From the NCBI RefSeq assembly GCF_024643285.1, contig NZ_JAMSLW010000001.1, positions 186,001 to 250,000 on the forward strand: a DNA stretch of 64,000 nucleotides, given 5' to 3'. The translations under genes were made by a program, and so were the position numbers. The notes beneath the pieces were generated by a model. That model worked only from the letters and a program-made list of their open reading frames with translations. It had not been told where the DNA came from and did no database searches. Positions 1 through 64,000 of the stretch are shown here, in pieces. The stretch is from Parapedobacter lycopersici. GTDB taxonomy: Bacteria > Bacteroidota > Bacteroidia > Sphingobacteriales > Sphingobacteriaceae. How positions within the stretch are numbered: the stretch's first letter is position 1; each line of letters begins with the position of its first letter.

Positions 1-393
1 TTCGAGGATTTTAAGCTTCATGTCGAATTCAGGTACAATGAAAACAGCAACAGCGGCATTTACCTTCGCGGTCGGTATGAACTGCAGATTATCGATAATC
101 CGAAAACCGACCACCCCAACAGCCATTTGTTTGGTGGAATATACGGATTCCTTGTTCCCAGTGAAATGGCGGTACTCGGACCGGGTGAGTGGCAGACATT
201 TGACATCACGCTGGTTGGTCGTATGATTACTGTTGTGGCCAACGGGAAAACCATTATCTGCAACCAGGAAATCCCCGGTATCACCGGAGGGGCACTCAAC
301 AGCAATGAGGATCAGCCGGGACCGATTTATATACAGGGAGACCATGGACCGGTTGAGATCCGTAAGCTGCTCATCACACCAGCTACCTATTGA
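1..393 (+). CDS. DUF1080 (3-keto-disaccharide hydrolase family) protein, 5' truncated
   Basis: The reading frame is open from base 1 to the TGA at 391-393, so only the C-terminal ~130 residues are present. The fragment carries features typical of the concanavalin-like DUF1080 fold (PF06439): SNSGIYLRGRYELQI near its start, GEWQTFDITLVG in the middle and GPIYIQGDHGPVEIRKL at the end. Members characterised in Bacteroides hydrolyse 3-keto-glycosides made by partner Gfo/Idh/MocA oxidoreductases; that activity is an inference here. A second DUF1080 domain lies at the C terminus of the protein at 19917-22709. The N terminus, including any signal peptide, is outside the window. Confidence 0.85.
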   Translation, partial: FEDFKLHVEFRYNENSNSGIYLRGRYELQIIDNPKTDHPNSHLFGGIYGFLVPSEMAVLGPGEWQTFDITLVGRMITVVANGKTIICNQEIPGITGGALNSNEDQPGPIYIQGDHGPVEIRKLLITPATY

Positions 394-496
394 TGTGATA
401 AACTTAATACAGATAAAACCGGGCATAAGCTGCCGCTAAATTGGGTGTGCTTAAAAAGCATACAAGCTTCATCGCCGTTGAAAATGAATTCTGCTA

Positions 497-1273
497 ATGA
501 AAATTGCCACATATAACGTAAATGGAGTGAATGGACGGTTGCCGGTATTGCTGCGCTGGCTACACGAATCCGCACCGGATATCGTATGCCTGCAGGAATT
601 AAAGGCACCGCAGGAAAAATTCCCATTGGAAGCCATCAACGATGCCGGCTATGAAGCCATATGGCACGGACAAAAAAGCTGGAATGGGGTAGCGATACTT
701 TCCAAAAAGGGACAGATTGCCGAAGTCCGGCGGGCGCTACCCGGTGACCCCGATGATGTGCATAGCCGCTATATTGAAGCACGCATTAACGGACTGCTGA
801 TCGGATGCCTTTACCTGCCGAATGGTAATCCGGCCCCGGGACCCAAATTTGATTATAAACTCAATTGGTTTAAGCGCTTGATTCAACACGGCCAGGAATT
901 GCTGGCCCTGAAAGAACCGGTGATACTGACCGGTGACTTTAATGTGATCCCGACCGAATTTGATGTGTATAAACCGGAACGTTGGGTCGACGATGCATTG
1001 TTCCGGCCGGAGACCCGGTCGGCTTTTCAGGATTTAATGGCGCAGGGCTGGGGAGACGCGCTGCGAAAACTGTATCCGAATGAGCAGATTTATACCTTCT
1101 GGGACTATTTCCGTAATGCGTATGGCCGTAACGCCGGATTGCGCATCGATCATTTTTTGCTAAGCCCACAGCTGGATAACCGCCTGCAATCGGCAGGGGT
1201 GGACCGCCACGTTCGGGGATGGGAAAAAACAAGTGACCATGCGCCGGTATGGATAACCCTGGCGGACCAATAA
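497..1273 (+). CDS. xth: Exodeoxyribonuclease III (AP endonuclease, Xth family)
   Basis: 258 residues, the normal length for exonuclease III, a Mg-dependent enzyme that cuts at abasic sites and removes 3' blocking groups in base-excision repair. The endonuclease/exonuclease/phosphatase fold is complete: N7 in TYNVNG, metal ligand E34 in LQELK, GDFNV in the middle, RIDHFLLS, and the terminal SDHAPVW with catalytic H248. The ATG at 497 directly precedes the conserved KIATYNVNG start. The gene stands alone, 103 bases after the DUF1080 fragment and convergent with the copper-protein gene. No clear -7 promoter box was found upstream. Confidence 0.95.
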   Translation: MKIATYNVNGVNGRLPVLLRWLHESAPDIVCLQELKAPQEKFPLEAINDAGYEAIWHGQKSWNGVAILSKKGQIAEVRRALPGDPDDVHSRYIEARINGLLIGCLYLPNGNPAPGPKFDYKLNWFKRLIQHGQELLALKEPVILTGDFNVIPTEFDVYKPERWVDDALFRPETRSAFQDLMAQGWGDALRKLYPNEQIYTFWDYFRNAYGRNAGLRIDHFLLSPQLDNRLQSAGVDRHVRGWEKTSDHAPVWITLADQ

Positions 1274-1301
1274 GTCAACCCCGGGGGCAATTTCGGTTAA
1301 A

Positions 1302-1646
1302 TCAGGCTGCCATTTTACGGCACGCTTCTGCACAATCCCGGCATGCTGCTGCACAGGCCCTGCAATGATCGGCATCGTGTTTCTCACATGCTGCAGCGCA
1401 GTCGTCGCATACCTGGGCACACAGCGTACACAGCTGGTTTACATACCCTTCGTGACCGACTCCGCTGGTCTTTGCCATAAATGAGGCGGCCATGCGGCAA
1501 ATTTCTGCACAAAAACGATCCAGGTGAATGCAGGTAGCCATGGCGCCTATGTGTTCTTCCATAAGGCATGCTGTTGCACAGTGATCGCATGCATCGGCAC
1601 AGGTATAACAAGCGGCGATGCAATCTTTATATTTTTCCTGTATCAT
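1302..1646 (-). CDS. Four-helix-bundle copper-binding (Csp-type) Cys-rich protein
   Basis: 114 residues with 19 cysteines, mostly in CxxxC and CxxC spacings on predicted helices (C9, C13, C16, C20, C23, C27, a cluster near 39-50 and a dense C-terminal cluster). This matches the ferritin-like four-helix DUF326/Csp family, in which Cys line the bundle core and store many Cu(I) ions. There is no signal peptide or Tat motif, so it resembles the cytosolic Csp3 type. An ATG at 1646 begins MIQEKYKDC. A near-consensus -7 element (CGAATTTG, 1649-1656, minus strand) sits immediately upstream. The gene is single, between the convergent xth and the M28 peptidase. Copper storage is inferred from the family. 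Confidence 0.88.
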   Translation of the reverse strand: MIQEKYKDCIAACYTCADACDHCATACLMEEHIGAMATCIHLDRFCAEICRMAASFMAKTSGVGHEGYVNQLCTLCAQVCDDCAAACEKHDADHCRACAAACRDCAEACRKMAA

Positions 1647-1744
1647 AGCAAATTCGGATATGGTGTGTCATCAATGCTAACACCTGTAGTGCCGTATTGT
1701 TTAATCCGGAGTCTGCATGAATTTGCGGGATAGGCGAGATTTCC

Positions 1745-2665
1745 CTACGGAGTAACCGGTTCGCGCTCCATGGACTTTGTTTTGATCAGGCTGGGATTGT
1801 GGTCTATTTTCTCCATTACATCCAATATGGTTAGTACCGACTGGTAAAAGAAATCGGGCTGGATATTTTCAAATGTATCGCCCGGTGTGTGGTAGTCCGG
1901 ATGATCCTCGACGCCAAAATAAATAAATGGGATGTGTTTTGCGTGGAAAGCTGCATGATCACTTTGTGTGGTCCAGTCGGCTGGTCCGGAGCCCGGAATA
2001 TCGTGACCTGCCCTAAGCCTGACATGGGGGTTGTCACTTTTCACCAAAGGCAATAAGTAGGGATAATGATACGTGCCGCTGGCATACAGTTCGTGGTTTT
2101 CATTCCGGCTGATCATGTCCATATTCACATTCAGCATAATAGTCGACAGTGCCAGCGGCGGATGGGCCACAAAGTACCGGGCGCCGCGAAGTCCCATTTC
2201 CTCGGCATCGAATGCAGTGAAAATAAGCGTATGGTTTGGTTGATGGGCACTGTAATACCTGGCCAGTGCCAGTAATCCCGCCACACCACTCGCATTATCA
2301 TCGGCACCTAGATACACTTCACCCTGACGTTCCCCAAGGTGATCATAATGTGCGGAAATAACCACCGTTTCGTGTTGTTTGCCCAGGATGTATCCGATAA
2401 TATTGTATCCGCTGACGCTGTCATTCAGCGGAAATTGCTGAAGGTAACCGGGTGTAAAAGCGGTCAGGCCTAATTCAGTAAACCGGTCAACGATATAGTT
2501 TTTTGCTTTTTCGTGACCCGCGGTACCCGGCTTTCTTCCGGAGAACTCCGGGGATGACAAGGTTTTGATGTCGTTGATTAGCTGTGATTTATCGACGGTC
2601 TGTGCCCTGGGCGTACAGGCCCAGCTGAAAAAAAGAAATAAAAGGAGACAATGCCTGATTTCCAT
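1745..2665 (-). CDS. M28 family zinc metallopeptidase, secreted or lipoprotein
   Basis: 306 residues if started at the ATG at 2665, which begins MEIRHCLLLFLFFSWAC, a plausible export signal. The frame stays open to 2821 but that extension reads as an unlikely hydrophobic leader. M28 dinuclear zinc motifs are present: SAHYDHLG (H106, D108), GADDNASG at about 120-127, FDAEEMG, NMDMIS and the terminal FGVEDHPDYHTPGD with the last His ligand. The family contains aminopeptidases and glutaminyl cyclases; PDYHTPGD and the overall spacing favour an aminopeptidase. Cys17 could be a lipidation site, but the lipobox (SWAC) is poor. It lies downstream of tyrA in the same direction with a 197-base gap, so is probably transcribed separately. 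Confidence 0.9.
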   Translation of the reverse strand: MEIRHCLLLFLFFSWACTPRAQTVDKSQLINDIKTLSSPEFSGRKPGTAGHEKAKNYIVDRFTELGLTAFTPGYLQQFPLNDSVSGYNIIGYILGKQHETVVISAHYDHLGERQGEVYLGADDNASGVAGLLALARYYSAHQPNHTLIFTAFDAEEMGLRGARYFVAHPPLALSTIMLNVNMDMISRNENHELYASGTYHYPYLLPLVKSDNPHVRLRAGHDIPGSGPADWTTQSDHAAFHAKHIPFIYFGVEDHPDYHTPGDTFENIQPDFFYQSVLTILDVMEKIDHNPSLIKTKSMEREPVTP

Positions 2666-2806
2666 AATCGATATGCTAAGCTTCCGCTCCCTGGAATAAG
2701 CGGTCACATAAATAAATGTTAAAAAAAAATAGACACCCATAAAACAAAAGAAAAATATGGGCGTTATAAGTGTAGGTTTAGGTTGATAAAAAAACATTTT
2801 GTTTTT

Positions 2807-2837
2807 ACCGCGCTTCCCCAAAGGCGCGGTTTTTTTA
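2807..2837 (+). terminator. Hairpin with T-run, plus-strand orientation, orphan
   Basis: The stem ACCGCGC (2807-2813) pairs with GCGCGGT (2824-2830) across a 10-base loop, followed by a run of T on the plus strand. Both neighbouring genes are on the minus strand, so an intrinsic terminator in this orientation has no obvious gene to serve. It may instead act as a bidirectional structure after tyrA. Confidence 0.4.
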
Positions 2838-2862
2838 TGTCTTTGCTGCCGGGACCATTCCG

Positions 2863-3702
2863 CTATTTGAGTATCCTCCGGATTTTATTTGACTTTTTAA
2901 TCAGCTTATGAAACGTTTCATAATCTTCCGCAGCCAGCACATCGTATACATTTTGCAATTGCTTGATGTGCTCCCGGAGTACTTCGAGTACGTTTTCACG
3001 GTTTTGGCGAAAAATAGGTGTCCACATATCCGGTGAGCTCTTGGCCAGCCGTACGGTGGATTCAAATCCGGAGCCTGCCAGCTCAAAGATCCGGCCCTGT
3101 GATTTTTCTTTTTCCAGTACCGTAAGCGCCAACGCAAACGATGTGATGTGTGAAATGTGGGACACGTAAGCCGTATGCACATCATGTTCCCGCGCGTTCA
3201 TAAAGGTAGTCTGCATCTCCAGGTGATCGGTAATAGCGTCGGCTATTTCAAACGCATCGTCATCACTGTTTGTCGCATCCACGTACACCATTACCTTCCC
3301 TTTAAACAGCCCGGGTATGGCTGCTTCCGGTCCCGAATATTCAGTCCCCGCCATCGGGTGGGCAGCAACCAGCCGGCCACGCTTCGGATGATGGGCAATG
3401 GCTTCGATAATTGCGGTTTTGGTAGAACCCATATCGATAATAACCTGGTTGGTGACCTGGTCGAGAATATGAGATAGCGAACTTAGAATGGCATCTACCG
3501 GCATGGTTAAAAAGATGACATCCGCTTCCTGGATTGCCGTATCCAGTGTTGCTGCTTCGTCAATGAGTCCAAGCTGCAGCGCCTTTTTTAAATTGCTTTC
3601 GCTTTTATCTACGCCAATGACTTTTTTGACAACTTGTTTTTCTTTTAGGGTGATGGCAACCGACCCGCCAATGAGTCCAACGCCAACTATGGCTATATTC
3701 AT
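2863..3702 (-). CDS. tyrA: Prephenate dehydrogenase
   Basis: 279 residues. It oxidatively decarboxylates prephenate to 4-hydroxyphenylpyruvate in tyrosine synthesis. The N-terminal Rossmann motif GVGLIGGS is at residues 7-14, with the NAD-selecting GVDKS after the second strand. DMGSTKTAI, HPMAGTEYSGPEAA and the helical C-terminal domain with HISHITSFAL are the standard signatures. No ACT or chorismate mutase domain is fused. It follows the aminotransferase gene by 26 bases on the same strand, an arrangement usual for Bacteroidota aromatic amino acid operons, although pheA and the DAHP synthase gene are not next to it here. Confidence 0.95.
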   Translation of the reverse strand: MNIAIVGVGLIGGSVAITLKEKQVVKKVIGVDKSESNLKKALQLGLIDEAATLDTAIQEADVIFLTMPVDAILSSLSHILDQVTNQVIIDMGSTKTAIIEAIAHHPKRGRLVAAHPMAGTEYSGPEAAIPGLFKGKVMVYVDATNSDDDAFEIADAITDHLEMQTTFMNAREHDVHTAYVSHISHITSFALALTVLEKEKSQGRIFELAGSGFESTVRLAKSSPDMWTPIFRQNRENVLEVLREHIKQLQNVYDVLAAEDYETFHKLIKKSNKIRRILK

Positions 3703-3728
3703 TGATGTGGAATTATTCGTTTGTAAAT

Positions 3729-4901
3729 TTAGTGTAGCGTTACCGCTGCCTTAGTGATCCGGTTGATGGCCGTGTCAAAGGTTTCTTCGGTGGCGCAGAG
3801 GCTTACGCGGATATACGCGTCACCACCGCTGCCGAAAATACCTCCCGGCGTAATGAAAACCCGTGCTTTCTGCAGGATTTCATCGCTCAGCGCATAGCCG
3901 TCCGCGTACCCTCCCGGAATATGGGCCCACACAAAGAGACCGACCTGGTCCCGGTTATATACACAGCCCAGCCCATCCAGCAACTGATACACCTTTTTGC
4001 GCCGGTTCCGGTACGTTTCATTTAGTGATGCATACCAATCCGGTCCCAGGGACAACGCCTTGGCGGCAGCAAGCTGCACAGGAAGAAACATGCCCGAGTC
4101 CATATTGCTTTTAAAGCGAACAATCTCATTGATGCGTTCCTCGGCAGCAGCCAGCATGCCGACGCGCCATCCTGCCATATTACCTGATTTGCTCAGGGAA
4201 TTGAGTTCGATGGCAACCTCCAGTGCACCATCGACGGCCAGGATACTTTGTGGTTGTTCGTTTAAGATAAAACTATATGGGTTATCGTGGCATAATAAAA
4301 TCTGATGCTGTTTGGCGAAGGCTACCAGCTCACCGAAAAAAGAAGCAGGTGCCGCTGCGCCGGTAGGCATATGCGGATAATTCAGCCACATCAGTTTCAC
4401 CCGGCTTAAATCAAGTTTCGCCAATACATCCAGGTCGGGTAGCCAGTTTCGCCCCGCATCTAATGTGTACGGAATTGCGGTTGCCTCACTGAGACGGACG
4501 GCAGAAGCATACGTGGGATAGCCCGGATTGGGAATGAGTGCCTCGTCACCGGCCTGGAGATAGGTCATGCAGACATGTACGATGCCCTCCTTGGAACCGA
4601 TCAACGGCAATATTTCCTTTGCCGGGTCAAGTGAAACCCCATAATAGCGGCTATACCAGTCGCCAATCGCCTGTCGCAGAGCCGGAATACCACGGTAATT
4701 CTGGTAACCATGGGTGTTTGGTTGTTCGGCATATTCACTGAGCGTCTGGATAACGGAAGGGTGCGGAGGCAGGTCCGGACTCCCGATGCCCAGGTTGATG
4801 ACTTTTTCGCCATTTTGGTTCAGTTGGTCAATTTCCCGTAATTTTTTGGAAAAATAATATTCCTCGGTGTGCTGTAAACGCCCCGCAACGTGTATTTGCA
4901 T
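3729..4901 (-). CDS. PLP-dependent class I/II aminotransferase (aromatic operon type)
   Basis: 390 residues, fold type I. The PLP-binding lysine is K238 in NSLSKSGNMAGWRVGM; NYPHMPTG (174-181) is the usual NYPNNPTG motif with a His substitution, and HDNPYS (about 205-210) holds the cofactor-contacting Asp and Tyr. Sequence style is close to LL-diaminopimelate/aspartate aminotransferases. Position directly upstream of tyrA suggests it transaminates 4-hydroxyphenylpyruvate or phenylpyruvate, but aspartate or diaminopimelate specificity cannot be excluded. Start ATG at 4901. Divergent from the ABC exporter gene. Confidence 0.9.
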   Translation of the reverse strand: MQIHVAGRLQHTEEYYFSKKLREIDQLNQNGEKVINLGIGSPDLPPHPSVIQTLSEYAEQPNTHGYQNYRGIPALRQAIGDWYSRYYGVSLDPAKEILPLIGSKEGIVHVCMTYLQAGDEALIPNPGYPTYASAVRLSEATAIPYTLDAGRNWLPDLDVLAKLDLSRVKLMWLNYPHMPTGAAAPASFFGELVAFAKQHQILLCHDNPYSFILNEQPQSILAVDGALEVAIELNSLSKSGNMAGWRVGMLAAAEERINEIVRFKSNMDSGMFLPVQLAAAKALSLGPDWYASLNETYRNRRKKVYQLLDGLGCVYNRDQVGLFVWAHIPGGYADGYALSDEILQKARVFITPGGIFGSGGDAYIRVSLCATEETFDTAINRITKAAVTLH

Positions 4902-4942
4902 CGTATTTCTTTTGAGCGACTAAATTAAGTAATCTTATCCGT

Positions 4943-4975
4943 TTTTCCACGCTACCTCTCTTTTTCATACCTTTG
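4943..4975 (+). promoter_or_regulatory. Bacteroidota-type promoter of the ABC exporter gene
   Basis: The -7 element TACCTTTG (4968-4975) matches TAnnTTTG exactly. A T-rich -33 element (TTTT, 4943-4946) lies 21 bases upstream. The ATG follows 18 bases after the -7 box. Confidence 0.6.
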
Positions 4976-4993
4976 CTGCTTGCTTATTAGTTG

Positions 4994-6814
4994 ATGAAGA
5001 CATACCTGCGATTACTTTCATATGCCAAGCCGATAGAGAAATATGCAATTCCCTATGTGTTGTGCACATTGATCACGGTTGTTTTCAGTACCTTAAACCT
5101 GGCATTGCTGGCTCCGTTGCTGCATACGCTTTTTTTGGCAGGAGGCAGCGAAGCGATGGTTGAGAAACCCGAACAATGGCATGATGTGCTGGGTTATTTC
5201 ACCTACTATGCACAACAGGCCAATCTGCTGTATGGGCCTTACGGAGCGTTGAAATGGGTCTGTATAACCATTGTCTGCTCGGTATTTATCAGTAACCTTT
5301 TCCGTTATTTCTCCCAGCGTGTGATGGAAAATTTACGTATCCATACACTGCTGAACCTACGGCGTACAGTCTTTGATAACGTGATGGATTTGCACGTGGG
5401 CTATTTCAGCAACCACCGTAAAGGAGATATTATTTCTAAAATCGCTTCTGACGTACAGGTGGTTCAGTTTTCGGTAACGGGTACGTTGCAGGTTGTCTTT
5501 AAGGAACCGTTGCAGTTGCTGGCTTACCTGGTGATGCTGTTTCTGATTTCATTTAAGCTGACACTATTCACAATACTGGTAATCCCGGTCTCGGCTTTTA
5601 TCATTTCCCGGATTGTGAAACGGTTGAAGGCCCAGGCAAAAGAAGCACAGCAGGTGTATGGAAATATGATTACGTACCTGGACGAGGCATTGTCGGGGAT
5701 TAAGATTATCAAGGCTTTCAACGCTACTGAATTTATTAAAAAGCAGTTTAACGACGAAAATACCTATTTCTCCAAGCTCAGCCGCCGGATGGTGAGGCGC
5801 CAGCAATTGGGATCACCTGTTTCGGAGTTGCTGGGTGTCATTATGGTCGCCGTGATCCTGCTTTATGGCGGACACCTTGTGCTGAGTGGTTCCGGGGAGC
5901 TGGCTGCAACCGATTTTATTGCTTATATCGCGCTGTTTTCACAGGTTATGCGCCCGGCTAAGGCCCTGACCGATTCTTTCAGCAACATTCATTCAGGATT
6001 GGCTGCGGGCGAGCGGGTACTTGAATTAATTGATCAGCAAAGCGCGATTCAGGATGCGCCGGATGCCAAAGTAATCACCAACCTGAATGAAGGCATCCAG
6101 CTGGAGAACGTGCATTTTTCATATGGAGACAAGGAAGTACTGCGAGGGATTAATCTCACCGTTCCGAAAGGAAAAACGGTAGCGCTTGTCGGTCCATCAG
6201 GAGGAGGAAAATCCACACTGGTTGATCTGATCCCACGTTTTTTGGATGTGTCTGATGGACATGTGCTGTTCGATGGGATTGATGTACGTGCCCTGCGGGC
6301 TGACTCCCTGCGTCAGCTGATCGGCTTGGTGAACCAGGAGTCCGTATTGTTTAATGACACGATTTTCAATAATATCGCATTTGCGACACCCGATGCAACG
6401 GAAGAGGCAGTCATTGCGGCGGCAAAGATTGCTAATGCCCACGAGTTCATTCTTGATGCCGAGCATGGGTATCAGACGAATATCGGTGATCGGGGAACGC
6501 GGCTGTCAGGTGGACAACGCCAGCGGATCTGCATTGCCCGCGCGGTATTGAAGAACCCGCCGATTTTGCTTTTGGACGAAGCCACGTCGGCATTAGATAC
6601 CGAATCCGAAAAACTGGTGCAGGATGCGCTGTCGCGATTGATGGAAAACCGGACAACCGTTGTGATTGCCCACCGGCTGAGCACGATACAGAACGCGGAT
6701 AAAATCGTTGTACTGGAAGCAGGCCGTATTGTGGAGGAAGGCAACCACCAGCAGCTGCTGGCCAAAAACGGACTCTACAGGCGCCTGATCGATATGCAGC
6801 AATTTGGCGATTAA
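4994..6814 (+). CDS. ABC exporter, MsbA-like (TMD-NBD half transporter)
   Basis: 606 residues with fused membrane and nucleotide-binding domains. The N-terminal ~330 residues carry about six hydrophobic segments. The C-terminal ABC domain has Walker A GPSGGGKST, the Q-loop, signature LSGGQRQR, Walker B LLLDEATSALD and the H-loop VIAHRLS. This is the architecture of MsbA and related lipid or drug exporters that act as homodimers in the inner membrane. An MsbA (lipid A-core flippase) role is plausible for a Gram-negative organism but is not proved by the sequence. The ATG at 4994 is preferred to the TTG at 4991, which would add one residue. Single gene with its own promoter. Confidence 0.92.
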   Translation: MKTYLRLLSYAKPIEKYAIPYVLCTLITVVFSTLNLALLAPLLHTLFLAGGSEAMVEKPEQWHDVLGYFTYYAQQANLLYGPYGALKWVCITIVCSVFISNLFRYFSQRVMENLRIHTLLNLRRTVFDNVMDLHVGYFSNHRKGDIISKIASDVQVVQFSVTGTLQVVFKEPLQLLAYLVMLFLISFKLTLFTILVIPVSAFIISRIVKRLKAQAKEAQQVYGNMITYLDEALSGIKIIKAFNATEFIKKQFNDENTYFSKLSRRMVRRQQLGSPVSELLGVIMVAVILLYGGHLVLSGSGELAATDFIAYIALFSQVMRPAKALTDSFSNIHSGLAAGERVLELIDQQSAIQDAPDAKVITNLNEGIQLENVHFSYGDKEVLRGINLTVPKGKTVALVGPSGGGKSTLVDLIPRFLDVSDGHVLFDGIDVRALRADSLRQLIGLVNQESVLFNDTIFNNIAFATPDATEEAVIAAAKIANAHEFILDAEHGYQTNIGDRGTRLSGGQRQRICIARAVLKNPPILLLDEATSALDTESEKLVQDALSRLMENRTTVVIAHRLSTIQNADKIVVLEAGRIVEEGNHQQLLAKNGLYRRLIDMQQFGD

Positions 6815-6845
6815 TTGCATTTCCGTGCAAGTTTAGCTAAATTTG
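6814..6845 (+). promoter_or_regulatory. Promoter of the mqnE-phosphatase-mqnA operon
   Basis: The -33 element ATTG (6814-6817) is separated by 20 bases from the perfect -7 element TAAATTTG (6838-6845). The mqnE ATG lies 19 bases further. The promoter begins at the stop codon of the exporter gene, supporting separate transcription of the futalosine genes. Confidence 0.7.
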
Positions 6846-6864
6846 CAAGATAAGATTTCAGGAT

Positions 6865-8070
6865 ATGGATGCCGGAAAAAAACTCACTTTTCTTCTCAGT
6901 AATATACACCTCGACAACAGATTAAAGGCCATCGCTGAAAAAGTATATCACGGTGTCCGGATAAGCGAGGAAGAGGGCGTGTTATTATTCGAAAAAGGAG
7001 AACTGGGATATCTTGGTACGCTGGCTAATTTTATCAGGGAACGGCGGCATGGCGATCTGACCTACTTTAACCGTAATTTTCATATCGAACCCACCAATCT
7101 CTGTGTATACGATTGCAAATTCTGTTCATATTCCCGCTTGATTAAGGAACGGGCCGATGGCTGGGAAGCAACGATGGAGGAGATGCTCAGCCAGGTGCAA
7201 TCGTACGATGGCGAGCCGGTAACCGAAGCCCACATTGTAGGGGGAGTGCTACCTCAGTATGATATGGCCTTTTACATGGAGCTGTTTTCGGCCATTAAAC
7301 GGCATCGGCCCGATCTCCATATTAAGGCACTCACACCGGTTGAATATCATTATATCTTCAAGAAAGCGAAGGTAGATTATGCAACGGGTATGGCCATGAT
7401 GAAAGAAGCGGGCCTGGATTCGATGCCCGGAGGGGGGGCGGAGATTTTTCATCCCGAGATCCGGGAACAGATTGCAAAAGATAAATGTGACGCTACTCAG
7501 TGGCTACAGATCCATGAGGTCTGGCATCAGCTGGGTATGCATTCCAATGCGACCATGCTGTACGGACACATTGAGCAATACTGGCATCGGATTGATCATA
7601 TGGAACGCCTCCGCGCGCTGCAGGATACAACCGGAGGATTCCAGACGTTTGTGCCGCTTAAATTCCGGAATAAGGATAACCAGATGTCGCACGTTGCTGA
7701 ATCGTCTGTCATCGAGGACCTGAAGAACTATGCAGTCAGCCGGATTTACCTGGATAATTTTCCACATATTAAGGCTTACTGGGCAATGATCAGCCGGGAA
7801 ACGGCCCAGCTGTCACTGGGGTTTGGTGTGGATGATATTGACGGCACGCTCGATGACACGACCAAAATTTATTCCATGGCAGGTGCGGAAGAACAACATC
7901 CGGCAATGAGCACGCGCGAGCTTGTGGAACTTATCCGAAATGCGGGTAGACATCCCATTGAACGCGATACCCTCTATCGTGTCATTACCGATTACCGGGA
8001 CGTTGTGTTCGAGGAAAAAACTACATCAACCCCTGCCGCTTATTATCAGCTGCCGGTATTGAATAAATAA
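6865..8070 (+). CDS. mqnE: Aminofutalosine synthase (radical SAM)
   Basis: 401 residues. MqnE joins 3-[(1-carboxyvinyl)oxy]benzoate and S-adenosylmethionine to give aminofutalosine in the alternative menaquinone pathway. The radical-SAM cluster motif CX3CX2C is C80-VYD-C84-KF-C87, preceded by FNRNFHIEPTN, typical of the CofH/MqnC/MqnE group. GGGAEIFHPEIR and HSNATMLYGHIE are further family signatures. MqnE is preferred over MqnC because of overall length, the SYSRL stretch after the cluster and the operon with mqnA; MqnC is the main alternative. First gene of an operon with a histidine phosphatase and mqnA. Confidence 0.9.
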   Translation: MDAGKKLTFLLSNIHLDNRLKAIAEKVYHGVRISEEEGVLLFEKGELGYLGTLANFIRERRHGDLTYFNRNFHIEPTNLCVYDCKFCSYSRLIKERADGWEATMEEMLSQVQSYDGEPVTEAHIVGGVLPQYDMAFYMELFSAIKRHRPDLHIKALTPVEYHYIFKKAKVDYATGMAMMKEAGLDSMPGGGAEIFHPEIREQIAKDKCDATQWLQIHEVWHQLGMHSNATMLYGHIEQYWHRIDHMERLRALQDTTGGFQTFVPLKFRNKDNQMSHVAESSVIEDLKNYAVSRIYLDNFPHIKAYWAMISRETAQLSLGFGVDDIDGTLDDTTKIYSMAGAEEQHPAMSTRELVELIRNAGRHPIERDTLYRVITDYRDVVFEEKTTSTPAAYYQLPVLNK

Positions 8071-8080
8071 TAGAACTATA

Positions 8081-8710
8081 TTGTTGGAAAAATCACTTTA
8101 CATCATCCGCCACGGCCAAACGGACCTTAACCTTAAGGGGATTGTTCAGGGTAGGGGAATTAACTCCCCGTTGAATGATACTGGAAGGCAGCAGGCCGAA
8201 GCATTTTACGAACATTATAAGAACGAGCAGTTCGACAAAATCTATACGTCTACTTTACTGCGCACCCATCAAACGGTGGATCTGTTTCTCCGGCAGGGGA
8301 TTCCCTGGGAACAGCTGGAAGGCCTTGATGAAATAGGATGGGGAATCTACGAGGGAAGGGAACAAACCCCTGAAGTTATGCAGGGCTTTCTGGAACTGAC
8401 CGGAGGCTGGCGGAATGGCGAACTGGACAGTAGCGTGGAAGGTGGGGAAACACCTAACCAGCTGCTTGCCCGGCAGCGCCGTGCACTTGACCATATTATG
8501 GCATCTCCCGGTGAAGAACAGGTGCTGATCTGCATGCATGGCAGGGCAATGCGGGTTTTCCTGTGCATGCTCATAAACCAGGATATTGCACTGATGGATG
8601 ATTTTCCGCATACCAACACCGCATTGTACCGGGTACATTTTAACGGCGAAGAATTTGCCATAACAGATACATATAACATTAAACACCTGGAGGGGTTACT
8701 GACGGATTAA
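8081..8710 (+). CDS. Histidine phosphatase family protein in the futalosine operon
   Basis: 209 residues with the phosphoglycerate-mutase-like fold: catalytic IIRHGQTD (H11), STLLRTHQT, acidic EIGWGIYEGR and the second catalytic His in CMHGRAMR. The substrate is unknown; the family includes cofactor, nucleotide and sugar phosphatases. No in-frame ATG exists near the N terminus, so translation probably begins at TTG 8081 or 8084. It lies 10 bases after mqnE and shares the base at 8710 with mqnA (TAATG overlap), so it is translationally coupled to a menaquinone gene. A housekeeping role in that pathway is an inference from context only. Confidence 0.88.
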   Translation: MLEKSLYIIRHGQTDLNLKGIVQGRGINSPLNDTGRQQAEAFYEHYKNEQFDKIYTSTLLRTHQTVDLFLRQGIPWEQLEGLDEIGWGIYEGREQTPEVMQGFLELTGGWRNGELDSSVEGGETPNQLLARQRRALDHIMASPGEEQVLICMHGRAMRVFLCMLINQDIALMDDFPHTNTALYRVHFNGEEFAITDTYNIKHLEGLLTD

Positions 8711-9459
8711 TGGAAAAAGTGAAGGTTTCAGCGGTATCTTATACGAATACTTTACCGTTTATTTATGGGTTACAGCATTCGGATGTGATGCAGCACATTG
8801 ACCTTGCGCTTGATGTACCCAGTGAATGCGCACGCAAATTAATCGATGGCCGTGCCGACCTCGGCATCGTGCCGGTGGCAGCTTTACTGGATATCCCGTA
8901 TCCCCATATTGTTTCTGATTTTTGCCTGGGGGCCTCCGGACCGGTTAATTCCGTGTTTATTTTCAGTGAAATGCCCATTGAAGAGATTCGTTCCATTCGA
9001 TTGGATGCGCAGTCGCGGACATCAAATGGCCTGGCGCAGGTACTGCTCCGGCATTATTGGAAAAGGGAGGTGCTCGTAGTGAACCAGGGTGAGGCAGATG
9101 CCTATGTGGAGATAGGCGACCGCACATTCGGGAAAAGGAATTTACATCCTTACGCCTACGACCTGTCGTTGTACTGGGAAAAATTTACGGGATTGCCCTT
9201 TGCATTTGCCGTTTGGACGGCGAACCGGGCATTGCCCGATTCATTTATTCAACTGTTCAATAAGGCGTTGGCATATGGTGTGGATCACCGGGAAACCGTT
9301 ATCGACCAACTGCCTCCGAGACTCGATTTTGATTACCGACATTACCTGATGGAGTGTATTGATTATCAGTACGATCAAGCTAAAAATGAAGCCGTTACAT
9401 TGTATTTGAAGCTATTGAAGTCATTGAAAAATATTCCAGTGGCAAATAAAACAATCTGA
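8710..9459 (+). CDS. mqnA: Chorismate dehydratase
   Basis: 249 residues. MqnA dehydrates chorismate to 3-[(1-carboxyvinyl)oxy]benzoate, the first step of the futalosine menaquinone route. The periplasmic-binding-protein-like fold is recognisable from VSAVSYTNTLPFIYGL at the start, RADLGIVPVAAL, SDFCLGASGPVNSV and RTSNGLAQVLL, which are MqnA/MqnD signatures; FAVWTANRALP near residue 175 is typical of MqnA. The ATG overlaps the stop of the phosphatase gene. With mqnE it supplies two of the five pathway enzymes; mqnB, mqnC and mqnD are not in the window. Confidence 0.92.
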   Translation: MEKVKVSAVSYTNTLPFIYGLQHSDVMQHIDLALDVPSECARKLIDGRADLGIVPVAALLDIPYPHIVSDFCLGASGPVNSVFIFSEMPIEEIRSIRLDAQSRTSNGLAQVLLRHYWKREVLVVNQGEADAYVEIGDRTFGKRNLHPYAYDLSLYWEKFTGLPFAFAVWTANRALPDSFIQLFNKALAYGVDHRETVIDQLPPRLDFDYRHYLMECIDYQYDQAKNEAVTLYLKLLKSLKNIPVANKTI

Positions 9460-9578
9460 TCGCGGAAACTGTATTATAATAACCGACTTTAACTTAACAG
9501 CCCGAATGTTTTATCAGACGTAATTTATCCAAATGAATCCGGCAGGATTGAATAATCAGCTAACACGACGCCATGCTC

Positions 9579-9613
9579 ATTTTACCGTAAAGCAGCTGGG
9601 CGTGAAGTAAAAT
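9579..9613. promoter_or_regulatory. Possible operator upstream of the MarR-family gene
   Basis: The palindrome TTTACCGTAAA (9581-9591) lies inside a wider inverted repeat, ATTTTAC (9579-9585) and GTAAAAT (9607-9613). The second arm ends seven bases before the ATG of the MarR-type gene, a position suited to autorepression. Function is inferred from position and symmetry alone. Confidence 0.35.
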
Positions 9614-9619
9614 AAGCAG

Positions 9620-10078
9620 ATGAAAATCGAGGAAGAAATCAAAACGGACAAATTCGTCAACGAGCAGCACAGGGCTACGGTAAACATTGTATTTACAAGT
9701 AACTGGATTAGCCATATCCTGGAAGAAAGGGCCGGAGAAGAACAAATAACCCTCCAGCAGTTTAATGTATTGCGGATATTGCGGGGCCGGCATCCCAAGC
9801 CGGCGACCAATAACTTGCTTAAAGAACGGATGATTGACAAAATGCCGGATATCTCCCGGATTATTGATCGTTTGGTAGTTAAGGGGCTTGTCTCCAGGGG
9901 GCGGTGTGATACCGACCGCAGGGCAGTGGACGTCCGGATTACACCGAAGGGATTAGCTGTGCTAAACAGACTGGATGAGCGGATGCTGATGATGGATATG
10001 CTTCATAGGATGACGGATGAAGAATGCCGGCAACTTAATGAGTTGCTCGACAAAATGCGGGAAACAGCCATTGGGTAA
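9620..10078 (+). CDS. MarR family transcriptional regulator
   Basis: 152 residues. A winged helix-turn-helix is centred at about 55-120, with QFNVLRILRG, NNLLKERMIDKMPDISRIIDRLVVKGL and the wing RCDTDRRAVDVRIT, whose DxRxxxVxIT pattern is diagnostic of MarR proteins. Such proteins bind palindromic sites as dimers and usually respond to small ligands or oxidants. It stands alone, 160 bases after mqnA, and is convergent with the ZIP gene (7-base gap). The likely operator is the inverted repeat just upstream; the ligand and regulon are unknown. Confidence 0.9.
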   Translation: MKIEEEIKTDKFVNEQHRATVNIVFTSNWISHILEERAGEEQITLQQFNVLRILRGRHPKPATNNLLKERMIDKMPDISRIIDRLVVKGLVSRGRCDTDRRAVDVRITPKGLAVLNRLDERMLMMDMLHRMTDEECRQLNELLDKMRETAIG

Positions 10079-10085
10079 AGAACTA

Positions 10086-10838
10086 TCAATGCCTATGTCC
10101 GCCGGAATTTATTAGAAAGTTTGCCAGCGCCACCATGATTCCCAAGACAACCGCAATCATCTTCCGGCGGTTAAATTTATGATGATCTGCAGAACCTGAT
10201 TCGAAGAGGATCGTGGTGGAAATATGGAGGAATACACCAATAACCATCGCCATGATCCGGTCGAAATAGCGTTCAATGTTGCCGATACCCCCAGAACTGA
10301 TTCCCTTGCTGAGCAGGAATCCGAGTGGCGTCATAATTGAAAACAGAATCAGTAAAAGAATGATCCCCCGTTTGGAAAGCGATGTATGTATTAACAGGCT
10401 TCCCAAAGCGAAAGCTGCAGGTACGTGATGGAGCGCAATACCAAATACCAATTCATTTTGATGGCGTGCGGCCAATGGCATGCCCTCCAGTAGCGCATGC
10501 AGGCATAAACTGAGCATGATACCCAACGGAAAAACATTGCGGCGGCTCTCATGTGTGTGGTGCAGGTGTCCATGCTCTACACCGTGAGAAAACTGCTCCA
10601 ACACGAGCTGGAAAAAGAAACCCGTTAAAACATAGATGCCAATGGTTTCCCGCGGTTCGCCCGGCGTATAATATACATGAGGGAATAAATCCAGTACTGT
10701 GATGGAAAACAGGTAGGCCCCTGTAAACGAAAGAACCAATTTCAGTGTGTTGGTGTTATCACGCTTTACGAAAAACACAGCGATCCCGCTGGCAAATGCG
10801 GAAGCAAACAATAGGGCAAAAATGGAAAAGTCGTTCAT
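10086..10838 (-). CDS. ZIP family divalent metal transporter
   Basis: 250 residues with about eight hydrophobic segments. A histidine-rich cytoplasmic loop (HGVEHGHLHHTHE, near 95-107) is followed by the TM4 motif HALLEGMPLA and the TM5 motif HHVPAAFALG, the metal-site segments of ZIP transporters that import Zn, Fe or Mn. It shares four bases with the upstream PAP2 gene (start at 10838, PAP2 stop at 10835), indicating translational coupling. No Zur or Fur box was identified. Metal specificity cannot be told from the sequence. Confidence 0.9.
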   Translation of the reverse strand: MNDFSIFALLFASAFASGIAVFFVKRDNTNTLKLVLSFTGAYLFSITVLDLFPHVYYTPGEPRETIGIYVLTGFFFQLVLEQFSHGVEHGHLHHTHESRRNVFPLGIMLSLCLHALLEGMPLAARHQNELVFGIALHHVPAAFALGSLLIHTSLSKRGIILLLILFSIMTPLGFLLSKGISSGGIGNIERYFDRIMAMVIGVFLHISTTILFESGSADHHKFNRRKMIAVVLGIMVALANFLINSGGHRH

Positions 10839-11419
10839 GCAGGTGTTTTTACCAGGGTTAGCCCCGGCTGTAAAAATCGGAAAACCAGTCCTAACAGGTA
10901 GCCAATGAGCGATCCTAATAATGCACCGCTGATAATATCCAATGGATAGTGTACTCCAACGTAGACCTGTGCAAAACTAATGATGGCGGCCCATACCAGG
11001 CCGATCCATAGAATAGGCTTCCATCGTCGGTAAAATACCATAATCAGAAATACGGCAATCGCGAAATGATTGGTTGCATGGGAAGATGTGAAACTGTATC
11101 CGCTTCCGCACCGCACACGTACGTTAACCAATTCCTTGAACTCGATATCATTGCAGGGACGTACCCGCTGCACGGACTTTTTAATGACGGATGAAGAGGT
11201 GAAATCGGAAATCCCGAAAGTGACCAGCGTAAAAAGCACCACCAGAATACCCTGCTTCCCATAATTCTTCACACAAAAAATAATAATAAACAAGTATAGC
11301 GGTGCCCAAGTATACCGATTGCGTAAAATGGGCATTAGCCAGTCAAAAAACACATTACTGAGCCCCTGGTTGATACTGAGGAAGGCCTCCTGATCCAATG
11401 AGACAAGCTGGTCAATCAT
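10835..11419 (-). CDS. PAP2 family membrane phosphatase
   Basis: 194 residues with about five membrane segments. The three phosphatase motifs are recognisable: KKSVQRVRP (KX6RP), SSHATNH in place of PSGH, and AQVYVGVHYPLDI in place of SRX5HX3D, so the usual Arg of motif 3 is Gln here. Substrates in this family include undecaprenyl pyrophosphate, phosphatidic acid and lipid A phosphates. The Ser-Ser-His form is common in undecaprenyl-PP and lipid A phosphatases. First gene of a two-gene unit with the ZIP transporter. A -7 element TATATTTG lies upstream at 11469-11476. Confidence 0.9.
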   Translation of the reverse strand: MIDQLVSLDQEAFLSINQGLSNVFFDWLMPILRNRYTWAPLYLFIIIFCVKNYGKQGILVVLFTLVTFGISDFTSSSVIKKSVQRVRPCNDIEFKELVNVRVRCGSGYSFTSSHATNHFAIAVFLIMVFYRRWKPILWIGLVWAAIISFAQVYVGVHYPLDIISGALLGSLIGYLLGLVFRFLQPGLTLVKTPA

Positions 11420-11468
11420 GTTGAATAGCTAATAAGTTGATAGTCATACAGTGATGAGATCCGATGCG

Positions 11469-11476
11469 CAAATATA
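11469..11476 (-). promoter_or_regulatory. -7 promoter element of the PAP2-ZIP unit
   Basis: On the minus strand this reads TATATTTG, a perfect TAnnTTTG match, 50 bases before the PAP2 ATG. No convincing -33 element accompanies it. Confidence 0.45.
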
Positions 11477-11648
11477 GTGCTTTATTGCTTATGTATATGT
11501 CGCGGGATAAAATCCTGTTGATTATAATTGAAACAATGTTGCAACAAATATAGGTATATATCCCGGATTTCCAACAAAGCGGAAAAGAGTTAGGCATGGA
11601 AGGGAGAGATTCCTTATTTTTACCACCCTACTGCAAAGACAAATCATT

Positions 11649-13031
11649 ATGACACTTATCAAATCCATTTCAGGTATCCGGGGCACTATCGGAGGAAAAC
11701 CCGGAGAAGCACTTACTCCCATTGATGTTGTAAAATTTACCGCGGCATTCGGATCATTCATTAAACAGCGATCCGGTATTAACAGAATCGTCGTTGGGCG
11801 TGATGCACGAATATCGGGGGAGATGGTACGTAACCTGGTGGTTGGCACATTACAAAGTATCGGGATGGATGTAATTGACCTGGGTTTATCTACAACACCC
11901 ACGGTTGAAATTGCAGTACCCGGTGAGCGGGCAGGTGGGGGAATTATCCTGACTGCAAGCCATAATCCGGCGCAATGGAATGCATTGAAGCTGCTTAATG
12001 GGGAAGGGGAGTTTATTAACGATGAAGAGGGGAAGCAGGTGTTGGAGATGGCTGAAAATTTTGAATTTAGTTTCGCTGACGTGGAAAGCCTCGGACAGGT
12101 CCTTTACGACGATACTTACCTGCAAAAACATATCGACCAGGTACTGGCCCTCGAATTGGTGGACGTGGAGGCGGTCCGGAAGGCTAACTTTAACATAGCG
12201 GTGGACGCCGTTAACTCAACCGGAGGGATTTTCGTTCCGGCTTTACTGGAGGCGTTGGGCGTAACGAATATCCATAAAATCCATTGCCTGCCCGATGGGC
12301 ATTTTGCCCATAACCCCGAGCCATTGGCCGAGAACCTGACGGACCTGTCGGCATTGGTTATCGAACAGGGAGCCGACCTGGGCATTGCAGTTGATCCGGA
12401 TGTCGACCGGTTGTGTTTCGTCATGGAAGACGGTAAAATGTTCGGCGAAGAATATACATTGGTCGCTGTCAGCGATTACGTACTCCGGCATACGCCAGGC
12501 GATACGGTATCAAATTTATCCTCTACACGGGCGTTGCGCGACGTGACAATACAGCAGGGTTCTGTGTACCATGCCGCGGCAGTGGGCGAAGTCAATGTGG
12601 TGACCAAAATGAAGGAAGTGAATGCTGTAATAGGAGGCGAAGGCAACGGAGGCGTGATTTATCCGGCTATCCATTATGGTCGTGATGCGCTGGCGGGGAT
12701 CGCCCTGTTTTTAACCCACTTGGCAAAAAGCGGAAAACGGATTTCGGAATTACGGGCGACATACCCGCCGTATTTTATGTCGAAGAATAAAATTACACTT
12801 ACACCCGGACTGGACGTGGATCAACTATTGGCGGCCATGCAGCAACGCTACCGGGAGACTCCCCATAGTACGATTGACGGACTGAAAATCGATTTTGAGG
12901 AGGGTTGGGTACACCTTAGAAAGTCAAATACCGAGCCCATAATCCGGGTTTATTCGGAAGGGCCTACACCGGACCGGGCGGAAGCACTGGCTGGGAAGGT
13001 CATGGAAGAAATCCGGGCAATAGTCGGGTAA
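11649..13031 (+). CDS. glmM: Phosphoglucosamine mutase-type alpha-D-phosphohexomutase
   Basis: 460 residues, all four domains present. Catalytic phosphoserine S104 is in ILTASHNP, the Mg-binding loop is DPDVDR (about 253-258), the sugar-binding loop is GEGNGG, and the phosphate-binding loop is RKSNTEPIIRVY near the C terminus. GlmM converts glucosamine-6-P to glucosamine-1-P for UDP-GlcNAc. The TASHNP motif, the length and Bacteroidota usage favour GlmM, though phosphomannomutase activity is possible. A weak -7 match (TATTTTTA, 11614-11621) precedes the ATG. Single gene, divergent from the PAP2 unit. Confidence 0.88.
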   Translation: MTLIKSISGIRGTIGGKPGEALTPIDVVKFTAAFGSFIKQRSGINRIVVGRDARISGEMVRNLVVGTLQSIGMDVIDLGLSTTPTVEIAVPGERAGGGIILTASHNPAQWNALKLLNGEGEFINDEEGKQVLEMAENFEFSFADVESLGQVLYDDTYLQKHIDQVLALELVDVEAVRKANFNIAVDAVNSTGGIFVPALLEALGVTNIHKIHCLPDGHFAHNPEPLAENLTDLSALVIEQGADLGIAVDPDVDRLCFVMEDGKMFGEEYTLVAVSDYVLRHTPGDTVSNLSSTRALRDVTIQQGSVYHAAAVGEVNVVTKMKEVNAVIGGEGNGGVIYPAIHYGRDALAGIALFLTHLAKSGKRISELRATYPPYFMSKNKITLTPGLDVDQLLAAMQQRYRETPHSTIDGLKIDFEEGWVHLRKSNTEPIIRVYSEGPTPDRAEALAGKVMEEIRAIVG

Positions 13032-13113
13032 CCGCCCACTCAGACCGGACCGGGAACGATGTGTCGGATTTAAATAACAGGTGAATTGTTCGTATCTTGC
13101 CATAACCTTGTTT

Positions 13114-14562
13114 ATGAGCGATATGAACAAACATCAGATTGGCGTTTCGTCCGAAACGGGTAAGCTGCGGAGGGTGTTAATCCACAGTCCCGATAGCGGC
13201 TTGGGGAGGGTGGTGCCCTCCAAAGCGCAGGATTGGTTATTTGAGGATATTGTACACCTCGATACAATCCGTAGGCAAGAATATGACTATTATGTAAAAC
13301 TCCTGCTCTATTTTTTGGATCCTGATAAAATCAGGGGTCGGCTGGCTGAAATCGATGACACAGCTCACCGACGGAATTTTTATAAACCGGAGCATACTGA
13401 TTTTTATCGTTCATCCTATGTGGTTGAATTGCAGGTGCTACTGCAAGAAATACTTGACGATCATACGATAAGAAGCCAGCTGGTTGCTGCTGTATGTGCA
13501 CTTGAGGCTTGCAGCTACAAAATTCAACAGGAATTGATGACCTATAATCCTGCTGCACTGGCCCGTGTATTCTTCAGTGGTACATACAACGAACGGACGA
13601 TGATTTTTCCGCCGATTCCCAATTTTATCTTTACCCGTGACATTGGCATTGTCATCAACGATCATATTCTGCTTAATAAACCCATGAAGGAGGCCCGCAA
13701 GCGGGAGGCACTGATTGCGAAGTATATCTTTTTTCACCACCCTTATTTTTCGGCCTGGCGGGCCAATATCATCGAACTGACCGACACGCAGCACCATTTT
13801 CTGTTACCAAGTGATACCGATATGGAAAAAGTGACCCTTGAAGGCGGAGACGTCATGGTCATTAGTAAGCACCACGTACTGATTGGGATCAGCGAACGAA
13901 CCAGTAGGGAAGCGGCTGTCCAGGCCATCCGTTGTTTGTTTGACAAGGGGGTAATAAATAAGGCTAGCGTGATAAAAATTCCCAACAGAAGGGATTATAT
14001 GCATATTGACACCGTCTTTACCCAGATAAAAAAGGATACCTGGGTAATGCTGGGTGATTTTTCCAACGCCCGTATCAAAGGTTCGCAAAAAGATGAATTA
14101 CGCGGAGTATTGAACATAACACCTAATCTGACGGAACAAGTTGAAATCATACAATTTGAACACGGAAACGAAGCAACTCCCAAGTATTTCGATACCTTGG
14201 AAGACCTGCTTCGGGATATTAGTGTAACAGACTTGAATTGTCCTGCAACAGACGTGCAAATCATCCTTTCGGGAAATGATACATTCCCGTATAACGCACG
14301 TGAACAATGGACGGACAGTTGCAATCTGCTGGCGCTGCGGGAAGGCGTGGTATTGGGATATGACCGAAATGACCGTACAATTGAAGCTTTTAGGAACGCT
14401 GGCTTTGCGATAGTGGATGTCAAAGATTTAATCTCCGCTTTTGAAACCGGAACCCAGCAACCCGAAAAACTGAATGATACACTGATCCTTATGCCCTCTG
14501 CTGAATTATCGCGTGCGCGGGGTGGATTCCACTGCATGAGCATGCCTTTGTTACGTGACTAA
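13114..14562 (+). CDS. Arginine deiminase family protein
   Basis: 482 residues from ATG 13114 (ATG 13123 and GTG 13081 are alternatives). It belongs to the guanidine-modifying enzyme superfamily: SETGKLRRVLIHSP near the N terminus, FTRDIG, the acidic GGDV segment, MHIDTVF with the catalytic His, and the nucleophile C474 in GGFHCMSMP. Arginine deiminase releases ammonia from arginine to give citrulline. It is some 70 residues longer than typical ArcA, with an extra region around residues 60-160, so it belongs to the longer Bacteroidota subgroup and the substrate is less certain. It is followed after 9 bases by ctlX, which would consume its product. Confidence 0.85.
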   Translation: MSDMNKHQIGVSSETGKLRRVLIHSPDSGLGRVVPSKAQDWLFEDIVHLDTIRRQEYDYYVKLLLYFLDPDKIRGRLAEIDDTAHRRNFYKPEHTDFYRSSYVVELQVLLQEILDDHTIRSQLVAAVCALEACSYKIQQELMTYNPAALARVFFSGTYNERTMIFPPIPNFIFTRDIGIVINDHILLNKPMKEARKREALIAKYIFFHHPYFSAWRANIIELTDTQHHFLLPSDTDMEKVTLEGGDVMVISKHHVLIGISERTSREAAVQAIRCLFDKGVINKASVIKIPNRRDYMHIDTVFTQIKKDTWVMLGDFSNARIKGSQKDELRGVLNITPNLTEQVEIIQFEHGNEATPKYFDTLEDLLRDISVTDLNCPATDVQIILSGNDTFPYNAREQWTDSCNLLALREGVVLGYDRNDRTIEAFRNAGFAIVDVKDLISAFETGTQQPEKLNDTLILMPSAELSRARGGFHCMSMPLLRD

Positions 14563-14571
14563 AAAACGAAA

Positions 14572-15483
14572 ATGACAATACTGATGATTCGCCCGGCGCA
14601 TTTCGAGTATAACCCGCAGACTGCGGTAAACAATGCGTTTCAGCAAAAGGGACTGCAGCACAGTGTACACGTGGATGCAGTGGCAGAATTTGATCATTTT
14701 GTTGAAGTGCTGCGGCAATACGATATCGATGTGCTGGTGGTACAGGATACTGAAATACCGCATACACCGGACAGCATATTCCCGAATAACTGGATTTCAT
14801 TCCACCGCGATGGAACAGTGGTACTTTACCCCATGTTTGCCCGGAATAGGCGATCGGAACGCAAACAGGCAGTCTTTAACGCGCTTAACCAGCACTTTGT
14901 CATCAAACAAACCATTGATTATACACATTGCGAGGAAAATGACCGGTTTTTGGAAGGGACCGGCAGTTTTGTCCTGGACCGGGATAATCACGTTGCCTTT
15001 GCTGCACGTTCACCGCGGACAGACGATGCCTTGTTTGAGGAGTTCTGTAAGCAAATGGGCTATAGGCCGGTTCTTTTTTCGTCGTTTGATACATCGGGAA
15101 GGCCAATATACCACACGAATGTTATGTTATGCGTGGCTGACCGTTATGCAGTCATTAATTTGACGAGCATTCCGGAACATGAACGCGCACTGGTACGGGA
15201 AGAACTGGAAAACATAGGTAAAACGATAATACTGATTACTCCTGTGCAGATGCGACAGTTTGCGGGTAATATGCTGCAGGTGAGGGACAGACACGGGAAG
15301 CCATATCTTGTGCTTTCTTCCCGTGCTTACCGTGCACTGTTGCCCGAGCAGGTATCCCGATTGGCGTCTTATAATCCGATTATCCATGTATCACTGGACA
15401 CGATTGAGGAAAATGGCGGGGGCAGCGCGCGCTGCATGATGGCCGAGGTGTTTCTGCCCGTAAAACCAATGACAAATCTGTAA
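14572..15483 (+). CDS. ctlX: Citrulline hydrolase-like protein (CtlX family)
   Basis: 303 residues of the same penta-bladed guanidine-modifying fold. MIRPAHFEYNPQT at the start, PDSIFPNNW, FLEGTGSFVLDR (acidic substrate-binding residues), HTNVMLC (catalytic His) and the terminal nucleophile C288 in GGGSARCMMAE match CtlX. In Francisella CtlX hydrolyses citrulline to ornithine, CO2 and ammonia. Immediate tandem placement after an arginine deiminase supports a two-step arginine-to-ornithine route with no need for ornithine carbamoyltransferase or carbamate kinase, neither of which is nearby. Dimethylargininase-type activity is the main alternative. Confidence 0.87.
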   Translation: MTILMIRPAHFEYNPQTAVNNAFQQKGLQHSVHVDAVAEFDHFVEVLRQYDIDVLVVQDTEIPHTPDSIFPNNWISFHRDGTVVLYPMFARNRRSERKQAVFNALNQHFVIKQTIDYTHCEENDRFLEGTGSFVLDRDNHVAFAARSPRTDDALFEEFCKQMGYRPVLFSSFDTSGRPIYHTNVMLCVADRYAVINLTSIPEHERALVREELENIGKTIILITPVQMRQFAGNMLQVRDRHGKPYLVLSSRAYRALLPEQVSRLASYNPIIHVSLDTIEENGGGSARCMMAEVFLPVKPMTNL

Positions 15484-15493
15484 TTTCATTGCT

Positions 15494-16939
15494 ATGTGTC
15501 AAGTTAATAATACACCAATTCGCTGCCGATCCATTACCAGGACGGTATGCGGGGTCTTCTGCTTGTTGCTCCTCCTGGGGCATGGCCCGCGGACAGTTGC
15601 GCAGCAGAAATGGCCGTACAGCCCGCTTACCCTATCAACGAATAGACATTATCTGCAGCACGCTGATGGCACCCCTTTTTTCTGGCTGGGTGATACGGCC
15701 TGGGAGCTTTTTCACCGACTCACCCGGGAAGAGATTACCCGGTACCTGGATAACCGGGAATCGAAAGGGTTTAATGTAATTCAGGCGGTCATACTGGCCG
15801 AAATGGACGGTCCACGTGCACCCAATCGCTATGGAGATCTTCCATTAGAAAACCTGGATCCGGAGCGACCCAATGCATCTTATTTTAAGCTGGTCGATTG
15901 GGTCGTTACGCAGGCAAAGCAGCGGGGCATGTATGTCAGCCTTTTGCCCACCTGGGGCGACAAGGTACTCCGACTATGGGGTCAGGGTCCTGAAATATTC
16001 AATGAAGTCAATGCATACCACTATGGTTATTTTCTCGGCGAACGGTACAAACGCTTCCCTAATATCATCTGGATGGTCGGGGGTGACCGTCCTGCTACGA
16101 CGGACTCCATTGATCGCCGGCCGGTATGGCGGGCCATGGTGAAGGGTATTCGAGAGGGAGGCGGGACTGATGCCTTGGTGACCTATCATCCGGCCGGCGA
16201 ATCATCCTCTACTAAATTCTGGGGGGACGAGCAGCTGCTTGATTTTCATACGTTGCAGTCGGGACACCGTAAGCGGGACCTGCCGGTTTGGGAAATGATT
16301 CAGCATGATTTTAACCGGATTCCGGCAACTCCGATTTTGGATGCGGAACCCAATTATGAAGACCATGCCATCAACTGGAAAGCGGAAAACGGTTATTTTA
16401 CCGATTATGATGTGCGGAAACAAGCCTACCGATCGGTATTTGCCGGTGGGACCGGTGTAACTTATGGTAATCATGCCATCTGGCAATTTTACCAACCAGG
16501 CTTTGCACCCGTTACGGACGTCGACCGCTTTTGGACAGCGGCGCTGGATAGGCCCGGGGCCTCCCAGATGATTTACCTGAAAGAACTGGTGCTCTCAAGG
16601 CCAGCATTAACGCGTGTGCCGGATCAAGCCATAATCCGGAAAGGGCAGGGGGCAGCCGGGGAGTACATCACGGCATACCGTGATGAAGCGGGTACGTATG
16701 CGATGTTGTACTTGCCGGTAGGTAAACGGGTGGTTGTCGGGACGGGATGGTGCAGTGCGGCTGAACTGACCGGCTGGTGGTATAATCCACGTAACGGCGA
16801 CGCACAGTTAATAGGCAAGCTGAACAGGCAAGATCAACTTGCATTCACTGCGCCTACACAGGGTAATGGAAATGACTGGGTACTCGTACTGGAAAATGCG
16901 CAGACATATCGCGCTGCACCGGGAAGCAGTCCCAAATAA
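15494..16939 (+). CDS. Secreted GH140-like glycosidase (DUF4038 plus collagen-binding-like C-terminal domain)
   Basis: 481 residues with a signal peptide (hydrophobic 18-31, probable cleavage after TVAQ near 36). The TIM-barrel DUF4038 region begins with HADGTPFFWLGDTAWELFHRL and includes MDGPRAPNRYGD, LPTWGDK, WMVGGDRPA and AEPNYEDH; a small beta domain (PF12904-like) occupies about 390-475 with WYNPRNGDAQLIG. The GH140 archetype is an apiosidase acting on rhamnogalacturonan II; related DUF4038 proteins have other or unknown specificities, so the substrate is not assigned. It follows ctlX by 10 bases but is functionally unrelated, and ends 6 bases from the convergent desaturase gene. Confidence 0.85.
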   Translation: MCQVNNTPIRCRSITRTVCGVFCLLLLLGHGPRTVAQQKWPYSPLTLSTNRHYLQHADGTPFFWLGDTAWELFHRLTREEITRYLDNRESKGFNVIQAVILAEMDGPRAPNRYGDLPLENLDPERPNASYFKLVDWVVTQAKQRGMYVSLLPTWGDKVLRLWGQGPEIFNEVNAYHYGYFLGERYKRFPNIIWMVGGDRPATTDSIDRRPVWRAMVKGIREGGGTDALVTYHPAGESSSTKFWGDEQLLDFHTLQSGHRKRDLPVWEMIQHDFNRIPATPILDAEPNYEDHAINWKAENGYFTDYDVRKQAYRSVFAGGTGVTYGNHAIWQFYQPGFAPVTDVDRFWTAALDRPGASQMIYLKELVLSRPALTRVPDQAIIRKGQGAAGEYITAYRDEAGTYAMLYLPVGKRVVVGTGWCSAAELTGWWYNPRNGDAQLIGKLNRQDQLAFTAPTQGNGNDWVLVLENAQTYRAAPGSSPK

Positions 16940-16945
16940 TAGTGA

Positions 16946-17944
16946 TTACCTGGCGTGTATCCAGCTGAAGCTGTAAGGTTTATCCGGTATGCGCATGCGG
17001 TCGGCCAGACGGAGCAGTCGATCGGGTAGACGCATCAGGTAATCCCGGGCGCGTTCACCGGCCTCATTAAGTTCCCGTACCGATTCAATATTCCATTCCC
17101 GTAATAATTCTTTCAGGATGTCCACGTAATCGACAGCTGTATAGACACCAATCCGCTGAGCAGCGTCAGAAAAGTGAGCAAAAGTTTCACCCTGTGGCTG
17201 TCCGGCTTCACGGAGCAGATGTGCGGGCATGACAATCTTTTTGCGCATCATGTCTTCGAAGGCAATCATCACTTCGCTTGCATCCACTTCAAGGGCCTTG
17301 GAAATAAATGACATATAAGCTTTGGCGTGCCGTGCCTCGTCAGACGCAATTACACCGCACATTTTTGCAAGAAGTTTATCGCCGTCCCGTTTAGCAAACC
17401 CGGCAACACGCCGGTGTGAAACGTTCGTAGCCAGTTCCTGGAAGGAAGTATAGATGAAATTCCGGTAGGGGTCATTCCCTGTGCCAATGTCAAAGCCATC
17501 CTGCAGCAGGTATTGTGTGGATATCTCCATCTGCCGCATGTCAACGCATCCGGAAAGATAAAGGTACTTGTTCAGCAAGTCTCCATGGCGATTTTCTTCC
17601 GCTGTCCATGCGCGCACCCATTTCATCCAGCCGCCCTGCTCGTGTTTTTCCACATCTTTGACCATGGTAAGCCACGACTCATAAGTAGGAAGGGCCTCTT
17701 CAGTAATTGTGTCGCCAATAAGTACGGCTACCAGGTCGTACGATAGTTCCCTGGCACTTTCCTGTAATTCCTTTACCTCTTGGAAAAAAGTGTCACGCGA
17801 AGCGTCAGGCAAAAAATCTGCCGGTTGCCACATCTCCTCAACGGGCTTCAGGTATTCGCTCATCTCATTGAGCATAAACGGCTCTAAATAAGCCATTACC
17901 TCTTTGCGTGATCCCTCGGGTATCTGTTGGTTTAACTCTTGCAT
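16946..17944 (-). CDS. Acyl-[acyl-carrier-protein] desaturase (soluble di-iron)
   Basis: 332 residues. Ferritin-like di-iron acyl-ACP desaturases introduce a cis double bond into saturated acyl-ACP using O2 and ferredoxin. Both iron-ligand motifs are visible: EENRHGDLL (about 130-138) and DEARHAKAYM (about 216-225), plus further conserved Glu in the first helices. The protein lacks membrane segments, unlike DesA-type desaturases. The ATG at 17944 starts MQELNQQIPEG. A perfect -7 element lies just upstream. Divergent from the Nudix gene. This gives the cell an oxygen-dependent route to unsaturated fatty acids. Confidence 0.93.
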   Translation of the reverse strand: MQELNQQIPEGSRKEVMAYLEPFMLNEMSEYLKPVEEMWQPADFLPDASRDTFFQEVKELQESARELSYDLVAVLIGDTITEEALPTYESWLTMVKDVEKHEQGGWMKWVRAWTAEENRHGDLLNKYLYLSGCVDMRQMEISTQYLLQDGFDIGTGNDPYRNFIYTSFQELATNVSHRRVAGFAKRDGDKLLAKMCGVIASDEARHAKAYMSFISKALEVDASEVMIAFEDMMRKKIVMPAHLLREAGQPQGETFAHFSDAAQRIGVYTAVDYVDILKELLREWNIESVRELNEAGERARDYLMRLPDRLLRLADRMRIPDKPYSFSWIHAR

Positions 17945-17953
17945 AATTTCTTA

Positions 17954-17961
17954 CAAAGGTA
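17954..17961 (-). promoter_or_regulatory. -7 promoter element of the acyl-ACP desaturase
   Basis: Minus strand TACCTTTG, a perfect TAnnTTTG match ending 10 bases before the ATG, so the leader would be very short. The -33 element is weak. Confidence 0.5.
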
Positions 17962-18060
17962 GGTAAAATAGACTTGTAATCGCTTTTTGTTGTGAAGAAT
18001 ATGTTAAAAAATGATGCGAATCACATTTAAGACTTACCTTTAGCGTCAATCAATTAGCTC

Positions 18061-18507
18061 ATGAATAGATTTAATGTCCGGGTTTATGGTATCCTGCTCA
18101 ATAACAAACAGGAGGTACTCATCAGCGACGAACGGGAGTATGGAATGGAATTCAGTAAATTTCCAGGCGGCGGACTGGAATTTGGCGAAGGCCTGATTGA
18201 GGGGCTTCAGCGCGAATTTATGGAAGAATGCCAGTTGCCGGTTGACATTATACAACATATTCACACGACAGACCGTTTTCTAAAATCGGCATTCGACGAC
18301 AGCCAAGTCATTGGTGTATACTACCTGGTAAGAAGCGACGGCCGGCTGAGTTGCCGTATTGGAAAACGTCCCTTTGACTTCGACAGCGATACTGAACCCA
18401 ATCAGGTCTTTCGCTGGATCAATATCCACCAGCTACATCCCGAAACACTCACGTTTGAGATGGATCGGATTGCCTGGCAGGCATTTTTAGCGACGAAGAA
18501 ACCCTGA
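18061..18507 (+). CDS. Nudix hydrolase family protein
   Basis: 148 residues. The Nudix box GX5EX7REUXEEXGU appears at about 40-62 as GGLEFGE-GLIEGLQ-REFMEECQL, with the consensus late Gly replaced by Gln but all catalytic Glu and Arg retained. The first residues (NRFNVRVYGILLNNKQEVLI) form the usual beta strands. The substrate, a nucleoside diphosphate derivative, is not predictable. A near-consensus -7 element (TACCTTTA, 18035-18042) precedes the ATG. Single gene, divergent from the desaturase. Confidence 0.9.
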   Translation: MNRFNVRVYGILLNNKQEVLISDEREYGMEFSKFPGGGLEFGEGLIEGLQREFMEECQLPVDIIQHIHTTDRFLKSAFDDSQVIGVYYLVRSDGRLSCRIGKRPFDFDSDTEPNQVFRWINIHQLHPETLTFEMDRIAWQAFLATKKP

Positions 18508-18619
18508 GACCGGTTAAGCAATCGTTTGCTTAACTATTGGATTTGCATAGTAACAGGAATATTACTATTTTAGGCAGTGAAAGACCAATTTACTTCCAAA
18601 CTACCTAAAATATGTACCT

Positions 18620-19888
18620 ATGACGGAAAATAATACATCCCGCAGGACATTCATCAAACAATCACTGACCGGCGCTGCGGCGTTCACCATTGTTCCCCGT
18701 TTTGTTTTGGGCGGCCAGGGCTTTTTGGCACCGAGTGATCAGCTGACCAAAGGCGTGATTGGGGTTGGTGCAATGGGACGTGGCCATCTGCGCTACGCCG
18801 GTGCACGAACGGTGGCTATTTGTGATGTGGATACACGTCACCTGGCTATTGCCGCGGAGCAAATCGGGTATCCTGTGAAGCAATTTGCAGATTACCGCGA
18901 GTTGATTGAACTGCCCGAAGTGGACATTGTCCACATTGCCACACCACCTCACTGGCACGGCATTATGGCTGCCGAAGCTGCCCGTCGCGGGAAGGATATC
19001 TGGTGCGAGAAACCCATGACCCGCACCATTGGTGAAGGCAAGCGCGTTGTTGAAGCCATCCGGCAACACGGCAACATTTTTCGTTTGAATACCTGGTTTC
19101 GGTTCCAAGATATTTTTTACGGGATGAACGTACCGGTTAAAAAGATTAAGAAATTGGTGGATTCCGGAATGCTCGGGTGGCCTTTAAAGGTGACAATAAG
19201 CAGGCATACGGGCTTCGATTGGAAATTTTACTGGGTGGGTCGAGACAACCTTCCGGTAGAACAGGCACCGCCCGAACTGGATTACAATATGTGGCTCGGT
19301 CCGGCACCCTACAAGCCATACAGTACACATCGGGTGCATACGACATTCCGAGGGTATTGGGATTATGACGGGGGAGGATTGGGTGATATGGGCCAGCATT
19401 ACATCGATCCCGTACAATATTTCCTGAATAAGGATAACGAAAGTCCGGTATCGGTAGAGGTGGATGCACCACAGCAACATAGCGATGCAGTTGGTGTCTG
19501 GAGGCGTATTGAATTTACCTATGCCGACGGCTGTAAAATCATACTCGATGGAGAGGGCCGGGATGTTGGCATGCCCTATATTGAAGGTCCGGAGGGAAAG
19601 CTATATCGCGGATTTCAATCCGATATTCCTGATATGGAACGTAAGTTGGCGGCTTTCCCGGAACCGGCAACCCAAGTGACTGATTTTATTGAAGCGGTAA
19701 AAACGCGGCAACGGTTTGCCCTGAACGAGGAAAACGGCTATCGCTCCTGCACCATCGTCAACATGGGGCTAACGGCGCTCCGCCTGGGGAAATCGCTTCA
19801 GTTCGATTCGCAGAAACAGGTGTTCATAAATGACGATGCCGCTAATAGGTTACTGGACCAACCCATGCGCGGGCCGTGGTCGATATAA
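18620..19888 (+). CDS. Tat-exported Gfo/Idh/MocA family oxidoreductase
   Basis: 422 residues. An N-terminal twin-arginine signal, SRRTFIKQSL (R8, R9), with a hydrophobic stretch to about residue 30 predicts export of a folded, NAD(P)-loaded protein. The Rossmann motif GVIGVGAMGRGHL is at about 45-57 and the catalytic-domain motif EKPMTRT at about 130, with the substrate domain YDGGGLGDMGQHYIDP at about 250. Characterised exported relatives oxidise sugars or glycosides at C3. It is followed after 28 bases by the HEAT-DUF1080 gene, and DUF1080 proteins hydrolyse 3-keto-glycosides, so the pair may form a two-step oxidise-then-cleave glycan pathway. Confidence 0.9.
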   Translation: MTENNTSRRTFIKQSLTGAAAFTIVPRFVLGGQGFLAPSDQLTKGVIGVGAMGRGHLRYAGARTVAICDVDTRHLAIAAEQIGYPVKQFADYRELIELPEVDIVHIATPPHWHGIMAAEAARRGKDIWCEKPMTRTIGEGKRVVEAIRQHGNIFRLNTWFRFQDIFYGMNVPVKKIKKLVDSGMLGWPLKVTISRHTGFDWKFYWVGRDNLPVEQAPPELDYNMWLGPAPYKPYSTHRVHTTFRGYWDYDGGGLGDMGQHYIDPVQYFLNKDNESPVSVEVDAPQQHSDAVGVWRRIEFTYADGCKIILDGEGRDVGMPYIEGPEGKLYRGFQSDIPDMERKLAAFPEPATQVTDFIEAVKTRQRFALNEENGYRSCTIVNMGLTALRLGKSLQFDSQKQVFINDDAANRLLDQPMRGPWSI

Positions 19889-19916
19889 ACATAATGAAAA
19901 CGCTGATTTGATTGTT

Positions 19917-22709
19917 ATGCTAAAACCGATATATACTTTCCTGTTCCTGTTGATACTGCAAACGGTTACCTATGCACAGGACATCCAACAGGGGAACCGC
20001 GACAAAATAGCCGACGTACTGGCATTGCAGCCAGCGGAAACTTCGGCAGGACTTAAGGTATCCATGACACTGCTCGAAGCATTTTCACCTTCGGAAATCG
20101 CAGATCTCCTGCAACGGCTGCGTCCTCCCGGCCAGGGAAATAATGCGGCCATTGAGTATGCTACAAACAGTTATAGCTACTACGTCATGCAGCCTGGAAA
20201 ATCGACCCAGCGTGCGTCTTTTGTCAAGGGCACGCTGATGGCATTAGAAGTAGTAACCGATAACGATAACCGGGGCTATCTTATCCAGTTATTACAAAAT
20301 GCAGCTGATGATACTGCGATTGAGGCACTCAGCCATTACCTGAACGACCCGTACCTCAGTGAAAAGGCTGCCCGGGCGCTGGCCAGGATCGGCACAGAAC
20401 CTGCCGGTAGGGTATTATTGAATGGACTTGCTGATGCTACGGGTGCCACGGCCGTACAACTGATCAATGCATTGGGGTTTATGGCATATAGACCCTCGGA
20501 ATCCGAGATAATAACTTACGCTAGCCTTCCGGATACTGCGATGCGGCGGACGGTATTTTATGCGCTTTCACAGCTTGGTGGCAATGTATCAGGCGTTGTA
20601 CTCAGGAAAGCAGCCCGGGACGCCGCATATGCTTATGAGCCGACGCAGGCGACGAGCGCTTACCTGAATTACGCTCACCGGTTGCAGGCACAGGGGGATG
20701 CGGCAACCGCGGCTAAAATAGCGTCTGAGGTGTTTAAGGGGGCGGAACGGACTGGTCAGACACATATCCGCGGGGCTGCGTTGGCATTACTCACGACCAT
20801 CCATCCAGACAAGCAGAAGAAGACCTTGATTCGGGCTGCGAAAGACGAAGATATGGTATACCGGAATAGGGCGCTCCGTGTATTGGCCCCCCACCTGAAC
20901 GACCGGGATGTGGCACAGCTTGTCCGGGGATTTTCAGGGTTAGATGAAGGGGTGCAGGTAGACCTGTTGCAATTTTTAGGGAAACAACAGCAACAATCTG
21001 TATTACCGGAGGTAAAGTATGCGCTACGGAGCGCGTCACCAGCCGTCCGCATTGCCGCGATAAATGCCTTTTATCAGCTCGATGCCGGAAATGCCGTCCC
21101 TGAGTTGATGCGGTTGCTTCCGACGAGCGAAGGGGAGGTCAGCCAATCCATCAGGGAAGTACTGCTGACGGCCGATAACAAACAGCTTCCGCAATTATTG
21201 ATGGATGCATTAGCTGCCAGCCCGTCGCCGGCAACAACGGTAGCCATATTGGAATTGCTGGCACACCGTGGCGTAGGGGAGGCGATGCCTGCCGTGGTCG
21301 CTCGGATTCAGGGTGATGCGCCGGCCGAAGTAAAAGCAGCCGCATTCAACGCGCTGCCACAGCTGGCCCGGCCGGTGGATTTGAAGATTTTACTGCAGCT
21401 GCTTAGCCATGCTACCGGTGAGGAAGTAATGCCAGTACAACAGGCGATAACGATCGCAGTCAACCGAAGCGAAAGCAAAGCTGAATTGACCGGGCAAGTG
21501 ATTTCGGCATTGCATGCCGCAGACGCTCCGCAACAGGCCGTCTTTTTCCCGGTTTTATCGGGCATTGGTGGTGACAAACCGCTAGCTGTGGTACTGGATA
21601 ATATAGAAAACACTAATCCCGAACTACGGAATGCTGCCGTCCTTGCGCTAGCTGCGTGGACAACTGTTGAAGCATTACCCCACTTGGTCGATCTCAGTCG
21701 CAGGATAACGGATGCCGGCGAGCTGGATGCTGTGGTAAAAGGATTGGTTCGGTTAGTTAGCATATCCGATGCCCCAGCATCCCAAAAAGTGCTTTTGCTT
21801 CGTGACGCATTTGAAGTAGCGCAGACGGACGAACAAAAAGAAGGGATTTTGCGAACACTTGAAGCGAATAAAACTTACAATGCTATGCTGTTTGCCGGTC
21901 GTTTTCTGGATGATGAACAGCTTAAATCAACTGCGGCGAATACGGTCATGAATATTGCCCTGGAAAACCGCAACCTTTATGGGAAGGAAGTGACCCGGCT
22001 ATTGGATAAAGTAAGTGGAATCCTTTCAGGAAGTGAGAGCAGCTACCTTCGCGCAGCCATCCGAAAACACCTTGCAGAATTACCTGAAGGCCCCGGTTGG
22101 ACATCGCTGTTGCAGGACGATAACTTATCCGGATGGAAGGGCCTCGTTGGCGATCCAATTAAACGGCGGACTATGAGTGAGTCCGCATTGATTGCAGCAC
22201 AGCAAAAGGCAGACGAACGGATGCAGGAGGGTTGGTACGTGGAAGGTGGGGTTTTGCATTTCCGTGGTGCAGGAGATAACATCGTAACCGAAGAGCAATA
22301 CGGTAATTTTGAAATGTTAATTGATTGGAAATTAGCTAAGCAAGGCAAGGATGGTGATGCGGGAGTTTACTTAAGAGGTACACCCCAGGTGCAGATTTGG
22401 GATACTTCCCGGATTAACGTCGGTGCACAAGTTGGCTCCGGCGGGCTGTACAACAACCAGAACCACGAAAACAAGCCACTTACCCTTGCCGATAATCCAT
22501 TAGGAGAATGGAATACATTCTATATTAAAATGATAGATGATAGGGTAACGGTATACCTTAACGGCATACTGGTGACTGACAGTGTGGTGCTGGAAAATTA
22601 CTGGGACCGAAGCCAGCCAATTTTTCCAAGTGAGCAAATTGAGCTCCAGGCACACGGTACGCAGGTATCTTATCGTGACATCCACATCCGGGAATTGCCC
22701 GCAAAATAA
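19917..22709 (+). CDS. Secreted HEAT-repeat protein with C-terminal DUF1080 domain
   Basis: 930 residues from ATG 19917, which begins a clear signal peptide (LKPIYTFLFLLILQTVTYA). A start at 19830 would overlap the preceding gene by 59 bases and hide the signal. Residues about 60-720 are a long helical solenoid of HEAT-like repeats, with units such as NDPYLSEKAARALARIG and NTNPELRNAAVLALAAW. The last ~200 residues are a DUF1080 domain (WTSLLQDDNLSGW, DAGVYLRGTPQVQIWD, GEWNTFYIKM, IELQAHGTQVSYRDIHIREL). The solenoid may scaffold the hydrolase or bind the partner oxidoreductase. Planctomycete and Bacteroidota proteins of this architecture are poorly characterised. Confidence 0.88.
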   Translation: MLKPIYTFLFLLILQTVTYAQDIQQGNRDKIADVLALQPAETSAGLKVSMTLLEAFSPSEIADLLQRLRPPGQGNNAAIEYATNSYSYYVMQPGKSTQRASFVKGTLMALEVVTDNDNRGYLIQLLQNAADDTAIEALSHYLNDPYLSEKAARALARIGTEPAGRVLLNGLADATGATAVQLINALGFMAYRPSESEIITYASLPDTAMRRTVFYALSQLGGNVSGVVLRKAARDAAYAYEPTQATSAYLNYAHRLQAQGDAATAAKIASEVFKGAERTGQTHIRGAALALLTTIHPDKQKKTLIRAAKDEDMVYRNRALRVLAPHLNDRDVAQLVRGFSGLDEGVQVDLLQFLGKQQQQSVLPEVKYALRSASPAVRIAAINAFYQLDAGNAVPELMRLLPTSEGEVSQSIREVLLTADNKQLPQLLMDALAASPSPATTVAILELLAHRGVGEAMPAVVARIQGDAPAEVKAAAFNALPQLARPVDLKILLQLLSHATGEEVMPVQQAITIAVNRSESKAELTGQVISALHAADAPQQAVFFPVLSGIGGDKPLAVVLDNIENTNPELRNAAVLALAAWTTVEALPHLVDLSRRITDAGELDAVVKGLVRLVSISDAPASQKVLLLRDAFEVAQTDEQKEGILRTLEANKTYNAMLFAGRFLDDEQLKSTAANTVMNIALENRNLYGKEVTRLLDKVSGILSGSESSYLRAAIRKHLAELPEGPGWTSLLQDDNLSGWKGLVGDPIKRRTMSESALIAAQQKADERMQEGWYVEGGVLHFRGAGDNIVTEEQYGNFEMLIDWKLAKQGKDGDAGVYLRGTPQVQIWDTSRINVGAQVGSGGLYNNQNHENKPLTLADNPLGEWNTFYIKMIDDRVTVYLNGILVTDSVVLENYWDRSQPIFPSEQIELQAHGTQVSYRDIHIRELPAK

Positions 22710-22730
22710 ATAATAAGGAGAAGTACGGGC

Positions 22731-23609
22731 CTAACGCAACAACTGCAGCTCATCGGCGATTGCCATTCTTGTGGCATCGCTGACTTCTACCAGTGGTAAC
22801 CTGACAGTGCCACCGCAGATGCCCAGCTGGGTTAGTATATTTTTTATGCCGGCAGGATTGCCCTCTACAAAGCACAGTTCCGTAATGCGGATGAGCTTGT
22901 TGTGTATTACCCGTGCCGATTCGTAGTCGCCAATGCGGCATAACCGGGCTAATTCAGCAATTTCACGTGGAAATGCATTTGCCACAACGGAAATAATTCC
23001 GACAGCCCCCAATGCCATCATGGGAAGTGTCATGGGGTCATCCCCCGAAATCAGCAGAAATTCTGCTGGTTTGTCCCGCATGATCCGGCTGAACTGGTCA
23101 AAACTTCCTGAAGCATCTTTTGTGGCCACAATATTATCAAAATCCCGGGCCAGCCTAACCGTGGTCTCAGGACTAATGTTACTGCCGGTCCGTCCTGGAA
23201 TATTATAAATAATCAGTGGGAGCGGAGTTGCGACGGACAGCGCTTTATAATGCTGATAAATACCCTCCTGTGTCGGTTTATTGTAATAAGGACTTACAGA
23301 TAGTATTGCTGCATAACCCGTCGTATCAAATGCAGCTAACTGATGTACGATCTCGGCGGTATTATTGCCTCCGATTCCCGCAACCAGAGGAATACGCCCG
23401 GCCGCATGCCGCGCAGTAAACTCCCAGACAGATTTGCGTTCCGTTTCCGAAAGCGTAGCCGTTTCACCAGTAGTTCCCAGGGAAACAAGGTAATCCATCC
23501 CGCCCTTGATCTGATGATCAATCAATTTCTCCAAACTGCCGAAGTCAATTGTTCCATCCGCATTAAATGGAGTGATCAAAGCCACTCCCGCGCCGTTAAG
23601 CTCGTCCAT
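22731..23609 (-). CDS. dapA: 4-hydroxy-tetrahydrodipicolinate synthase
   Basis: 292 residues, the normal DapA length. It condenses aspartate semialdehyde with pyruvate for lysine and diaminopimelate. GVALITPFNADGTID opens the TIM barrel, GTTGETATLSE is the substrate loop, IIYNIPGRTG carries the catalytic Tyr and IVATKDASGS the Schiff-base Lys (about 165). ISGDDPMTLPMMALGAVG is a further signature. The ATG at 23609 gives the canonical start. Single minus-strand gene, convergent with the HEAT-DUF1080 gene; lysC at 51557-52828 supplies the same pathway from a distance. Confidence 0.96.
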   Translation of the reverse strand: MDELNGAGVALITPFNADGTIDFGSLEKLIDHQIKGGMDYLVSLGTTGETATLSETERKSVWEFTARHAAGRIPLVAGIGGNNTAEIVHQLAAFDTTGYAAILSVSPYYNKPTQEGIYQHYKALSVATPLPLIIYNIPGRTGSNISPETTVRLARDFDNIVATKDASGSFDQFSRIMRDKPAEFLLISGDDPMTLPMMALGAVGIISVVANAFPREIAELARLCRIGDYESARVIHNKLIRITELCFVEGNPAGIKNILTQLGICGGTVRLPLVEVSDATRMAIADELQLLR

Positions 23610-23743
23610 GATACCTTATTTTCCTGTAATGTGTTTTATATGAAGTTGTTGACCCTAAATATCGCGTTCCTGCGAGCAACCTGCTGCAGAAAAAAGATGC
23701 GGGCGGGTAAAATTAGTGCAAATAAATGATTTTATCGTACGAT

Positions 23744-25780
<2,037 letters not shown>

Positions 25781-25862
25781 TTATTATTAGTGATTGGCGT
25801 GCTATCCGCTTACTGTTCGTTGATTTTCGTTTATCCACCAATCACGCGTTGTCGGTCATCGA

Positions 25863-26597
25863 TTACTCTTCCAGCTTGCTCCATATTTCATAAATCGGAT
25901 TGCCCGTGGAGCTGCGTCCGGAATGATGCCATTGCCCGTTTTCAATTTTTCCATCAAAGGATAGCGAGGCACCAACGCGGTTGTTGTCACGCGAGAAAAA
26001 TTCAATGTGCTCGGTATATTTGCCGTTCTGGAAGGTGTATGTGCCGCCGCCCGTACCCGAAAATTCACCTGTCTTTACATTAATGGCCACCCACTGGAAT
26101 CGGGTGCCACTCATGATCTTTAACGTCCGTCTGTCACGCAGGGGCATCTGTCCCATATCTTCACCCTGTTTCCGGCCGGTAATGCGCCACACACCGGCCA
26201 TCGCTCCTTCATCGCTGTCGATACGCTGCCAGGTAGCCTGTGCACCCGACAGATTGGTGGTGAGCGTGTTGTCCGCTGCATAGTTAAATGTGGTCGATTG
26301 GTTTACCCAGGCTCCTGCATCCACACCACTGGCCGCTTTTTCGGTGTCATATTGCCACGTAACCGTAAGTTGGTCGCCATCAGTGGTGTAGGTGCCGCCC
26401 CTTGTGGATATAAATTGCTTGTTTTTAACATCAAAAGTACAGTGAGACAAATAGCCGTCTACAAACACGGCTGTTTGTTTTTTGTCTCCTTCCTGGTGAT
26501 GCCAGGCTCCCGCGAGAATATTCTCGGATGGCTGCGCCCGGCCGACAAATATCCCTGTAACCAGCGTTACAAAAAAAAGTGCGATCCTATGTTTCAT
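25863..26597 (-). CDS. Secreted protein of two duplicated lipocalin-like beta domains, unknown function
   Basis: 244 residues with a signal peptide (KHRIALFFVTLVTGIFVGRAQ). The mature part is an internal duplication: AGAWHHQEGDKKQ ... ISTRGGTYTTDGDQLTVTW (about 30-90) is echoed by AGVWRITGRKQ ... FSGTGGGTYTFQNGKYTEH (about 130-210). Both halves start with a G-x-W motif and share KTG/KNKQF-x(S/G)TxGGTYT, as in the Bacteroidota DUF4488/lipocalin-like secreted families. I cannot name the exact family or a ligand. Single gene between ligA and the glycosyltransferase, all on the minus strand. Confidence 0.75.
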   Translation of the reverse strand: MKHRIALFFVTLVTGIFVGRAQPSENILAGAWHHQEGDKKQTAVFVDGYLSHCTFDVKNKQFISTRGGTYTTDGDQLTVTWQYDTEKAASGVDAGAWVNQSTTFNYAADNTLTTNLSGAQATWQRIDSDEGAMAGVWRITGRKQGEDMGQMPLRDRRTLKIMSGTRFQWVAINVKTGEFSGTGGGTYTFQNGKYTEHIEFFSRDNNRVGASLSFDGKIENGQWHHSGRSSTGNPIYEIWSKLEE

Positions 26598-26666
26598 AAA
26601 GCTATAAATTGGTTTATATGCTAAATAACAACTTAATAATTAAAAAGTTGCTATGTAGTTTCTATG

Positions 26667-27698
26667 TTACAGAAACCGTCTGGGGTTCAATTTACTGAAC
26701 ATGGTTTTGCCGTGGACATAAAATGCCCACACAACGCTGCCGCGGTAATGTCCGGCATGCTGGAATACCGCAGCGTATTTTCTTCTTTTCTTTGCTGTTT
26801 TTGCAAAGTTGGCAAAGAATTGCTGGTGTGCCCGACTAATTGCCCAGGCATCGCTGAATTTTCCCAATGACAAGAAGTGGAAAAGTGCCACCAGGTCAAT
26901 CCACATCCGTGCAAAGATGATCCATGCAGCCTTGAAAAACGGTAGGTTTTTTTGCAGCAGAAACAGGCTGTTACGGAAGTTAAGGAACGTCTTCTGTGGG
27001 TTACTGGCACTTAGTGTGCCTCCTCCCACATGAAAAACAACGGATTTCGGACAATATCCCATTCGATATCCCATAAGTTTCAGCCGCCAGGCCAGATCCA
27101 CTTCCTCCATATGGGCAAAAAAATCATCATCAAACCCTCCTACAACCTCCCAGCAGGTACGTTTGATGAAAAGTGCTGCGCCAGACACCCAGAATACCTC
27201 CCGGATATCATCGTACTGGCCATTATCTTGTTCAATAGCATGTAGGATCCGGCCACGGCAAAAGGGGAAACCATAACTATCCAAATATCCGCCGGCAGCT
27301 CCCGCATGTTCAAAATGGTCGCGTTGATGGAGCGAGCGGATCTTGGGTTGGGCAGCAGCCATGTCCGGTTGGCTTTCCAATAGTTCAATGACTGGCTGTA
27401 TCCAATCCGGTGTCACTTCCACATCTGAGTTCAATAATACAAAATAGTCCGCATCTACCTGTTTGAGCACTTCATTGTACCCACCTGCAAAACCCAGGTT
27501 TTGTTGGTTAGTGATAACGCGGATTGTCGGATAATCGGCACGGACAAAAGCAACGGAATCATCACTTGAAGCATTATCGCCTACAACAAACTCGATATTG
27601 GGATAGGTGCTGTTATAAACGTATGGTAGGAATTTCTCGAGGAAAAACCGGCCATTCCAATTAAGGATCACGACGGCTACTTTAGGGTGCTGTTTCAT
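26667..27698 (-). CDS. Family 2 glycosyltransferase
   Basis: 343 residues from the ATG at 27698, whose ATGA overlaps the stop of the acyltransferase gene; the in-frame ATG at 27740 would overlap by 46 bases. The GT-A fold is clear: VAVVILNWNGRFFL, VGDNASSDDSVAFV, NLGFAGGYNEVL, the DXD-type LLNSDVEVTPDW, and the acceptor segment GFDDDFFAHMEEVDLAWRL. This resembles rhamnosyltransferase-like GT2 enzymes of surface polysaccharide synthesis. A C-terminal amphipathic region may touch the membrane. Coupling to an LpxL-type acyltransferase suggests a glycolipid or lipopolysaccharide product. Confidence 0.9.
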   Translation of the reverse strand: MKQHPKVAVVILNWNGRFFLEKFLPYVYNSTYPNIEFVVGDNASSDDSVAFVRADYPTIRVITNQQNLGFAGGYNEVLKQVDADYFVLLNSDVEVTPDWIQPVIELLESQPDMAAAQPKIRSLHQRDHFEHAGAAGGYLDSYGFPFCRGRILHAIEQDNGQYDDIREVFWVSGAALFIKRTCWEVVGGFDDDFFAHMEEVDLAWRLKLMGYRMGYCPKSVVFHVGGGTLSASNPQKTFLNFRNSLFLLQKNLPFFKAAWIIFARMWIDLVALFHFLSLGKFSDAWAISRAHQQFFANFAKTAKKRRKYAAVFQHAGHYRGSVVWAFYVHGKTMFSKLNPRRFL

Positions 27699-28561
27699 GT
27701 GCGCGGCTTCCTTTTCCACCGCCGGTGCGACCAAAGCCATAGGGCTGGTTTCCGACGAATGATTTCTTCTGTAAATCGGGTATGTATATCCGTAATCCCA
27801 TGTGCATCCACACTGGCTGAATTTTCAACGAGTGTGGTAAACGTGCATTGGTAATATCCCCGACGGATCCGGTCAATATGGCAAAATACAACAGCGGCAT
27901 CCGTCATCTTTGCTATCCGTTCAGCGCCCGTATAAACCAGTGTATCCTGGTTAAGGAAGGGGATGAAATAATCGGAATCGCGGTATTGCGGTGTCTGGTC
28001 AGCTACAAAGATGCTGATGTGAGGTTTATCGCGATAAGCCACAATCTGCCGAAGTGTCTGTTTCATCGGTACCATTAAAGCGCCGAACCGGCTTCGTATT
28101 GCATTGTACAGGGTATCAAATGCCTTGTTTTTCAGTGGTTTGTATATGATTAATACCGGGTTTTCTGTCAACAGGCTGAGTCGGTGAATCCCCAATTCCC
28201 AATTAGCATAATGGGCGGTTACTCCAACAATGGGCCGCCCCGCTGCAAAGTGGCGCTCGATCTCTTCTATTTGATGGATGACTATTCTTTCTTTTACTTC
28301 CTTCTCCGATATCCGGCTCATTTTTATTGCCTCTACAATAAGGTCAGGCAGAAAGCGGAAAAACTGGCGTGCGATGGTACGCCGTTCCTCCGCTGATTTT
28401 TCGGGAAACGCATTCCGTAGATTTTCAAATACTACGTTTTTCCGGTACCGGATAATATAATACAGCACGACAAAAAGTATGTCAGACAAAAAATAGAGCG
28501 CCCAAAAAGGCAACATTGCCAGCAGGTTAATGAAGAAAGATAGTAAGGAAGACTTTCGCAT
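27695..28561 (-). CDS. LpxL/HtrB-type lysophospholipid (lipid A) acyltransferase
   Basis: 288 residues from ATG 28561 (TTG 28591 is a less likely start). A single N-terminal membrane segment (LPFWALYFLSDILFVVLYYII) precedes the acyltransferase domain, whose HX4E catalytic motif is HYANWE (about 135-140); FENLRNAFPEKS and FVADQTPQ are typical of the family. LpxL-type enzymes add a secondary acyl chain to lipid A; in Bacteroidota they may also acylate other glycolipids. First gene of the pair with the GT2, coupled by ATGA. Divergent from wbqC. Confidence 0.9.
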   Translation of the reverse strand: MRKSSLLSFFINLLAMLPFWALYFLSDILFVVLYYIIRYRKNVVFENLRNAFPEKSAEERRTIARQFFRFLPDLIVEAIKMSRISEKEVKERIVIHQIEEIERHFAAGRPIVGVTAHYANWELGIHRLSLLTENPVLIIYKPLKNKAFDTLYNAIRSRFGALMVPMKQTLRQIVAYRDKPHISIFVADQTPQYRDSDYFIPFLNQDTLVYTGAERIAKMTDAAVVFCHIDRIRRGYYQCTFTTLVENSASVDAHGITDIHTRFTEEIIRRKPALWLWSHRRWKRKPRT

Positions 28562-28608
28562 TACGGCTAATGATCGTGCGTATGGCTGCAAATATCCTTA
28601 ATTTAAGT

Positions 28609-28616
28609 TATTTTTG
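28609..28616 (+). promoter_or_regulatory. -7 promoter element of the WbqC-like gene
   Basis: TATTTTTG, a perfect TAnnTTTG match 48 bases before the ATG at 28665. No strong -33 element was seen. Confidence 0.4.
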
Positions 28617-28664
28617 CAGCACAAACTTAGATAAAGTTGCTTTTGAATAGATTTGTTGCCGCGC

Positions 28665-29282
28665 ATGGACAATCAGCTCATTTTACCTGTATTTTATTTA
28701 CCCCCAATCGCTTACTTCAGCGCTATCTTTAAGACCGAAAAATCCATTCTACTGGAAAGATACGAGCATTTTCCCAAGCAGACATACCGGACCCGTACGT
28801 CGATTTGTTCCGCCAATGGGAAGCTTGACCTGATTTTGCCGGTACAAAAGGGGAGTAACGGACATACGCAAATGAAGGATGTTAAAATTAGTTATGAAGC
28901 TGACTGGCAGCGGTTACATTGGATGGGCCTGCAGACAGCATATCGTAGTTCCGCTTATTTTGAATATTACGAAGACGACTTTTCGGTTTTTTATAACAAG
29001 CGTTACGACTATCTTTTTGATTATCATGAAGCCCAGCTGAACCTGTTGCTTACCTTGTTGAAAATAAATCGGGAGATCGGTTATACGGAAAGCTATCGGG
29101 AAGATTATGCGCCGGCCGTTGATCTGCGACAAACAATCCATCCCAAGAAAACACCCCTACACAATATAACGCAGCCCTACTACCAGGTGTTCGAGGGGAA
29201 ATTTGGCTTCATAGCTAATCTCAGCATAGTAGACCTGCTGTTTAATCACGGACCACAGAGCACCGACTATTTAATTGACTGA
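28665..29282 (+). CDS. WbqC-like family protein
   Basis: 205 residues from ATG 28665. LPVFYLPPIAYFSAIFKTEKSIL at the N terminus, HFPKQTYRTRTSICSANGKLDLILPV and GLQTAYRSSAYFEYY are signatures of the WbqC family (PF08889), found in O-antigen and other biosynthetic clusters and common in Bacteroidota. The biochemical role is not established; a link to glycan or sugar-nucleotide modification is suggested elsewhere by gene context. The gene overlaps the convergent relA/spoT gene by 12 bases at their 3' ends. Confidence 0.88.
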   Translation: MDNQLILPVFYLPPIAYFSAIFKTEKSILLERYEHFPKQTYRTRTSICSANGKLDLILPVQKGSNGHTQMKDVKISYEADWQRLHWMGLQTAYRSSAYFEYYEDDFSVFYNKRYDYLFDYHEAQLNLLLTLLKINREIGYTESYREDYAPAVDLRQTIHPKKTPLHNITQPYYQVFEGKFGFIANLSIVDLLFNHGPQSTDYLID

Positions 29283-31478
29283 GTCAAACCGTGTAATACC
29301 GGTAATGCCCTTGATCTGCTTGAGGTGTTTGATGAGGTTTTCGAGATGGGCGGTATCGTTGACGAAAATCATGATCGAGCCCTCAAAAATACCATCATTA
29401 CTTGAGATGGTAATGGATCGGATGTTTACCCTGAAGTCATCCGAGATCACCTTGGTGATCTTGTTAACAAGGCCTACGTCATCAATCCCGACAATGTGCA
29501 ACCCGGTAAGGAAGGCCAATTCCTTCTGAGATGTCCATTTGGCCTTGACGATTCGGTATCCGTAATTGGCCATCAATTTTGCGGCATTGGGACAGTTGGT
29601 CCGATGTATCTTAATTCCTTCATTAACCGTGATAAAACCGAAAACGTCGTCACCGGGTATCGGATTGCAACAGGGCGATAATGTATAGTCAATTTTCTGC
29701 AGATCGTCGCCGATCAGCAGGGTTTCATAGTCCTTTTTATTGATTTTATCTACCAGTCCGCCAATGTGTGAATTGAATTGTTGGCCATTCTGTTGCTCTG
29801 CACTTTTTTCATTTAGCGCAAACTCCTTGAGGTTCCGGATGTCGATTTCACCCTTTGCCACATTATAAAACAGATCCTGTGAAGAATGAAACTTGAAATA
29901 CATCGTCAGTTTATTGATGTTTTCAGTATTGTAGGTGATCTTCAGTGATTTAAGTTTGCGCTCGAGAATCTCTTTTCCATCTTCGGCTATTCGTCGTTTT
30001 TCTTCCTTGAGTGCCGATTTGATTTTGGATTTTGCCTTCGCTGTTACGACAAAGCTCAGCCAGTCTTCTTTAGGTGTTTGCTTGCTCGAAGTAATGATCT
30101 CTACCTGATCGCCGTTCTGCAGTCTGTGGCTTAGGGGGACCAGCTTATGGTTCACTTTGGCACCAATACAGCTAGCGCCGAGGTCAGAGTGGATTTCAAA
30201 AGCAAAATCAAGCGCTGTAGCGTCGTGCGGTAGCTGAATGAGCGCACCTTTTGGTGTAAAGATGAAAATCTCGTCCGAAAAGAGGTTCATCTTGAAATCG
30301 TCGAGAAAGTCCATCGCATTAGGCTCTGGATTACTTAAAATTTCCCGGACCTTCTGTATCCATTGATCCAATCCGCTGTCCGAGTTGGATTCTTTGTATT
30401 TCCAGTGTGCAGCAAAGCCTTTTTCCGCGATTTCGTTCATTCGGACGGTGCGGATCTGCACCTCTACCCACTGGCCTTTGGGTCCCATCACGGTCGTGTG
30501 CAGTGACTCGTAACCATTGGCTTTGGGTGAAGAAACCCAGTCACGCAAACGGTCGGGATTAGGCCGGTATAAATCGGTCACAATGGAATAGGCTTTCCAG
30601 CAGTCAGCCTTTTCGTTCTCCTGCTCGGAATCGATAATTACCCGGATTGCGAACAAATCATATACCTCCTCAAAGGGAATCGATTTCTTACGCATTTTAT
30701 TCCATATGGAAAAAATGGATTTAGGGCGGCCGAACACCTGCGCCTTGAGCCCCTGTTCGTGCAGAATTTCCTTAATCGGCTCAATGAAGTTATGGACAAA
30801 TCGCTCCCGCTCGGCCTTTTTTTCATTCAGTTTTCTCGCAATGAACTTATATGTATCCGGATCGGTATATTTCATGGATAGGTCTTCCAGCTCGGATTTG
30901 ATCGCATACAGACCCAGCCGGTGGGCTAGGGGAGCATATAAATAGGAAGTTTCAGATGCAATTTTCAACTGCTTATCCCGCGGCATGAAGTCCATCGTAC
31001 GCATGTTGTGGAGACGGTCCGCCAGTTTGATCAGGATTACCCGGACGTCGTCGGCAAGTGTAAGCAGCATTTTCCGAAAGTTTTCGGCCTGCATGGAACT
31101 GTTAGGGTCAAATATTCCCGATATCTTTGTCAGACCATCAATGATCCGGGTCACCTTTTTGCCAAATTCCCGTTCAATGTCTTCCAGTGTAATGTCGGTA
31201 TCCTCCACCACGTCATGCAGCAGCGCGCATACGATGGATGTGGTGCCCAGCCCAATCTCCTCAGCGGCAATCTGTGCGACGGCGATCGGGTGATAAATAT
31301 ATGGTTCGCCCGATTTACGGCGCATATCTTTATGGCTTTCCAGCGCCATGTCAAAAGCCCGGCGGATCATCTGCTTGTCACCCCGTTGCAGCGTAGGCTT
31401 ACAGGCGCGCAACAATGCCCGGTACCGCTTGCGGATTTCTTTACTCTCTGCTTCTAAATCAATCACCAATTCTTTCAT
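29271..31478 (-). CDS. RelA/SpoT bifunctional (p)ppGpp synthetase/hydrolase
   Basis: 735 residues in the full Rel order. HD hydrolase domain: YIYHPIAVAQIAAEE and LLHDVVEDTD with the metal-binding HD intact. Synthetase domain: HNMRTMDFMP, FGRPKSIFSIWNKM and SPKANGYESLHTTV. Then TGS (FIFTPKGALIQLPHDATALDFAFEIH), the helical/Zn region with CCNPIPGD, and ACT (LHIVGIDDVGLVNKITKVI). Both catalytic halves look functional, so it probably makes and degrades the stringent-response alarmone. Starts at ATG 31478, divergent from the DUF4294 gene. Confidence 0.95.
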   Translation of the reverse strand: MKELVIDLEAESKEIRKRYRALLRACKPTLQRGDKQMIRRAFDMALESHKDMRRKSGEPYIYHPIAVAQIAAEEIGLGTTSIVCALLHDVVEDTDITLEDIEREFGKKVTRIIDGLTKISGIFDPNSSMQAENFRKMLLTLADDVRVILIKLADRLHNMRTMDFMPRDKQLKIASETSYLYAPLAHRLGLYAIKSELEDLSMKYTDPDTYKFIARKLNEKKAERERFVHNFIEPIKEILHEQGLKAQVFGRPKSIFSIWNKMRKKSIPFEEVYDLFAIRVIIDSEQENEKADCWKAYSIVTDLYRPNPDRLRDWVSSPKANGYESLHTTVMGPKGQWVEVQIRTVRMNEIAEKGFAAHWKYKESNSDSGLDQWIQKVREILSNPEPNAMDFLDDFKMNLFSDEIFIFTPKGALIQLPHDATALDFAFEIHSDLGASCIGAKVNHKLVPLSHRLQNGDQVEIITSSKQTPKEDWLSFVVTAKAKSKIKSALKEEKRRIAEDGKEILERKLKSLKITYNTENINKLTMYFKFHSSQDLFYNVAKGEIDIRNLKEFALNEKSAEQQNGQQFNSHIGGLVDKINKKDYETLLIGDDLQKIDYTLSPCCNPIPGDDVFGFITVNEGIKIHRTNCPNAAKLMANYGYRIVKAKWTSQKELAFLTGLHIVGIDDVGLVNKITKVISDDFRVNIRSITISSNDGIFEGSIMIFVNDTAHLENLIKHLKQIKGITGITRFDSVN

Positions 31479-31513
31479 ACAGATCGCCTTATCTTTTTAT
31501 AACGTACAATTCC

Positions 31514-31521
31514 TATATTTG
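31514..31521 (+). promoter_or_regulatory. -7 promoter element of the DUF4294 gene
   Basis: TATATTTG, a perfect TAnnTTTG match 92 bases before the ATG at 31614, in the divergent region with relA/spoT. The -33 region is T-rich but lacks TTTG. Confidence 0.45.
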
Positions 31522-31613
31522 TATAGCCGTATTTATTGGACTGCGTTTTGCTGTGTCCGTTTAATTCAGATAAATATACGGAATTTGTCAGTGATTTTAA
31601 AACAAGGGTTCCC

Positions 31614-32237
31614 ATGAATCTGCCTGCTTTGTTGATTTTTTGTGGCGGACTGCTGTTCGGTACGGGTGCGGTGGCCCAGGACACCGTTGCTATGGATTCA
31701 GCGACCGTGCAGCCGGGTGGCCGGTTGGTACGCACTACGGTGACGGATGGCGAGCCTATGCCCTGGATGCGGATCCCAGAGGTGCAAGTGGTGCGGAAAC
31801 GTATTTTTAGAAGCCCTGAAGACAAGGCTCGTTACATGCGTCTGCGTTATAACGTCATCAAAGTATTACCCTATGCCCGTTATGCACAGCGACGGTATGA
31901 ACAACTTTATCGTGACCTGGCAATGACCAGCAGCAGACGCGAACAAAAGCTACTGGTAAAAGCCTGCGAAAAGGAAATTAAGGATATGTTCAACCGGGAA
32001 GTGAAAAAAATGACCATTTCGCAGGGCGAAATCCTGATCAAATTGATTGACCGGCAGACGGGCAACTCCAGTTATGAGGTAGTGCGCGAATTACGGGGCG
32101 GGTTTACAGCATTCTTTTACCAATCGATTGCAAGGGTATTTGGGCATAATCTCAAAAGCAAATACAATGTGGAAGAGGAGTATGAAATAGAAAATATCAT
32201 CCGCAGCCTGGAGCACCCGTCATCCAGGTATTTTTGA
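31614..32237 (+). CDS. DUF4294 family secreted protein
   Basis: 207 residues from ATG 31614, which gives a signal peptide (NLPALLIFCGGLLFGTGAVAQ). The rest matches the Bacteroidota DUF4294 family: PMPWMRIPEVQVVRKR, then a helical basic region RYMRLRYNVIKVLPYARYA, and KMTISQGEILIKLIDRQTG and ELRGGFTAFFYQSIARVFG. The family is periplasmic and of unknown function. The gene precedes bshB1 by 52 bases. Confidence 0.85.
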   Translation: MNLPALLIFCGGLLFGTGAVAQDTVAMDSATVQPGGRLVRTTVTDGEPMPWMRIPEVQVVRKRIFRSPEDKARYMRLRYNVIKVLPYARYAQRRYEQLYRDLAMTSSRREQKLLVKACEKEIKDMFNREVKKMTISQGEILIKLIDRQTGNSSYEVVRELRGGFTAFFYQSIARVFGHNLKSKYNVEEEYEIENIIRSLEHPSSRYF

Positions 32238-32289
32238 CCCGGTTATCGTATCTTTGTGCACGGTAACGTAAATACATAAGCACACATAC

Positions 32290-33030
32290 ATGAGCGAGAT
32301 TCATACCAAGTTAGCTATATTGGTTATCACCGTACATCCAGACGATGCCGAATTGGGTTGCGGCGGTACAATCCTGAAACACGTGGCTATGGGCCGTAAG
32401 GTTGGCATCGTCGATCTGACCCGCGGCGAACTCGGTACCCGTGGCACGCCAGAAATACGGGCGGAGGAAGCTTCAGCCGCGGCCAGGATACTTGGCCTGC
32501 ACACCCGGGAGAATCTGGGCATGCGTGACGGGTTTTTTAGTAATGATGAACGTCATCAGCTGCAGGTAGTCCGCGCAATACGCAGGTACCGTCCGGAGAT
32601 AATAATTACCAATGCGCTGCATGACCGCCATCCGGACCATGGACGGGCAGGTGAGTTGGTTAATGATGCCACGTTCCTGGCCGGTCTGCGTAAAGTGGAA
32701 ACGGAGGAGGACAATGGGCAACCACAGGTACCCCATCGTCCGGGGCTACTGCTTCAGCTGATTCAGGACCGCTATATCAAACCGGATATTGCTGTTGATG
32801 TAAGCGACTACTGGCAGCAGAAAGTCCAGGCCATACAGGCATATAAATCACAGTTTTATCATGCTGGATATCATGCAGATGAGCCCGAAACCTATATCTC
32901 CCGGCCGGATTTTATGGAATATATCGAAGCTCGTGCCAGGGAATACGGTAAATATATCGGAGCCCGCTATGCAGAAGGATATACCTGTCGCAGGCTATTG
33001 GGTGTCGATGATCTGTTTTCGCTGAAATAA
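32290..33030 (+). CDS. bshB1: Bacillithiol biosynthesis deacetylase BshB1
   Basis: 246 residues of the LmbE/PIG-L zinc deacetylase fold. The metal motif HPDDAELGCGGT is at about 15-26, a second ligand region is NALHDRHPDHGRAGELV (about 110), and ENLGMRDGFF is typical of BshB1 rather than BshB2. It removes the acetyl group from GlcNAc-malate to give GlcN-malate, the second bacillithiol step. A residue before the HPDD is Val where Ala or Gly is usual. bshA and bshC are not in the window. A -7 match (TATCTTTG, 32249-32256) lies upstream. Confidence 0.92.
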   Translation: MSEIHTKLAILVITVHPDDAELGCGGTILKHVAMGRKVGIVDLTRGELGTRGTPEIRAEEASAAARILGLHTRENLGMRDGFFSNDERHQLQVVRAIRRYRPEIIITNALHDRHPDHGRAGELVNDATFLAGLRKVETEEDNGQPQVPHRPGLLLQLIQDRYIKPDIAVDVSDYWQQKVQAIQAYKSQFYHAGYHADEPETYISRPDFMEYIEARAREYGKYIGARYAEGYTCRRLLGVDDLFSLK

Positions 33031-33083
33031 ATCACCGTACACGTTCGGATGCGGGAATAAGGTAAGGAAGTGGAATTACACGA

Positions 33084-33410
33084 TTAAACGGCAAAGCTCT
33101 CGCCGCAGGCACACGTACGTGACGCATTGGGATTATGGAATTCAAATCCCTTGCCCGTCAGCCCGTCTGAATAGTCGAGTTCAGTGCCGGCAAGATACAG
33201 GTAGGACTTGATATCCAAACAGATGCTGATGCCATTGTCTTCAAATACCTGATCACCTTTTTTTTCCTCATTGTCAAAATGAAGCTTATAACTTAAACCC
33301 GAACAGCCGCCACTTTCCACCGCTACGCGTACAAAGTAGGAATCGTCGTAATTTTCATTGCGCATAATGTCCAGAATGCGCGCTTTAGCCTTTTCTGTTA
33401 CGGTAACCAT
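33084..33410 (-). CDS. A-type iron-sulfur carrier (IscA/ErpA/SufA family)
   Basis: 108 residues. The three conserved cysteines that bind the cluster are present: C36 in SGGCSGLSY and C100/C102 in TCACGESF near the C terminus. A-type carriers hand Fe-S clusters to client proteins. The gene is alone, so IscA, SufA and ErpA cannot be separated. It starts at ATG 33410. Confidence 0.93.
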   Translation of the reverse strand: MVTVTEKAKARILDIMRNENYDDSYFVRVAVESGGCSGLSYKLHFDNEEKKGDQVFEDNGISICLDIKSYLYLAGTELDYSDGLTGKGFEFHNPNASRTCACGESFAV

Positions 33411-33583
33411 CGATTTTATAATTTAATCCCTATGATTATGGTTACAAAGATCGGCATATTCATTAACTATTGCAAAAGTGTGCGTTTGTGGGATGTCATT
33501 TTTTGGACCTCCGATAGTTGATACGGAAATAAGATGAGTTCAATGTGGCAATAGATTAACACCGTTGACTTACAGATCATCAA

Positions 33584-33651
33584 TACACCGTACACCCATT
33601 TTATCCGGATGGATGTACGGTGTAAGTAATTGTAATCCTGCTCCCAGGATT
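33584..33651. repeat. Two adjacent intergenic hairpins
   Basis: Arms 33584-33599 and 33609-33624 form a 16-base stem with one mismatch (G-U if transcribed on the minus strand) and a 9-base loop. A second hairpin follows with AATCCTG (33634-33640 region) pairing with CAGGATT across a 4-base loop, ending at 33651. The region separates the 3' end of the copper/redox cluster from the Fe-S carrier gene; neither stem has a T-run. The remaining gap (33411-33583) holds no gene I would support. Confidence 0.6.
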
Positions 33652-33687
33652 GGTCGATGCCTTTTTGATTAAGCAGGCAAGACGGAA

Positions 33688-34623
33688 TCAGAATGCAAAC
33701 GATACATGTGCCATCCATCGGTTTCCGGCAATAGCCCGGCCATCTGCCAGGTGCTGGTCAAGCAGTAATTGGTGATTCGCACCGAGAGATAGTCTACCGG
33801 CATTCAGTTCCAGGCCGATAATACCGGTAGTTGCATATCCACCGGACTGAGCAACCGGATAGCGTTTCTGTGTTTCATCTTTTTCCTGTGTTTCATACAT
33901 AATTCCGGCATTGGGTGCAATGCGTAGGCGATTCTGAATATTAAACTTATAATAGAAGAGGGCATTTGCAGTGAATTTGTTACCATAGCGGTATGCGTAG
34001 TTGTTCTCCGTATTGATTTTGTAGCTTGCATTCACATTCAACCCCAGATCCATTAACCGGATGTCATAAGCCAGGTTAGCCATGAAATCAGTGCTGGCGG
34101 TACCCAACTGGAAATTGTTAGGTGAGTCCTGTGACGCATTGGTCCGTTCACTGTTATCATACTGTCCTGTAGGTGTTTTTATTCCAACGCCTGCCCATAG
34201 GGAGTGGATTAGGATTTTATTGTCGGAAGTACCGGTTAGCTGTTCAAATACTTTGTAATAGCCCATTAAGGCCACGTCGCCCAAGCCACTTTTCTCACCT
34301 GTCTCCCCACTTCCAGGTATTTCCCTGCGGTTGAAATTGTAGGGGATAATGGCCATCGCCCGCCAGCGGGTACCAAAATTCCAGGCTCCCCAGAGCTCGT
34401 AGCTTTGATAGGTTTCGTCAGCCGTAAGGGGCGTCCGGTTTCCTGATGGACCCAAATGCGTCGTCAGTGGGCGGTGTTGATAACGTAGCCCCACGAACCG
34501 CTTGTTGAAGTCGGGTAGAATGCCGAGATAGTATGTGCCTACGCCACATCCGCAGATGTCGCAGGCAAGGGCAGGACGCAATGCTGCCAGGCAGAGTAAG
34601 AGCGTAATGATGGTATGTTTCAT
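33688..34623 (-). CDS. Outer-membrane-type protein with N-terminal CDICGCG motif
   Basis: 311 residues. A signal peptide (hydrophobic to about residue 19, LRPALA) is followed at once by the mature Cys-rich motif CDICGCGVGTYYLG. The remainder is rich in alternating beta patterns (FVGLRYQHRPL, LGDVALMGYYKVF, NANLAYDI-like stretches) and ends in Phe (HVSFAF), so it is probably an outer-membrane beta-barrel. It is the last gene of the cluster with the di-haem peroxidase and the MbnP-like protein, 12 bases after the peroxidase gene. The N-terminal CxxCxC could bind a metal; this is inference. Confidence 0.7.
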   Translation of the reverse strand: MKHTIITLLLCLAALRPALACDICGCGVGTYYLGILPDFNKRFVGLRYQHRPLTTHLGPSGNRTPLTADETYQSYELWGAWNFGTRWRAMAIIPYNFNRREIPGSGETGEKSGLGDVALMGYYKVFEQLTGTSDNKILIHSLWAGVGIKTPTGQYDNSERTNASQDSPNNFQLGTASTDFMANLAYDIRLMDLGLNVNASYKINTENNYAYRYGNKFTANALFYYKFNIQNRLRIAPNAGIMYETQEKDETQKRYPVAQSGGYATTGIIGLELNAGRLSLGANHQLLLDQHLADGRAIAGNRWMAHVSFAF

Positions 34624-34635
34624 GATAATAATTTT

Positions 34636-35694
34636 TTAATTTCCTACCCCCAGAAAGGGATCGGTTACGAATTTTTCGTCATTCAGGGTTTGCAAAAAGG
34701 CCAGAAGGTCCGTCTTTTCCGTTTCGGAAAGCACAATACCCCGTGACCCATCGGGATTACGCAACAGCGGGTCAAGGTTGGGTGTATCCCGTACTTCGCG
34801 ACGATAGTGCGCAATTACGGCCGCTAAGGTAAGCAGCCTGCCATCGTGCATATACGGTGCGGTATATTTCAGGTTCCGGAGACTGGGTACCTTAAACTTG
34901 TAGCTGTCCGTGTCGTTGAGCGTAATCATATACCGTCCCTGGTCATTAATGGGATTCGGCCCCAGTCCGTTGTCCCGGAACGACTGGTCGGTAAACAACG
35001 GTTCCGCATGACAACCTGCGCAATGTTGCTGATAAACGGCATAACCTGCCTGCTCATCGGCAGTGAAGGCTGTGTGACCCTCGCCGCGCATGACCTTATC
35101 GTATTTTGCATTGCTGCTCACGGCCATCAGCATAAACTGCGATAACGCTTTCAGGAAATTTGCTGTGCTGATTTCCGGACTACCGAATGCCTTTTCGAAT
35201 AACCGGGGGTACTGTGTGTGCTGGCGGAGTTTAGCCAGTACGTTCATGAGCGACTCATCCATTTCCACCGGATTTTCAATGGGTGCGATGGCCAGCATGT
35301 CCAAGTGGAACACACCGCCGTCCCAGAAGAAATTTTTGCTCCAGGCCAGATTCATGATTGGCGGTGCGTTCCGTGTACCCAGTTTGTCATCTATTCCGTG
35401 GCTTACGTCATGACCGTGATGGGTAAACGCGGACGACTGAATGTGACAACTCGCGCACGAGATGGTGTTATTGCGCGATAACAAAGGGTCATGGAATAAC
35501 TTCCTGCCCAGTTCGAAACCTGCCTGGTTAATTGGGTTGGCATTCAGGTCGTACACCGGTTCGGGAAAGTTGGCAGGCTTTTTAAACCCACCGAACCAAT
35601 CAGGAGCAACATCAGCAGCCTTGTTACAGGCTACGGCGCAGGCGAGCACCAGGCAGAGCACGGCGAATGGCCTCCCTGTTCGTCGACTATTCAT
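34636..35694 (-). CDS. Di-haem MauG / cytochrome c peroxidase family lipoprotein (MbnH-like)
   Basis: 352 residues from ATG 35694 (35703 is three codons longer). A lipoprotein signal is visible, with the Cys at ACAVACNKA. Two c-type haem sites are present: CASCH (about 80) and CAGCH (about 230), with MauG-type spacing. Proteins of this type reduce peroxide or oxidise partner Trp residues. It overlaps the upstream MbnP-like gene by a few bases, the same pairing as MbnH with MbnP, where MbnH converts a Trp of MbnP to kynurenine. The stop is 12 bases before the CDICGCG gene. Confidence 0.9.
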   Translation of the reverse strand: MNSRRTGRPFAVLCLVLACAVACNKAADVAPDWFGGFKKPANFPEPVYDLNANPINQAGFELGRKLFHDPLLSRNNTISCASCHIQSSAFTHHGHDVSHGIDDKLGTRNAPPIMNLAWSKNFFWDGGVFHLDMLAIAPIENPVEMDESLMNVLAKLRQHTQYPRLFEKAFGSPEISTANFLKALSQFMLMAVSSNAKYDKVMRGEGHTAFTADEQAGYAVYQQHCAGCHAEPLFTDQSFRDNGLGPNPINDQGRYMITLNDTDSYKFKVPSLRNLKYTAPYMHDGRLLTLAAVIAHYRREVRDTPNLDPLLRNPDGSRGIVLSETEKTDLLAFLQTLNDEKFVTDPFLGVGN

Positions 35695-36535
35695 GTGTGC
35701 CATTCAACGGTTCAAAATTATGTGTATGGTCATGCGAAAACATAGCCTGATAGTTATTGGCAATGAAGGCGCTGTAATCACCGAACATCACAGTAGGGTT
35801 TTCGGCTAGGCTCACGGTTGTACTTCCATTGAAAACCTTGGCCAGGTCAATAAAAAGATGGACATTGCTGCTGAGTTCCTGCCGAACATTGGCGGTGCCT
35901 GCGCGGCTCAGGTCGAGCGATACCGTCTTAATGTTATTGAGCGTCGGCGCGTCATAACCGCCAAATCCACCGATATGATAACGGTATCGGTGCTGTCCGG
36001 TGGGATCACCTTCAAGGTCAACCGCCGGGGATTGACCTTCCATCTTAAAGAAGATGTAACCGCTGTTCCACGACCAGTACATGCCACCACCGTTGTGATC
36101 GCCGGCAGGGTCAAGTACTCCCGTTCGATCTTCTACGGGCATGGTGCTGCGCAGGCTATCTACACCCAGTAGGAACGTCAGCTGAGTATAGTCACCCTCG
36201 GGTACCTCAATATTCACAAACTGGCTTTCGGTAACCGACGCGTCGATGAGGAAATAGCTTTCTTCTTGGGGCACCGTGTAAGTACGTCCGTCGGCTGTAC
36301 TGATTTTGACATTACTGACATAATACTTCAATAGATCAACTGTAAACAATTCGCCGGCTGTATTGGTATATTCGCCACTGCCGAGTTGCAGCTTTTTGTC
36401 ACCCACGATGTGGTCAAACTTCAGCTGCAGGTTACCCGTCAGTTGCTGGTCGGGTGCAGGCCCCTCATTCTTGCTGCAGGAAGTGAATGATAAAACACCT
36501 AAGGTGAATACAATGAGATATTGATAAGCTTTCAT
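35687..36535 (-). CDS. MbnP-like copper-associated lipoprotein
   Basis: 282 residues from ATG 36535 (36574 is an alternative). A lipobox LSFTSC leads to a periplasmic or outer-membrane lipoprotein. LQLKFDHIVGDKKL, FTVDLLKYYVSNVKI and the glycine/tryptophan-rich GGGMYWSWNSGYIFFKMEG are MbnP signatures; the Trp-Ser-Trp is the likely site of oxidative modification by the partner di-haem enzyme. Several His near the C terminus (HDHTHN) could bind Cu. It immediately precedes the di-haem gene in a shared unit, and is preceded by the two small membrane proteins. Confidence 0.9.
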   Translation of the reverse strand: MKAYQYLIVFTLGVLSFTSCSKNEGPAPDQQLTGNLQLKFDHIVGDKKLQLGSGEYTNTAGELFTVDLLKYYVSNVKISTADGRTYTVPQEESYFLIDASVTESQFVNIEVPEGDYTQLTFLLGVDSLRSTMPVEDRTGVLDPAGDHNGGGMYWSWNSGYIFFKMEGQSPAVDLEGDPTGQHRYRYHIGGFGGYDAPTLNNIKTVSLDLSRAGTANVRQELSSNVHLFIDLAKVFNGSTTVSLAENPTVMFGDYSAFIANNYQAMFSHDHTHNFEPLNGTHE

Positions 36536-36638
36536 TTTGCTGTTATTTGTTATTCCGATAATTTGTTTATTCACAGGATATCCGGTATAGAACAGCTACT
36601 GCTCCATACGATGGGATTATGTAATTATGGTGTGTTAA

Positions 36639-37061
36639 TTATCCTGCAATTGGGGGTCGGAAAATATCAGCGTCGGGGAGGAAAGAATAAGGAGTTAGTG
36701 CATGAGGGAAACGATGGGTGGCCTTTTCATCGAAGTCAATTGGCGTGATGCGGTAATACTGTACAATAAAGGCGGGGATTTCGAGTTTCAAAGTTCCAGA
36801 GGCCCCCTGGTTGGTTTCTTTTCGGTCTGAATCATCCAGGTTCCGCAGTTTCTGCGCCAAAATACATTTGCCATTGCAATGCAGTTCGGGTTTATCCCGG
36901 TTGATGCACAGGTTAGCCACAATAGATGTACGGTTCGCCTCATACCAGGCAAATACACCAAGGCTACCCAAGCATTGGTAAACCAACGACAATAGCAGTA
37001 AAAATGCGACCGGGGTTTTCAATCCATGTAAAAATGAAACGGAACGAACAAGAAGTTCCAC
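36639..37061 (-). CDS. Small membrane protein with Cx9Cx3C motif and C-terminal IFRPP (paralogue A)
   Basis: 140 residues. One N-terminal hydrophobic segment (about 17-38) is followed by NRTSIVANLC and a C-INRDKPELH-C-NGK-C arrangement (Cx9Cx3C), then a polar region and the end DADIFRPPIAG. The next gene upstream on the same strand (37120-37491) shows the same Cys spacing and the same IFRPP end, so the two are paralogues. CxxxC is a known Cu-binding form in other proteins; a metallochaperone or assembly role is speculation. I do not recognise a named family. It precedes mbnP by 103 bases. Confidence 0.7.
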   Translation of the reverse strand: MELLVRSVSFLHGLKTPVAFLLLLSLVYQCLGSLGVFAWYEANRTSIVANLCINRDKPELHCNGKCILAQKLRNLDDSDRKETNQGASGTLKLEIPAFIVQYYRITPIDFDEKATHRFPHALTPYSFLPDADIFRPPIAG

Positions 37062-37119
37062 TTAAAACAAAAAATGAGTGCTGCATGCAACTGGGCATGC
37101 GATGATAGGGACTGTGGGG

Positions 37120-37491
37120 CTAAGCGGCCGGTGGACGGAAAATAGATGCGAAAAACGTATGGACATGCAGAGATTCACGGTAAAGTGACTGCCGTTCGGT
37201 ACGCCGGTCGGTTGACGGACGCAGTAAGTTAACGACGCCTAAATGCTGGTTGAACAGCAGCGCTTCCTTGAATTTAATATCGGGCTGCCGTCTTTCCTTT
37301 TCTTCCTGTTCTTTCAGTTTTTTCATCAAGACGCACTGTCCAAGGCAGGAATTGTTGAGTGTAAAGCGATTTTCGCAGCGGGTTTTGGCAATCAAATCCC
37401 GATTGGCGTAAAATCCGACTGAAATCCATAACGTAGCGAAGCTTTGTAGCAGTACAATGGGGATCAGCAATATAAATACAATGCGTTTCAC
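37120..37491 (-). CDS. Small membrane protein with Cx9Cx3C motif and C-terminal IFRPP (paralogue B)
   Basis: 123 residues from GTG 37491. An in-frame ATG at 37623 would add 44 residues, but the promoter -7 element TAAGTTTG (37524-37531, minus strand) lies between the two starts, so the GTG is favoured. A membrane segment (IVFILLIPIVLLQSFATL) is followed by NRDLIAKTRC and C-ENRFTLNNS-C-LGQ-C, the same Cx9Cx3C pattern as paralogue A, and the protein ends ASIFRPPAA. It is the first gene of the cluster and is separated from A by 58 bases. Function unknown. Confidence 0.65.
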   Translation of the reverse strand: MKRIVFILLIPIVLLQSFATLWISVGFYANRDLIAKTRCENRFTLNNSCLGQCVLMKKLKEQEEKERRQPDIKFKEALLFNQHLGVVNLLRPSTDRRTERQSLYRESLHVHTFFASIFRPPAA

Positions 37492-37523
37492 GGGATGGCT
37501 ATGGTGTGCTGTTTCGTCGGCAA

Positions 37524-37555
37524 CAAACTTAGTTAAATTTACTTTTATATGCAAT
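37524..37555 (-). promoter_or_regulatory. Promoter of the MbnP-region cluster
   Basis: Minus strand ATTG (37552-37555) is followed after 20 bases by a perfect TAAGTTTG (37524-37531), a full Bacteroidota promoter. It precedes the GTG start of the first small membrane protein and could drive the whole minus-strand cluster down to 33688. Confidence 0.65.
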
Positions 37556-37674
37556 TTAACTGCACTGGATACGATAGGGTATTCACTGCATCTGACTTTC
37601 TTGGATTCGCTGACGCGCGGCATTTATCAACCTATCGAAAAGGGCACAGGAAATCTGTCGTCAGAATACACCTA

Positions 37675-38286
37675 CTATTGTCTGACAGAGCCGGCACGTC
37701 TGAAATATTTGTAATACCAGGTGTCGCGCAGGTCGCTGATGATGACTCCACGGCTGGTGGAAACGTGGACGAACTTGCTATTCTGCAGGTAGATACCTAC
37801 ATGATCGATGCTTCCCCGTCCAAATGAAAAGAAGACCAGGTCACCTTCCTTAAGTTGCCTTTCGTATTTTCGCTTAACCTGCTGGGCCATGTCCTGTGAA
37901 GTTCGGGGTATCGACTTGCCATAAACGTCGTGCATGACCATACCTACAAAGGCAGAACAGTCGATACCCCGCCGGTCAGTGCCTCCCAGCCGGTGCGGGG
38001 TGCCTATCCATTGGTCAATGTATTGGTACAACTTCTGGTTTTCCAGTTCGCCGGGTCGTACGCCAAGCACTTCCGCATACCCTTCGAGTAACCCGCTTTT
38101 GCCGTGTGCTGGCACATTCCTTCCTGCCGATGATGCATCGGTAGGGATTGTTGCATTCCTTGCTGGCTTACGGTAGGGAACCGAAGAACCCGTCCGGTTT
38201 GGCGGAAGCGCATTTCTGCGGGTAAGACAGCCGCTTAGTAAAATGGAAAGCAAAAGGCAGAAGGAGAGGGTCCCGAATCGATACAT
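37675..38286 (-). CDS. NlpC/P60 family lipoprotein (peptidoglycan endopeptidase)
   Basis: 203 residues from ATG 38286 (38295 is an alternative). A lipobox ILLSGC is at about 19-24, so the protein is a cell-envelope lipoprotein. The NlpC/P60 catalytic Cys is in GIDCSAFVGM and the His in GSIDHVGIYL, followed by VSTSRGVIISDL. These are papain-like enzymes that cut peptide stems of peptidoglycan. Its 5' region overlaps the divergent engB upstream sequence. Single gene. Confidence 0.9.
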   Translation of the reverse strand: MYRFGTLSFCLLLSILLSGCLTRRNALPPNRTGSSVPYRKPARNATIPTDASSAGRNVPAHGKSGLLEGYAEVLGVRPGELENQKLYQYIDQWIGTPHRLGGTDRRGIDCSAFVGMVMHDVYGKSIPRTSQDMAQQVKRKYERQLKEGDLVFFSFGRGSIDHVGIYLQNSKFVHVSTSRGVIISDLRDTWYYKYFRRAGSVRQ

Positions 38287-38347
38287 GACGTACATTTGGG
38301 CGACTAATTTAGTGAATTTACCCGGAAGGGGAAAGAAATGGTATGAA

Positions 38348-38380
38348 TTTGCGCAGCAACGCCATTTAGTCTTACCTTTG
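38348..38380 (+). promoter_or_regulatory. Promoter of engB, with a leaderless or near-leaderless start
   Basis: TTTG (38348-38351) is 21 bases from a perfect TACCTTTG (38373-38380). The engB ATG begins at 38384, only three bases after the -7 box, so the transcript may start at or next to the ATG. Confidence 0.65.
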
Positions 38381-38383
38381 CAT

Positions 38384-39016
38384 ATGCTTATCAAAACGGC
38401 AGTATTTATTTGTAGCAATACCCGGGTCGATCAATTACCGAAACCGAGTCTTCCCGAATATGCATTTATCGGGAGGTCTAATGTAGGTAAATCATCGTTG
38501 ATTAATGCCCTTACGGGCAAACGAAGCTTGGCAAAGACATCGCAGACACCTGGTAAAACACAGGTTATCAATCATTTTTTGATAAATGACGATTGGTATC
38601 TGGTGGATTTGCCTGGCTATGGTTTTGCAAAAACTTCCAAATCCAATCGTGCTGCATGGGAAAAGTTTATCCGACGGTACTTGTTGATGCGCGAAAACCT
38701 GCAGTGTGTTTTTGTGCTGGTTGACAGCCGGCACGGGCCGCAGCAGATCGACCTTGATTTTTGCTGTTGGCTAGGTGGGCAGCGTATTCCATTTATGCTG
38801 GTTTTTACAAAGGCTGATAAACTGTCTCAGGCCGGGTCCGCAGCGAACATCAAGAAATTCCGACAGGCGCTACTACAATGGTTTGAAACGGTTCCTCCCC
38901 ATTTTCTCACATCGGCCGAAACCCGTATGGGGGGCGAACCATTGTTAATGGCAATCGATGAGATCAATCGTAATTTTAATGAACAACAGATTAACGCGCT
39001 GGACAACGATTTATGA
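38384..39016 (+). CDS. engB: Ribosome biogenesis GTPase EngB (YihA/YsxC)
   Basis: 210 residues from ATG 38384. G motifs: G1 GRSNVGKSS (about 29-37), G2 TPGKT, G3 DLPGYGFA, G4 TKADK, and the C-terminal SAETRMG. EngB assists 50S subunit maturation. A start further upstream at 38243 would overlap the divergent NlpC gene and is not supported. The ubiA-type gene begins within its stop codon (ATGA), so both are co-translated. Confidence 0.95.
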   Translation: MLIKTAVFICSNTRVDQLPKPSLPEYAFIGRSNVGKSSLINALTGKRSLAKTSQTPGKTQVINHFLINDDWYLVDLPGYGFAKTSKSNRAAWEKFIRRYLLMRENLQCVFVLVDSRHGPQQIDLDFCCWLGGQRIPFMLVFTKADKLSQAGSAANIKKFRQALLQWFETVPPHFLTSAETRMGGEPLLMAIDEINRNFNEQQINALDNDL

Positions 39017-39867
39017 ATAAATATTTTTCCCTCGTATTATTTGCTCATAGCATATTTGCACTTCCGTTTGCCATCATTGGCTTTTTTCTTGCCGTCAACA
39101 CAACCGATTATCCATTTGCATGGATGAAGTTGTTGCTTATGCTGGCATGCATGGTATTTGCCCGTAACGCGGCGATGGCATTCAATCGGTATCTCGACCG
39201 CGATATCGATGCAGCTAATCCACGTACCGCCATGCGGGATATTCCGGCCGGACGCGTAAGTCCACGCCAGGCGCTTACATTTACGATTGTCAACTGCGTG
39301 CTTTTTATCGGCGCAACGGCATTGATTAATACCGTTTGCCTTTACCTGTCGCCCGTTGCCCTTGCCGTGGTGCTGGGCTACAGCTATACAAAGCGGTTTA
39401 CACCACTTTGTCATCTGGTGCTGGGGTTGGGCTTGGGGCTTGCACCTTTGGGGGCTTATCTTGTCGTTACGGGTACATTTCACCTTGTCCCCGTATTTTA
39501 TTCACTGGCAGTGCTGTTTTGGGTCGGTGGTTTTGATATCATTTATGCATTGCAGGATGAAGAATTTGATCGCGAACAGCGCTTGAATTCCATACCCGCC
39601 TGGCTCGGGAAACGAAAGGCGCTGCGACTCTCGGAATTTTTCCACGTATTGTCAGTTGTATTCGTGGTGTTACCCTTATTTTATGTGCCTTTACGTTGGT
39701 TTTATATAGCAGGCGTTGTTTTTTATATGCTGTTACTTATTTATCAGCATCGAATTGTAAGTCCAACTGATCTAAGTCGCGTAAACCGGGCATTTATGAC
39801 AACCAATGGTGTGGCATCTGTTGTTTTTGCCATTTTCTTTTTGTGCGATGTAATTTTTTTGTGGTGA
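39013..39867 (+). CDS. UbiA family prenyltransferase (candidate MqnP)
   Basis: 284 residues with about eight membrane segments. Both Asp-rich motifs for prenyl-diphosphate binding are present: NRYLDRDIDAANPRT (NX3DX3D, about 54-69) and DEEFDREQRL (DX3D). Other signatures are RDIPAG and LCHLVLGLGLGLAPLGAYL. Family members prenylate 4-hydroxybenzoate or, in futalosine-pathway bacteria, 1,4-dihydroxy-6-naphthoate. mqnE and mqnA elsewhere in this window make the second role likely. Coupled to engB by ATGA. Confidence 0.9.
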   Translation: MNKYFSLVLFAHSIFALPFAIIGFFLAVNTTDYPFAWMKLLLMLACMVFARNAAMAFNRYLDRDIDAANPRTAMRDIPAGRVSPRQALTFTIVNCVLFIGATALINTVCLYLSPVALAVVLGYSYTKRFTPLCHLVLGLGLGLAPLGAYLVVTGTFHLVPVFYSLAVLFWVGGFDIIYALQDEEFDREQRLNSIPAWLGKRKALRLSEFFHVLSVVFVVLPLFYVPLRWFYIAGVVFYMLLLIYQHRIVSPTDLSRVNRAFMTTNGVASVVFAIFFLCDVIFLW

Positions 39868-39897
39868 TTGGTCTTTAGTACCAATAATCAATAATTA

Positions 39898-39955
39898 GCT
39901 ATTGTTAATCCTACTGTTATGGCTTCCCTGGAAGCCATTGACTGAAAACAATAGC
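39898..39955. repeat. Nested inverted repeat upstream of topA
   Basis: Outer arms GCTATTGTT (39898-39906) and AACAATAGC (39947-39955), with inner arms ATGGCTTCC (39919-39927) and GGAAGCCAT (39930-39938) separated by two bases. It lies in the 168-base gap between ubiA and topA, 30 bases before the topA promoter, and has no T-run. It could form a cruciform or an mRNA 3' structure for the engB-ubiA transcript. Confidence 0.6.
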
Positions 39956-39986
39956 CGACAGATGATCGCTAAAAATCACAAAACGT

Positions 39987-40018
39987 TTTGTCATTCCCTG
40001 AATAAATCCCTTTATTTG
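39987..40018 (+). promoter_or_regulatory. Promoter of topA
   Basis: TTTG (39987-39990), 20 bases, then TTTATTTG (40011-40018), which has one mismatch to TAnnTTTG. The ATG at 40036 follows 17 bases later. Confidence 0.6.
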
Positions 40019-40035
40019 CAGAAATCTGAAAATTA

Positions 40036-42366
40036 ATGGCGAAAAACTTACTGATCGTTGAGTCTCCGGCAAAAGCAAAAACAATAGAAGGATATCTGGG
40101 AAAGGATTTTTTAGTGAAATCCAGCTATGGACATATCCGTGACCTGGTAAAGACAGACGACGCCATAGACACCAAAAATGACTTTACACAAAAGTATGAG
40201 GTGCCTGCCGATAAAAAAGCCATAGTCAGTGAGTTGAAAAAATTAGCCAAAAATGCAGAAACGGTCTGGCTCGCATCCGACGAGGACCGCGAGGGAGAAG
40301 CTATTTCCTGGCATCTTTACGAAACGCTTGGATTACAGGATAGCAATACGCGGCGCATTGTATTCCATGAAATTACCAAACCCGCTATTCTCCGTGCTAT
40401 TGAAACCCCGCGGAGCATCGACTTTAACCTGGTGAATGCACAGCAGGCGAGAAGAGTGCTCGACCGCCTGGTTGGTTTTGAACTCTCACCTGTGCTATGG
40501 AAAAAAGTGAAACCCGCACTGTCCGCCGGTCGGGTGCAGTCCGTGGCGGTTCGCCTGATTGTGGACCGTGAACGGGAAATCAACCGATTTCAGGCAGAAG
40601 CGGCATTCCGAGTCGTAGCGATATTCAATACCGGGAATGCCAAAGAGCTTTTTAAAGCGGAACTTCCGCAGCGATTTTCAGATGCAGCAGCAGCGGAACA
40701 ATTTTTAAGGGATTGTTCCGGCGCCGGATTTTCCGTGGCGGAACTGGAAACCAAGCCCTCAAAGCGTAACCCTGCCGCTCCATTTACCACCTCGACGCTG
40801 CAGCAGGAAGCAAGCCGTAAACTGGGGTTTTCTGTAGCCCGTACGATGGCCGTGGCACAGCGTCTTTATGAATCGGGCCGCATTACCTATATGCGTACAG
40901 ATTCAGTGAATCTGAGTGATACGGCACTGGAAGGAGCTGAGCAGGAAATCCGTACGGCCTATGGTAACCAGTATCATAAGCGCCGGCAGTATAAAACAAA
41001 ATCTTCCGGAGCCCAGGAGGCCCACGAGGCCATCCGGCCCACCTATTTCAATCAGCATACGATTGAAGGTGACCCAGCCGACAGGCGGTTATATGAATTA
41101 ATCTGGAAACGGGCGATTGCCTCCCAGATGAGCGAAGCCATGTTTGAAAGGACAACGGCGAAGATCGGTATTTCAACGCGGGATGAATTACTTGTGGCCA
41201 ATGGCGAAGTAATGAAATTCGATGGTTTCCTGAAAGTATATTTTGAATCAACTGATGAGGAACACGAACCTAATCTGGATGATGATACGGGAAATGCATT
41301 ATTACCCCCATTGCAAAAGGGACAGGAATTGACGTTGAAAACCCTTACTGCCACGGAACGGTTCTCCCGTCCGCCGGCCCGGTATACCGAAGCCAGTCTG
41401 GTGAAAAAGCTCGAGGAACTGGGTATTGGACGCCCCTCTACTTATGCACCGACCATTTCTACTATTCAAAACCGCGGTTACGTTGTAAAAGAGGACCGGG
41501 AAGGCAAACCCCGGGATTATCGCGTACTGGAACTTCAGTCCGGCGAAATCGCCATGTTGAAAAGAACAGAAACAACCGGTGCGGAGAAAGCCAAATTATT
41601 CCCCACAGATATTGGTGCGGTTGTCAATGACTTTCTTGTGGAGCATTTTAAAGGTATTGTGGATTTTCATTTCACTGCCAAAGTAGAAAAGGAGTTTGAT
41701 GAGATCGCCCAGGGACTCAAGGCGTGGACAGATATGCTCCACGATTTTTATGGCCCTTTTCATAATGAAGTAGAAACAACGATTAAAACGGCTGATCGGG
41801 CAAATAGTGAGCGCGAATTGGGTACGGATCCGGAAACCGGCAAGAAAGTCAGTGTACGTATCGGCCGCTTTGGCCCTATGGTACAGATCGGTACGGCCGA
41901 TGATGAGGAAAAGCCCCGGTTTGCCAGTCTACGCCCCGGACAGATGGTCGAGACCATTACCTTTGAGGAGGCAATGGAATTATTTAAGCTTCCCAAAACA
42001 GTAGGTCAGTTTGAGGATAAAGATATGGCGGTTGCCATCGGCCGATTCGGGCCATATATCCGCCATGACAATGCGTTTTATTCCCTGCCCAAAACGGTTG
42101 ACCCACATGATGTGACAGAGGAGCTCGCTATCCAGATTATCCGTGAAAAACGCCAGAAAGATAAAGAGAAAGTAATCCGTGTTTTTGACGAAAACCCAGA
42201 AGCGCGCATTGAAAACGGACGATGGGGACCGTTTATTCGGTTTGGTAAGCAAAATATCAAAATACCCAAAGGGACGGACGTAGCGGCAATTACTTATGCC
42301 GACGTGCTGAAGTGGGCGGAAACAGGGGAGCAGAAGCCGAAAAAGAAGACGAGGGGAAGAAAGTAA
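40036..42366 (+). CDS. topA: DNA topoisomerase I (type IA)
   Basis: 776 residues. The TOPRIM domain (NLLIVESPAKAKTIEGYLG, DEDREGEAISWH) leads to the catalytic core with active-site Tyr in SGRITYMRTDS (about 285). ARRVLDRLVGFELSPVLWKKV and GIGRPSTYAPTI are family signatures. The C terminus lacks classical Cys4 zinc fingers and instead has repeats such as GRFGPMVQIG, GRFGPYIRHD and GRWGPFIRFG, typical of Bacteroidota TopA. It relaxes negative supercoils. A 56-base gap to the next gene contains a 14-base palindrome (42393-42406). Confidence 0.96.
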   Translation: MAKNLLIVESPAKAKTIEGYLGKDFLVKSSYGHIRDLVKTDDAIDTKNDFTQKYEVPADKKAIVSELKKLAKNAETVWLASDEDREGEAISWHLYETLGLQDSNTRRIVFHEITKPAILRAIETPRSIDFNLVNAQQARRVLDRLVGFELSPVLWKKVKPALSAGRVQSVAVRLIVDREREINRFQAEAAFRVVAIFNTGNAKELFKAELPQRFSDAAAAEQFLRDCSGAGFSVAELETKPSKRNPAAPFTTSTLQQEASRKLGFSVARTMAVAQRLYESGRITYMRTDSVNLSDTALEGAEQEIRTAYGNQYHKRRQYKTKSSGAQEAHEAIRPTYFNQHTIEGDPADRRLYELIWKRAIASQMSEAMFERTTAKIGISTRDELLVANGEVMKFDGFLKVYFESTDEEHEPNLDDDTGNALLPPLQKGQELTLKTLTATERFSRPPARYTEASLVKKLEELGIGRPSTYAPTISTIQNRGYVVKEDREGKPRDYRVLELQSGEIAMLKRTETTGAEKAKLFPTDIGAVVNDFLVEHFKGIVDFHFTAKVEKEFDEIAQGLKAWTDMLHDFYGPFHNEVETTIKTADRANSERELGTDPETGKKVSVRIGRFGPMVQIGTADDEEKPRFASLRPGQMVETITFEEAMELFKLPKTVGQFEDKDMAVAIGRFGPYIRHDNAFYSLPKTVDPHDVTEELAIQIIREKRQKDKEKVIRVFDENPEARIENGRWGPFIRFGKQNIKIPKGTDVAAITYADVLKWAETGEQKPKKKTRGRK

Positions 42367-42422
42367 TTTATATGGCTACCGCTAGCCGATAACAGCTGAT
42401 CAGCTGCCAATCGCAGAAAGAA

Positions 42423-42836
42423 ATGAAAAAAGACCTGCCGGAGAATATTGTTGAAGATGTTTCCATTGCTATTGTATTGGAGCGTGAATCACCCGGTGAG
42501 AAAGTATGGCATGTGTATCTCATTAATGAAAAAATGACACCGATTCAGAATGTCATGGTGAGTTCCAAAGGTTATGGCGTGAAAGATGGCAAAGATGTGA
42601 AAACATCTATATTGCGGCATTTTATCGGTGATATAGATTCAGGAGATTACGCCCGGATTGAAGCCATTGACGAACAGGTTTTCGGATTGACCAATGAGTA
42701 TTGGTTGAGCTACTACGTTAATGGAACAATTTACGATAAAAAATATATTTTTCTGCCCGAAAGCATTATAGATGAGAACCTTACCAAGATACCGGTGCTT
42801 AACAAGCCAGGCGTGCTGATCGGGGGCAACAACTGA
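42423..42836 (+). CDS. Conserved hypothetical protein between topA and cmk
   Basis: 137 residues with no signal peptide, membrane segment or catalytic motif I recognise. VSIAIVLERESPGEKVWHVYLIN, MTPIQNVMVSSKGYG and TNEYWLSYYVNGTIYDKKYIFLP suggest a compact alpha/beta cytosolic protein. It is 5 bases from cmk, so probably co-transcribed. Similar-length proteins occur in Bacteroidota genomes, but I cannot assign a function. Confidence 0.75.
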   Translation: MKKDLPENIVEDVSIAIVLERESPGEKVWHVYLINEKMTPIQNVMVSSKGYGVKDGKDVKTSILRHFIGDIDSGDYARIEAIDEQVFGLTNEYWLSYYVNGTIYDKKYIFLPESIIDENLTKIPVLNKPGVLIGGNN

Positions 42837-42841
42837 CGCTA

Positions 42842-43507
42842 ATGGGAAGAAAAAACAACATTATTGCCATTGACGGCTATTCCTCATGCGGTAAAAGTAC
42901 ACTGGCCAAGGCACTTGCCAAACGGCTGCATTACCTGTATATCGATAGTGGCGCAATGTACCGTGCCGTTACCCTGTATTTCCTTCGGAACGGGGTGTCA
43001 TTGGACGATGAGCAGGAGGTAAATAAGGCGCTGGCTAATATCCGGATCGATTTTCACGCTACACCTGAAAAAACCAGTATCTTCCTCAACGGAGAGGATA
43101 TCAGCGATGAAATCAGACAAATGCATATCTCGGATAATGTCAGTGAAGTAAGCGCCATAAAAGCAGTCCGGCAGTCCATGGTGGCATTGCAGCAGGAAAT
43201 GGGCCGGAGCAGGGATATCGTCATGGATGGTCGGGATATCGGGACTACCGTCTTTCCGGATGCTAATGTCAAGATTTTCATGACTGCCGATCCCAATGTT
43301 CGTGCCGAGCGCCGGTACCTGGAACTGAAAAACAAGGGGGAACAGATCACCCTTGAGGAAGTATTTGAAAACCTGGCGCACCGAGATTATATTGATACTA
43401 CGCGCGAGGAAAGCCCGTTAGTGCGGGCACATGATGCCGTCATATTGGACAACACGGAACTGAACGAAGAAGAACAGCTTCAGTTCGTGCTTGATAGACT
43501 ACCTTAA
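42842..43507 (+). CDS. cmk: Cytidylate kinase
   Basis: 221 residues. The P-loop GYSSCGKSTLAKALA (about 11-25), DSGAMYRAVTLY, VMDGRDIGTTVFPDA and the lid region REESPLVRAHDAVILD are Cmk signatures. It phosphorylates CMP and dCMP with ATP. The ATG at 42842 follows the hypothetical gene by 5 bases. The stop overlaps the convergent aminotransferase stop by 4 bases. Confidence 0.96.
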   Translation: MGRKNNIIAIDGYSSCGKSTLAKALAKRLHYLYIDSGAMYRAVTLYFLRNGVSLDDEQEVNKALANIRIDFHATPEKTSIFLNGEDISDEIRQMHISDNVSEVSAIKAVRQSMVALQQEMGRSRDIVMDGRDIGTTVFPDANVKIFMTADPNVRAERRYLELKNKGEQITLEEVFENLAHRDYIDTTREESPLVRAHDAVILDNTELNEEEQLQFVLDRLP

Positions 43508-44700
43508 ACCCGACCCGGATAAGTGGCTAATCCTTTTTCAATACAAATCAATGCCTTTTTTAAGTCGTTGATGTTTAGTACATAAGCTAGCCTTATCTCT
43601 TTTTTTCCTTCCTGTTCGTGACTATAAAATCCGGTGGCAGGTGCCATCATTACGGTTTGATTTTCATAAGCGAAATCCTCAAGCATCCACTGGCAGAATC
43701 GGTCCGAGTCATCAATGGGAAACTGGGCTAGCACATAAAAGGCTCCGCCGGGAAGGGGACAGTGTACCCCGGTTATCCGGTTCAGCCCATCGACTAATAC
43801 ATCGCGTCGGGCCGTATATTCGCGTTTTACGGCATCAAAATAACTTTGTGGTGTATCTACTGCGGCCGTCGCTGCCAGCTGCGCAACGGCGGGTGGACTC
43901 AGACGTGCCTGTGCAAATTTCAATGCAGTTTCCCATACGGCCCGGTTTTTTGTGATGATACACCCTAAACGGGCACCACAGGCACTGTATCGTTTGGATA
44001 CCGTGTCGAGTATAACGACATGCTGATCAAAACCGTCCAGGTGCAGTGGGGAGATAAAGGAGCGGTCGCCGTAACAGAATTCCCGGTAAGCTTCATCAAC
44101 CAAAAGAAAGAGATCGTGCTTAATACAGAGGTCGCGAAGTGCCCCCAACTCTTCACGCGAGTAGAGATAACCGGTGGGGTTATTGGGATTGCAGATGGCA
44201 ATCGCTTTAGTTTTTTCCGTTATCAGTGATTCAAATGCTGAAATTGCCGGCAGGGCAAACCCATTTTCAATGTGTGAAAGAATGGGTTTAATAATAATGC
44301 CGGCAGTATGCGCAAATCCACTGTAATTGGCATAGAACGGTTCCGGTATGATGATTTCCTCATCCGTATTCAGACAGGCCTGCATGGCGATGGTAATCGC
44401 TTCCGAGCCACCATTGGTAACCAGGATATCCTGCGGATTAATACCATATCCCAATTTATTGTAGTATTCACTCAGTTTCTTCCGGTAGGCAAGCGTACCT
44501 TCAGAAGGTGTATAAGCCCATATTTTAAAATCGATATTCCGAATAGCATCCAGCATGATTTCGGGTGTTTCGATATCCGGTTGTCCAATGTTGAGGTGGT
44601 AGACCGTTTTTCCTTCCTCCTTAGCCCGGTCGGCATAAGGTGTAAGTTTACGTATAGGCGAAGCCGGCATTTCCCGGCCTTTTTGAGATATTACAGGCAT
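43504..44700 (-). CDS. PLP-dependent aminotransferase (aspartate aminotransferase-like)
   Basis: 398 residues, fold type I. The PLP Lys is in DTVSKRYSACGARLG (about 240), with NPNNPTGYLYS (about 172) and LVDEAYREFCYGD (about 200) as cofactor contacts; FYVLAQFPIDD is at the C-terminal domain. The protein resembles aspartate/alanine aminotransferases of class I; aspartate-to-oxaloacetate transfer is the likeliest activity. Single gene, start ATG at 44700, convergent with cmk. Confidence 0.9.
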   Translation of the reverse strand: MPVISQKGREMPASPIRKLTPYADRAKEEGKTVYHLNIGQPDIETPEIMLDAIRNIDFKIWAYTPSEGTLAYRKKLSEYYNKLGYGINPQDILVTNGGSEAITIAMQACLNTDEEIIIPEPFYANYSGFAHTAGIIIKPILSHIENGFALPAISAFESLITEKTKAIAICNPNNPTGYLYSREELGALRDLCIKHDLFLLVDEAYREFCYGDRSFISPLHLDGFDQHVVILDTVSKRYSACGARLGCIITKNRAVWETALKFAQARLSPPAVAQLAATAAVDTPQSYFDAVKREYTARRDVLVDGLNRITGVHCPLPGGAFYVLAQFPIDDSDRFCQWMLEDFAYENQTVMMAPATGFYSHEQEGKKEIRLAYVLNINDLKKALICIEKGLATYPGRV

Positions 44701-44756
44701 AATGTTTTATTAATGAAGTCACCCTTCATGGTGCAATATTACACATTTTAAGATAT

Positions 44757-44785
44757 AAAAAAAGCCGCTTTTTTTAGAAGCGGCT
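44757..44785 (-). terminator. Intrinsic terminator of the DUF1573 gene
   Basis: The stem AGCCGCTT (44763-44770) pairs with AAGCGGCT (44778-44785). On the minus strand the stem is followed by a run of seven T, at 27 bases beyond the DUF1573 stop. Confidence 0.8.
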
Positions 44786-44812
44786 CTGGTTTGTTATGCT
44801 TTTTTAAGACAA

Positions 44813-45193
44813 CTATCCGGTCACTTCTCCTTTGATGTAAAGGGTCTTTACGGGGGTCTTGGTGTTGGAACGGACCGTAAAGTTCTTGGTAAAAGGCGCT
44901 TTTGCCGCCGCATTATAAGTTACCGAAATCGTTCCTTTTTCACCCGGCTTTACCGGTGTCTTTGTAAATTCCGCAACAGAGCATCCGCACGACGGTTTTA
45001 CCTCACTGATAATAATAGGTTCGGTACCCACATTGGTAAAGGTAAATTCATAAGTAACCGGTTTGCCCTGTGGTATTTTCCCGAAATCATGTGTCTCTGT
45101 TTCGAATTTGAACTCGGCCTTGCTGTTTTGCTGTGCCATGGCAACGCCTATAAAGGCAATCAGCATAGTACATATGGTAACAATTTTTTTCAT
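44813..45193 (-). CDS. DUF1573 family exported protein
   Basis: 126 residues from ATG 45193, which opens a signal peptide (KKIVTICTMLIAFIGVAMAQ). The mature part is one Ig-like beta domain: FKFETETHDFGKIPQGKPV, FTNVGTEPIIISEVKPSCGCSV and the terminal strands TPVKTLYIKGEV. This is the DUF1573 family, common in Bacteroidota; its role is unknown. The Cys pair in SCGCSV is conserved. Own promoter and terminator. Confidence 0.9.
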   Translation of the reverse strand: MKKIVTICTMLIAFIGVAMAQQNSKAEFKFETETHDFGKIPQGKPVTYEFTFTNVGTEPIIISEVKPSCGCSVAEFTKTPVKPGEKGTISVTYNAAAKAPFTKNFTVRSNTKTPVKTLYIKGEVTG

Positions 45194-45232
45194 GATGTCT
45201 TTTTTATTTGGTATTTCACGATTGATGTTAGA

Positions 45233-45264
45233 CAAATTTATACGTTTCAGGTAAGAAACACAAA
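45233..45264 (-). promoter_or_regulatory. Promoter of the DUF1573 gene
   Basis: Minus strand TTTG (45261-45264), 20 bases, then a perfect TAAATTTG (45233-45240), 39 bases before the ATG. This is one of the best consensus matches in the window. Confidence 0.75.
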
Positions 45265-45321
45265 AAAAGTTCCAAAAACAACAGATTCCAACAAATGTAT
45301 TATAAAAATAGATGGGCCAAC

Positions 45322-45945
45322 TCAGGGAATGTTCAGGTACTTGTGGGTCTGGAGTGAAATTTCCCACTGAGGGTGCTGCATAACGTAATCGACAATAAGG
45401 GGTGTCATCTCCGCTGCTTTCGACCATTCCGGCTGTAGGTACAGGCGGCAGGCGGGAGGGACGAGCGCGGCATGTTGTTCGGCCCAGGCAAAATCACTTT
45501 TATTAAAAATAATGACTTTAAGTTCACCGGCGGCGGCAATGACATCCGGGAGTGGGGCTTTAAATTTTTTTGGCGAAAGGCAGACCCAATCCCAGCTGCC
45601 GCTCAGCGGATAGGCTCCTGATGTTTCAATAAATGTTTTGATGCCGGCAGCCTGCAAGCCCCACGTGAGGTAATCAAGGTTGTATAACAATGGCTCACCA
45701 CCGGTAACTACTACGGCTTTCGAAGGGTGTCGCTCTGCGTGTTCAATAATGGTGTCGGCAGCAGTAAGCGGATGCAGCTCGGCATCCCAGCTTTCTTTTA
45801 CGTCGCACCAATGGCAACCCACATCGCAACCGCCCAAGCGGATGAAATAAGCCGCTTTGCCGGTATGGTAGCCTTCACCCTGTATCGTGTAGAATTCCTC
45901 CATCAGCGGAAGTAATGAGCCGTCTTCGGGGACCTGATGCGCCAT
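45322..45945 (-). CDS. queE: 7-carboxy-7-deazaguanine synthase
   Basis: 207 residues, radical SAM. The cluster motif is in GGCDVGCHWCDVKES (CX3CX2C, about 33-41), preceded by FYTIQGEGYHTGKAAYFIRL, the QueE signature. VVTGGEPLLY and ETSGAYP follow. It makes the 7-deazaguanine core of queuosine. Its promoter (-7 element TATCTTTG at 45963-45970, minus strand) is divergent from thrS. No other que genes are nearby. Confidence 0.94.
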   Translation of the reverse strand: MAHQVPEDGSLLPLMEEFYTIQGEGYHTGKAAYFIRLGGCDVGCHWCDVKESWDAELHPLTAADTIIEHAERHPSKAVVVTGGEPLLYNLDYLTWGLQAAGIKTFIETSGAYPLSGSWDWVCLSPKKFKAPLPDVIAAAGELKVIIFNKSDFAWAEQHAALVPPACRLYLQPEWSKAAEMTPLIVDYVMQHPQWEISLQTHKYLNIP

Positions 45946-45962
45946 GTTTCTTTTTTAGGGTG

Positions 45963-45970
45963 CAAAGATA
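45963..45970 (-). promoter_or_regulatory. -7 promoter element of queE
   Basis: Minus strand TATCTTTG, a perfect TAnnTTTG match 18 bases before the ATG at 45945. The -33 element is not clear. Confidence 0.5.
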
Positions 45971-46040
45971 CGGAAAATATTGCGGTAAGCGTCCGTTGAC
46001 CTTTGCAGAGTAACCTGACGATCTACTGGCAAAGACTGGT

Positions 46041-46071
46041 TTTGTTTTCAGCTTCCCTTTCTTTACCTTTG
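46041..46071 (+). promoter_or_regulatory. Promoter of the thrS-infC-rpmI-rplT operon
   Basis: TTTG (46041-46044), 19 bases, then a perfect TACCTTTG (46064-46071). The thrS ATG is 74 bases downstream, leaving a leader in which I see no T-box or obvious riboswitch. Confidence 0.7.
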
Positions 46072-46145
46072 TGCCCGAAAAATAATCACACCTTGTATTG
46101 TGGTTTATGTCATTCGTTTTATTAACATTAAAATCATAGTTGTAC

Positions 46146-48071
46146 ATGATTAACATTACCTTACCCGACGGTTCCGTGCGTCAGTATGCGCAGGGGACGA
46201 ATGCGATGGAGATCGCACAATCCATTTCCGAAGGCTTGGCCCGTAACGTGTTAGCCGCTGTTGTTAATGGCGAAGTATGGGATGCTTCCCGGCCCATTGA
46301 ACAGGATGCCGACGTCCGGCTGCTGACCTGGAACGACCGCGAAGGAAAATCCACATTCTGGCATTCCTCAGCCCACTTAATGGCGGAAGCGCTGGAAGCG
46401 CTGTACCCCGGTATAAAATTTGGTATCGGTCCGGCAATTGAGACCGGATTCTACTATGATGTCGATTTTGGCGACCGCGAGTTCTCTTCGGATGATTTCA
46501 AAAAAATTGAGGATAAGATTATCGAACTTGCCCGTACGAAGTCAGCATATACCCGTACACCGGTGAGTAAAGCGGATGCGGAAGCCTACTTTACGGAAAA
46601 AGGCGATGAATATAAGCTTGACTTGATTAAAGACCTGCCCGACGGTAGCATTACGTTCTATACGCAGGGTAACTTTACGGACCTCTGCCGCGGTCCCCAT
46701 ATTCCGAACACTGGTTTTATCAAGGCTGTAAAACTGACTAACGTGGCAGGGGCGTACTGGCGCGGAGACGAAAGCCGTAAGCAGCTTACCCGTATATACG
46801 GCGTAACGTTTCCCAAAGCAGGCGAGCTGGCCGATTACCTGCACATGATTGAGGAAGCCAAGAAGCGCGACCACCGCAAGCTGGGCCGCGAGCTTGAACT
46901 GTTTACCTTTTCTGAGAAAGTGGGCATGGGATTGCCACTGTGGCTCCCCAAGGGAGCCCGTCTGCGCCAAAAGCTGATTGATTTTCTGCAGCGGGCACAG
47001 ATCAAGGCGGGCTACGAACCTGTGGTAACACCCCATATCGGCCATAAAAATCTTTACGTCACTTCGGGGCATTACGACAAATACGGAGCAGACTCATTTC
47101 AGCCGATCCATACACCGCAGGAAGGCGAGGAGTTTTTCCTGAAACCGATGAATTGCCCCCATCACTGCGAAATCTACAAGACAAAACCCCGCTCATATAA
47201 AGATCTTCCGATCCGGTTTGCTGAATTCGGTACGGTCTACCGGTATGAACAAAGCGGTGAATTACATGGTCTTACACGGGTACGCGGGTTTACGCAGGAC
47301 GACGCACACCTGTTCTGCCGTCCGGATCAGGTAAAGGACGAGTTTAAAAAAGTGATCGATCTGGTACTCTATGTATTTGGTGCGTTAGGTTTCGAGGACT
47401 ATACCGCACAGGTTTCATTACGTGATCCGGATAACCGGGGTAAATATATCGGATCAGATGAAAACTGGGACCTGGCGGAACGCGCAATTATTGAGGCCAC
47501 TGCGGAAAAAGGACTGAAAACCATCGTGGAACTGGGGGAGGCGGCATTCTATGGGCCGAAACTGGACTTTATGGTGAAAGATGCATTGGGTCGCAAGTGG
47601 CAGCTGGGTACGATTCAGGTAGATTATAACCTGCCCGAACGTTTTGAATTGGAGTACACAGGAAGTGACAACACCAAGCACCGTCCCGTAATGATCCATC
47701 GGGCACCCTTTGGGTCGCTGGAGCGGTTTGTGGCGGTACTGATTGAGCATTGTGCAGGGGAATTTCCACTGTGGCTCGCACCCGAACAATTTATCGTGTT
47801 GCCCATCTCTGAAAAATATGAAGAATATGCGAAAAAACTTTTAGAATCGCTTAATAATTCCGATATTCGCGGCTTGGTTGACCTACGTGACGAGAAAATC
47901 GGACGTAAGATCCGGGACGCGGAAATAAAGAAGATTCCGTATATGCTGATCATCGGTGAAAAAGAAGTGGAGAATGGCACAGTTTCTGTGCGGAAACACG
48001 GCTCCGGTGATTTGGGTGTGATGACGGCAGATGCGTTTGCTGAACATTTAACAAAAGAGATAACCGTTTAA
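46146..48071 (+). CDS. thrS: Threonine-tRNA ligase
   Basis: 641 residues from ATG 46146 (TTG 46140 is two codons earlier). Domain order: TGS ([14 protein letters not shown]), the SAD editing domain with [12 protein letters not shown] and [10 protein letters not shown], the class II catalytic core with motif 2 [12 protein letters not shown] and motif 3 [11 protein letters not shown], and the anticodon-binding domain from about 540. Zinc ligands are C in NCPHHCEIY and later His. It heads an operon with infC, rpmI and rplT. Confidence 0.97.
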
Positions 48072-48082
48072 TTTTTTAACAT

Positions 48083-48655
48083 TTGGCGTTAAATAAACCA
48101 GGATTTAAAGGCCGCGGACGGCCCCCATTTAAGAAAAAAGAGCCGGATCACCGGATAAATGAATATATTAGGGTACCAGAGGTGCGTCTGGTCGGAGATA
48201 ATGTGGAGCAAGGGGTTTATCCTACACGCAAAGCATTGGAACTGGCTGATGAATTGGAATTGGACCTGGTGGAAATTTCCCCCAATGCCCATCCCCCGGT
48301 GTGTAAAATCATCGATTATAGCAAATTCATCTACGAGCAGAAGAAGAAGCAGAAGGAAATCAAAGCCAACGCCAAGCAAACGGTTATTAAGGAAATCCGC
48401 TTCGGTCCCAATACCAACGACCACGACTTTGAGTTCAAGCTGAAACACGCTGTCAAGTTCCTGGAAGCTGGCGAGAAGGTACGTGCCTATGTTCACTTCA
48501 AAGGGCGGGCAATTGTATATAAGGAACAGGGTGAAATTCTACTGCTCCGCTTTGCACAGGCGCTTGAAGACTACGGAAAGGTGGAACTACTTCCCAAACT
48601 GGAAGGCAAGCGAATGTTCCTCACGGTTGCACCGAAAACACCCGGAAAGAAATAA
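48083..48655 (+). CDS. infC: Translation initiation factor IF-3, non-ATG start
   Basis: 190 residues. N domain: [21 protein letters not shown]; linker: [22 protein letters not shown] domain: KAVKF-like helix [21 protein letters not shown] and MFLTVAPK. No ATG precedes the conserved region and an in-frame TAA lies 6 bases before, so TTG at 48083 is the only credible start. Rare infC start codons allow IF-3 to control its own translation in enterobacteria. Starts 11 bases after thrS. Confidence 0.95.
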
Positions 48656-48691
48656 TAGAAACTGACAGATCGATATAAAAATTAAGTAATC

Positions 48692-48892
48692 ATGCCAAAA
48701 GTGAGAACCAATTCCAGTGCCAAAAAGCGTTTTAAGCTTACTGGAACAGGTAAGATTGCACGTAAACATGCATTCAAAAGTCACATCCTGACCAAGAAAA
48801 GCACCAAACGTAAACGCAATCTAACGCAGACCGGTTTAGTGTCTGAAGCAGATACAGGCAACGTAAAACGTATGCTTGCTATCGGTAAATAG
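48692..48892 (+). CDS. rpmI: 50S ribosomal protein L35
   Basis: 66 residues, basic: [20 protein letters not shown], then [13 protein letters not shown]. This is the normal size and order for L35 in the infC-rpmI-rplT operon. It is 36 bases after infC. Confidence 0.97.
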
Positions 48893-48929
48893 TAGTTGTA
48901 ATTAACAAAAATCATTAACCGGGTACCGG

Positions 48930-48951
48930 GTTGTAAGACCGTTGTAAGACA
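48930..48951 (+). repeat. Tandem 11-base repeat between rpmI and rplT
   Basis: GTTGTAAGACC (48930-48940) is followed directly by GTTGTAAGACA (48941-48951). The two are framed by GGTACCG (48922-48928) and CGGCACC (48952-48958), which can pair with one mismatch. The 88-base gap is unusually long for this operon. Confidence 0.55.
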
Positions 48952-48980
48952 CGGCACCTGTTACCAAAAAATTAGAAATT

Positions 48981-49325
48981 ATGCCACGTTCGGTTAACGC
49001 AGTAGCGTCTCGCAGAAGGCGCAAAAAAATCCTCAAATTAGCGAAAGGCTATTATGGGGCACGTAGCAAGGTTTATACCGTTGCTAAAAATACCGTAGAA
49101 AAAGGATTGCTGTACGCTTATCGCGACCGCAAAACCAAAAAGAGGGAATTCAGGGCTTTATGGATACAGCGTATCAATGCCGGTGCCCGTGAGCATGGGA
49201 TATCGTACTCCCAGCTGATTGGTAAGCTGAATGCCAAAAACATCGGATTAAACCGCAAGGTACTGGCTGATTTGGCCATGAATAATCCGGAGGCATTCAA
49301 AGCCGTGATTGATGCAGTGAAATAA
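48981..49325 (+). CDS. rplT: 50S ribosomal protein L20
   Basis: 114 residues. [31 protein letters not shown] at the N terminus is split here as [15 protein letters not shown] and [14 protein letters not shown], the L20 rRNA-binding arm; [18 protein letters not shown] and [10 protein letters not shown] follow. L20 binds 23S rRNA early in assembly and represses its operon in several bacteria. Confidence 0.97.
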
Positions 49326-49353
49326 GTTTTGAAAACCCATATCGACTTGTCAG

Positions 49354-49383
49354 CAAAAAAGGAAGCCAATGGCTTCCTTTTTT
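49354..49383. terminator. Bidirectional terminator between rplT and the GNAT gene
   Basis: A-run and GGAAGCC (49361-49367) pair with GGCTTCC (49371-49377) and a T-run, with a 3-base loop. The A- and T-runs extend the stem and serve both strands, terminating rplT on plus and the GNAT-gap unit on minus. Confidence 0.85.
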
Positions 49384-49405
49384 ATTTATGAACCATGATA
49401 ATAAG

Positions 49406-49843
49406 CTAACTGAGCTGGAGGTACATGACACTATGTGGTCCAATGCCGTGAATCTCAAACTCCGCGGAGAGGAATTGGAACCCGGCATGCTGATAAAATC
49501 CGTAGGCGATTTTACGTGCGTTGCACCAAAGGTAATCAGCCGCTAAGTCGTTGGTTAGGTATGTAATGGTTTGCTGAAGCAGTTGCCTGCCGAAACCCTT
49601 ACCCTGCCATAACGGATCCGTTGCCATACCCCGTAACCGGTAGCCAATGCCAGCATAATCTTCCAGGTTTTCCAGCTGGCAGGAGAGGACAGCCGCAATG
49701 ACACCGTCAGTCGGAAAGTATCCCATGTGAAATGTCGTGGGTAAATTGTCCGTTTCAAAAAAACAAGCTTCGGGTGCCAGTCCATTCCGGAGTACCTTGC
49801 TGCGCAAGGCCAGCGTATCTTCAGGTTTGATCAATTCGATCAT
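49406..49843 (-). CDS. GNAT family N-acetyltransferase
   Basis: 145 residues. The acetyl-CoA motif A is RGMATDPLWQGKGFGRQLLQQ (about 71-90), written here as GMATDPLWQGKGFGRQLL; LWCNARKIAYGFYQHAGFQ is the motif B region. It belongs to the PF00583/ElaA-like acetyltransferases; the substrate is unknown. The start ATG overlaps the gap stop (ATGA), so it is translationally coupled to gap. It ends 23 bases from the terminator shared with rplT. Confidence 0.9.
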   Translation of the reverse strand: MIELIKPEDTLALRSKVLRNGLAPEACFFETDNLPTTFHMGYFPTDGVIAAVLSCQLENLEDYAGIGYRLRGMATDPLWQGKGFGRQLLQQTITYLTNDLAADYLWCNARKIAYGFYQHAGFQFLSAEFEIHGIGPHSVMYLQLS

Positions 49844-50841
49844 CGCGAGGCGATATTCGTCAATAGGTCGACCAGCCGGTTGGAATAACCGTATTCATTG
49901 TCGTACCAACCCACTACCTTTACCAGGGTGCCGACAATCGACGTTAATTGGGCATCGAATACACAGGAATAAGGATTATTGAGGATATCTACGGAAACGA
50001 TAGGATCTTCAGTGTATTGTAATACATTTTTCAGTGTTCCATTTGCCGCCTGGTGAAATGCTGCATTGATTTCGTTAACTGTCGGTAGGCGTTCCAGCGT
50101 ACAGGTAAAATCAGTCAGCGAGCCATTCAATACGGGTACCCGGATCCCCGCACCGCCAAGTCGGCCTTCAAGATGCGGAAACACGTTGGTAATGGCCTTG
50201 GCCGCTCCCGTCGTCGTGGGAATGATTGAAGCCGACGCTGCCCTGGCCCGTCGGAGATCACGGTGCGGCGCATCGTGGAGATTCTGGTCACCGGTCATGC
50301 TATGTACGGTGGTAATATAGCCGTTGACAATGCCCCAGTTTTCATCCAGTACCTTAACCAATGGCGCTACGTTATTAGTGGTGCATGAGGCATTTGAAAG
50401 GATGGGAGTGTGCATATCAATGGTATATTCATTGACACCCAGCACCACAGTCGGAATCCCTTTGTCAGGCGAAGGCGCGGAAAGGAGTACCTGCTTGGCC
50501 CCTGCAGCCAAATGCTGCATGGCCAGTTCCTGCTTAAGAAACTTACCGGTCGATTCGACTACCACATCAACCCCAAGAGCGTTCCAGGGTAAATTTTCCG
50601 GCAGCCGCTCCGTATAGGTTGAAATCGGATGCCCGTCGATAATCAGCTTACCGTCCCTGGCCAGTACCGTTCCGGGATAAGGACCATGTACCGAATCATA
50701 TTTGAAAAGATGGGCAATGGTAGCGGTATCTGCGAGGTCGTTAATGGCCACGACCTGCACACCAGGGATATTCCGAAGCAGCAAGCTACGTAGCGTATGG
50801 CGGCCAATGCGTCCGAAACCGTTTATTGCAACGTGTAGCAT
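49840..50841 (-). CDS. gap: Type I glyceraldehyde-3-phosphate dehydrogenase family protein
   Basis: 333 residues, the usual GAPDH length. NAD-binding INGFGRIGRHTLRS, catalytic Cys in SNASCTTNNVAPL (about 150), HSMTGDQ with the catalytic His, and WYDNEYGYSNRLVDLL at the C terminus. The residue four after the nucleophile is Asn where most GAPDHs have Cys. Erythrose-4-phosphate dehydrogenase is a possible alternative. Many Bacteroidota carry a second gap gene, so this may be the non-glycolytic or a specialised copy. First gene of a pair with the GNAT. Confidence 0.9.
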   Translation of the reverse strand: MLHVAINGFGRIGRHTLRSLLLRNIPGVQVVAINDLADTATIAHLFKYDSVHGPYPGTVLARDGKLIIDGHPISTYTERLPENLPWNALGVDVVVESTGKFLKQELAMQHLAAGAKQVLLSAPSPDKGIPTVVLGVNEYTIDMHTPILSNASCTTNNVAPLVKVLDENWGIVNGYITTVHSMTGDQNLHDAPHRDLRRARAASASIIPTTTGAAKAITNVFPHLEGRLGGAGIRVPVLNGSLTDFTCTLERLPTVNEINAAFHQAANGTLKNVLQYTEDPIVSVDILNNPYSCVFDAQLTSIVGTLVKVVGWYDNEYGYSNRLVDLLTNIASR

Positions 50842-50868
50842 CTGATATGTTGACTGGGGTGGATTCGA

Positions 50869-51471
50869 CTATTGGGTGATGGCCGTAATGATTTCATCAA
50901 TCGCCCGGTCGCCACTCCAATGCTCTTTTAGTTGCCCATCTGCTCCGTAAACGTAAGTTGCCGGATACTGTGAAGGAATATGGAATTTATTGATGAAATC
51001 GGCATCACGGTCATACAATACTGTAATATTTGTTTTGTCTACCAGTGGTTTGGCGAACGTCTCCAGGAAGCTATTCATTAGCGCAGGATCATTCATGGAT
51101 ACAAAGTAGAGGTTGCTGTTTTTCAGCTTGTCGTAATGCTGACCGAGATCCCTTGCTTCATGCTGGCAATGGCTGCAGCTGGGATCAAACAGGATAAACG
51201 TGATGTTGCCATTTTTAGCCAGGTCCTCTTTATTGAAGCGAATGCCATTTTTGAGAATGTAAAAGGTGAAATCGGGAATTGCTTTTGCCGGTTCGGCTGA
51301 TACCGGTGCTGAGGGAGCGGCCTGTTGTGTTTCCTGTGGAGCCGCTGTTTCTGTTGCCGTAGTTTCAGCTGTATTATTGGCTTGTTGTTCCGTGCCGCTA
51401 TTGCAGGATAAAGTGAAACAAAGTGCTAATAATCCCAATGTACCGGTCGTGTATTTATGTCCAATGCTCAT
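50869..51471 (-). CDS. Thioredoxin-like lipoprotein (TlpA/AhpC-like)
   Basis: 200 residues. A lipobox LCFTLSC (Cys about 23) precedes a Thr/Ala/Glu-rich linker and a thioredoxin fold with the active site DPSCSHCQHE (CSHC, about 107-110) and the cis-Pro region SQYPATYVYG (about 168). Such proteins reduce or isomerise envelope disulfides, often for cytochrome c maturation. A partner is not evident next to it. Confidence 0.88.
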   Translation of the reverse strand: MSIGHKYTTGTLGLLALCFTLSCNSGTEQQANNTAETTATETAAPQETQQAAPSAPVSAEPAKAIPDFTFYILKNGIRFNKEDLAKNGNITFILFDPSCSHCQHEARDLGQHYDKLKNSNLYFVSMNDPALMNSFLETFAKPLVDKTNITVLYDRDADFINKFHIPSQYPATYVYGADGQLKEHWSGDRAIDEIITAITQ

Positions 51472-51556
51472 GTTTGAAGAATAAAGAATTTTTATGCCAA
51501 AGCTATATAAAAAACGCCATATTAAGAACGTGTAATGAGGATATGACAGAAGATCG

Positions 51557-52828
51557 TTATCCCATTCCCTGTTTTTTTACCAGCAGCTGGCAGGTGTAGC
51601 TATCTTTGAGCTCCATAATGATCTCCTTTTCCACCAATACCCGTGCGATGGTCTGGTTATTATAATGGCGTATGGTAATCAACTCCAGCCCGCGCTGCTC
51701 CTGTACTGCGTAACGTTCCTGCAGATCACGGAGCAGCTCATTGATATTATCGCCGGTATCGTCCACACTGACTGAAAAGCTGACTGCACTGTTGTGCATC
51801 ATATTCACCTTGATCCGGTAACGGTGAAAGCGGTTGAAAATATCACTGAGGTTATCTTCAACGATAAAGGAAAAATCCTTCGGAAGAATAGAAATCAATA
51901 CCTGATTTATCTTGAAGATAAAGGAGGGGATAGGCAGGGCTTCTTTGGTGGTACGGATTTGTGTTCCACCATTTTCAGTGTCGATAAAAGATTTGACATA
52001 TAGCGCGATGTCTTTGTTCTGAAGTGGTTTGATGGTCTTCGGATGAATGATATTCGCACCATAATAAGCCAGTTCAATTGCGTCCAGGTATGATAACTCA
52101 GGTATCAGCTGGGTTTCATCAAACCATTTTGGGTCAGCATTGAGGACACCGGGTACGTCTTTCCAGATGGTAATATCGTCAGCAGGCAAACAGGCAGCGA
52201 AAATTGCTGCTGAATAATCGGATCCGTCGCGACCGAGTGTGGTGGTGAAATTCTCAGACGTAGAGCCGATAAAGCCCTGGGTGACGACCATTTCCTTTGC
52301 CAATATGGCCGGAATATCCTGCTGCACGCGGCACTCGGTAATTTCCCAGTTTACCCGCGCTTCACGGTGAGTATTGTCGGTAATAATATAGCTCCTTGCA
52401 TCAAGCCATTGATTTTTTAGTCCACGTGCGTTTAAATGGTGGCTCACAATTGTTGAAGAAAGTAATTCTCCGACGGCTACGATCTGGTCATATAAATAAT
52501 CGTAATCATCCATTGGCGGCTCTTCCAGAACCCATTCGATTTCCACAATTAAATTAGCGACCTGGTTATACACCGGATGGTTTTCATCGGGAAACAGCGC
52601 CCTTAAGACGTCACTGTGATAAGTTTTCAATTGTTGCAGCAACGCCGCACTGTTTTCTTTTTGCTGAAAATAGGATTGTGTCAATTCTTCCAGCAGATCG
52701 GTGGTTTTGCCCATTGCTGATACTACAATCAGCAGGTTTTTATCAGCATATTTGGTTAGGATGTTGCCCAGATTAATGACACCGTTGGCGTCTTTTACAG
52801 ATGCGCCACCGAATTTAAATACATGCAT
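51557..52828 (-). CDS. lysC: Aspartate kinase (monofunctional)
   Basis: 423 residues. The N-terminal kinase motif is KFGGASVKDANG (about 5-16), with TTLGRDGSDYSAA (about 215), and the C-terminal part holds two ACT regions (VLISILPKDFSFI, SAVSFSVSVDDT) for end-product control. It phosphorylates aspartate at the head of lysine, threonine and methionine synthesis. Last gene of the minus-strand unit yggS-GNAT-DUF3298-lysC, 7 bases after DUF3298; dapA lies at 22731-23609. Confidence 0.95.
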   Translation of the reverse strand: MHVFKFGGASVKDANGVINLGNILTKYADKNLLIVVSAMGKTTDLLEELTQSYFQQKENSAALLQQLKTYHSDVLRALFPDENHPVYNQVANLIVEIEWVLEEPPMDDYDYLYDQIVAVGELLSSTIVSHHLNARGLKNQWLDARSYIITDNTHREARVNWEITECRVQQDIPAILAKEMVVTQGFIGSTSENFTTTLGRDGSDYSAAIFAACLPADDITIWKDVPGVLNADPKWFDETQLIPELSYLDAIELAYYGANIIHPKTIKPLQNKDIALYVKSFIDTENGGTQIRTTKEALPIPSFIFKINQVLISILPKDFSFIVEDNLSDIFNRFHRYRIKVNMMHNSAVSFSVSVDDTGDNINELLRDLQERYAVQEQRGLELITIRHYNNQTIARVLVEKEIIMELKDSYTCQLLVKKQGMG

Positions 52829-52835
52829 AGGGTAA

Positions 52836-53660
52836 TTAGGGGGTTTTTACTGTTGCAATTTCATTGACGATCCGTCTGGCACGGTCGGTCAAAAGCCGGT
52901 CAATATCAGTATAAGGAACGCGTAATTCCGTTTGCCCGTCTACATAAGGCTTAATTTCATAGATGTTGTACAGAAACAGCAGACTATCCTGTTCCAGTGC
53001 AAAATTCGCGGGGATGCTGAACCGGCCACCGTCAAAAAAATAACGGTCTTCCAGCGATTGGTCTACCGCGAGGCCTTCCCGTTGGCGGAAATAACGCTCG
53101 GCAACAGCCGTCAACTCATTCTGGTAAGCGGTATCTACGACATCACTAAGTGTAAACGGCTGTCCATCAGTGAGGTCATAATGCTCGAACACCGTAGCGT
53201 AGTTGCCATGGGCACCACCCGTATAGGAATACGCATCGATTGTAAGTCCCAGATAGGAGGGGGTGATACAATATACTTTCGCATGCGATTCAGATACCCA
53301 GACCCGGGGAAATGGGTCGGTTTCCATAAAGCGGTCAAAATCGGAAATGAACTGGCCGGCTGCTTTTTCCACGGAAGCAGTGTCACTGCCCAACAGCGCT
53401 TCCCGTACAAACAAATTGACGGTCGAATCGGGGAAAACCGGATAAGAAACCGAAAAAAATGTAGTATCTGTTGTTTCGCTGGTCTTTACCGGGTGATCGC
53501 TATAGCGGGTATAATCGGTATACTGGTAGGTAAGGGTATCTGTGGCCGCCTGTTTGTCGTTCGATGCCCGGCCGTTGCCGCTGTCTGGCTGACAACCGGA
53601 GAGTACTGCGAAAGAAAATAAAAGAAACCAGGTTCCGGTATTGTTTATGTTGTTTTTCAT
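52836..53660 (-). CDS. DUF3298/DUF4163 family lipoprotein
   Basis: 274 residues from ATG 53660 (53681 is an alternative overlapping the upstream GNAT stop). A lipobox AVLSGC is followed by FFSVSYPVFPD, a DUF4163-type start, and a C-terminal DUF3298 region including SYTGGAHGNYATVFEHYDL, FTLSDVVD and YEIKPYVDGQTELRVPY. Such proteins (RsiV-like fold) are envelope proteins; some bind lysozyme. The function here is not known. Confidence 0.85.
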   Translation of the reverse strand: MKNNINNTGTWFLLFSFAVLSGCQPDSGNGRASNDKQAATDTLTYQYTDYTRYSDHPVKTSETTDTTFFSVSYPVFPDSTVNLFVREALLGSDTASVEKAAGQFISDFDRFMETDPFPRVWVSESHAKVYCITPSYLGLTIDAYSYTGGAHGNYATVFEHYDLTDGQPFTLSDVVDTAYQNELTAVAERYFRQREGLAVDQSLEDRYFFDGGRFSIPANFALEQDSLLFLYNIYEIKPYVDGQTELRVPYTDIDRLLTDRARRIVNEIATVKTP

Positions 53661-53673
53661 GACTACCTGTTGT

Positions 53674-54123
53674 TTATGCATTTATTGATGCATTTAACCA
53701 TTCTGAATCAAAAGCTGCACCATATTTTTGGTAGAATTTAATAGCGGGCTCATTCCATTCGAGCACCTGCCAAACCATTCCTGTATATTGACGTTCCTTG
53801 CATAGTTCCCGGGTGCGTTCAAAAAGCTGCCTGCCAATGCCACTTCCGCGCCTATTTTCGGTGACAATGATATCTTCGAGATACAGCCGCCGGCCCTTCC
53901 AGGTCGAATAACGGATATAAAAGAGCGACATGCCTACTAAGCGGTTATCTTCTTCCGCTACAAAAGCCTCCCAAACTGGCTGATCGCCAAACCCGGCATC
54001 CACAAATTCGGTCATGTTTACCGTTACTTCGCCCGGCGCCTTTTCATAAACGGCCAGCTCCCGGATCAGATCCAGCATCTGCGGACAATCGTTAGCCGTT
54101 GCTTTGCGGATAATTGTTTTCAT
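53674..54123 (-). CDS. GNAT acetyltransferase, diamine acetyltransferase-like
   Basis: 149 residues from ATG 54123 (54132 is an alternative; the longer frame to 54246 overlaps yggS). IRKATANDCPQMLDLIRELA, YLEDIIVTENRRGSGIG (acetyl-CoA motif A), and WQVLEWNEPAIKFYQKYGA match the spermidine/diamine/thialysine acetyltransferase group. The last motif is especially close to SAT1-type enzymes. Substrate is inferred only. It sits between yggS and the DUF3298 gene. Confidence 0.85.
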   Translation of the reverse strand: MKTIIRKATANDCPQMLDLIRELAVYEKAPGEVTVNMTEFVDAGFGDQPVWEAFVAEEDNRLVGMSLFYIRYSTWKGRRLYLEDIIVTENRRGSGIGRQLFERTRELCKERQYTGMVWQVLEWNEPAIKFYQKYGAAFDSEWLNASINA

Positions 54124-54217
54124 TTTATTCATGTTCCGTGGCTGGGGTTCCATAACCTGCGCTGTAGTCGGCATGTAGCGCCCGGGGTCCAATGGCTTCC
54201 GGGCACGAATTGCTGTT

Positions 54218-54883
54218 TCAACGCCCGCCAAATAGCGTACTTCCAAGCCGTACCATGGTGCTGCCCTGCTCGATGGCTATTTTATAATCGGCGGACATGC
54301 CCATGGATAGGGTGTCAAAATAGGATGCATTCCTGAAAAAACTCTGCTTGATGCCGTCAAATAATGTCTTCAATTCATAAAATTCCGCTTTGACCACCTT
54401 TTCATTTGGTGTGTTCGTTGCTATTCCCATTAAGCCGGTAATGCGAATGTTTTTTAATCCGGCCAATTCATCTGAACGCAGCAGTTCAATCAATTCGGCA
54501 TGGTCGAGTCCAAATTTGGTGTCTTCTTCCGCAATATACACCTGCAACAGGCAATCAATGACACGCTTGTGCTTCCCGGCTTGCTTGTCTATTTCCTTCA
54601 AGAGCTTGAGGCTATCCACCGCATGGATAAGGGAAACAAAAGAAGCGATGTATTTGACCTTATTGCTTTGTAGGTGACCAATCAGATGCCACTCAATGTC
54701 TTTGGGTAAGGCCTCCTGTTTTTGGACTAATTCCTGAACGATATTTTCGCCGAAAGCGCGTTGGCCCGCTCCGTACGCTTCCAGAATAGCGTCCTGTGGT
54801 TTAGTTTTAGAAACAGCAATTAATTTAACACCCAGGTGACTGAGCTCTTCCTGTGCGACTTGGATATTTTTTGCAATGTTCAT
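54218..54883 (-). CDS. YggS family PLP-binding homeostasis protein
   Basis: 221 residues from ATG 54883. PLP Lys in LIAVSKTKPQDAI (about 30), HLIGHLQSNKVKYI, and LSMGMSADYKIAIEQGSTMVRLGSTLFG at the C terminus are diagnostic of the YggS/PROSC alanine-racemase-like fold. These proteins carry PLP and have no known catalytic activity. First gene of the minus-strand operon; a perfect -7 box lies just upstream. Confidence 0.94.
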   Translation of the reverse strand: MNIAKNIQVAQEELSHLGVKLIAVSKTKPQDAILEAYGAGQRAFGENIVQELVQKQEALPKDIEWHLIGHLQSNKVKYIASFVSLIHAVDSLKLLKEIDKQAGKHKRVIDCLLQVYIAEEDTKFGLDHAELIELLRSDELAGLKNIRITGLMGIATNTPNEKVVKAEFYELKTLFDGIKQSFFRNASYFDTLSMGMSADYKIAIEQGSTMVRLGSTLFGGR

Positions 54884-54898
54884 TTCGATAATGCGATA

Positions 54899-54906
54899 CA
54901 AAAGTA
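54899..54906 (-). promoter_or_regulatory. -7 promoter element of the yggS operon
   Basis: Minus strand TACTTTTG, a perfect TAnnTTTG match 16 bases before the ATG at 54883. The -33 region is weak. Confidence 0.5.
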
Positions 54907-54993
54907 GTGCTTTGGGCCGCTAAATCCGGCCTCATTTTTGTGTTTTTTGTCCTGTTAAACTTGATCTGCTAAATACAGAAGAGCTATTGATAA

Positions 54994-55025
54994 ATTGTGT
55001 AAGAACGGCAATTTATCTAATTTTG
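54994..55025 (+). promoter_or_regulatory. Promoter of the DUF4296-mutS2 unit
   Basis: ATTG (54994-54997), 20 bases, then a perfect TAATTTTG (55018-55025). The ATG at 55089 is 64 bases downstream. Confidence 0.65.
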
Positions 55026-55088
55026 CACAAAACTACAAAACCTGTCTTGATCTATCAACAGATAAGCGGCAGGTCAAAATTGAATAGC

Positions 55089-55745
55089 ATGCGATTTCCT
55101 CTGGTTGGACTGATGTTTATTTTGCTGATCTCATGCGGCGAGAAAATCCCTGCGGGCATTATCTCCAAAAAGCAGATGCCAGATGTATTGTTTGATGTAC
55201 ACCTGGCCGATGGACAGCTGGCTGCGATACCAATTGATTCCGCACGGCTATACTTGGATAGTTATTATGCAGCTATTTTTGACCGATATGGAATTGACTC
55301 CGCTATGTTTGCAAACAGCATTGCTTACTATTCCCGCAGGCCCCGGGTCATGAATGAATTTTATACCGTGATAGAGAAACGGCTTGACGCCCTGAATGCG
55401 GCGGCACAACAGGTCCAGGATGCATCGTACCAATCGCGTCGTATGGCTGATTCTGTTCAGCGCGTACAGCAACTGAATCATCAAAACCGTGCCGTTCGGG
55501 ACTCATTGGATTATATGCGAAAAAAAGACCTGCTTTTCCTCCAGGGAACAGACACCGCTTATAACCAGCCGGTACCGGTGACGTACGACAGATTAAAAGA
55601 CAGGCTGTGGGAACAGCTGGGCCTTCATCATATAACAGCAACAAAAGAAGCTGATGACGCTACAGCCGTTACCGGCCGGCAGCCGGACCCTGCCATAACA
55701 CCCGATACGTTACGGACCATTCGTCCGCTCTCCATAACGAAATAA
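55089..55745 (+). CDS. DUF4296 family lipoprotein
   Basis: 218 residues from ATG 55089. A lipobox ILLISC (Cys about 17) is followed by the DUF4296 domain: KKQMPDVLFDVHLADGQL, SYYAAIFDRYGIDSAMFANS, then a helical tail ending in polar residues. The family is restricted to Bacteroidota and is of unknown function. It precedes mutS2 by 10 bases. Confidence 0.87.
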   Translation: MRFPLVGLMFILLISCGEKIPAGIISKKQMPDVLFDVHLADGQLAAIPIDSARLYLDSYYAAIFDRYGIDSAMFANSIAYYSRRPRVMNEFYTVIEKRLDALNAAAQQVQDASYQSRRMADSVQRVQQLNHQNRAVRDSLDYMRKKDLLFLQGTDTAYNQPVPVTYDRLKDRLWEQLGLHHITATKEADDATAVTGRQPDPAITPDTLRTIRPLSITK

Positions 55746-55755
55746 GGCAACAAGC

Positions 55756-58131
55756 ATGATTTATCCCGATAACGCTGCAGAAAAACTTGGTTTTACCGCC
55801 ATTAAATCGCTGATTAAAGCGAAATGCCTAAGCGAAGCAGGCGGTGCATTGGTAGAGCGGATACAGCCGCAGACGCGGTTTGATCAAATCAACAGATTTT
55901 TAAGGCAGGCACATGAATTCAAAGAGCTGCTGACGAATGATACGCCATTACCAGTAGACCACCTGTATCCCATCCGGCCACTGGCGGAAAAGGCCAGGGT
56001 GGTGGGAACCTTTCTCCTGGAAACAGAATTTGCAAACCTGTTGCTTTCGCTTAAAACGGTATTTGCAGTCATCCGGTATTTTAACGAACGTGGTGGGCAA
56101 TACCCCACCCTGGAGGCTCTTTTTCAACACCTGCCCGTGGAAGGGACCCTCGTTACTACGATTGAACGTGTAATTGATCCGAAAGGAAAGATCAAGGACA
56201 ACGCATCACCGCTTTTGGCGGAAATTGTAGTCAGTATTGCCAAAGCAGAACAGGAAGCACGAAAGCGCCTGGACCAGGTTTTTAAGTCGGCGCAGCAGCA
56301 GGGGTGGACTGCGGACGGAAATCTCACCGTGCGCGACGGTCGATTGTGTATCCCGGTGCTTGCGGAAAATAAACGCAGGATCAAGGGGTGGGTACACGAT
56401 GAGTCGGCCACCGGGCAGACCGCCTATATCGAACCGGAAGAGGTATTCCACCTGAATAACCGAGTCCGCGACCTGGAATTTGACCGTCGGCGTGAGATCA
56501 CGCGCATACTTATTGCACTGACCGATGAAATACGTCCCCATATTCCGCTATTATTTGATTATCACGACCTGCTGAGCAAGGTTGATTTCGTGCGCGCCAA
56601 GGCATTGTTCGCTATTGATATTGGAGGACAGCTGCCCCAGCTGGTAAATGAAGCGCGGCTTTCCCTGATTAATGCCCGTCATCCCTTGCTGTTACTGAAT
56701 TTCAAGCACACCGGACAGCAAGTCGTACCGCTGAATGTCCATATGGACGATGAACAGCGGATTATTGTGGTATCCGGACCCAATGCAGGCGGAAAGTCGG
56801 TATGCATGAAGACGATTGGCCTGCTGCAGCTGATGACACAGGCCGGATTGCTGATCCCTGCCGACCCCGATTCAAAAATGGGTGTCTTCCGTCAGGTATT
56901 TGCCGATATTGGCGACGATCAGTCGATTGAAAGTGATCTGAGTACCTATAGCGCACACCTGTCGAAAATGAAATATTTTTCCGAGCATGCCGATTCAAAA
57001 ACATTGATATTGATTGATGAATTCGGGACGGGTACCGACCCGCTGTTTGGCGGGCCGATTGCTGAAGCCGTATTGGAGGTACTGAACCGGAAACAGGCAC
57101 GTGGAATCATTACCACCCACTATTCGAACCTTAAAGTGTATGCAAGTAACACAGCCGGCCTGGAGAATGCATCTATGCTGTTTGACAACACGGCCATGCA
57201 GCCACTTTACATCCTGCAAACCGGAAAACCGGGCAGCTCTTATGCATTTGAGATTGCACAGAAAATCGGGTTAAGTAAAGAAATTCTACATGCGGCCAAG
57301 CAGCGGATCGGTGCGCACCAAAAAAGGGTGGACTCGCTGCTGGTGGATCTCGAACGCGATAAGAAGGAAGTGCAGGAGGTGAAAATTTCACTCGCGGAAA
57401 AGCAACGGCAGCTGACCCGGATGCAGGAAGAAAACGAACAATTGCAGGCCTATTTGGAGGAAAATAAAAAGTCGATTCTCAGGCAGGCACGGGAAGAGGC
57501 CGGAAATATACTGAAGGATGCCAACAAGCTGGTTGAAAATACCATTGCAGAAATCAAGAAAAATCAGGCGGACAAAACAGCGACCAGCGCGCTGCGCAAG
57601 CAGCTTGATGCCACACGGGAGGCACATGCGGCGGCAACGGTAAAGCCGGCCGCTGCTGCGCCGCAGTCTGCTGCGGATGCCGAGGTCCGCGTTGGCGACT
57701 GGGTAAAAATACTGGACACCGGCAGTGAGGCACAGGTAATCAGTGTGGCGAAAAACAACCTGGTGCTGGCTATGGGCGAATTGCGGACTGTACAAAAACG
57801 TAATAAAGTAGTGCCTATTCCCCAAAAAGCAAAATCAACCACTTCGCGTTCATCGCACTATGCTGCGATGACGGATGATGTAGCTGATTTTCTCCACGAG
57901 GTGGATGTGCGGGGCATGCGTACGGAATCTGCACTGTATGAGATTGAAAAACAGCTGGATCGGGCAGTGATGATGGGTTTTCCCACCCTCAAAATCATCC
58001 ATGGAAAAGGCAACGGTATATTGCGTAAATTTATCCGTGATTACCTTCATAAATACGGTGAAGTCAAGCGACTGGAAGACGAACACCCGGATCGGGGCGG
58101 CACCGGAATCACATATGCTTATCTTGATTAG
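55756..58131 (+). CDS. mutS2: Endonuclease MutS2
   Basis: 791 residues. The MutS-type ATPase has Walker A GPNAGGKSVCMKTIG (about 341-355) and Walker B LILIDEFGTGTDP. A coiled-coil region (about 515-640) precedes a KOW-like segment (VGDWVKILDTGSEAQVI) and the C-terminal Smr endonuclease domain (DVRGMRTESALYEIEKQL, IIHGKGNGILRKFI). MutS2 acts on branched DNA and stalled ribosomes in different bacteria. The mismatch-recognition domain of MutS is absent, as expected. Confidence 0.95.
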   Translation: MIYPDNAAEKLGFTAIKSLIKAKCLSEAGGALVERIQPQTRFDQINRFLRQAHEFKELLTNDTPLPVDHLYPIRPLAEKARVVGTFLLETEFANLLLSLKTVFAVIRYFNERGGQYPTLEALFQHLPVEGTLVTTIERVIDPKGKIKDNASPLLAEIVVSIAKAEQEARKRLDQVFKSAQQQGWTADGNLTVRDGRLCIPVLAENKRRIKGWVHDESATGQTAYIEPEEVFHLNNRVRDLEFDRRREITRILIALTDEIRPHIPLLFDYHDLLSKVDFVRAKALFAIDIGGQLPQLVNEARLSLINARHPLLLLNFKHTGQQVVPLNVHMDDEQRIIVVSGPNAGGKSVCMKTIGLLQLMTQAGLLIPADPDSKMGVFRQVFADIGDDQSIESDLSTYSAHLSKMKYFSEHADSKTLILIDEFGTGTDPLFGGPIAEAVLEVLNRKQARGIITTHYSNLKVYASNTAGLENASMLFDNTAMQPLYILQTGKPGSSYAFEIAQKIGLSKEILHAAKQRIGAHQKRVDSLLVDLERDKKEVQEVKISLAEKQRQLTRMQEENEQLQAYLEENKKSILRQAREEAGNILKDANKLVENTIAEIKKNQADKTATSALRKQLDATREAHAAATVKPAAAAPQSAADAEVRVGDWVKILDTGSEAQVISVAKNNLVLAMGELRTVQKRNKVVPIPQKAKSTTSRSSHYAAMTDDVADFLHEVDVRGMRTESALYEIEKQLDRAVMMGFPTLKIIHGKGNGILRKFIRDYLHKYGEVKRLEDEHPDRGGTGITYAYLD

Positions 58132-58201
58132 CGATCCGTGACGGTGGATGGGTATACCATCACCTATCATACACTACGAACCACCATCCAATACAAACAA
58201 A

Positions 58202-58846
58202 ATGGAATTTTTCCCAGAAGACAACGACCTGATATCCATAGGTATATCCATATTGTCAGGAAGCCTTGTAGGCATTGAACGCGAATACAGGAATAAATCC
58301 GCTGGTTTCCGTACCATTGTTCTTATTTGCCTGGGGGCTACCGTGTTTACCATCGTGTCGCGCTTCGGGGTAGGCAGCGATGACCGGATTGCTGCCAATA
58401 TCATCACCGGTATCGGCTTCATCGGTGCCGGTGTAATCTTTAAGGATAAATTTTCGGTGATGGGGCTCACGACCGCCGCAGTTATCTGGATTGTTGCCGG
58501 AATTGGGATGGCTGCGGGAACCGGATACTATGGCCTGTCCCTGGCAATTGCGGTTATTACGGTGATTGTTTTGTCGGTACTTAACAAAGTAGAGAGTGCC
58601 ATGGAAAGGCTGTTCCTTACACGTACTATATTTGTGGTTTTTCAAAGCACCGACATCGGCCACCTGGAAGAATTGAAACAGGTAATGGATAACCACGGTA
58701 TTAATTATACCCGAAAGACCGTAAGCAAGCGTTCCCGGAAACTGTCGGTTGTCTTTGAGTTATCGGCCGACCGCAAGAGTCTGCAGCAATTTAACAATGA
58801 AATGATGACATTGACCTATATCGATGAATTTTATTATAATGCATAA
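58202..58846 (+). CDS. MgtC/SapB family membrane protein
   Basis: 214 residues from ATG 58202. Four to five hydrophobic segments at the N-terminal half include SGSLVGIEREYRNKSAGFRT, FGVGSDDRIAANIITGIGFIGAGVIF and TTAAVIWIVAGIGMAAG, here listed in parts as LVGIEREYR, GIGFIGAGVIF and AVIWIVAGIGMA, the MgtC signatures. The soluble C terminus is about 80 residues, ACT-like. The family supports Mg homeostasis or ATPase control in enterobacteria; the role here is uncertain. Single gene. Confidence 0.9.
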   Translation: MEFFPEDNDLISIGISILSGSLVGIEREYRNKSAGFRTIVLICLGATVFTIVSRFGVGSDDRIAANIITGIGFIGAGVIFKDKFSVMGLTTAAVIWIVAGIGMAAGTGYYGLSLAIAVITVIVLSVLNKVESAMERLFLTRTIFVVFQSTDIGHLEELKQVMDNHGINYTRKTVSKRSRKLSVVFELSADRKSLQQFNNEMMTLTYIDEFYYNA

Positions 58847-58848
58847 AA

Positions 58849-58879
58849 GGGAAGGCTGTCCGAAATGGGCAGCCTCCCC
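58849..58879. terminator. Hairpin between convergent mgtC and the TonB receptor gene
   Basis: The stem runs 58849-58861 with 58867-58879 (core GGCTG/CAGCC, one mismatch, 5-base loop). A short T-run follows on the minus strand only, so it fits best as the end of the receptor transcript. Confidence 0.55.
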
Positions 58880-58907
58880 GGTATAATAAATAATCGTCCC
58901 CTGTCAA

Positions 58908-61574
58908 TTAAAAGCTGTAGGTCAATCCCGCATTCCAGGTAGTACCAAGTCCGTAGTAATAACCAAATCCGTCTTTCCTGCCAAAATATGTTGTATTAAA
59001 CAGATTCAATACATTGCCCCGGAATTTCAGCTGCTGGCTACCCACACGGAATAAGTAAGTTAAACCGGCATCAAAGGTGCCGAATGCATCCAGCTTTTCC
59101 GGCGCATATACTTCGCCCTCCAATGCCGCACCTACTACATCTGCCGCTTCCACCTGTGCATACAGGTTGTCGTAAAAGTTATAATTGGCATCGATGGACA
59201 GGTTTTCCAAAATATCGTATTCCGTACCAAAACCGAAGGAAGTCTGCGCGGCGTTACCCACCTTTACGCCGGATAAACCCAGATTACCGCTTTCAATGAT
59301 CTGCGAGTCATCGTTGTTTCGCAGCCGGTAAGGTGAATCACCATCGTATTGCCAGTCGCCGAGAGACCCATATCCGCGGAACATCCACTGTGGGGTAATC
59401 TGAGCCTGGAAATCCAGCTCCAGCCCTTTATGCAATTGCGTAACCCCTGTGAGCAAATAAGTAACGTCCGGGTATACAACATCATTCACTTCCCGATTAT
59501 CCGCATCATAGCCCAGGAACCGGTTGCGCCACGCCGTATAGTAGCCATTCAGGTTGACCGTAAAATTAGCGGCGGCAAACCGGTATCCCGCTTCCAGACC
59601 AAAAATCTCCTCATTGTCTACCCCCGGGTCTGTAAAATCGATGGTGCCCTGCTGGAAAACGTTATCCAGGAAAGGCTGTCGTGAGTATTGGCCGATGTTG
59701 GCAAATAGCGTATGCTGGTCATTGATGTTATATGAAGCCCCTCCCTTGATGTTGTATCCGATTTTACTTTCGGTATCGGACTTGGCTTCGCGTTCGTCGT
59801 AATTCCAGCGATTGTACTTGATATACGACTGATTGGACACGGAACCCTGAACGAATACCGAAAAATCATCGTTGCTGTATTCCACCTGCCCAAAAGCACC
59901 TTGGTAGTTAATGTCTTCGGAGTCATCGTAGCCAACCCGTTGGTCTACCGGAGCATAATTAAACAGGGAAGCCCAGGGATCCGCTTTGTATGTTTTCGTA
60001 ATCTCGAAATCGCCACCGTGTGCCGCACTGTTCTCAATCCGGCTATTCAACCCAAGCTTGTTAATGAGTTGCCGGAAATGGTCCCCATGATAGAAGCGCA
60101 GGTCGGCGCCCACATTAAACGTCAGTCCGTAATCCGTTTCATGACTGAAATTGGATACTAAACCGTACCAGAAATGATTGTTCATCGATGCGCGTAACAT
60201 GGTGCCGTTAAAGCCGGAACTCACGCCGTTGGGGATATCTGCATTATACTTGGCAATGTTATCCCATAACAGCTGACCTTGTGGTCCGTAAGCGGGCCCA
60301 TATTGACTGTTCAGCCGGTTCTGGCCATTACCCAGCGATCCGGTACTGCCACCGCGGCCCATTGATGCATAAAGCACAGTCGAAAGGGAAGATTTATCAG
60401 TAATGTCAAAATCCCAGTTGAGGTTAGCTACCGGCTTGTGGTAGAAATTGGTAACGAGCGAAAGCCCCTCGCCGTTATAATGCCCATAGTTGTGGTTGCC
60501 ACGGATACCGGTCATGTCGTATCCCGGTTGATTCACCGTACCGGCAATACCACCGCTGGCATTATCGGGCCAATAGGTCGTTGTCAGTCCCTTGGAATAA
60601 TTCTGGCCATGTTTCTGGGGCGCCCCGAAAATCATGAAGTTGAAGTTGTGGCGTTCATTCGGCTTATAACCGACGGAGAAGAAGTAGCTTTGTCCTTCAC
60701 CCTGTGTTCCCACGGCGTATTTTCTGTCCGCCCTCCAATAGTCCAACAGCATGGAAAATCCCCATTTGCGCCGGAGTCCGGTATTGTAACTGATGGTCCC
60801 TTTCAGGAAACCGTCGTTACCGGTCATCAGTCGTACGGATCCGCTCCGGGTTAAATCGGTAGCCTTAGTGATGATATTCACGGTGCCGCCTACCGACGAG
60901 ATAGCCAGCTTGGATGAGCCTAAACCGCGTTGTACCTGAATGGCGTTTGCCACATCGGCGATGGAACTCCAGTTTGACCAATACATATTTCCGTCTTCCA
61001 TGCCATTGATCGGCTGTCCATTCAGGAGGTAAGCCGTGTTGGATTGGTCAAATCCGCGTAGGAAATTCTGTCCATCTCCAAATCCGCTGGCTTGGTTGGC
61101 GACAAACACAGACGGTGTATTTTTCATGATTTCGGGAAACTCGACATTTCCGACTCCCTTGTTTTGTATCTCGGCACGTGATACAGTTGATACAGCAATG
61201 GGCGTTTTCCGGTCCTCGGCAATGTCAATGATTCCACGCCCAACGACAACCACCTCATCCAATGTTTCTGAGCCGGAGGGTATCAGCACAATGGTTCCCA
61301 GGTCGGAAGACGCCGAAAATGACAGGGTTTGTGTCGTGAAACCGAGGACACGGATCGTCAGTACGCCGGTTTCGCTGTCGGTGGATAAACTAAAGTTGCC
61401 ATTGGCATCCGTGGAAGTCGCACCGGAAGTGCCCCGGACGGATATCGTGGCGCCGGCCACAGGTTCTGTTCCATCGGTTACTTTTCCCGTAAGCACCCGC
61501 TGTGCCCAGGAATAGTTGCTCAGTAACATTAAAAAAGCAACTAAAATCGAAAATTTAGTAGTCTTTCGTTTCAT
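58908..61574 (-). CDS. TonB-dependent outer membrane receptor
   Basis: 888 residues. A signal peptide (residues 1-24, ending YSWAQ) precedes a carboxypeptidase-regulatory-like domain (VLTGKVTDGTEPVAGATISV to about 110), a plug (VEFPEIMKNTPSVFV, GFDQSNTAYLLNGQPING, VQRGLGSSKLAISSVGGTVN) and a beta-barrel ending in the terminal Phe of AGLTYSF. The ligand is not predictable; no SusD partner or Fe/heme operon flanks it. A -7 element TACCTTTG lies 119 bases upstream. Confidence 0.93.
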   Translation of the reverse strand: MKRKTTKFSILVAFLMLLSNYSWAQRVLTGKVTDGTEPVAGATISVRGTSGATSTDANGNFSLSTDSETGVLTIRVLGFTTQTLSFSASSDLGTIVLIPSGSETLDEVVVVGRGIIDIAEDRKTPIAVSTVSRAEIQNKGVGNVEFPEIMKNTPSVFVANQASGFGDGQNFLRGFDQSNTAYLLNGQPINGMEDGNMYWSNWSSIADVANAIQVQRGLGSSKLAISSVGGTVNIITKATDLTRSGSVRLMTGNDGFLKGTISYNTGLRRKWGFSMLLDYWRADRKYAVGTQGEGQSYFFSVGYKPNERHNFNFMIFGAPQKHGQNYSKGLTTTYWPDNASGGIAGTVNQPGYDMTGIRGNHNYGHYNGEGLSLVTNFYHKPVANLNWDFDITDKSSLSTVLYASMGRGGSTGSLGNGQNRLNSQYGPAYGPQGQLLWDNIAKYNADIPNGVSSGFNGTMLRASMNNHFWYGLVSNFSHETDYGLTFNVGADLRFYHGDHFRQLINKLGLNSRIENSAAHGGDFEITKTYKADPWASLFNYAPVDQRVGYDDSEDINYQGAFGQVEYSNDDFSVFVQGSVSNQSYIKYNRWNYDEREAKSDTESKIGYNIKGGASYNINDQHTLFANIGQYSRQPFLDNVFQQGTIDFTDPGVDNEEIFGLEAGYRFAAANFTVNLNGYYTAWRNRFLGYDADNREVNDVVYPDVTYLLTGVTQLHKGLELDFQAQITPQWMFRGYGSLGDWQYDGDSPYRLRNNDDSQIIESGNLGLSGVKVGNAAQTSFGFGTEYDILENLSIDANYNFYDNLYAQVEAADVVGAALEGEVYAPEKLDAFGTFDAGLTYLFRVGSQQLKFRGNVLNLFNTTYFGRKDGFGYYYGLGTTWNAGLTYSF

Positions 61575-61692
61575 AGTGATAAGTTGAGTGAATTTCTGTA
61601 TGGAAAAGAAGCAATTCCCTCTGGAGGGAAGATGTGCTGTCGTTTAATCGTTTTGAGAAACAATCCATTCATGGCATGAATGATGAACAGGA

Positions 61693-61700
61693 CAAAGGTA
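61693..61700 (-). promoter_or_regulatory. -7 promoter element of the TonB receptor
   Basis: Minus strand TACCTTTG, a perfect TAnnTTTG match 119 bases before the ATG at 61574, giving a long leader in which no known riboswitch was recognised. Confidence 0.45.
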
Positions 61701-61752
61701 ACGCATTTTGGATTAACGGAATGTTAATTGATTATTATATAACATATTACGG

Positions 61753-61787
61753 CAAAAAGAAAGCGCCCCGTTGATGTCGGGGCGCTT
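61753..61787 (-). terminator. Intrinsic terminator of the amino-acid permease gene
   Basis: The 10-base stem AAGCGCCCCG (61761-61770) pairs with CGGGGCGCTT (61778-61787) across a 7-base loop, with a T-rich tract following on the minus strand, 28 bases after the stop. Confidence 0.85.
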
Positions 61788-61814
61788 CCAGTTATCTTAT
61801 TTTCAGAACCGGGT

Positions 61815-63308
61815 TTACGGTTCCATCCGGTTTTCATGATGTGATTTTACGTCGATACGTATTTTACTGTGCCGTTTTCCATATAAAAAGTAGATGACCA
61901 TGCCGATGACCATCCATATGGCCAGCCGTTCCCAGCTTTCGATGGGCAGTGACGCCATTAATGCAATACAGACGATTACACCGAGTATCGGTACAACCGG
62001 CACCAACGGTGTCCGGAACGGACGGACGGCGAGCGGATTGGTCTTACGTAATACAATAACGCCAATACATACCAGACAGAAAGCGAATAGCGTTCCGATA
62101 CTTACCATGTGGCCCAGATCTGCCACCGGTACCAGTCCGGCAAACAGACTCACAAATACCATGAAAATCAGGTTGGTCTTCCAGGGGGTTTGCCGTTTGG
62201 AAAGATCGGAGAAAAATTTGGGCAGCAGCCCGTCTTTACTCATCGTATAGAAGACGCGGCTTTGCCCCAGCAGCATGACCAGCATCACGGAAGTATAACC
62301 GGTGAGAATGGCAACAATCAGTGCCGTATTCAGAAAGGTGTATCCGGTTTGGGAAAATGCCGTGGCAACAGGTTTTGCATCGCCGGCGAATGTTGTATAG
62401 TTGGCCAGCCCGGTAAGTACAAACGAGAAGAGCATATACAATATGGTACAGACGACCAGTGATCCGATAATGCCGATTGGCATTCCCTTTTGCGGGTTTT
62501 TAGCTTCCTGTGCGGCGGTACTCACGGCATCAAAACCGATGAAGGCGAAAAAGACCACGCCTGCCCCGCGCATAATACCACTGATGCCGTATGCACCAAA
62601 ATAGTCGCTGGTAAAGAAGTCAAAAAAGCCCAGTTTGCCGGCTTTGACCAATTCTTCCCCTTCATTGGTAGGAATAAAGGGTTCATGGTTAGCCGGGTTG
62701 ATAAAACTCCATCCCAGTGCAACAAATATCAGTACCACCGCCACTTTGACCACTACGAGGATGTTATTGACCAATGACGACTCCTGCGTGCCGCGGATAA
62801 GCAGCAGCGATAACAGGCATACAATGAAAATTGCCGGTAAGTTAACGATGCCTCCTTCCCACGGGCCATGCAGGAATTCCGGGGGGATGTTTATGTTAAA
62901 TTCCTGTAGAAATTCGTTAAAATACTGCGACCAGCTGGAAGCCACGGTAGCGGCGCCCAGCGCGTATTCCAGCACAAGGTCCCATCCGATAATCCAGGCA
63001 ACGGCTTCACCCATGGTTGCGTATGAATAAGTATACGCACTTCCGGCCACCGGAATCATGGCTGCAAATTCGGCGTAGCACAACCCGGCGAGTGCACATC
63101 CGATGGCTGCGATGACAAAAGAAAGCGTTACCGCGGGACCGGCATTTTCCGCCGCGGCTATTCCGGTCAGGGAAAAAAGACCGGCGCCCACAATCGCGCC
63201 TACACCCAATGCCACCAACCCACCGCTTGACAATGTCCGTTTAAGGGTTCCTTCACCGCTCTCTTGCGCCTCGTTCACCAATGTGGCAATCGATTTTTTA
63301 AATAACAT
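61815..63308 (-). CDS. APC family amino acid permease
   Basis: 497 residues with about 12 membrane segments. The first helix motif GVGAIVGAGLFSLTG is the consensus substrate-binding segment of APC transporters, and FFAFIGFDAVSTAAQEAKNP (split as FFAFIGFDAVST) is characteristic of cationic amino acid (CAT/YfnA-type) transporters. It is a probable H+-coupled importer; specificity is not assigned. Single gene with a -7 match (TAGGTTTG, 63358-63365, minus strand) and its own terminator. Confidence 0.92.
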   Translation of the reverse strand: MLFKKSIATLVNEAQESGEGTLKRTLSSGGLVALGVGAIVGAGLFSLTGIAAAENAGPAVTLSFVIAAIGCALAGLCYAEFAAMIPVAGSAYTYSYATMGEAVAWIIGWDLVLEYALGAATVASSWSQYFNEFLQEFNINIPPEFLHGPWEGGIVNLPAIFIVCLLSLLLIRGTQESSLVNNILVVVKVAVVLIFVALGWSFINPANHEPFIPTNEGEELVKAGKLGFFDFFTSDYFGAYGISGIMRGAGVVFFAFIGFDAVSTAAQEAKNPQKGMPIGIIGSLVVCTILYMLFSFVLTGLANYTTFAGDAKPVATAFSQTGYTFLNTALIVAILTGYTSVMLVMLLGQSRVFYTMSKDGLLPKFFSDLSKRQTPWKTNLIFMVFVSLFAGLVPVADLGHMVSIGTLFAFCLVCIGVIVLRKTNPLAVRPFRTPLVPVVPILGVIVCIALMASLPIESWERLAIWMVIGMVIYFLYGKRHSKIRIDVKSHHENRMEP

Positions 63309-63414
63309 GTTGATTTTCTTTAATGATAATTTAGGATTATCTGCATTAGTTACGTTTCAAACCTACAAATATTTATTTTATTAGTGCAGAAAAAAAATGA
63401 CATTATTCGCTGTT

Positions 63415-63469
63415 AAACCATAAAAACAAAGGAGGCAAGTTGTGCTTACCTCCTTTGTTTTTATGGTTT
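63415..63469. terminator. Long perfect bidirectional terminator hairpin after hppA
   Basis: Two 21-base arms (63415-63435 and 63449-63469) are exact inverted complements across a 13-base loop. The A-rich and T-rich ends suit termination on both strands. On the minus strand it lies 11 bases beyond the hppA stop. Confidence 0.85.
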
Positions 63470-63480
63470 TATGGAAAGGG

Positions 63481-64000
63481 TCAGAACCGGGTTGCCGGCA
63501 GTACCACGGTATTGTCGGTGGTCGCTTTTTCTGTTTCCACGTGCGAAATAACCTTTTCGGACGACGTGTTTACACGAACATCCGCCGAGTGCCCGCCGTT
63601 GACGCTGATATGCGGCGCAATGATGAGCGATACGATGGACATCAATTTAATCAGGATATTCATGGAAGGGCCGGAAGTATCCTTAAACGGGTCACCTACA
63701 GTGTCACCGGTCACTGATGCTTTATGCGCATCGGAACCTTTGAATTCCATCGTGCCATTGATTTCAACGCCGGCTTCAAAAGATTTCTTGGCATTGTCCC
63801 AGGCACCTCCGGCATTATTCTGGAACATGCCGAGCAATACGCCCGATACCGTGACGCCGGCCAGCAGCCCCCCTAAAATTTCAGGAGAAGAGGTGTCTTC
63901 AAATACGTTCTGGAAACCAAACCCTACAAGGATTGGCACAACCAGGGCGATTGCACCCGGTAAGATCATTTCACGGATTGACGCCTTGGTGGAAATGGCA
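63481..64000 (-). CDS. hppA: Membrane-bound proton-translocating pyrophosphatase, 5' truncated
   Basis: The frame is open to the window end, so only the C-terminal ~172 residues are seen. [15 protein letters not shown] at the upstream edge, [24 protein letters not shown] (split as [13 protein letters not shown] and [14 protein letters not shown]), and [21 protein letters not shown] are signature sequences of H+/Na+-pumping PPases. It couples PPi hydrolysis to ion export. In the visible part the Lys/Ala residue that distinguishes K-dependence (GxxxNxxK region) reads [12 protein letters not shown], but the class is not certain. The N terminus is outside the window. Confidence 0.93.

Follow-up and report, generated by a model that had tools for sequence, protein, structure and literature searches.

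Putative metal-sensing arrest leaders ahead of an MbnP-MbnH operon and other envelope genes in Bacteroidota

Introduction

CruR and CutF are copper-sensing upstream open reading frames (uORFs) of Proteobacteria. As far as the accessible part of its description goes, CruR of Bordetella pertussis (cruR-bfrG-bp2921) is a small exported-type protein encoded ahead of copper genes, with a CXXC motif, a C-terminal RAPP motif at a spacing of 45 residues and a 162-bp gap to the next gene, and operons of its type carry TBDT, PepSY_TM, Sco and MbnPH-like genes (PMC9426467). CruR arrest was demonstrated in vitro and is abolished by R139A, and the arginine is termed irreplaceable in SecM (accessible text of PMC12992588). 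CutF of Rhodobacter capsulatus, by the corresponding portion of its report, combines CxxxC with a proline pair at most 15 residues from the end of a small protein, and a same-strand gene follows whose start is covered by a stem-loop; its proline motif alone gave no stall in a LepB fusion (PMC9973294). CruR is also one of the RAPP/RGPP arrest peptides (with ApdA, ApdP and others), small ORFs with a localisation signal and PP near the stop that lie upstream of regulated genes. Within its accessible text, a 2025 survey describes copper-related RAPP/RGPP uORFs as lacking in Bacteroidota and places a TonB-related class in Gram-negatives at large (PMC12992588).

We analysed a window of 64,000 nucleotides from Parapedobacter lycopersici that holds a cluster of genes for two small cysteine-containing proteins (S2 and S1), an MbnP-family protein (P), a di-haem enzyme (H) and an outer-membrane protein (O). 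MbnP and MbnH are encoded in methanobactin operons, and the oxidation of a tryptophan of MbnP by MbnH is known from methanotrophs; MauG and MbnH differ from cytochrome c peroxidase in that one haem has an axial Tyr instead of Met. The new part of the picture is the S family, whose members precede similar genes in many members of the phylum. We propose that S1 and S2 are quite probably cis-acting, metal-sensing translation-arrest uORFs, with a response of either sign.

Results

The five ORFs of the predicted minus-strand cluster were all found, in the order S2, S1, P, H and O from the promoter (Table 1), and the pairing of MbnP with MbnH holds: P scored 175.5 bits against Pfam MbnP (PF20243, cut-off 27) and H 183.2 bits against CCP_MauG (PF03150, the di-haem CCP/MauG superfamily, cut-off 25.6). 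P contains the WxW segment MYWSWNSGY and a single cysteine, located in the signal region, and weakly matches the solved structure 7l6g (E 0.0056), presumably MbnP; the best solved relative of H is 6e1c, 'Di-heme enzyme', which we take to be MbnH. In contrast to this likeness to the proteins of methanobactin operons, P with its one cysteine fell below the curated cut-off of TIGR04052 (MbnP_like_WxW, the four-Cys form; 47.4 bits against 140), and H below that of TIGR04039 (MbnH family di-heme enzyme; 211.4 against 362.85). The view of O as an outer-membrane protein with CDICGCG was likewise upheld by a match to Phenol_MetA_deg (37.5 bits, cut-off 22) and a predicted barrel of the same kind as FapF/COG4313 channels (Foldseek E 6e-11 to 9e-9, query TM 0.54-0.64), from which it differs by an identity of only 14-16% and by the CDICGCG segment, which is modelled with low confidence. 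The gene context of the cluster speaks for metal handling.

Table 1. Features of the cluster, with positions in the window
Feature	Position	Strand	Details
Bacteroidota-type promoter (presumed), into S2	37524..37554	-	TTG 37554-37552, 20 nt, TAAGTTTG 37531-37524
S2, first small protein, 123 aa	37120..37491	-	GTG 37491 start; hydrophobic N-terminus; Cx9CxGxC; end I-F-R-P-P-A-A
Cx9Cx3C motif of S2 (CENRFTLNNSCLGQC)	37333..37377	-	
PP codons of S2	37129..37134	-	67 residues past third Cys, two residues ahead of stop
Gap S2 to S1	37023..37119	-	97 nt; without TTG/TTT-N18-23-TANNTTTG
S1, second small protein, 127 aa	36639..37022	-	TTG 37022 start (GTG at 37061); end I-F-R-P-P-I-A-G
Cx9Cx3C motif of S1 (CINRDKPELHCNGKC)	36864..36908	-	
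PP codons of S1	36651..36656	-	70 residues past third Cys, three residues ahead of stop
Gap S1 to MbnP ATG	36536..36638	-	103 nt (64 nt to GTG)
P, MbnP-family lipoprotein-like protein	35687..36535	-	ATG start; GTG at 36574
H, di-haem MauG/MbnH-like enzyme	34636..35703	-	two CxxCH motifs: CASCH, CAGCH
O, outer-membrane beta-barrel channel (predicted)	33688..34623	-	CDICGCG past signal region; FapF/COG4313-like fold

S1 and S2 had been described as paralogues with a Cx9Cx3C motif, and this was borne out, as S1 used as query retrieved S2 at E 2.7e-7 with 27% identity and the motif is present in both. They also have the C-terminus I-F-R-P-P in common, a feature that the original prediction overlooked, and are the only matches to the S family profile in their own genome at E up to 1. 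A 167-codon ORF for S2 starting at 37623 was rejected as too long because the promoter would fall inside it. The S2 start in Table 1 agrees with relatives, in which the likely start lies mostly 38-39 residues ahead of the first cysteine, an agreement that is partly built in since the script favoured starts near 39. The S1 model has predicted helices at residues 2-29 (the hydrophobic N-terminal one), 31-37 and 52-72 and a mean pLDDT per 10 residues of 83-92 up to residue 70, beyond which it is nearly structureless (pLDDT 51-68). The nearest rows to S2 by tree path are L070_12, with SCO behind it, and L066_10, with another S gene behind it. The Cys site and the helix behind it could also serve a mature metal-binding protein, a point against the arrest model.

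No Pfam or NCBIfam model covers S, and the literature searched, in which subscription papers are mostly not included, yielded no experiment on any S protein. Matches to S occur in 158 of 395 sampled genomes of the phylum (E 1e-4). We collected 180 loci in three sets, two of them fetched with full-length S queries and the third, the best 80 of 591, by a Cys-region peptide pattern plus tblastn, and identified the S ORFs in them by a model restricted to the N-terminal half. Among 40 diverse S proteins the only invariant residues are C40, C50, G52, C54, P119 and P120, that is, Cx9CxGxC and PP. All 199 distinct S proteins carry CxGxC, and 200 of 201 complete ORFs (the best 80 of 591 loci included) have PP among the last 12 residues, the exception being L182_2; the proportion is 46/46 in the second set (N-terminal model, loci from the full-length profile) and 90/91 in the Cys-region-fetched set (best 80 of 591). 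The distance from the third cysteine to PP is 63-71 residues (median 67, SD 1.7) in all 194 distinct proteins with Cx9Cx3C and PP, across a stretch that is unconserved in sequence, and PP lies 1-9 residues ahead of the stop, most frequently 2. The motif reads F-[H/R/Q/K]-P-P in 155 of 198 cases and otherwise in 43; after trimming, the S proteins of the first 60 loci measure 120-132 aa. That composition or faulty annotation accounts for this common C-terminus is hardly credible: PP does stand close to the C-terminus in some other small proteins (7/232 of those of 100-200 aa in the first 60 loci), but its frequency among other genes there is 12/943, and the narrow spacing and the counts in the second and the Cys-region-fetched set tell against such an origin.

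The promoter claimed at 37524-37555 was located at 37524..37554 and is, by its consensus, one that we take to be of Bacteroidota type. It was not listed in a sigma-70 scan, and the pattern used matches the window's minus strand 14 times, so it is not rare. Across the family, TANNTTTG was found within 150 nt upstream of 116/199 S genes against 349/1943 other genes, and ended no more than 15 nt ahead of the start in 76/199 S genes against 16/614 others with an upstream gap of at least 100 nt. A same-strand gene follows within 500 nt in 190/202 cases, and the gap behind S has a median of 100 nt, against 11.5 nt between the next gene pair (180 loci). Only 2 of 175 such gaps contain TANNTTTG, compared with 151 of 655 other same-strand gaps, and none of the 175, the S2-S1 gap included, contains TTG/TTT-N18-23-TANNTTTG. 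Folding is stronger in these gaps than in others (n=163 each; median z -1.99 versus -0.64 by mononucleotide shuffles), whereas folding over the downstream start is no stronger than in controls (median MFE -2.9 against -3.1, p 0.56). S is not always first, since 35/195 S genes have a same-strand gene within 50 nt upstream. The last 150 nt of S show low pairing and a C>G bias of 0.227, against -0.065 in 2058 genes; this bias would suit a Rho site, and it may reflect amino-acid make-up because fourfold sites do not show it (p 0.10).

The first gene after S (n=190, names taken from cluster representatives) encodes a TonB receptor in 74 cases, an O-type outer-membrane protein in 38, MbnP in 37 (75/75 proteins of the MbnP cluster match PF20243), a YtkA-like protein in 18, another S in 4 and SCO in 3. 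In total, 177/190 fall into the S family or into envelope groups named post hoc, and a scan of ten cluster representatives turned up no Sec, YidC or Dsb protein. The first-gene label changes 31 times on a tree of 64 S proteins, so the cargo is exchangeable, and the label is clustered and not random (shuffled mean 37.5 changes). In L075 and L094, S is repeated ahead of separate sub-units in a single gene run, S-YtkA-TonB-S-MbnP-MbnH. The predicted linkage of the small genes to MbnP, counted on match starts at most 6 kb apart, whichever the strand, in 60 genomes, the own one included, stood in part: 32/65 S genes lie near MbnP, and 27/71 MbnP genes lie near S (20/26 in the window's own family), and S genes are not specific to MbnP, the TonB receptor being the commonest next gene.

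Discussion

By analogy, S appears to share the plan of CruR and CutF. Like CruR, it is a small exported-type ORF with a Cys motif, a C-terminal PP at a fixed distance from it and a long gap to the next gene, but the spacing is 63-71 residues in place of 45, and the motifs are Cx9CxGxC and mostly F-[H/R/Q/K]-P-P in place of CXXC and R-A-P-P. None of 40 S proteins matched the family of CruR (DUF2946, PF11162) at E 0.1, and hhalign gave a probability of 0.3%, with only four Bacteroidota DUF2946 sequences on that side; DUF2946 was found in 11 of the 395 phylum genomes at E 1e-3, 5 of them over its cut-off, against 158 for S. The features used as CutF-like filters, under 150 aa, PP in the last 15 residues, a same-strand downstream gene and CxxxC, are all present in S (PMC9973294, accessible part), which unlike CutF has no raised folding over the downstream start. 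Bacteroidota are numerous in list D of that report (19 or 40%, depending on the way of counting), so S may already stand there undescribed; its main text, in the part accessible, does not describe a Cx9Cx3C class or mention MbnP, HYC or Flavobacter (PMC9973294). From the RAPP/RGPP arrest peptides, whose layout it otherwise resembles, S differs in its motif, and arrest by FHPP or FRPP is not given, because the motif is not R-[A/G]-P-P and the Arg is essential in CruR and SecM.

The proposed copper relay, built on Cys motifs in four products, is unsupported for the two small proteins. A cis-acting leader fits S better than a relay protein because only Cys, Gly and PP are invariant, the Cys-PP distance is fixed and a long, nearly promoterless gap follows; motif, spacing, gap, promoter placement, distribution and cargo are the observations on which we base the model. 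The arrest, the metal, the sign of the response and the chemistry of the cargo are what we infer from them. The hydrophobic N-terminal helix would take the nascent peptide to the translocon, Cx9CxGxC would form a metal site and the loose tail would present F-R-P-P at the stop. If the metal, most likely copper, runs short, the ribosome would stall at PP close to the end of S and hold the message open, letting RNA polymerase and ribosomes proceed to the genes for MbnP, MbnH and the outer-membrane channel. Metal bound by the nascent chain at its Cys site would free the stall by folding or pulling, S translation would finish, and transcription or translation of the remaining genes would halt in the gap, that between S1 and MbnP being the proposed place of decision. 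With some 66 residues between the Cys site and the peptidyl-transferase centre, the site would, by the length of the ribosome tunnel, lie beyond the tunnel. S2 and S1 would act as two gates in series; a relative has SCO between them, which suggests that each gate at one time acted on a downstream gene of its own. The cargo would be MbnP, MbnH and the CDICGCG channel, which would handle or acquire copper in the envelope, and MbnH may oxidise a Trp in the WxW segment of MbnP. This version of CruR sign, in which scarce metal leads to stalling and expression, has in our judgement about an even chance. The unraised folding over the downstream start, the S genes that are not first and the clustering of the label on the tree speak against the model.

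The sign could instead be that of CutF, metal prolonging the stall and turning the downstream genes on. CxGxC is an instance of the CutF motif, CutF requires co-translational export by the accessible account, and the greater folding of the gap behind S would agree; yet the downstream start lacks raised folding, and cargo such as TonB receptors, PepSY_TM and MbnP/MbnH is like that of CruR operons, the Bordetella one of which is lowered by copper in the text available, and we hold this sub-variant of the arrest model to be rather unlikely. Were S1 and S2 mature, inner-membrane-anchored carriers or reductants that deliver copper (or zinc) to MbnP, with PP as a contact or targeting motif, the conserved Cx9CxGxC, the fairly confident model of the S1 Cys region and next helix (mean pLDDT 83-88 for residues 31-70) and the neighbouring envelope metal genes would all find an explanation. 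Such a role would leave unexplained why PP is tied to the stop and to a fixed Cys distance across an unconserved, mostly unstructured tail, why a long gap nearly without promoter boxes follows, why S recurs ahead of separate sub-units in one gene run and why the cargo varies, and it seems unlikely to us. Less probable still is a sensor of protein export or disulfide state, with the cysteines as redox sensors. S has a localisation signal and a C-terminal PP-type motif in common with arrest peptides that monitor Sec, and RAPP/RGPP uORFs also precede DsbA/thioredoxin genes (accessible parts of PMC10987492 and PMC12992588), but the first genes after S belong almost throughout to the envelope groups or the S family, with Sec, YidC and Dsb at 0/10 among the scanned representatives.

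Taken together, the chances seem to us evenly balanced that metal-sensing arrest translates into a fuller picture: a phylum-wide class of arrest peptides of Bacteroidota's own, sequence-unrelated to CruR/DUF2946, with F-[H/R]-P-P at the stop as a new arrest motif, a ruler of ~67 residues that keeps CxGxC clear of ribosome and translocon, and a start that is often near-leaderless, forming a portable module ahead of TonB receptors, MbnP/MbnH, YtkA or SCO genes and, here, two gates in series on the MbnP-MbnH-OMP operon. The proposed arrest and sensing could be tested by standard ribosome assays. If they are true, nascent-chain metal sensing would have been solved a second time, seemingly without relation to the first and with another arrest motif and length of ruler, and MbnP/MbnH genes in Bacteroidota would gain a predicted regulation. 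Cx9CxGxC together with PP at the stop would then be a simple search rule for metal-regulated operons of the phylum, covering TonB receptors whose substrate is unknown.

Signature of the S proteins

The small proteins S2 and S1 belong to a family, here termed S, in which only C40, C50, G52, C54, P119 and P120 are invariant among 40 diverse aligned members. S open reading frames were detected with a model of the N-terminal half in 180 loci, of which 60 and 40 were obtained with full-length S queries and 80 with a Cys-region pattern. This gave 202 frames, 201 of them 3'-complete; the S of L101, cut by a contig end, was excluded from the proline and spacing counts. A Pro-Pro (PP) pair lies within the last 12 residues in 200 of the 201, and the sole S without it (L182_2), for which other frames were read with no clear motif-bearing reading, was counted as a miss. 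The pattern that fetched the 80-locus set did not include PP, and the count there is 90 of 91. Among the remaining genes in the first 60 loci, PP near the end occurs in 12/943, and in 7/232 of those at 100-200 aa. Of 198 distinct S, 179 carry H, R, Q or K immediately ahead of the prolines, 161 have F one position further back, and 155 show both. From the third Cys to PP the distance is 63-71 residues in 194/194 (median 67, SD 1.7); four S without Cx9Cx3C and with a different first spacing (L168, L170-L172) enter the PP count only. L066_20, a Cys-free protein of 126 aa from a closely related genome, terminates in QFRPPRA and may be another arrest peptide responding to a different input.

Between the third Cys and PP, the 40-protein alignment contains no conserved column, and in the structure model of S1 the tail past residue 70 is almost structureless (pLDDT about 51-68). 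An unconserved ruler that ends at the stop codon is a requirement of a nascent-chain sensor and not of a mature carrier, and the tail therefore favors the sensor. The original prediction had read the Cys motifs of four of the cluster's products as suggestive of a copper or redox relay across the envelope, a role that finds no support for S1 and S2, while the link to copper stands as a reading of gene context.

Distribution of the family

When the 40 S proteins (S1, S2 and 38 relatives) were compared with Pfam, the top match reached only E 0.0011 and any one family matched at most 4/40; against NCBIfam the corresponding values were E 0.00034 and 2/40. The faint resemblance of S2 to DUF6769 (E 0.0028, 18.7 bits, cut-off 27) hinted at a relationship, which was set aside: 2/40 S match that family at E 0.1, and 0/148 genomes of the phylum carry it at E 0.001. 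S1 has matches in 47 of 60 genomes searched (its own and relatives), and the 40-protein profile matched 158 of 395 genomes across the phylum. A peptide-pattern scan of named genomes returned 591 S relatives, and the best 80 of these, which were retained, include Chitinophaga, Spirosoma, Hymenobacter, Pedobacter, Flavobacterium and Chryseobacterium. The record holding one S locus (L213) bears the title Candidatus Kuenenia stuttgartiensis and may be a wrongly binned contig from Bacteroidota. No description of the S class was found in the open-access literature searched, nor any mention, in the papers searched, of the name HYC_CC_PP.

The five-gene cluster

All five minus-strand genes of the original prediction are present (see table).

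Features of the S-MbnP-MbnH cluster in the window
Feature	Position	Strand	Basis or order
Bacteroidota-type promoter	37554-37524	minus	pattern scan
S2, S1, P, H, O	33688-37491	minus	transcription order as listed

The promoter is called Bacteroidota-type by its agreement with the consensus for that phylum. By profile match, P is assigned to Pfam MbnP and H to the di-haem CCP/MauG superfamily; the top solved relative of H is 6e1c ('Di-heme enzyme'), which we take to be MbnH. The WxW segment of P, MYWSWNSGY, shows a weak alignment (E 0.0056) to the solved structure 7l6g, presumably MbnP. P scores below the NCBI cut-off of MbnP_like_WxW and H below that of MbnH, and the two are therefore family relatives of unproven orthology. 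PF20243 is matched by 75/75 MbnP-cluster proteins, with W.W..[GA] in 49 and absent from 26, and TIGR04039 by 47/47 H-cluster proteins, the criterion for the latter being E 0.001 and not the family cut-off.

The CDICGCG protein O is predicted, from its structure model and fold comparison, to be an outer-membrane barrel. C..CGC lies near the start of 34 of 63 O-cluster proteins. The alignment of O (A4) was built from 26 of these 34, the O of the window included, and the motif is invariant there because members were selected for it. The O-type cluster of L065-L252 comprises one form with CDxCGC, of about 300-340 aa, and a second, mostly of 340-395 aa, in which the N-terminus is either Cys-free or Cys-rich in a different way and a segment resembling APxGVMxDHxH occurs.

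The linkage test suggested with the original prediction gave a mixed picture, S lying within 6 kb of 27/71 MbnP genes and MbnP within 6 kb of 32/65 S; within the window's own family, S is that close to 20/26 MbnP genes.

Position of S within operons

Upstream of S, the promoter pattern TANNTTTG occurs within 150 nt in 116 of 199 genes (L065-L252), its end lying at a median distance of 8 nt from the start. In 76/199 S genes it ends no more than 15 nt ahead of the start, versus 16/614 among other genes that have a long gap upstream; in the window, 32 nt separate it from the S2 start (37491-37524). Such proximity suggests, at the level of sequence, near-leaderless messages or very short 5' leaders for many S uORFs. 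S need not stand first: a same-strand gene precedes it in 132 of 195 cases, and in 35 of these it lies within 50 nt and is never another S.

A same-strand gene follows within 500 nt in 190/202 cases. The other 12 comprise two contig ends and ten S behind which an open frame of 91-221 codons on the same strand lies within 700 nt; these ten therefore look like misses of a simple gene caller. The median gap is 100 nt directly behind S and 11.5 nt at the next step along. Because TANNTTTG is rare in the gaps behind S (2/175 of those of at least 40 nt, versus 151/655 other same-strand gaps), the genes behind S seem to be without a promoter of their own. The first of these (n=190) is a TonB receptor in 74 cases, an O-type outer-membrane protein in 38, MbnP in 37, YtkA-like in 18, another S in 4 and SCO in 3, the names being Pfam matches of cluster representatives except for the O-type representative, which has no Pfam match. 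PepSY_TM proteins come after TonB receptors in 16 loci, and the arrangement S-YtkA-TonB-S-MbnP-MbnH of L075 and L094 places one S ahead of each of two sub-units. In many S operons the TonB receptor is followed by a protein of about 420 aa (a cluster of 34 members, e.g. L065:5913-7184:-) that begins like a lipoprotein and weakly matches a BNR repeat.

S2 and S1 are the only S members of the window's genome. The nearest tree rows to S2 are L070_12, followed by SCO and then a second S, and L066_10, followed directly by S. S1 falls in a group (98*) together with the second S of both genomes and one S of L072. SCO-family genes are present elsewhere in the window's genome. The simplest reading of these sequences would be that an SCO gene between the two S disappeared from the window and from G002, or was acquired by G005, and the tandem would therefore look like a pair of serial gates on a single operon; as the tree was built quickly and leaves 38/61 inner branches open, both the SCO history and the two gates are inferred.

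RNA-level signals

Rfam elements were absent from 33000-38500 up to E 0.1. Sigma-70 promoters (13 versus 11.7 in shuffles) and intrinsic terminators (5 versus 8.3) gave no signal. T-runs are alike in S gaps (63/163) and control gaps (59/163, drawn from 497), and the pairing profile 3' of the S stop resembles that of controls. Pairing is slightly higher in the final 10 nt of S (0.592 versus 0.500) and lower at nucleotides -40 to -11 before the stop (0.33-0.39 versus 0.46-0.53). The S 3' end is C-rich, G-poor and weakly paired; as the bias disappears at fourfold sites, it was dropped as proof of a Rho site. A fold covering the downstream start, as in the CutF mode, was likewise rejected, the starts behind S being no different from control starts.

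Comparison with known copper-sensing leaders

S shares with the proteobacterial uORFs CruR and CutF a hydrophobic N-terminus, a Cys metal site, a fixed ruler, PP at the stop, a long gap and a metal cargo. S is distinct from DUF2946, the CruR family, to which it has no profile match and no profile-profile similarity, the latter comparison including only four DUF2946 sequences. At E 0.001, DUF2946 was found in 11/395 Bacteroidota genomes, five of them exceeding the cut-off, and in four of these proteins (L253-L256; G327, G306, G023, G294) the C-terminus is RAPP or RGPP with a few residues behind it; G023 contains S as well. The two classes thus coexist in the phylum. In a 2025 survey, RAPP/RGPP uORFs of Cu-related genes are reported as lacking in Bacteroidota, and the TonB-related class as present in Gram-negatives at large (PMC12992588). 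The CutF study lists 5,334 CutF-like proteins, Bacteroidota among them (PMC9973294); because S would pass the filters stated there if a cleaved signal peptide is predicted, it may already be catalogued in that list, undescribed.

According to the CruR study, copper binding by the nascent chain was concluded to relieve RAPP arrest and so allow Rho to halt transcription ahead of the TonB receptor, and MbnPH-like genes are among the CruR operons (PMC9426467). For CutF, the proposal is that copper lengthens the stall, opening a stem-loop over the next start (PMC9973294). The CutF sign, with metal turning the downstream genes on, may apply to S. The CruR sign, in which metal would turn them off, is favored, because the cargo resembles acquisition genes and no extra folding was detected over the next start.
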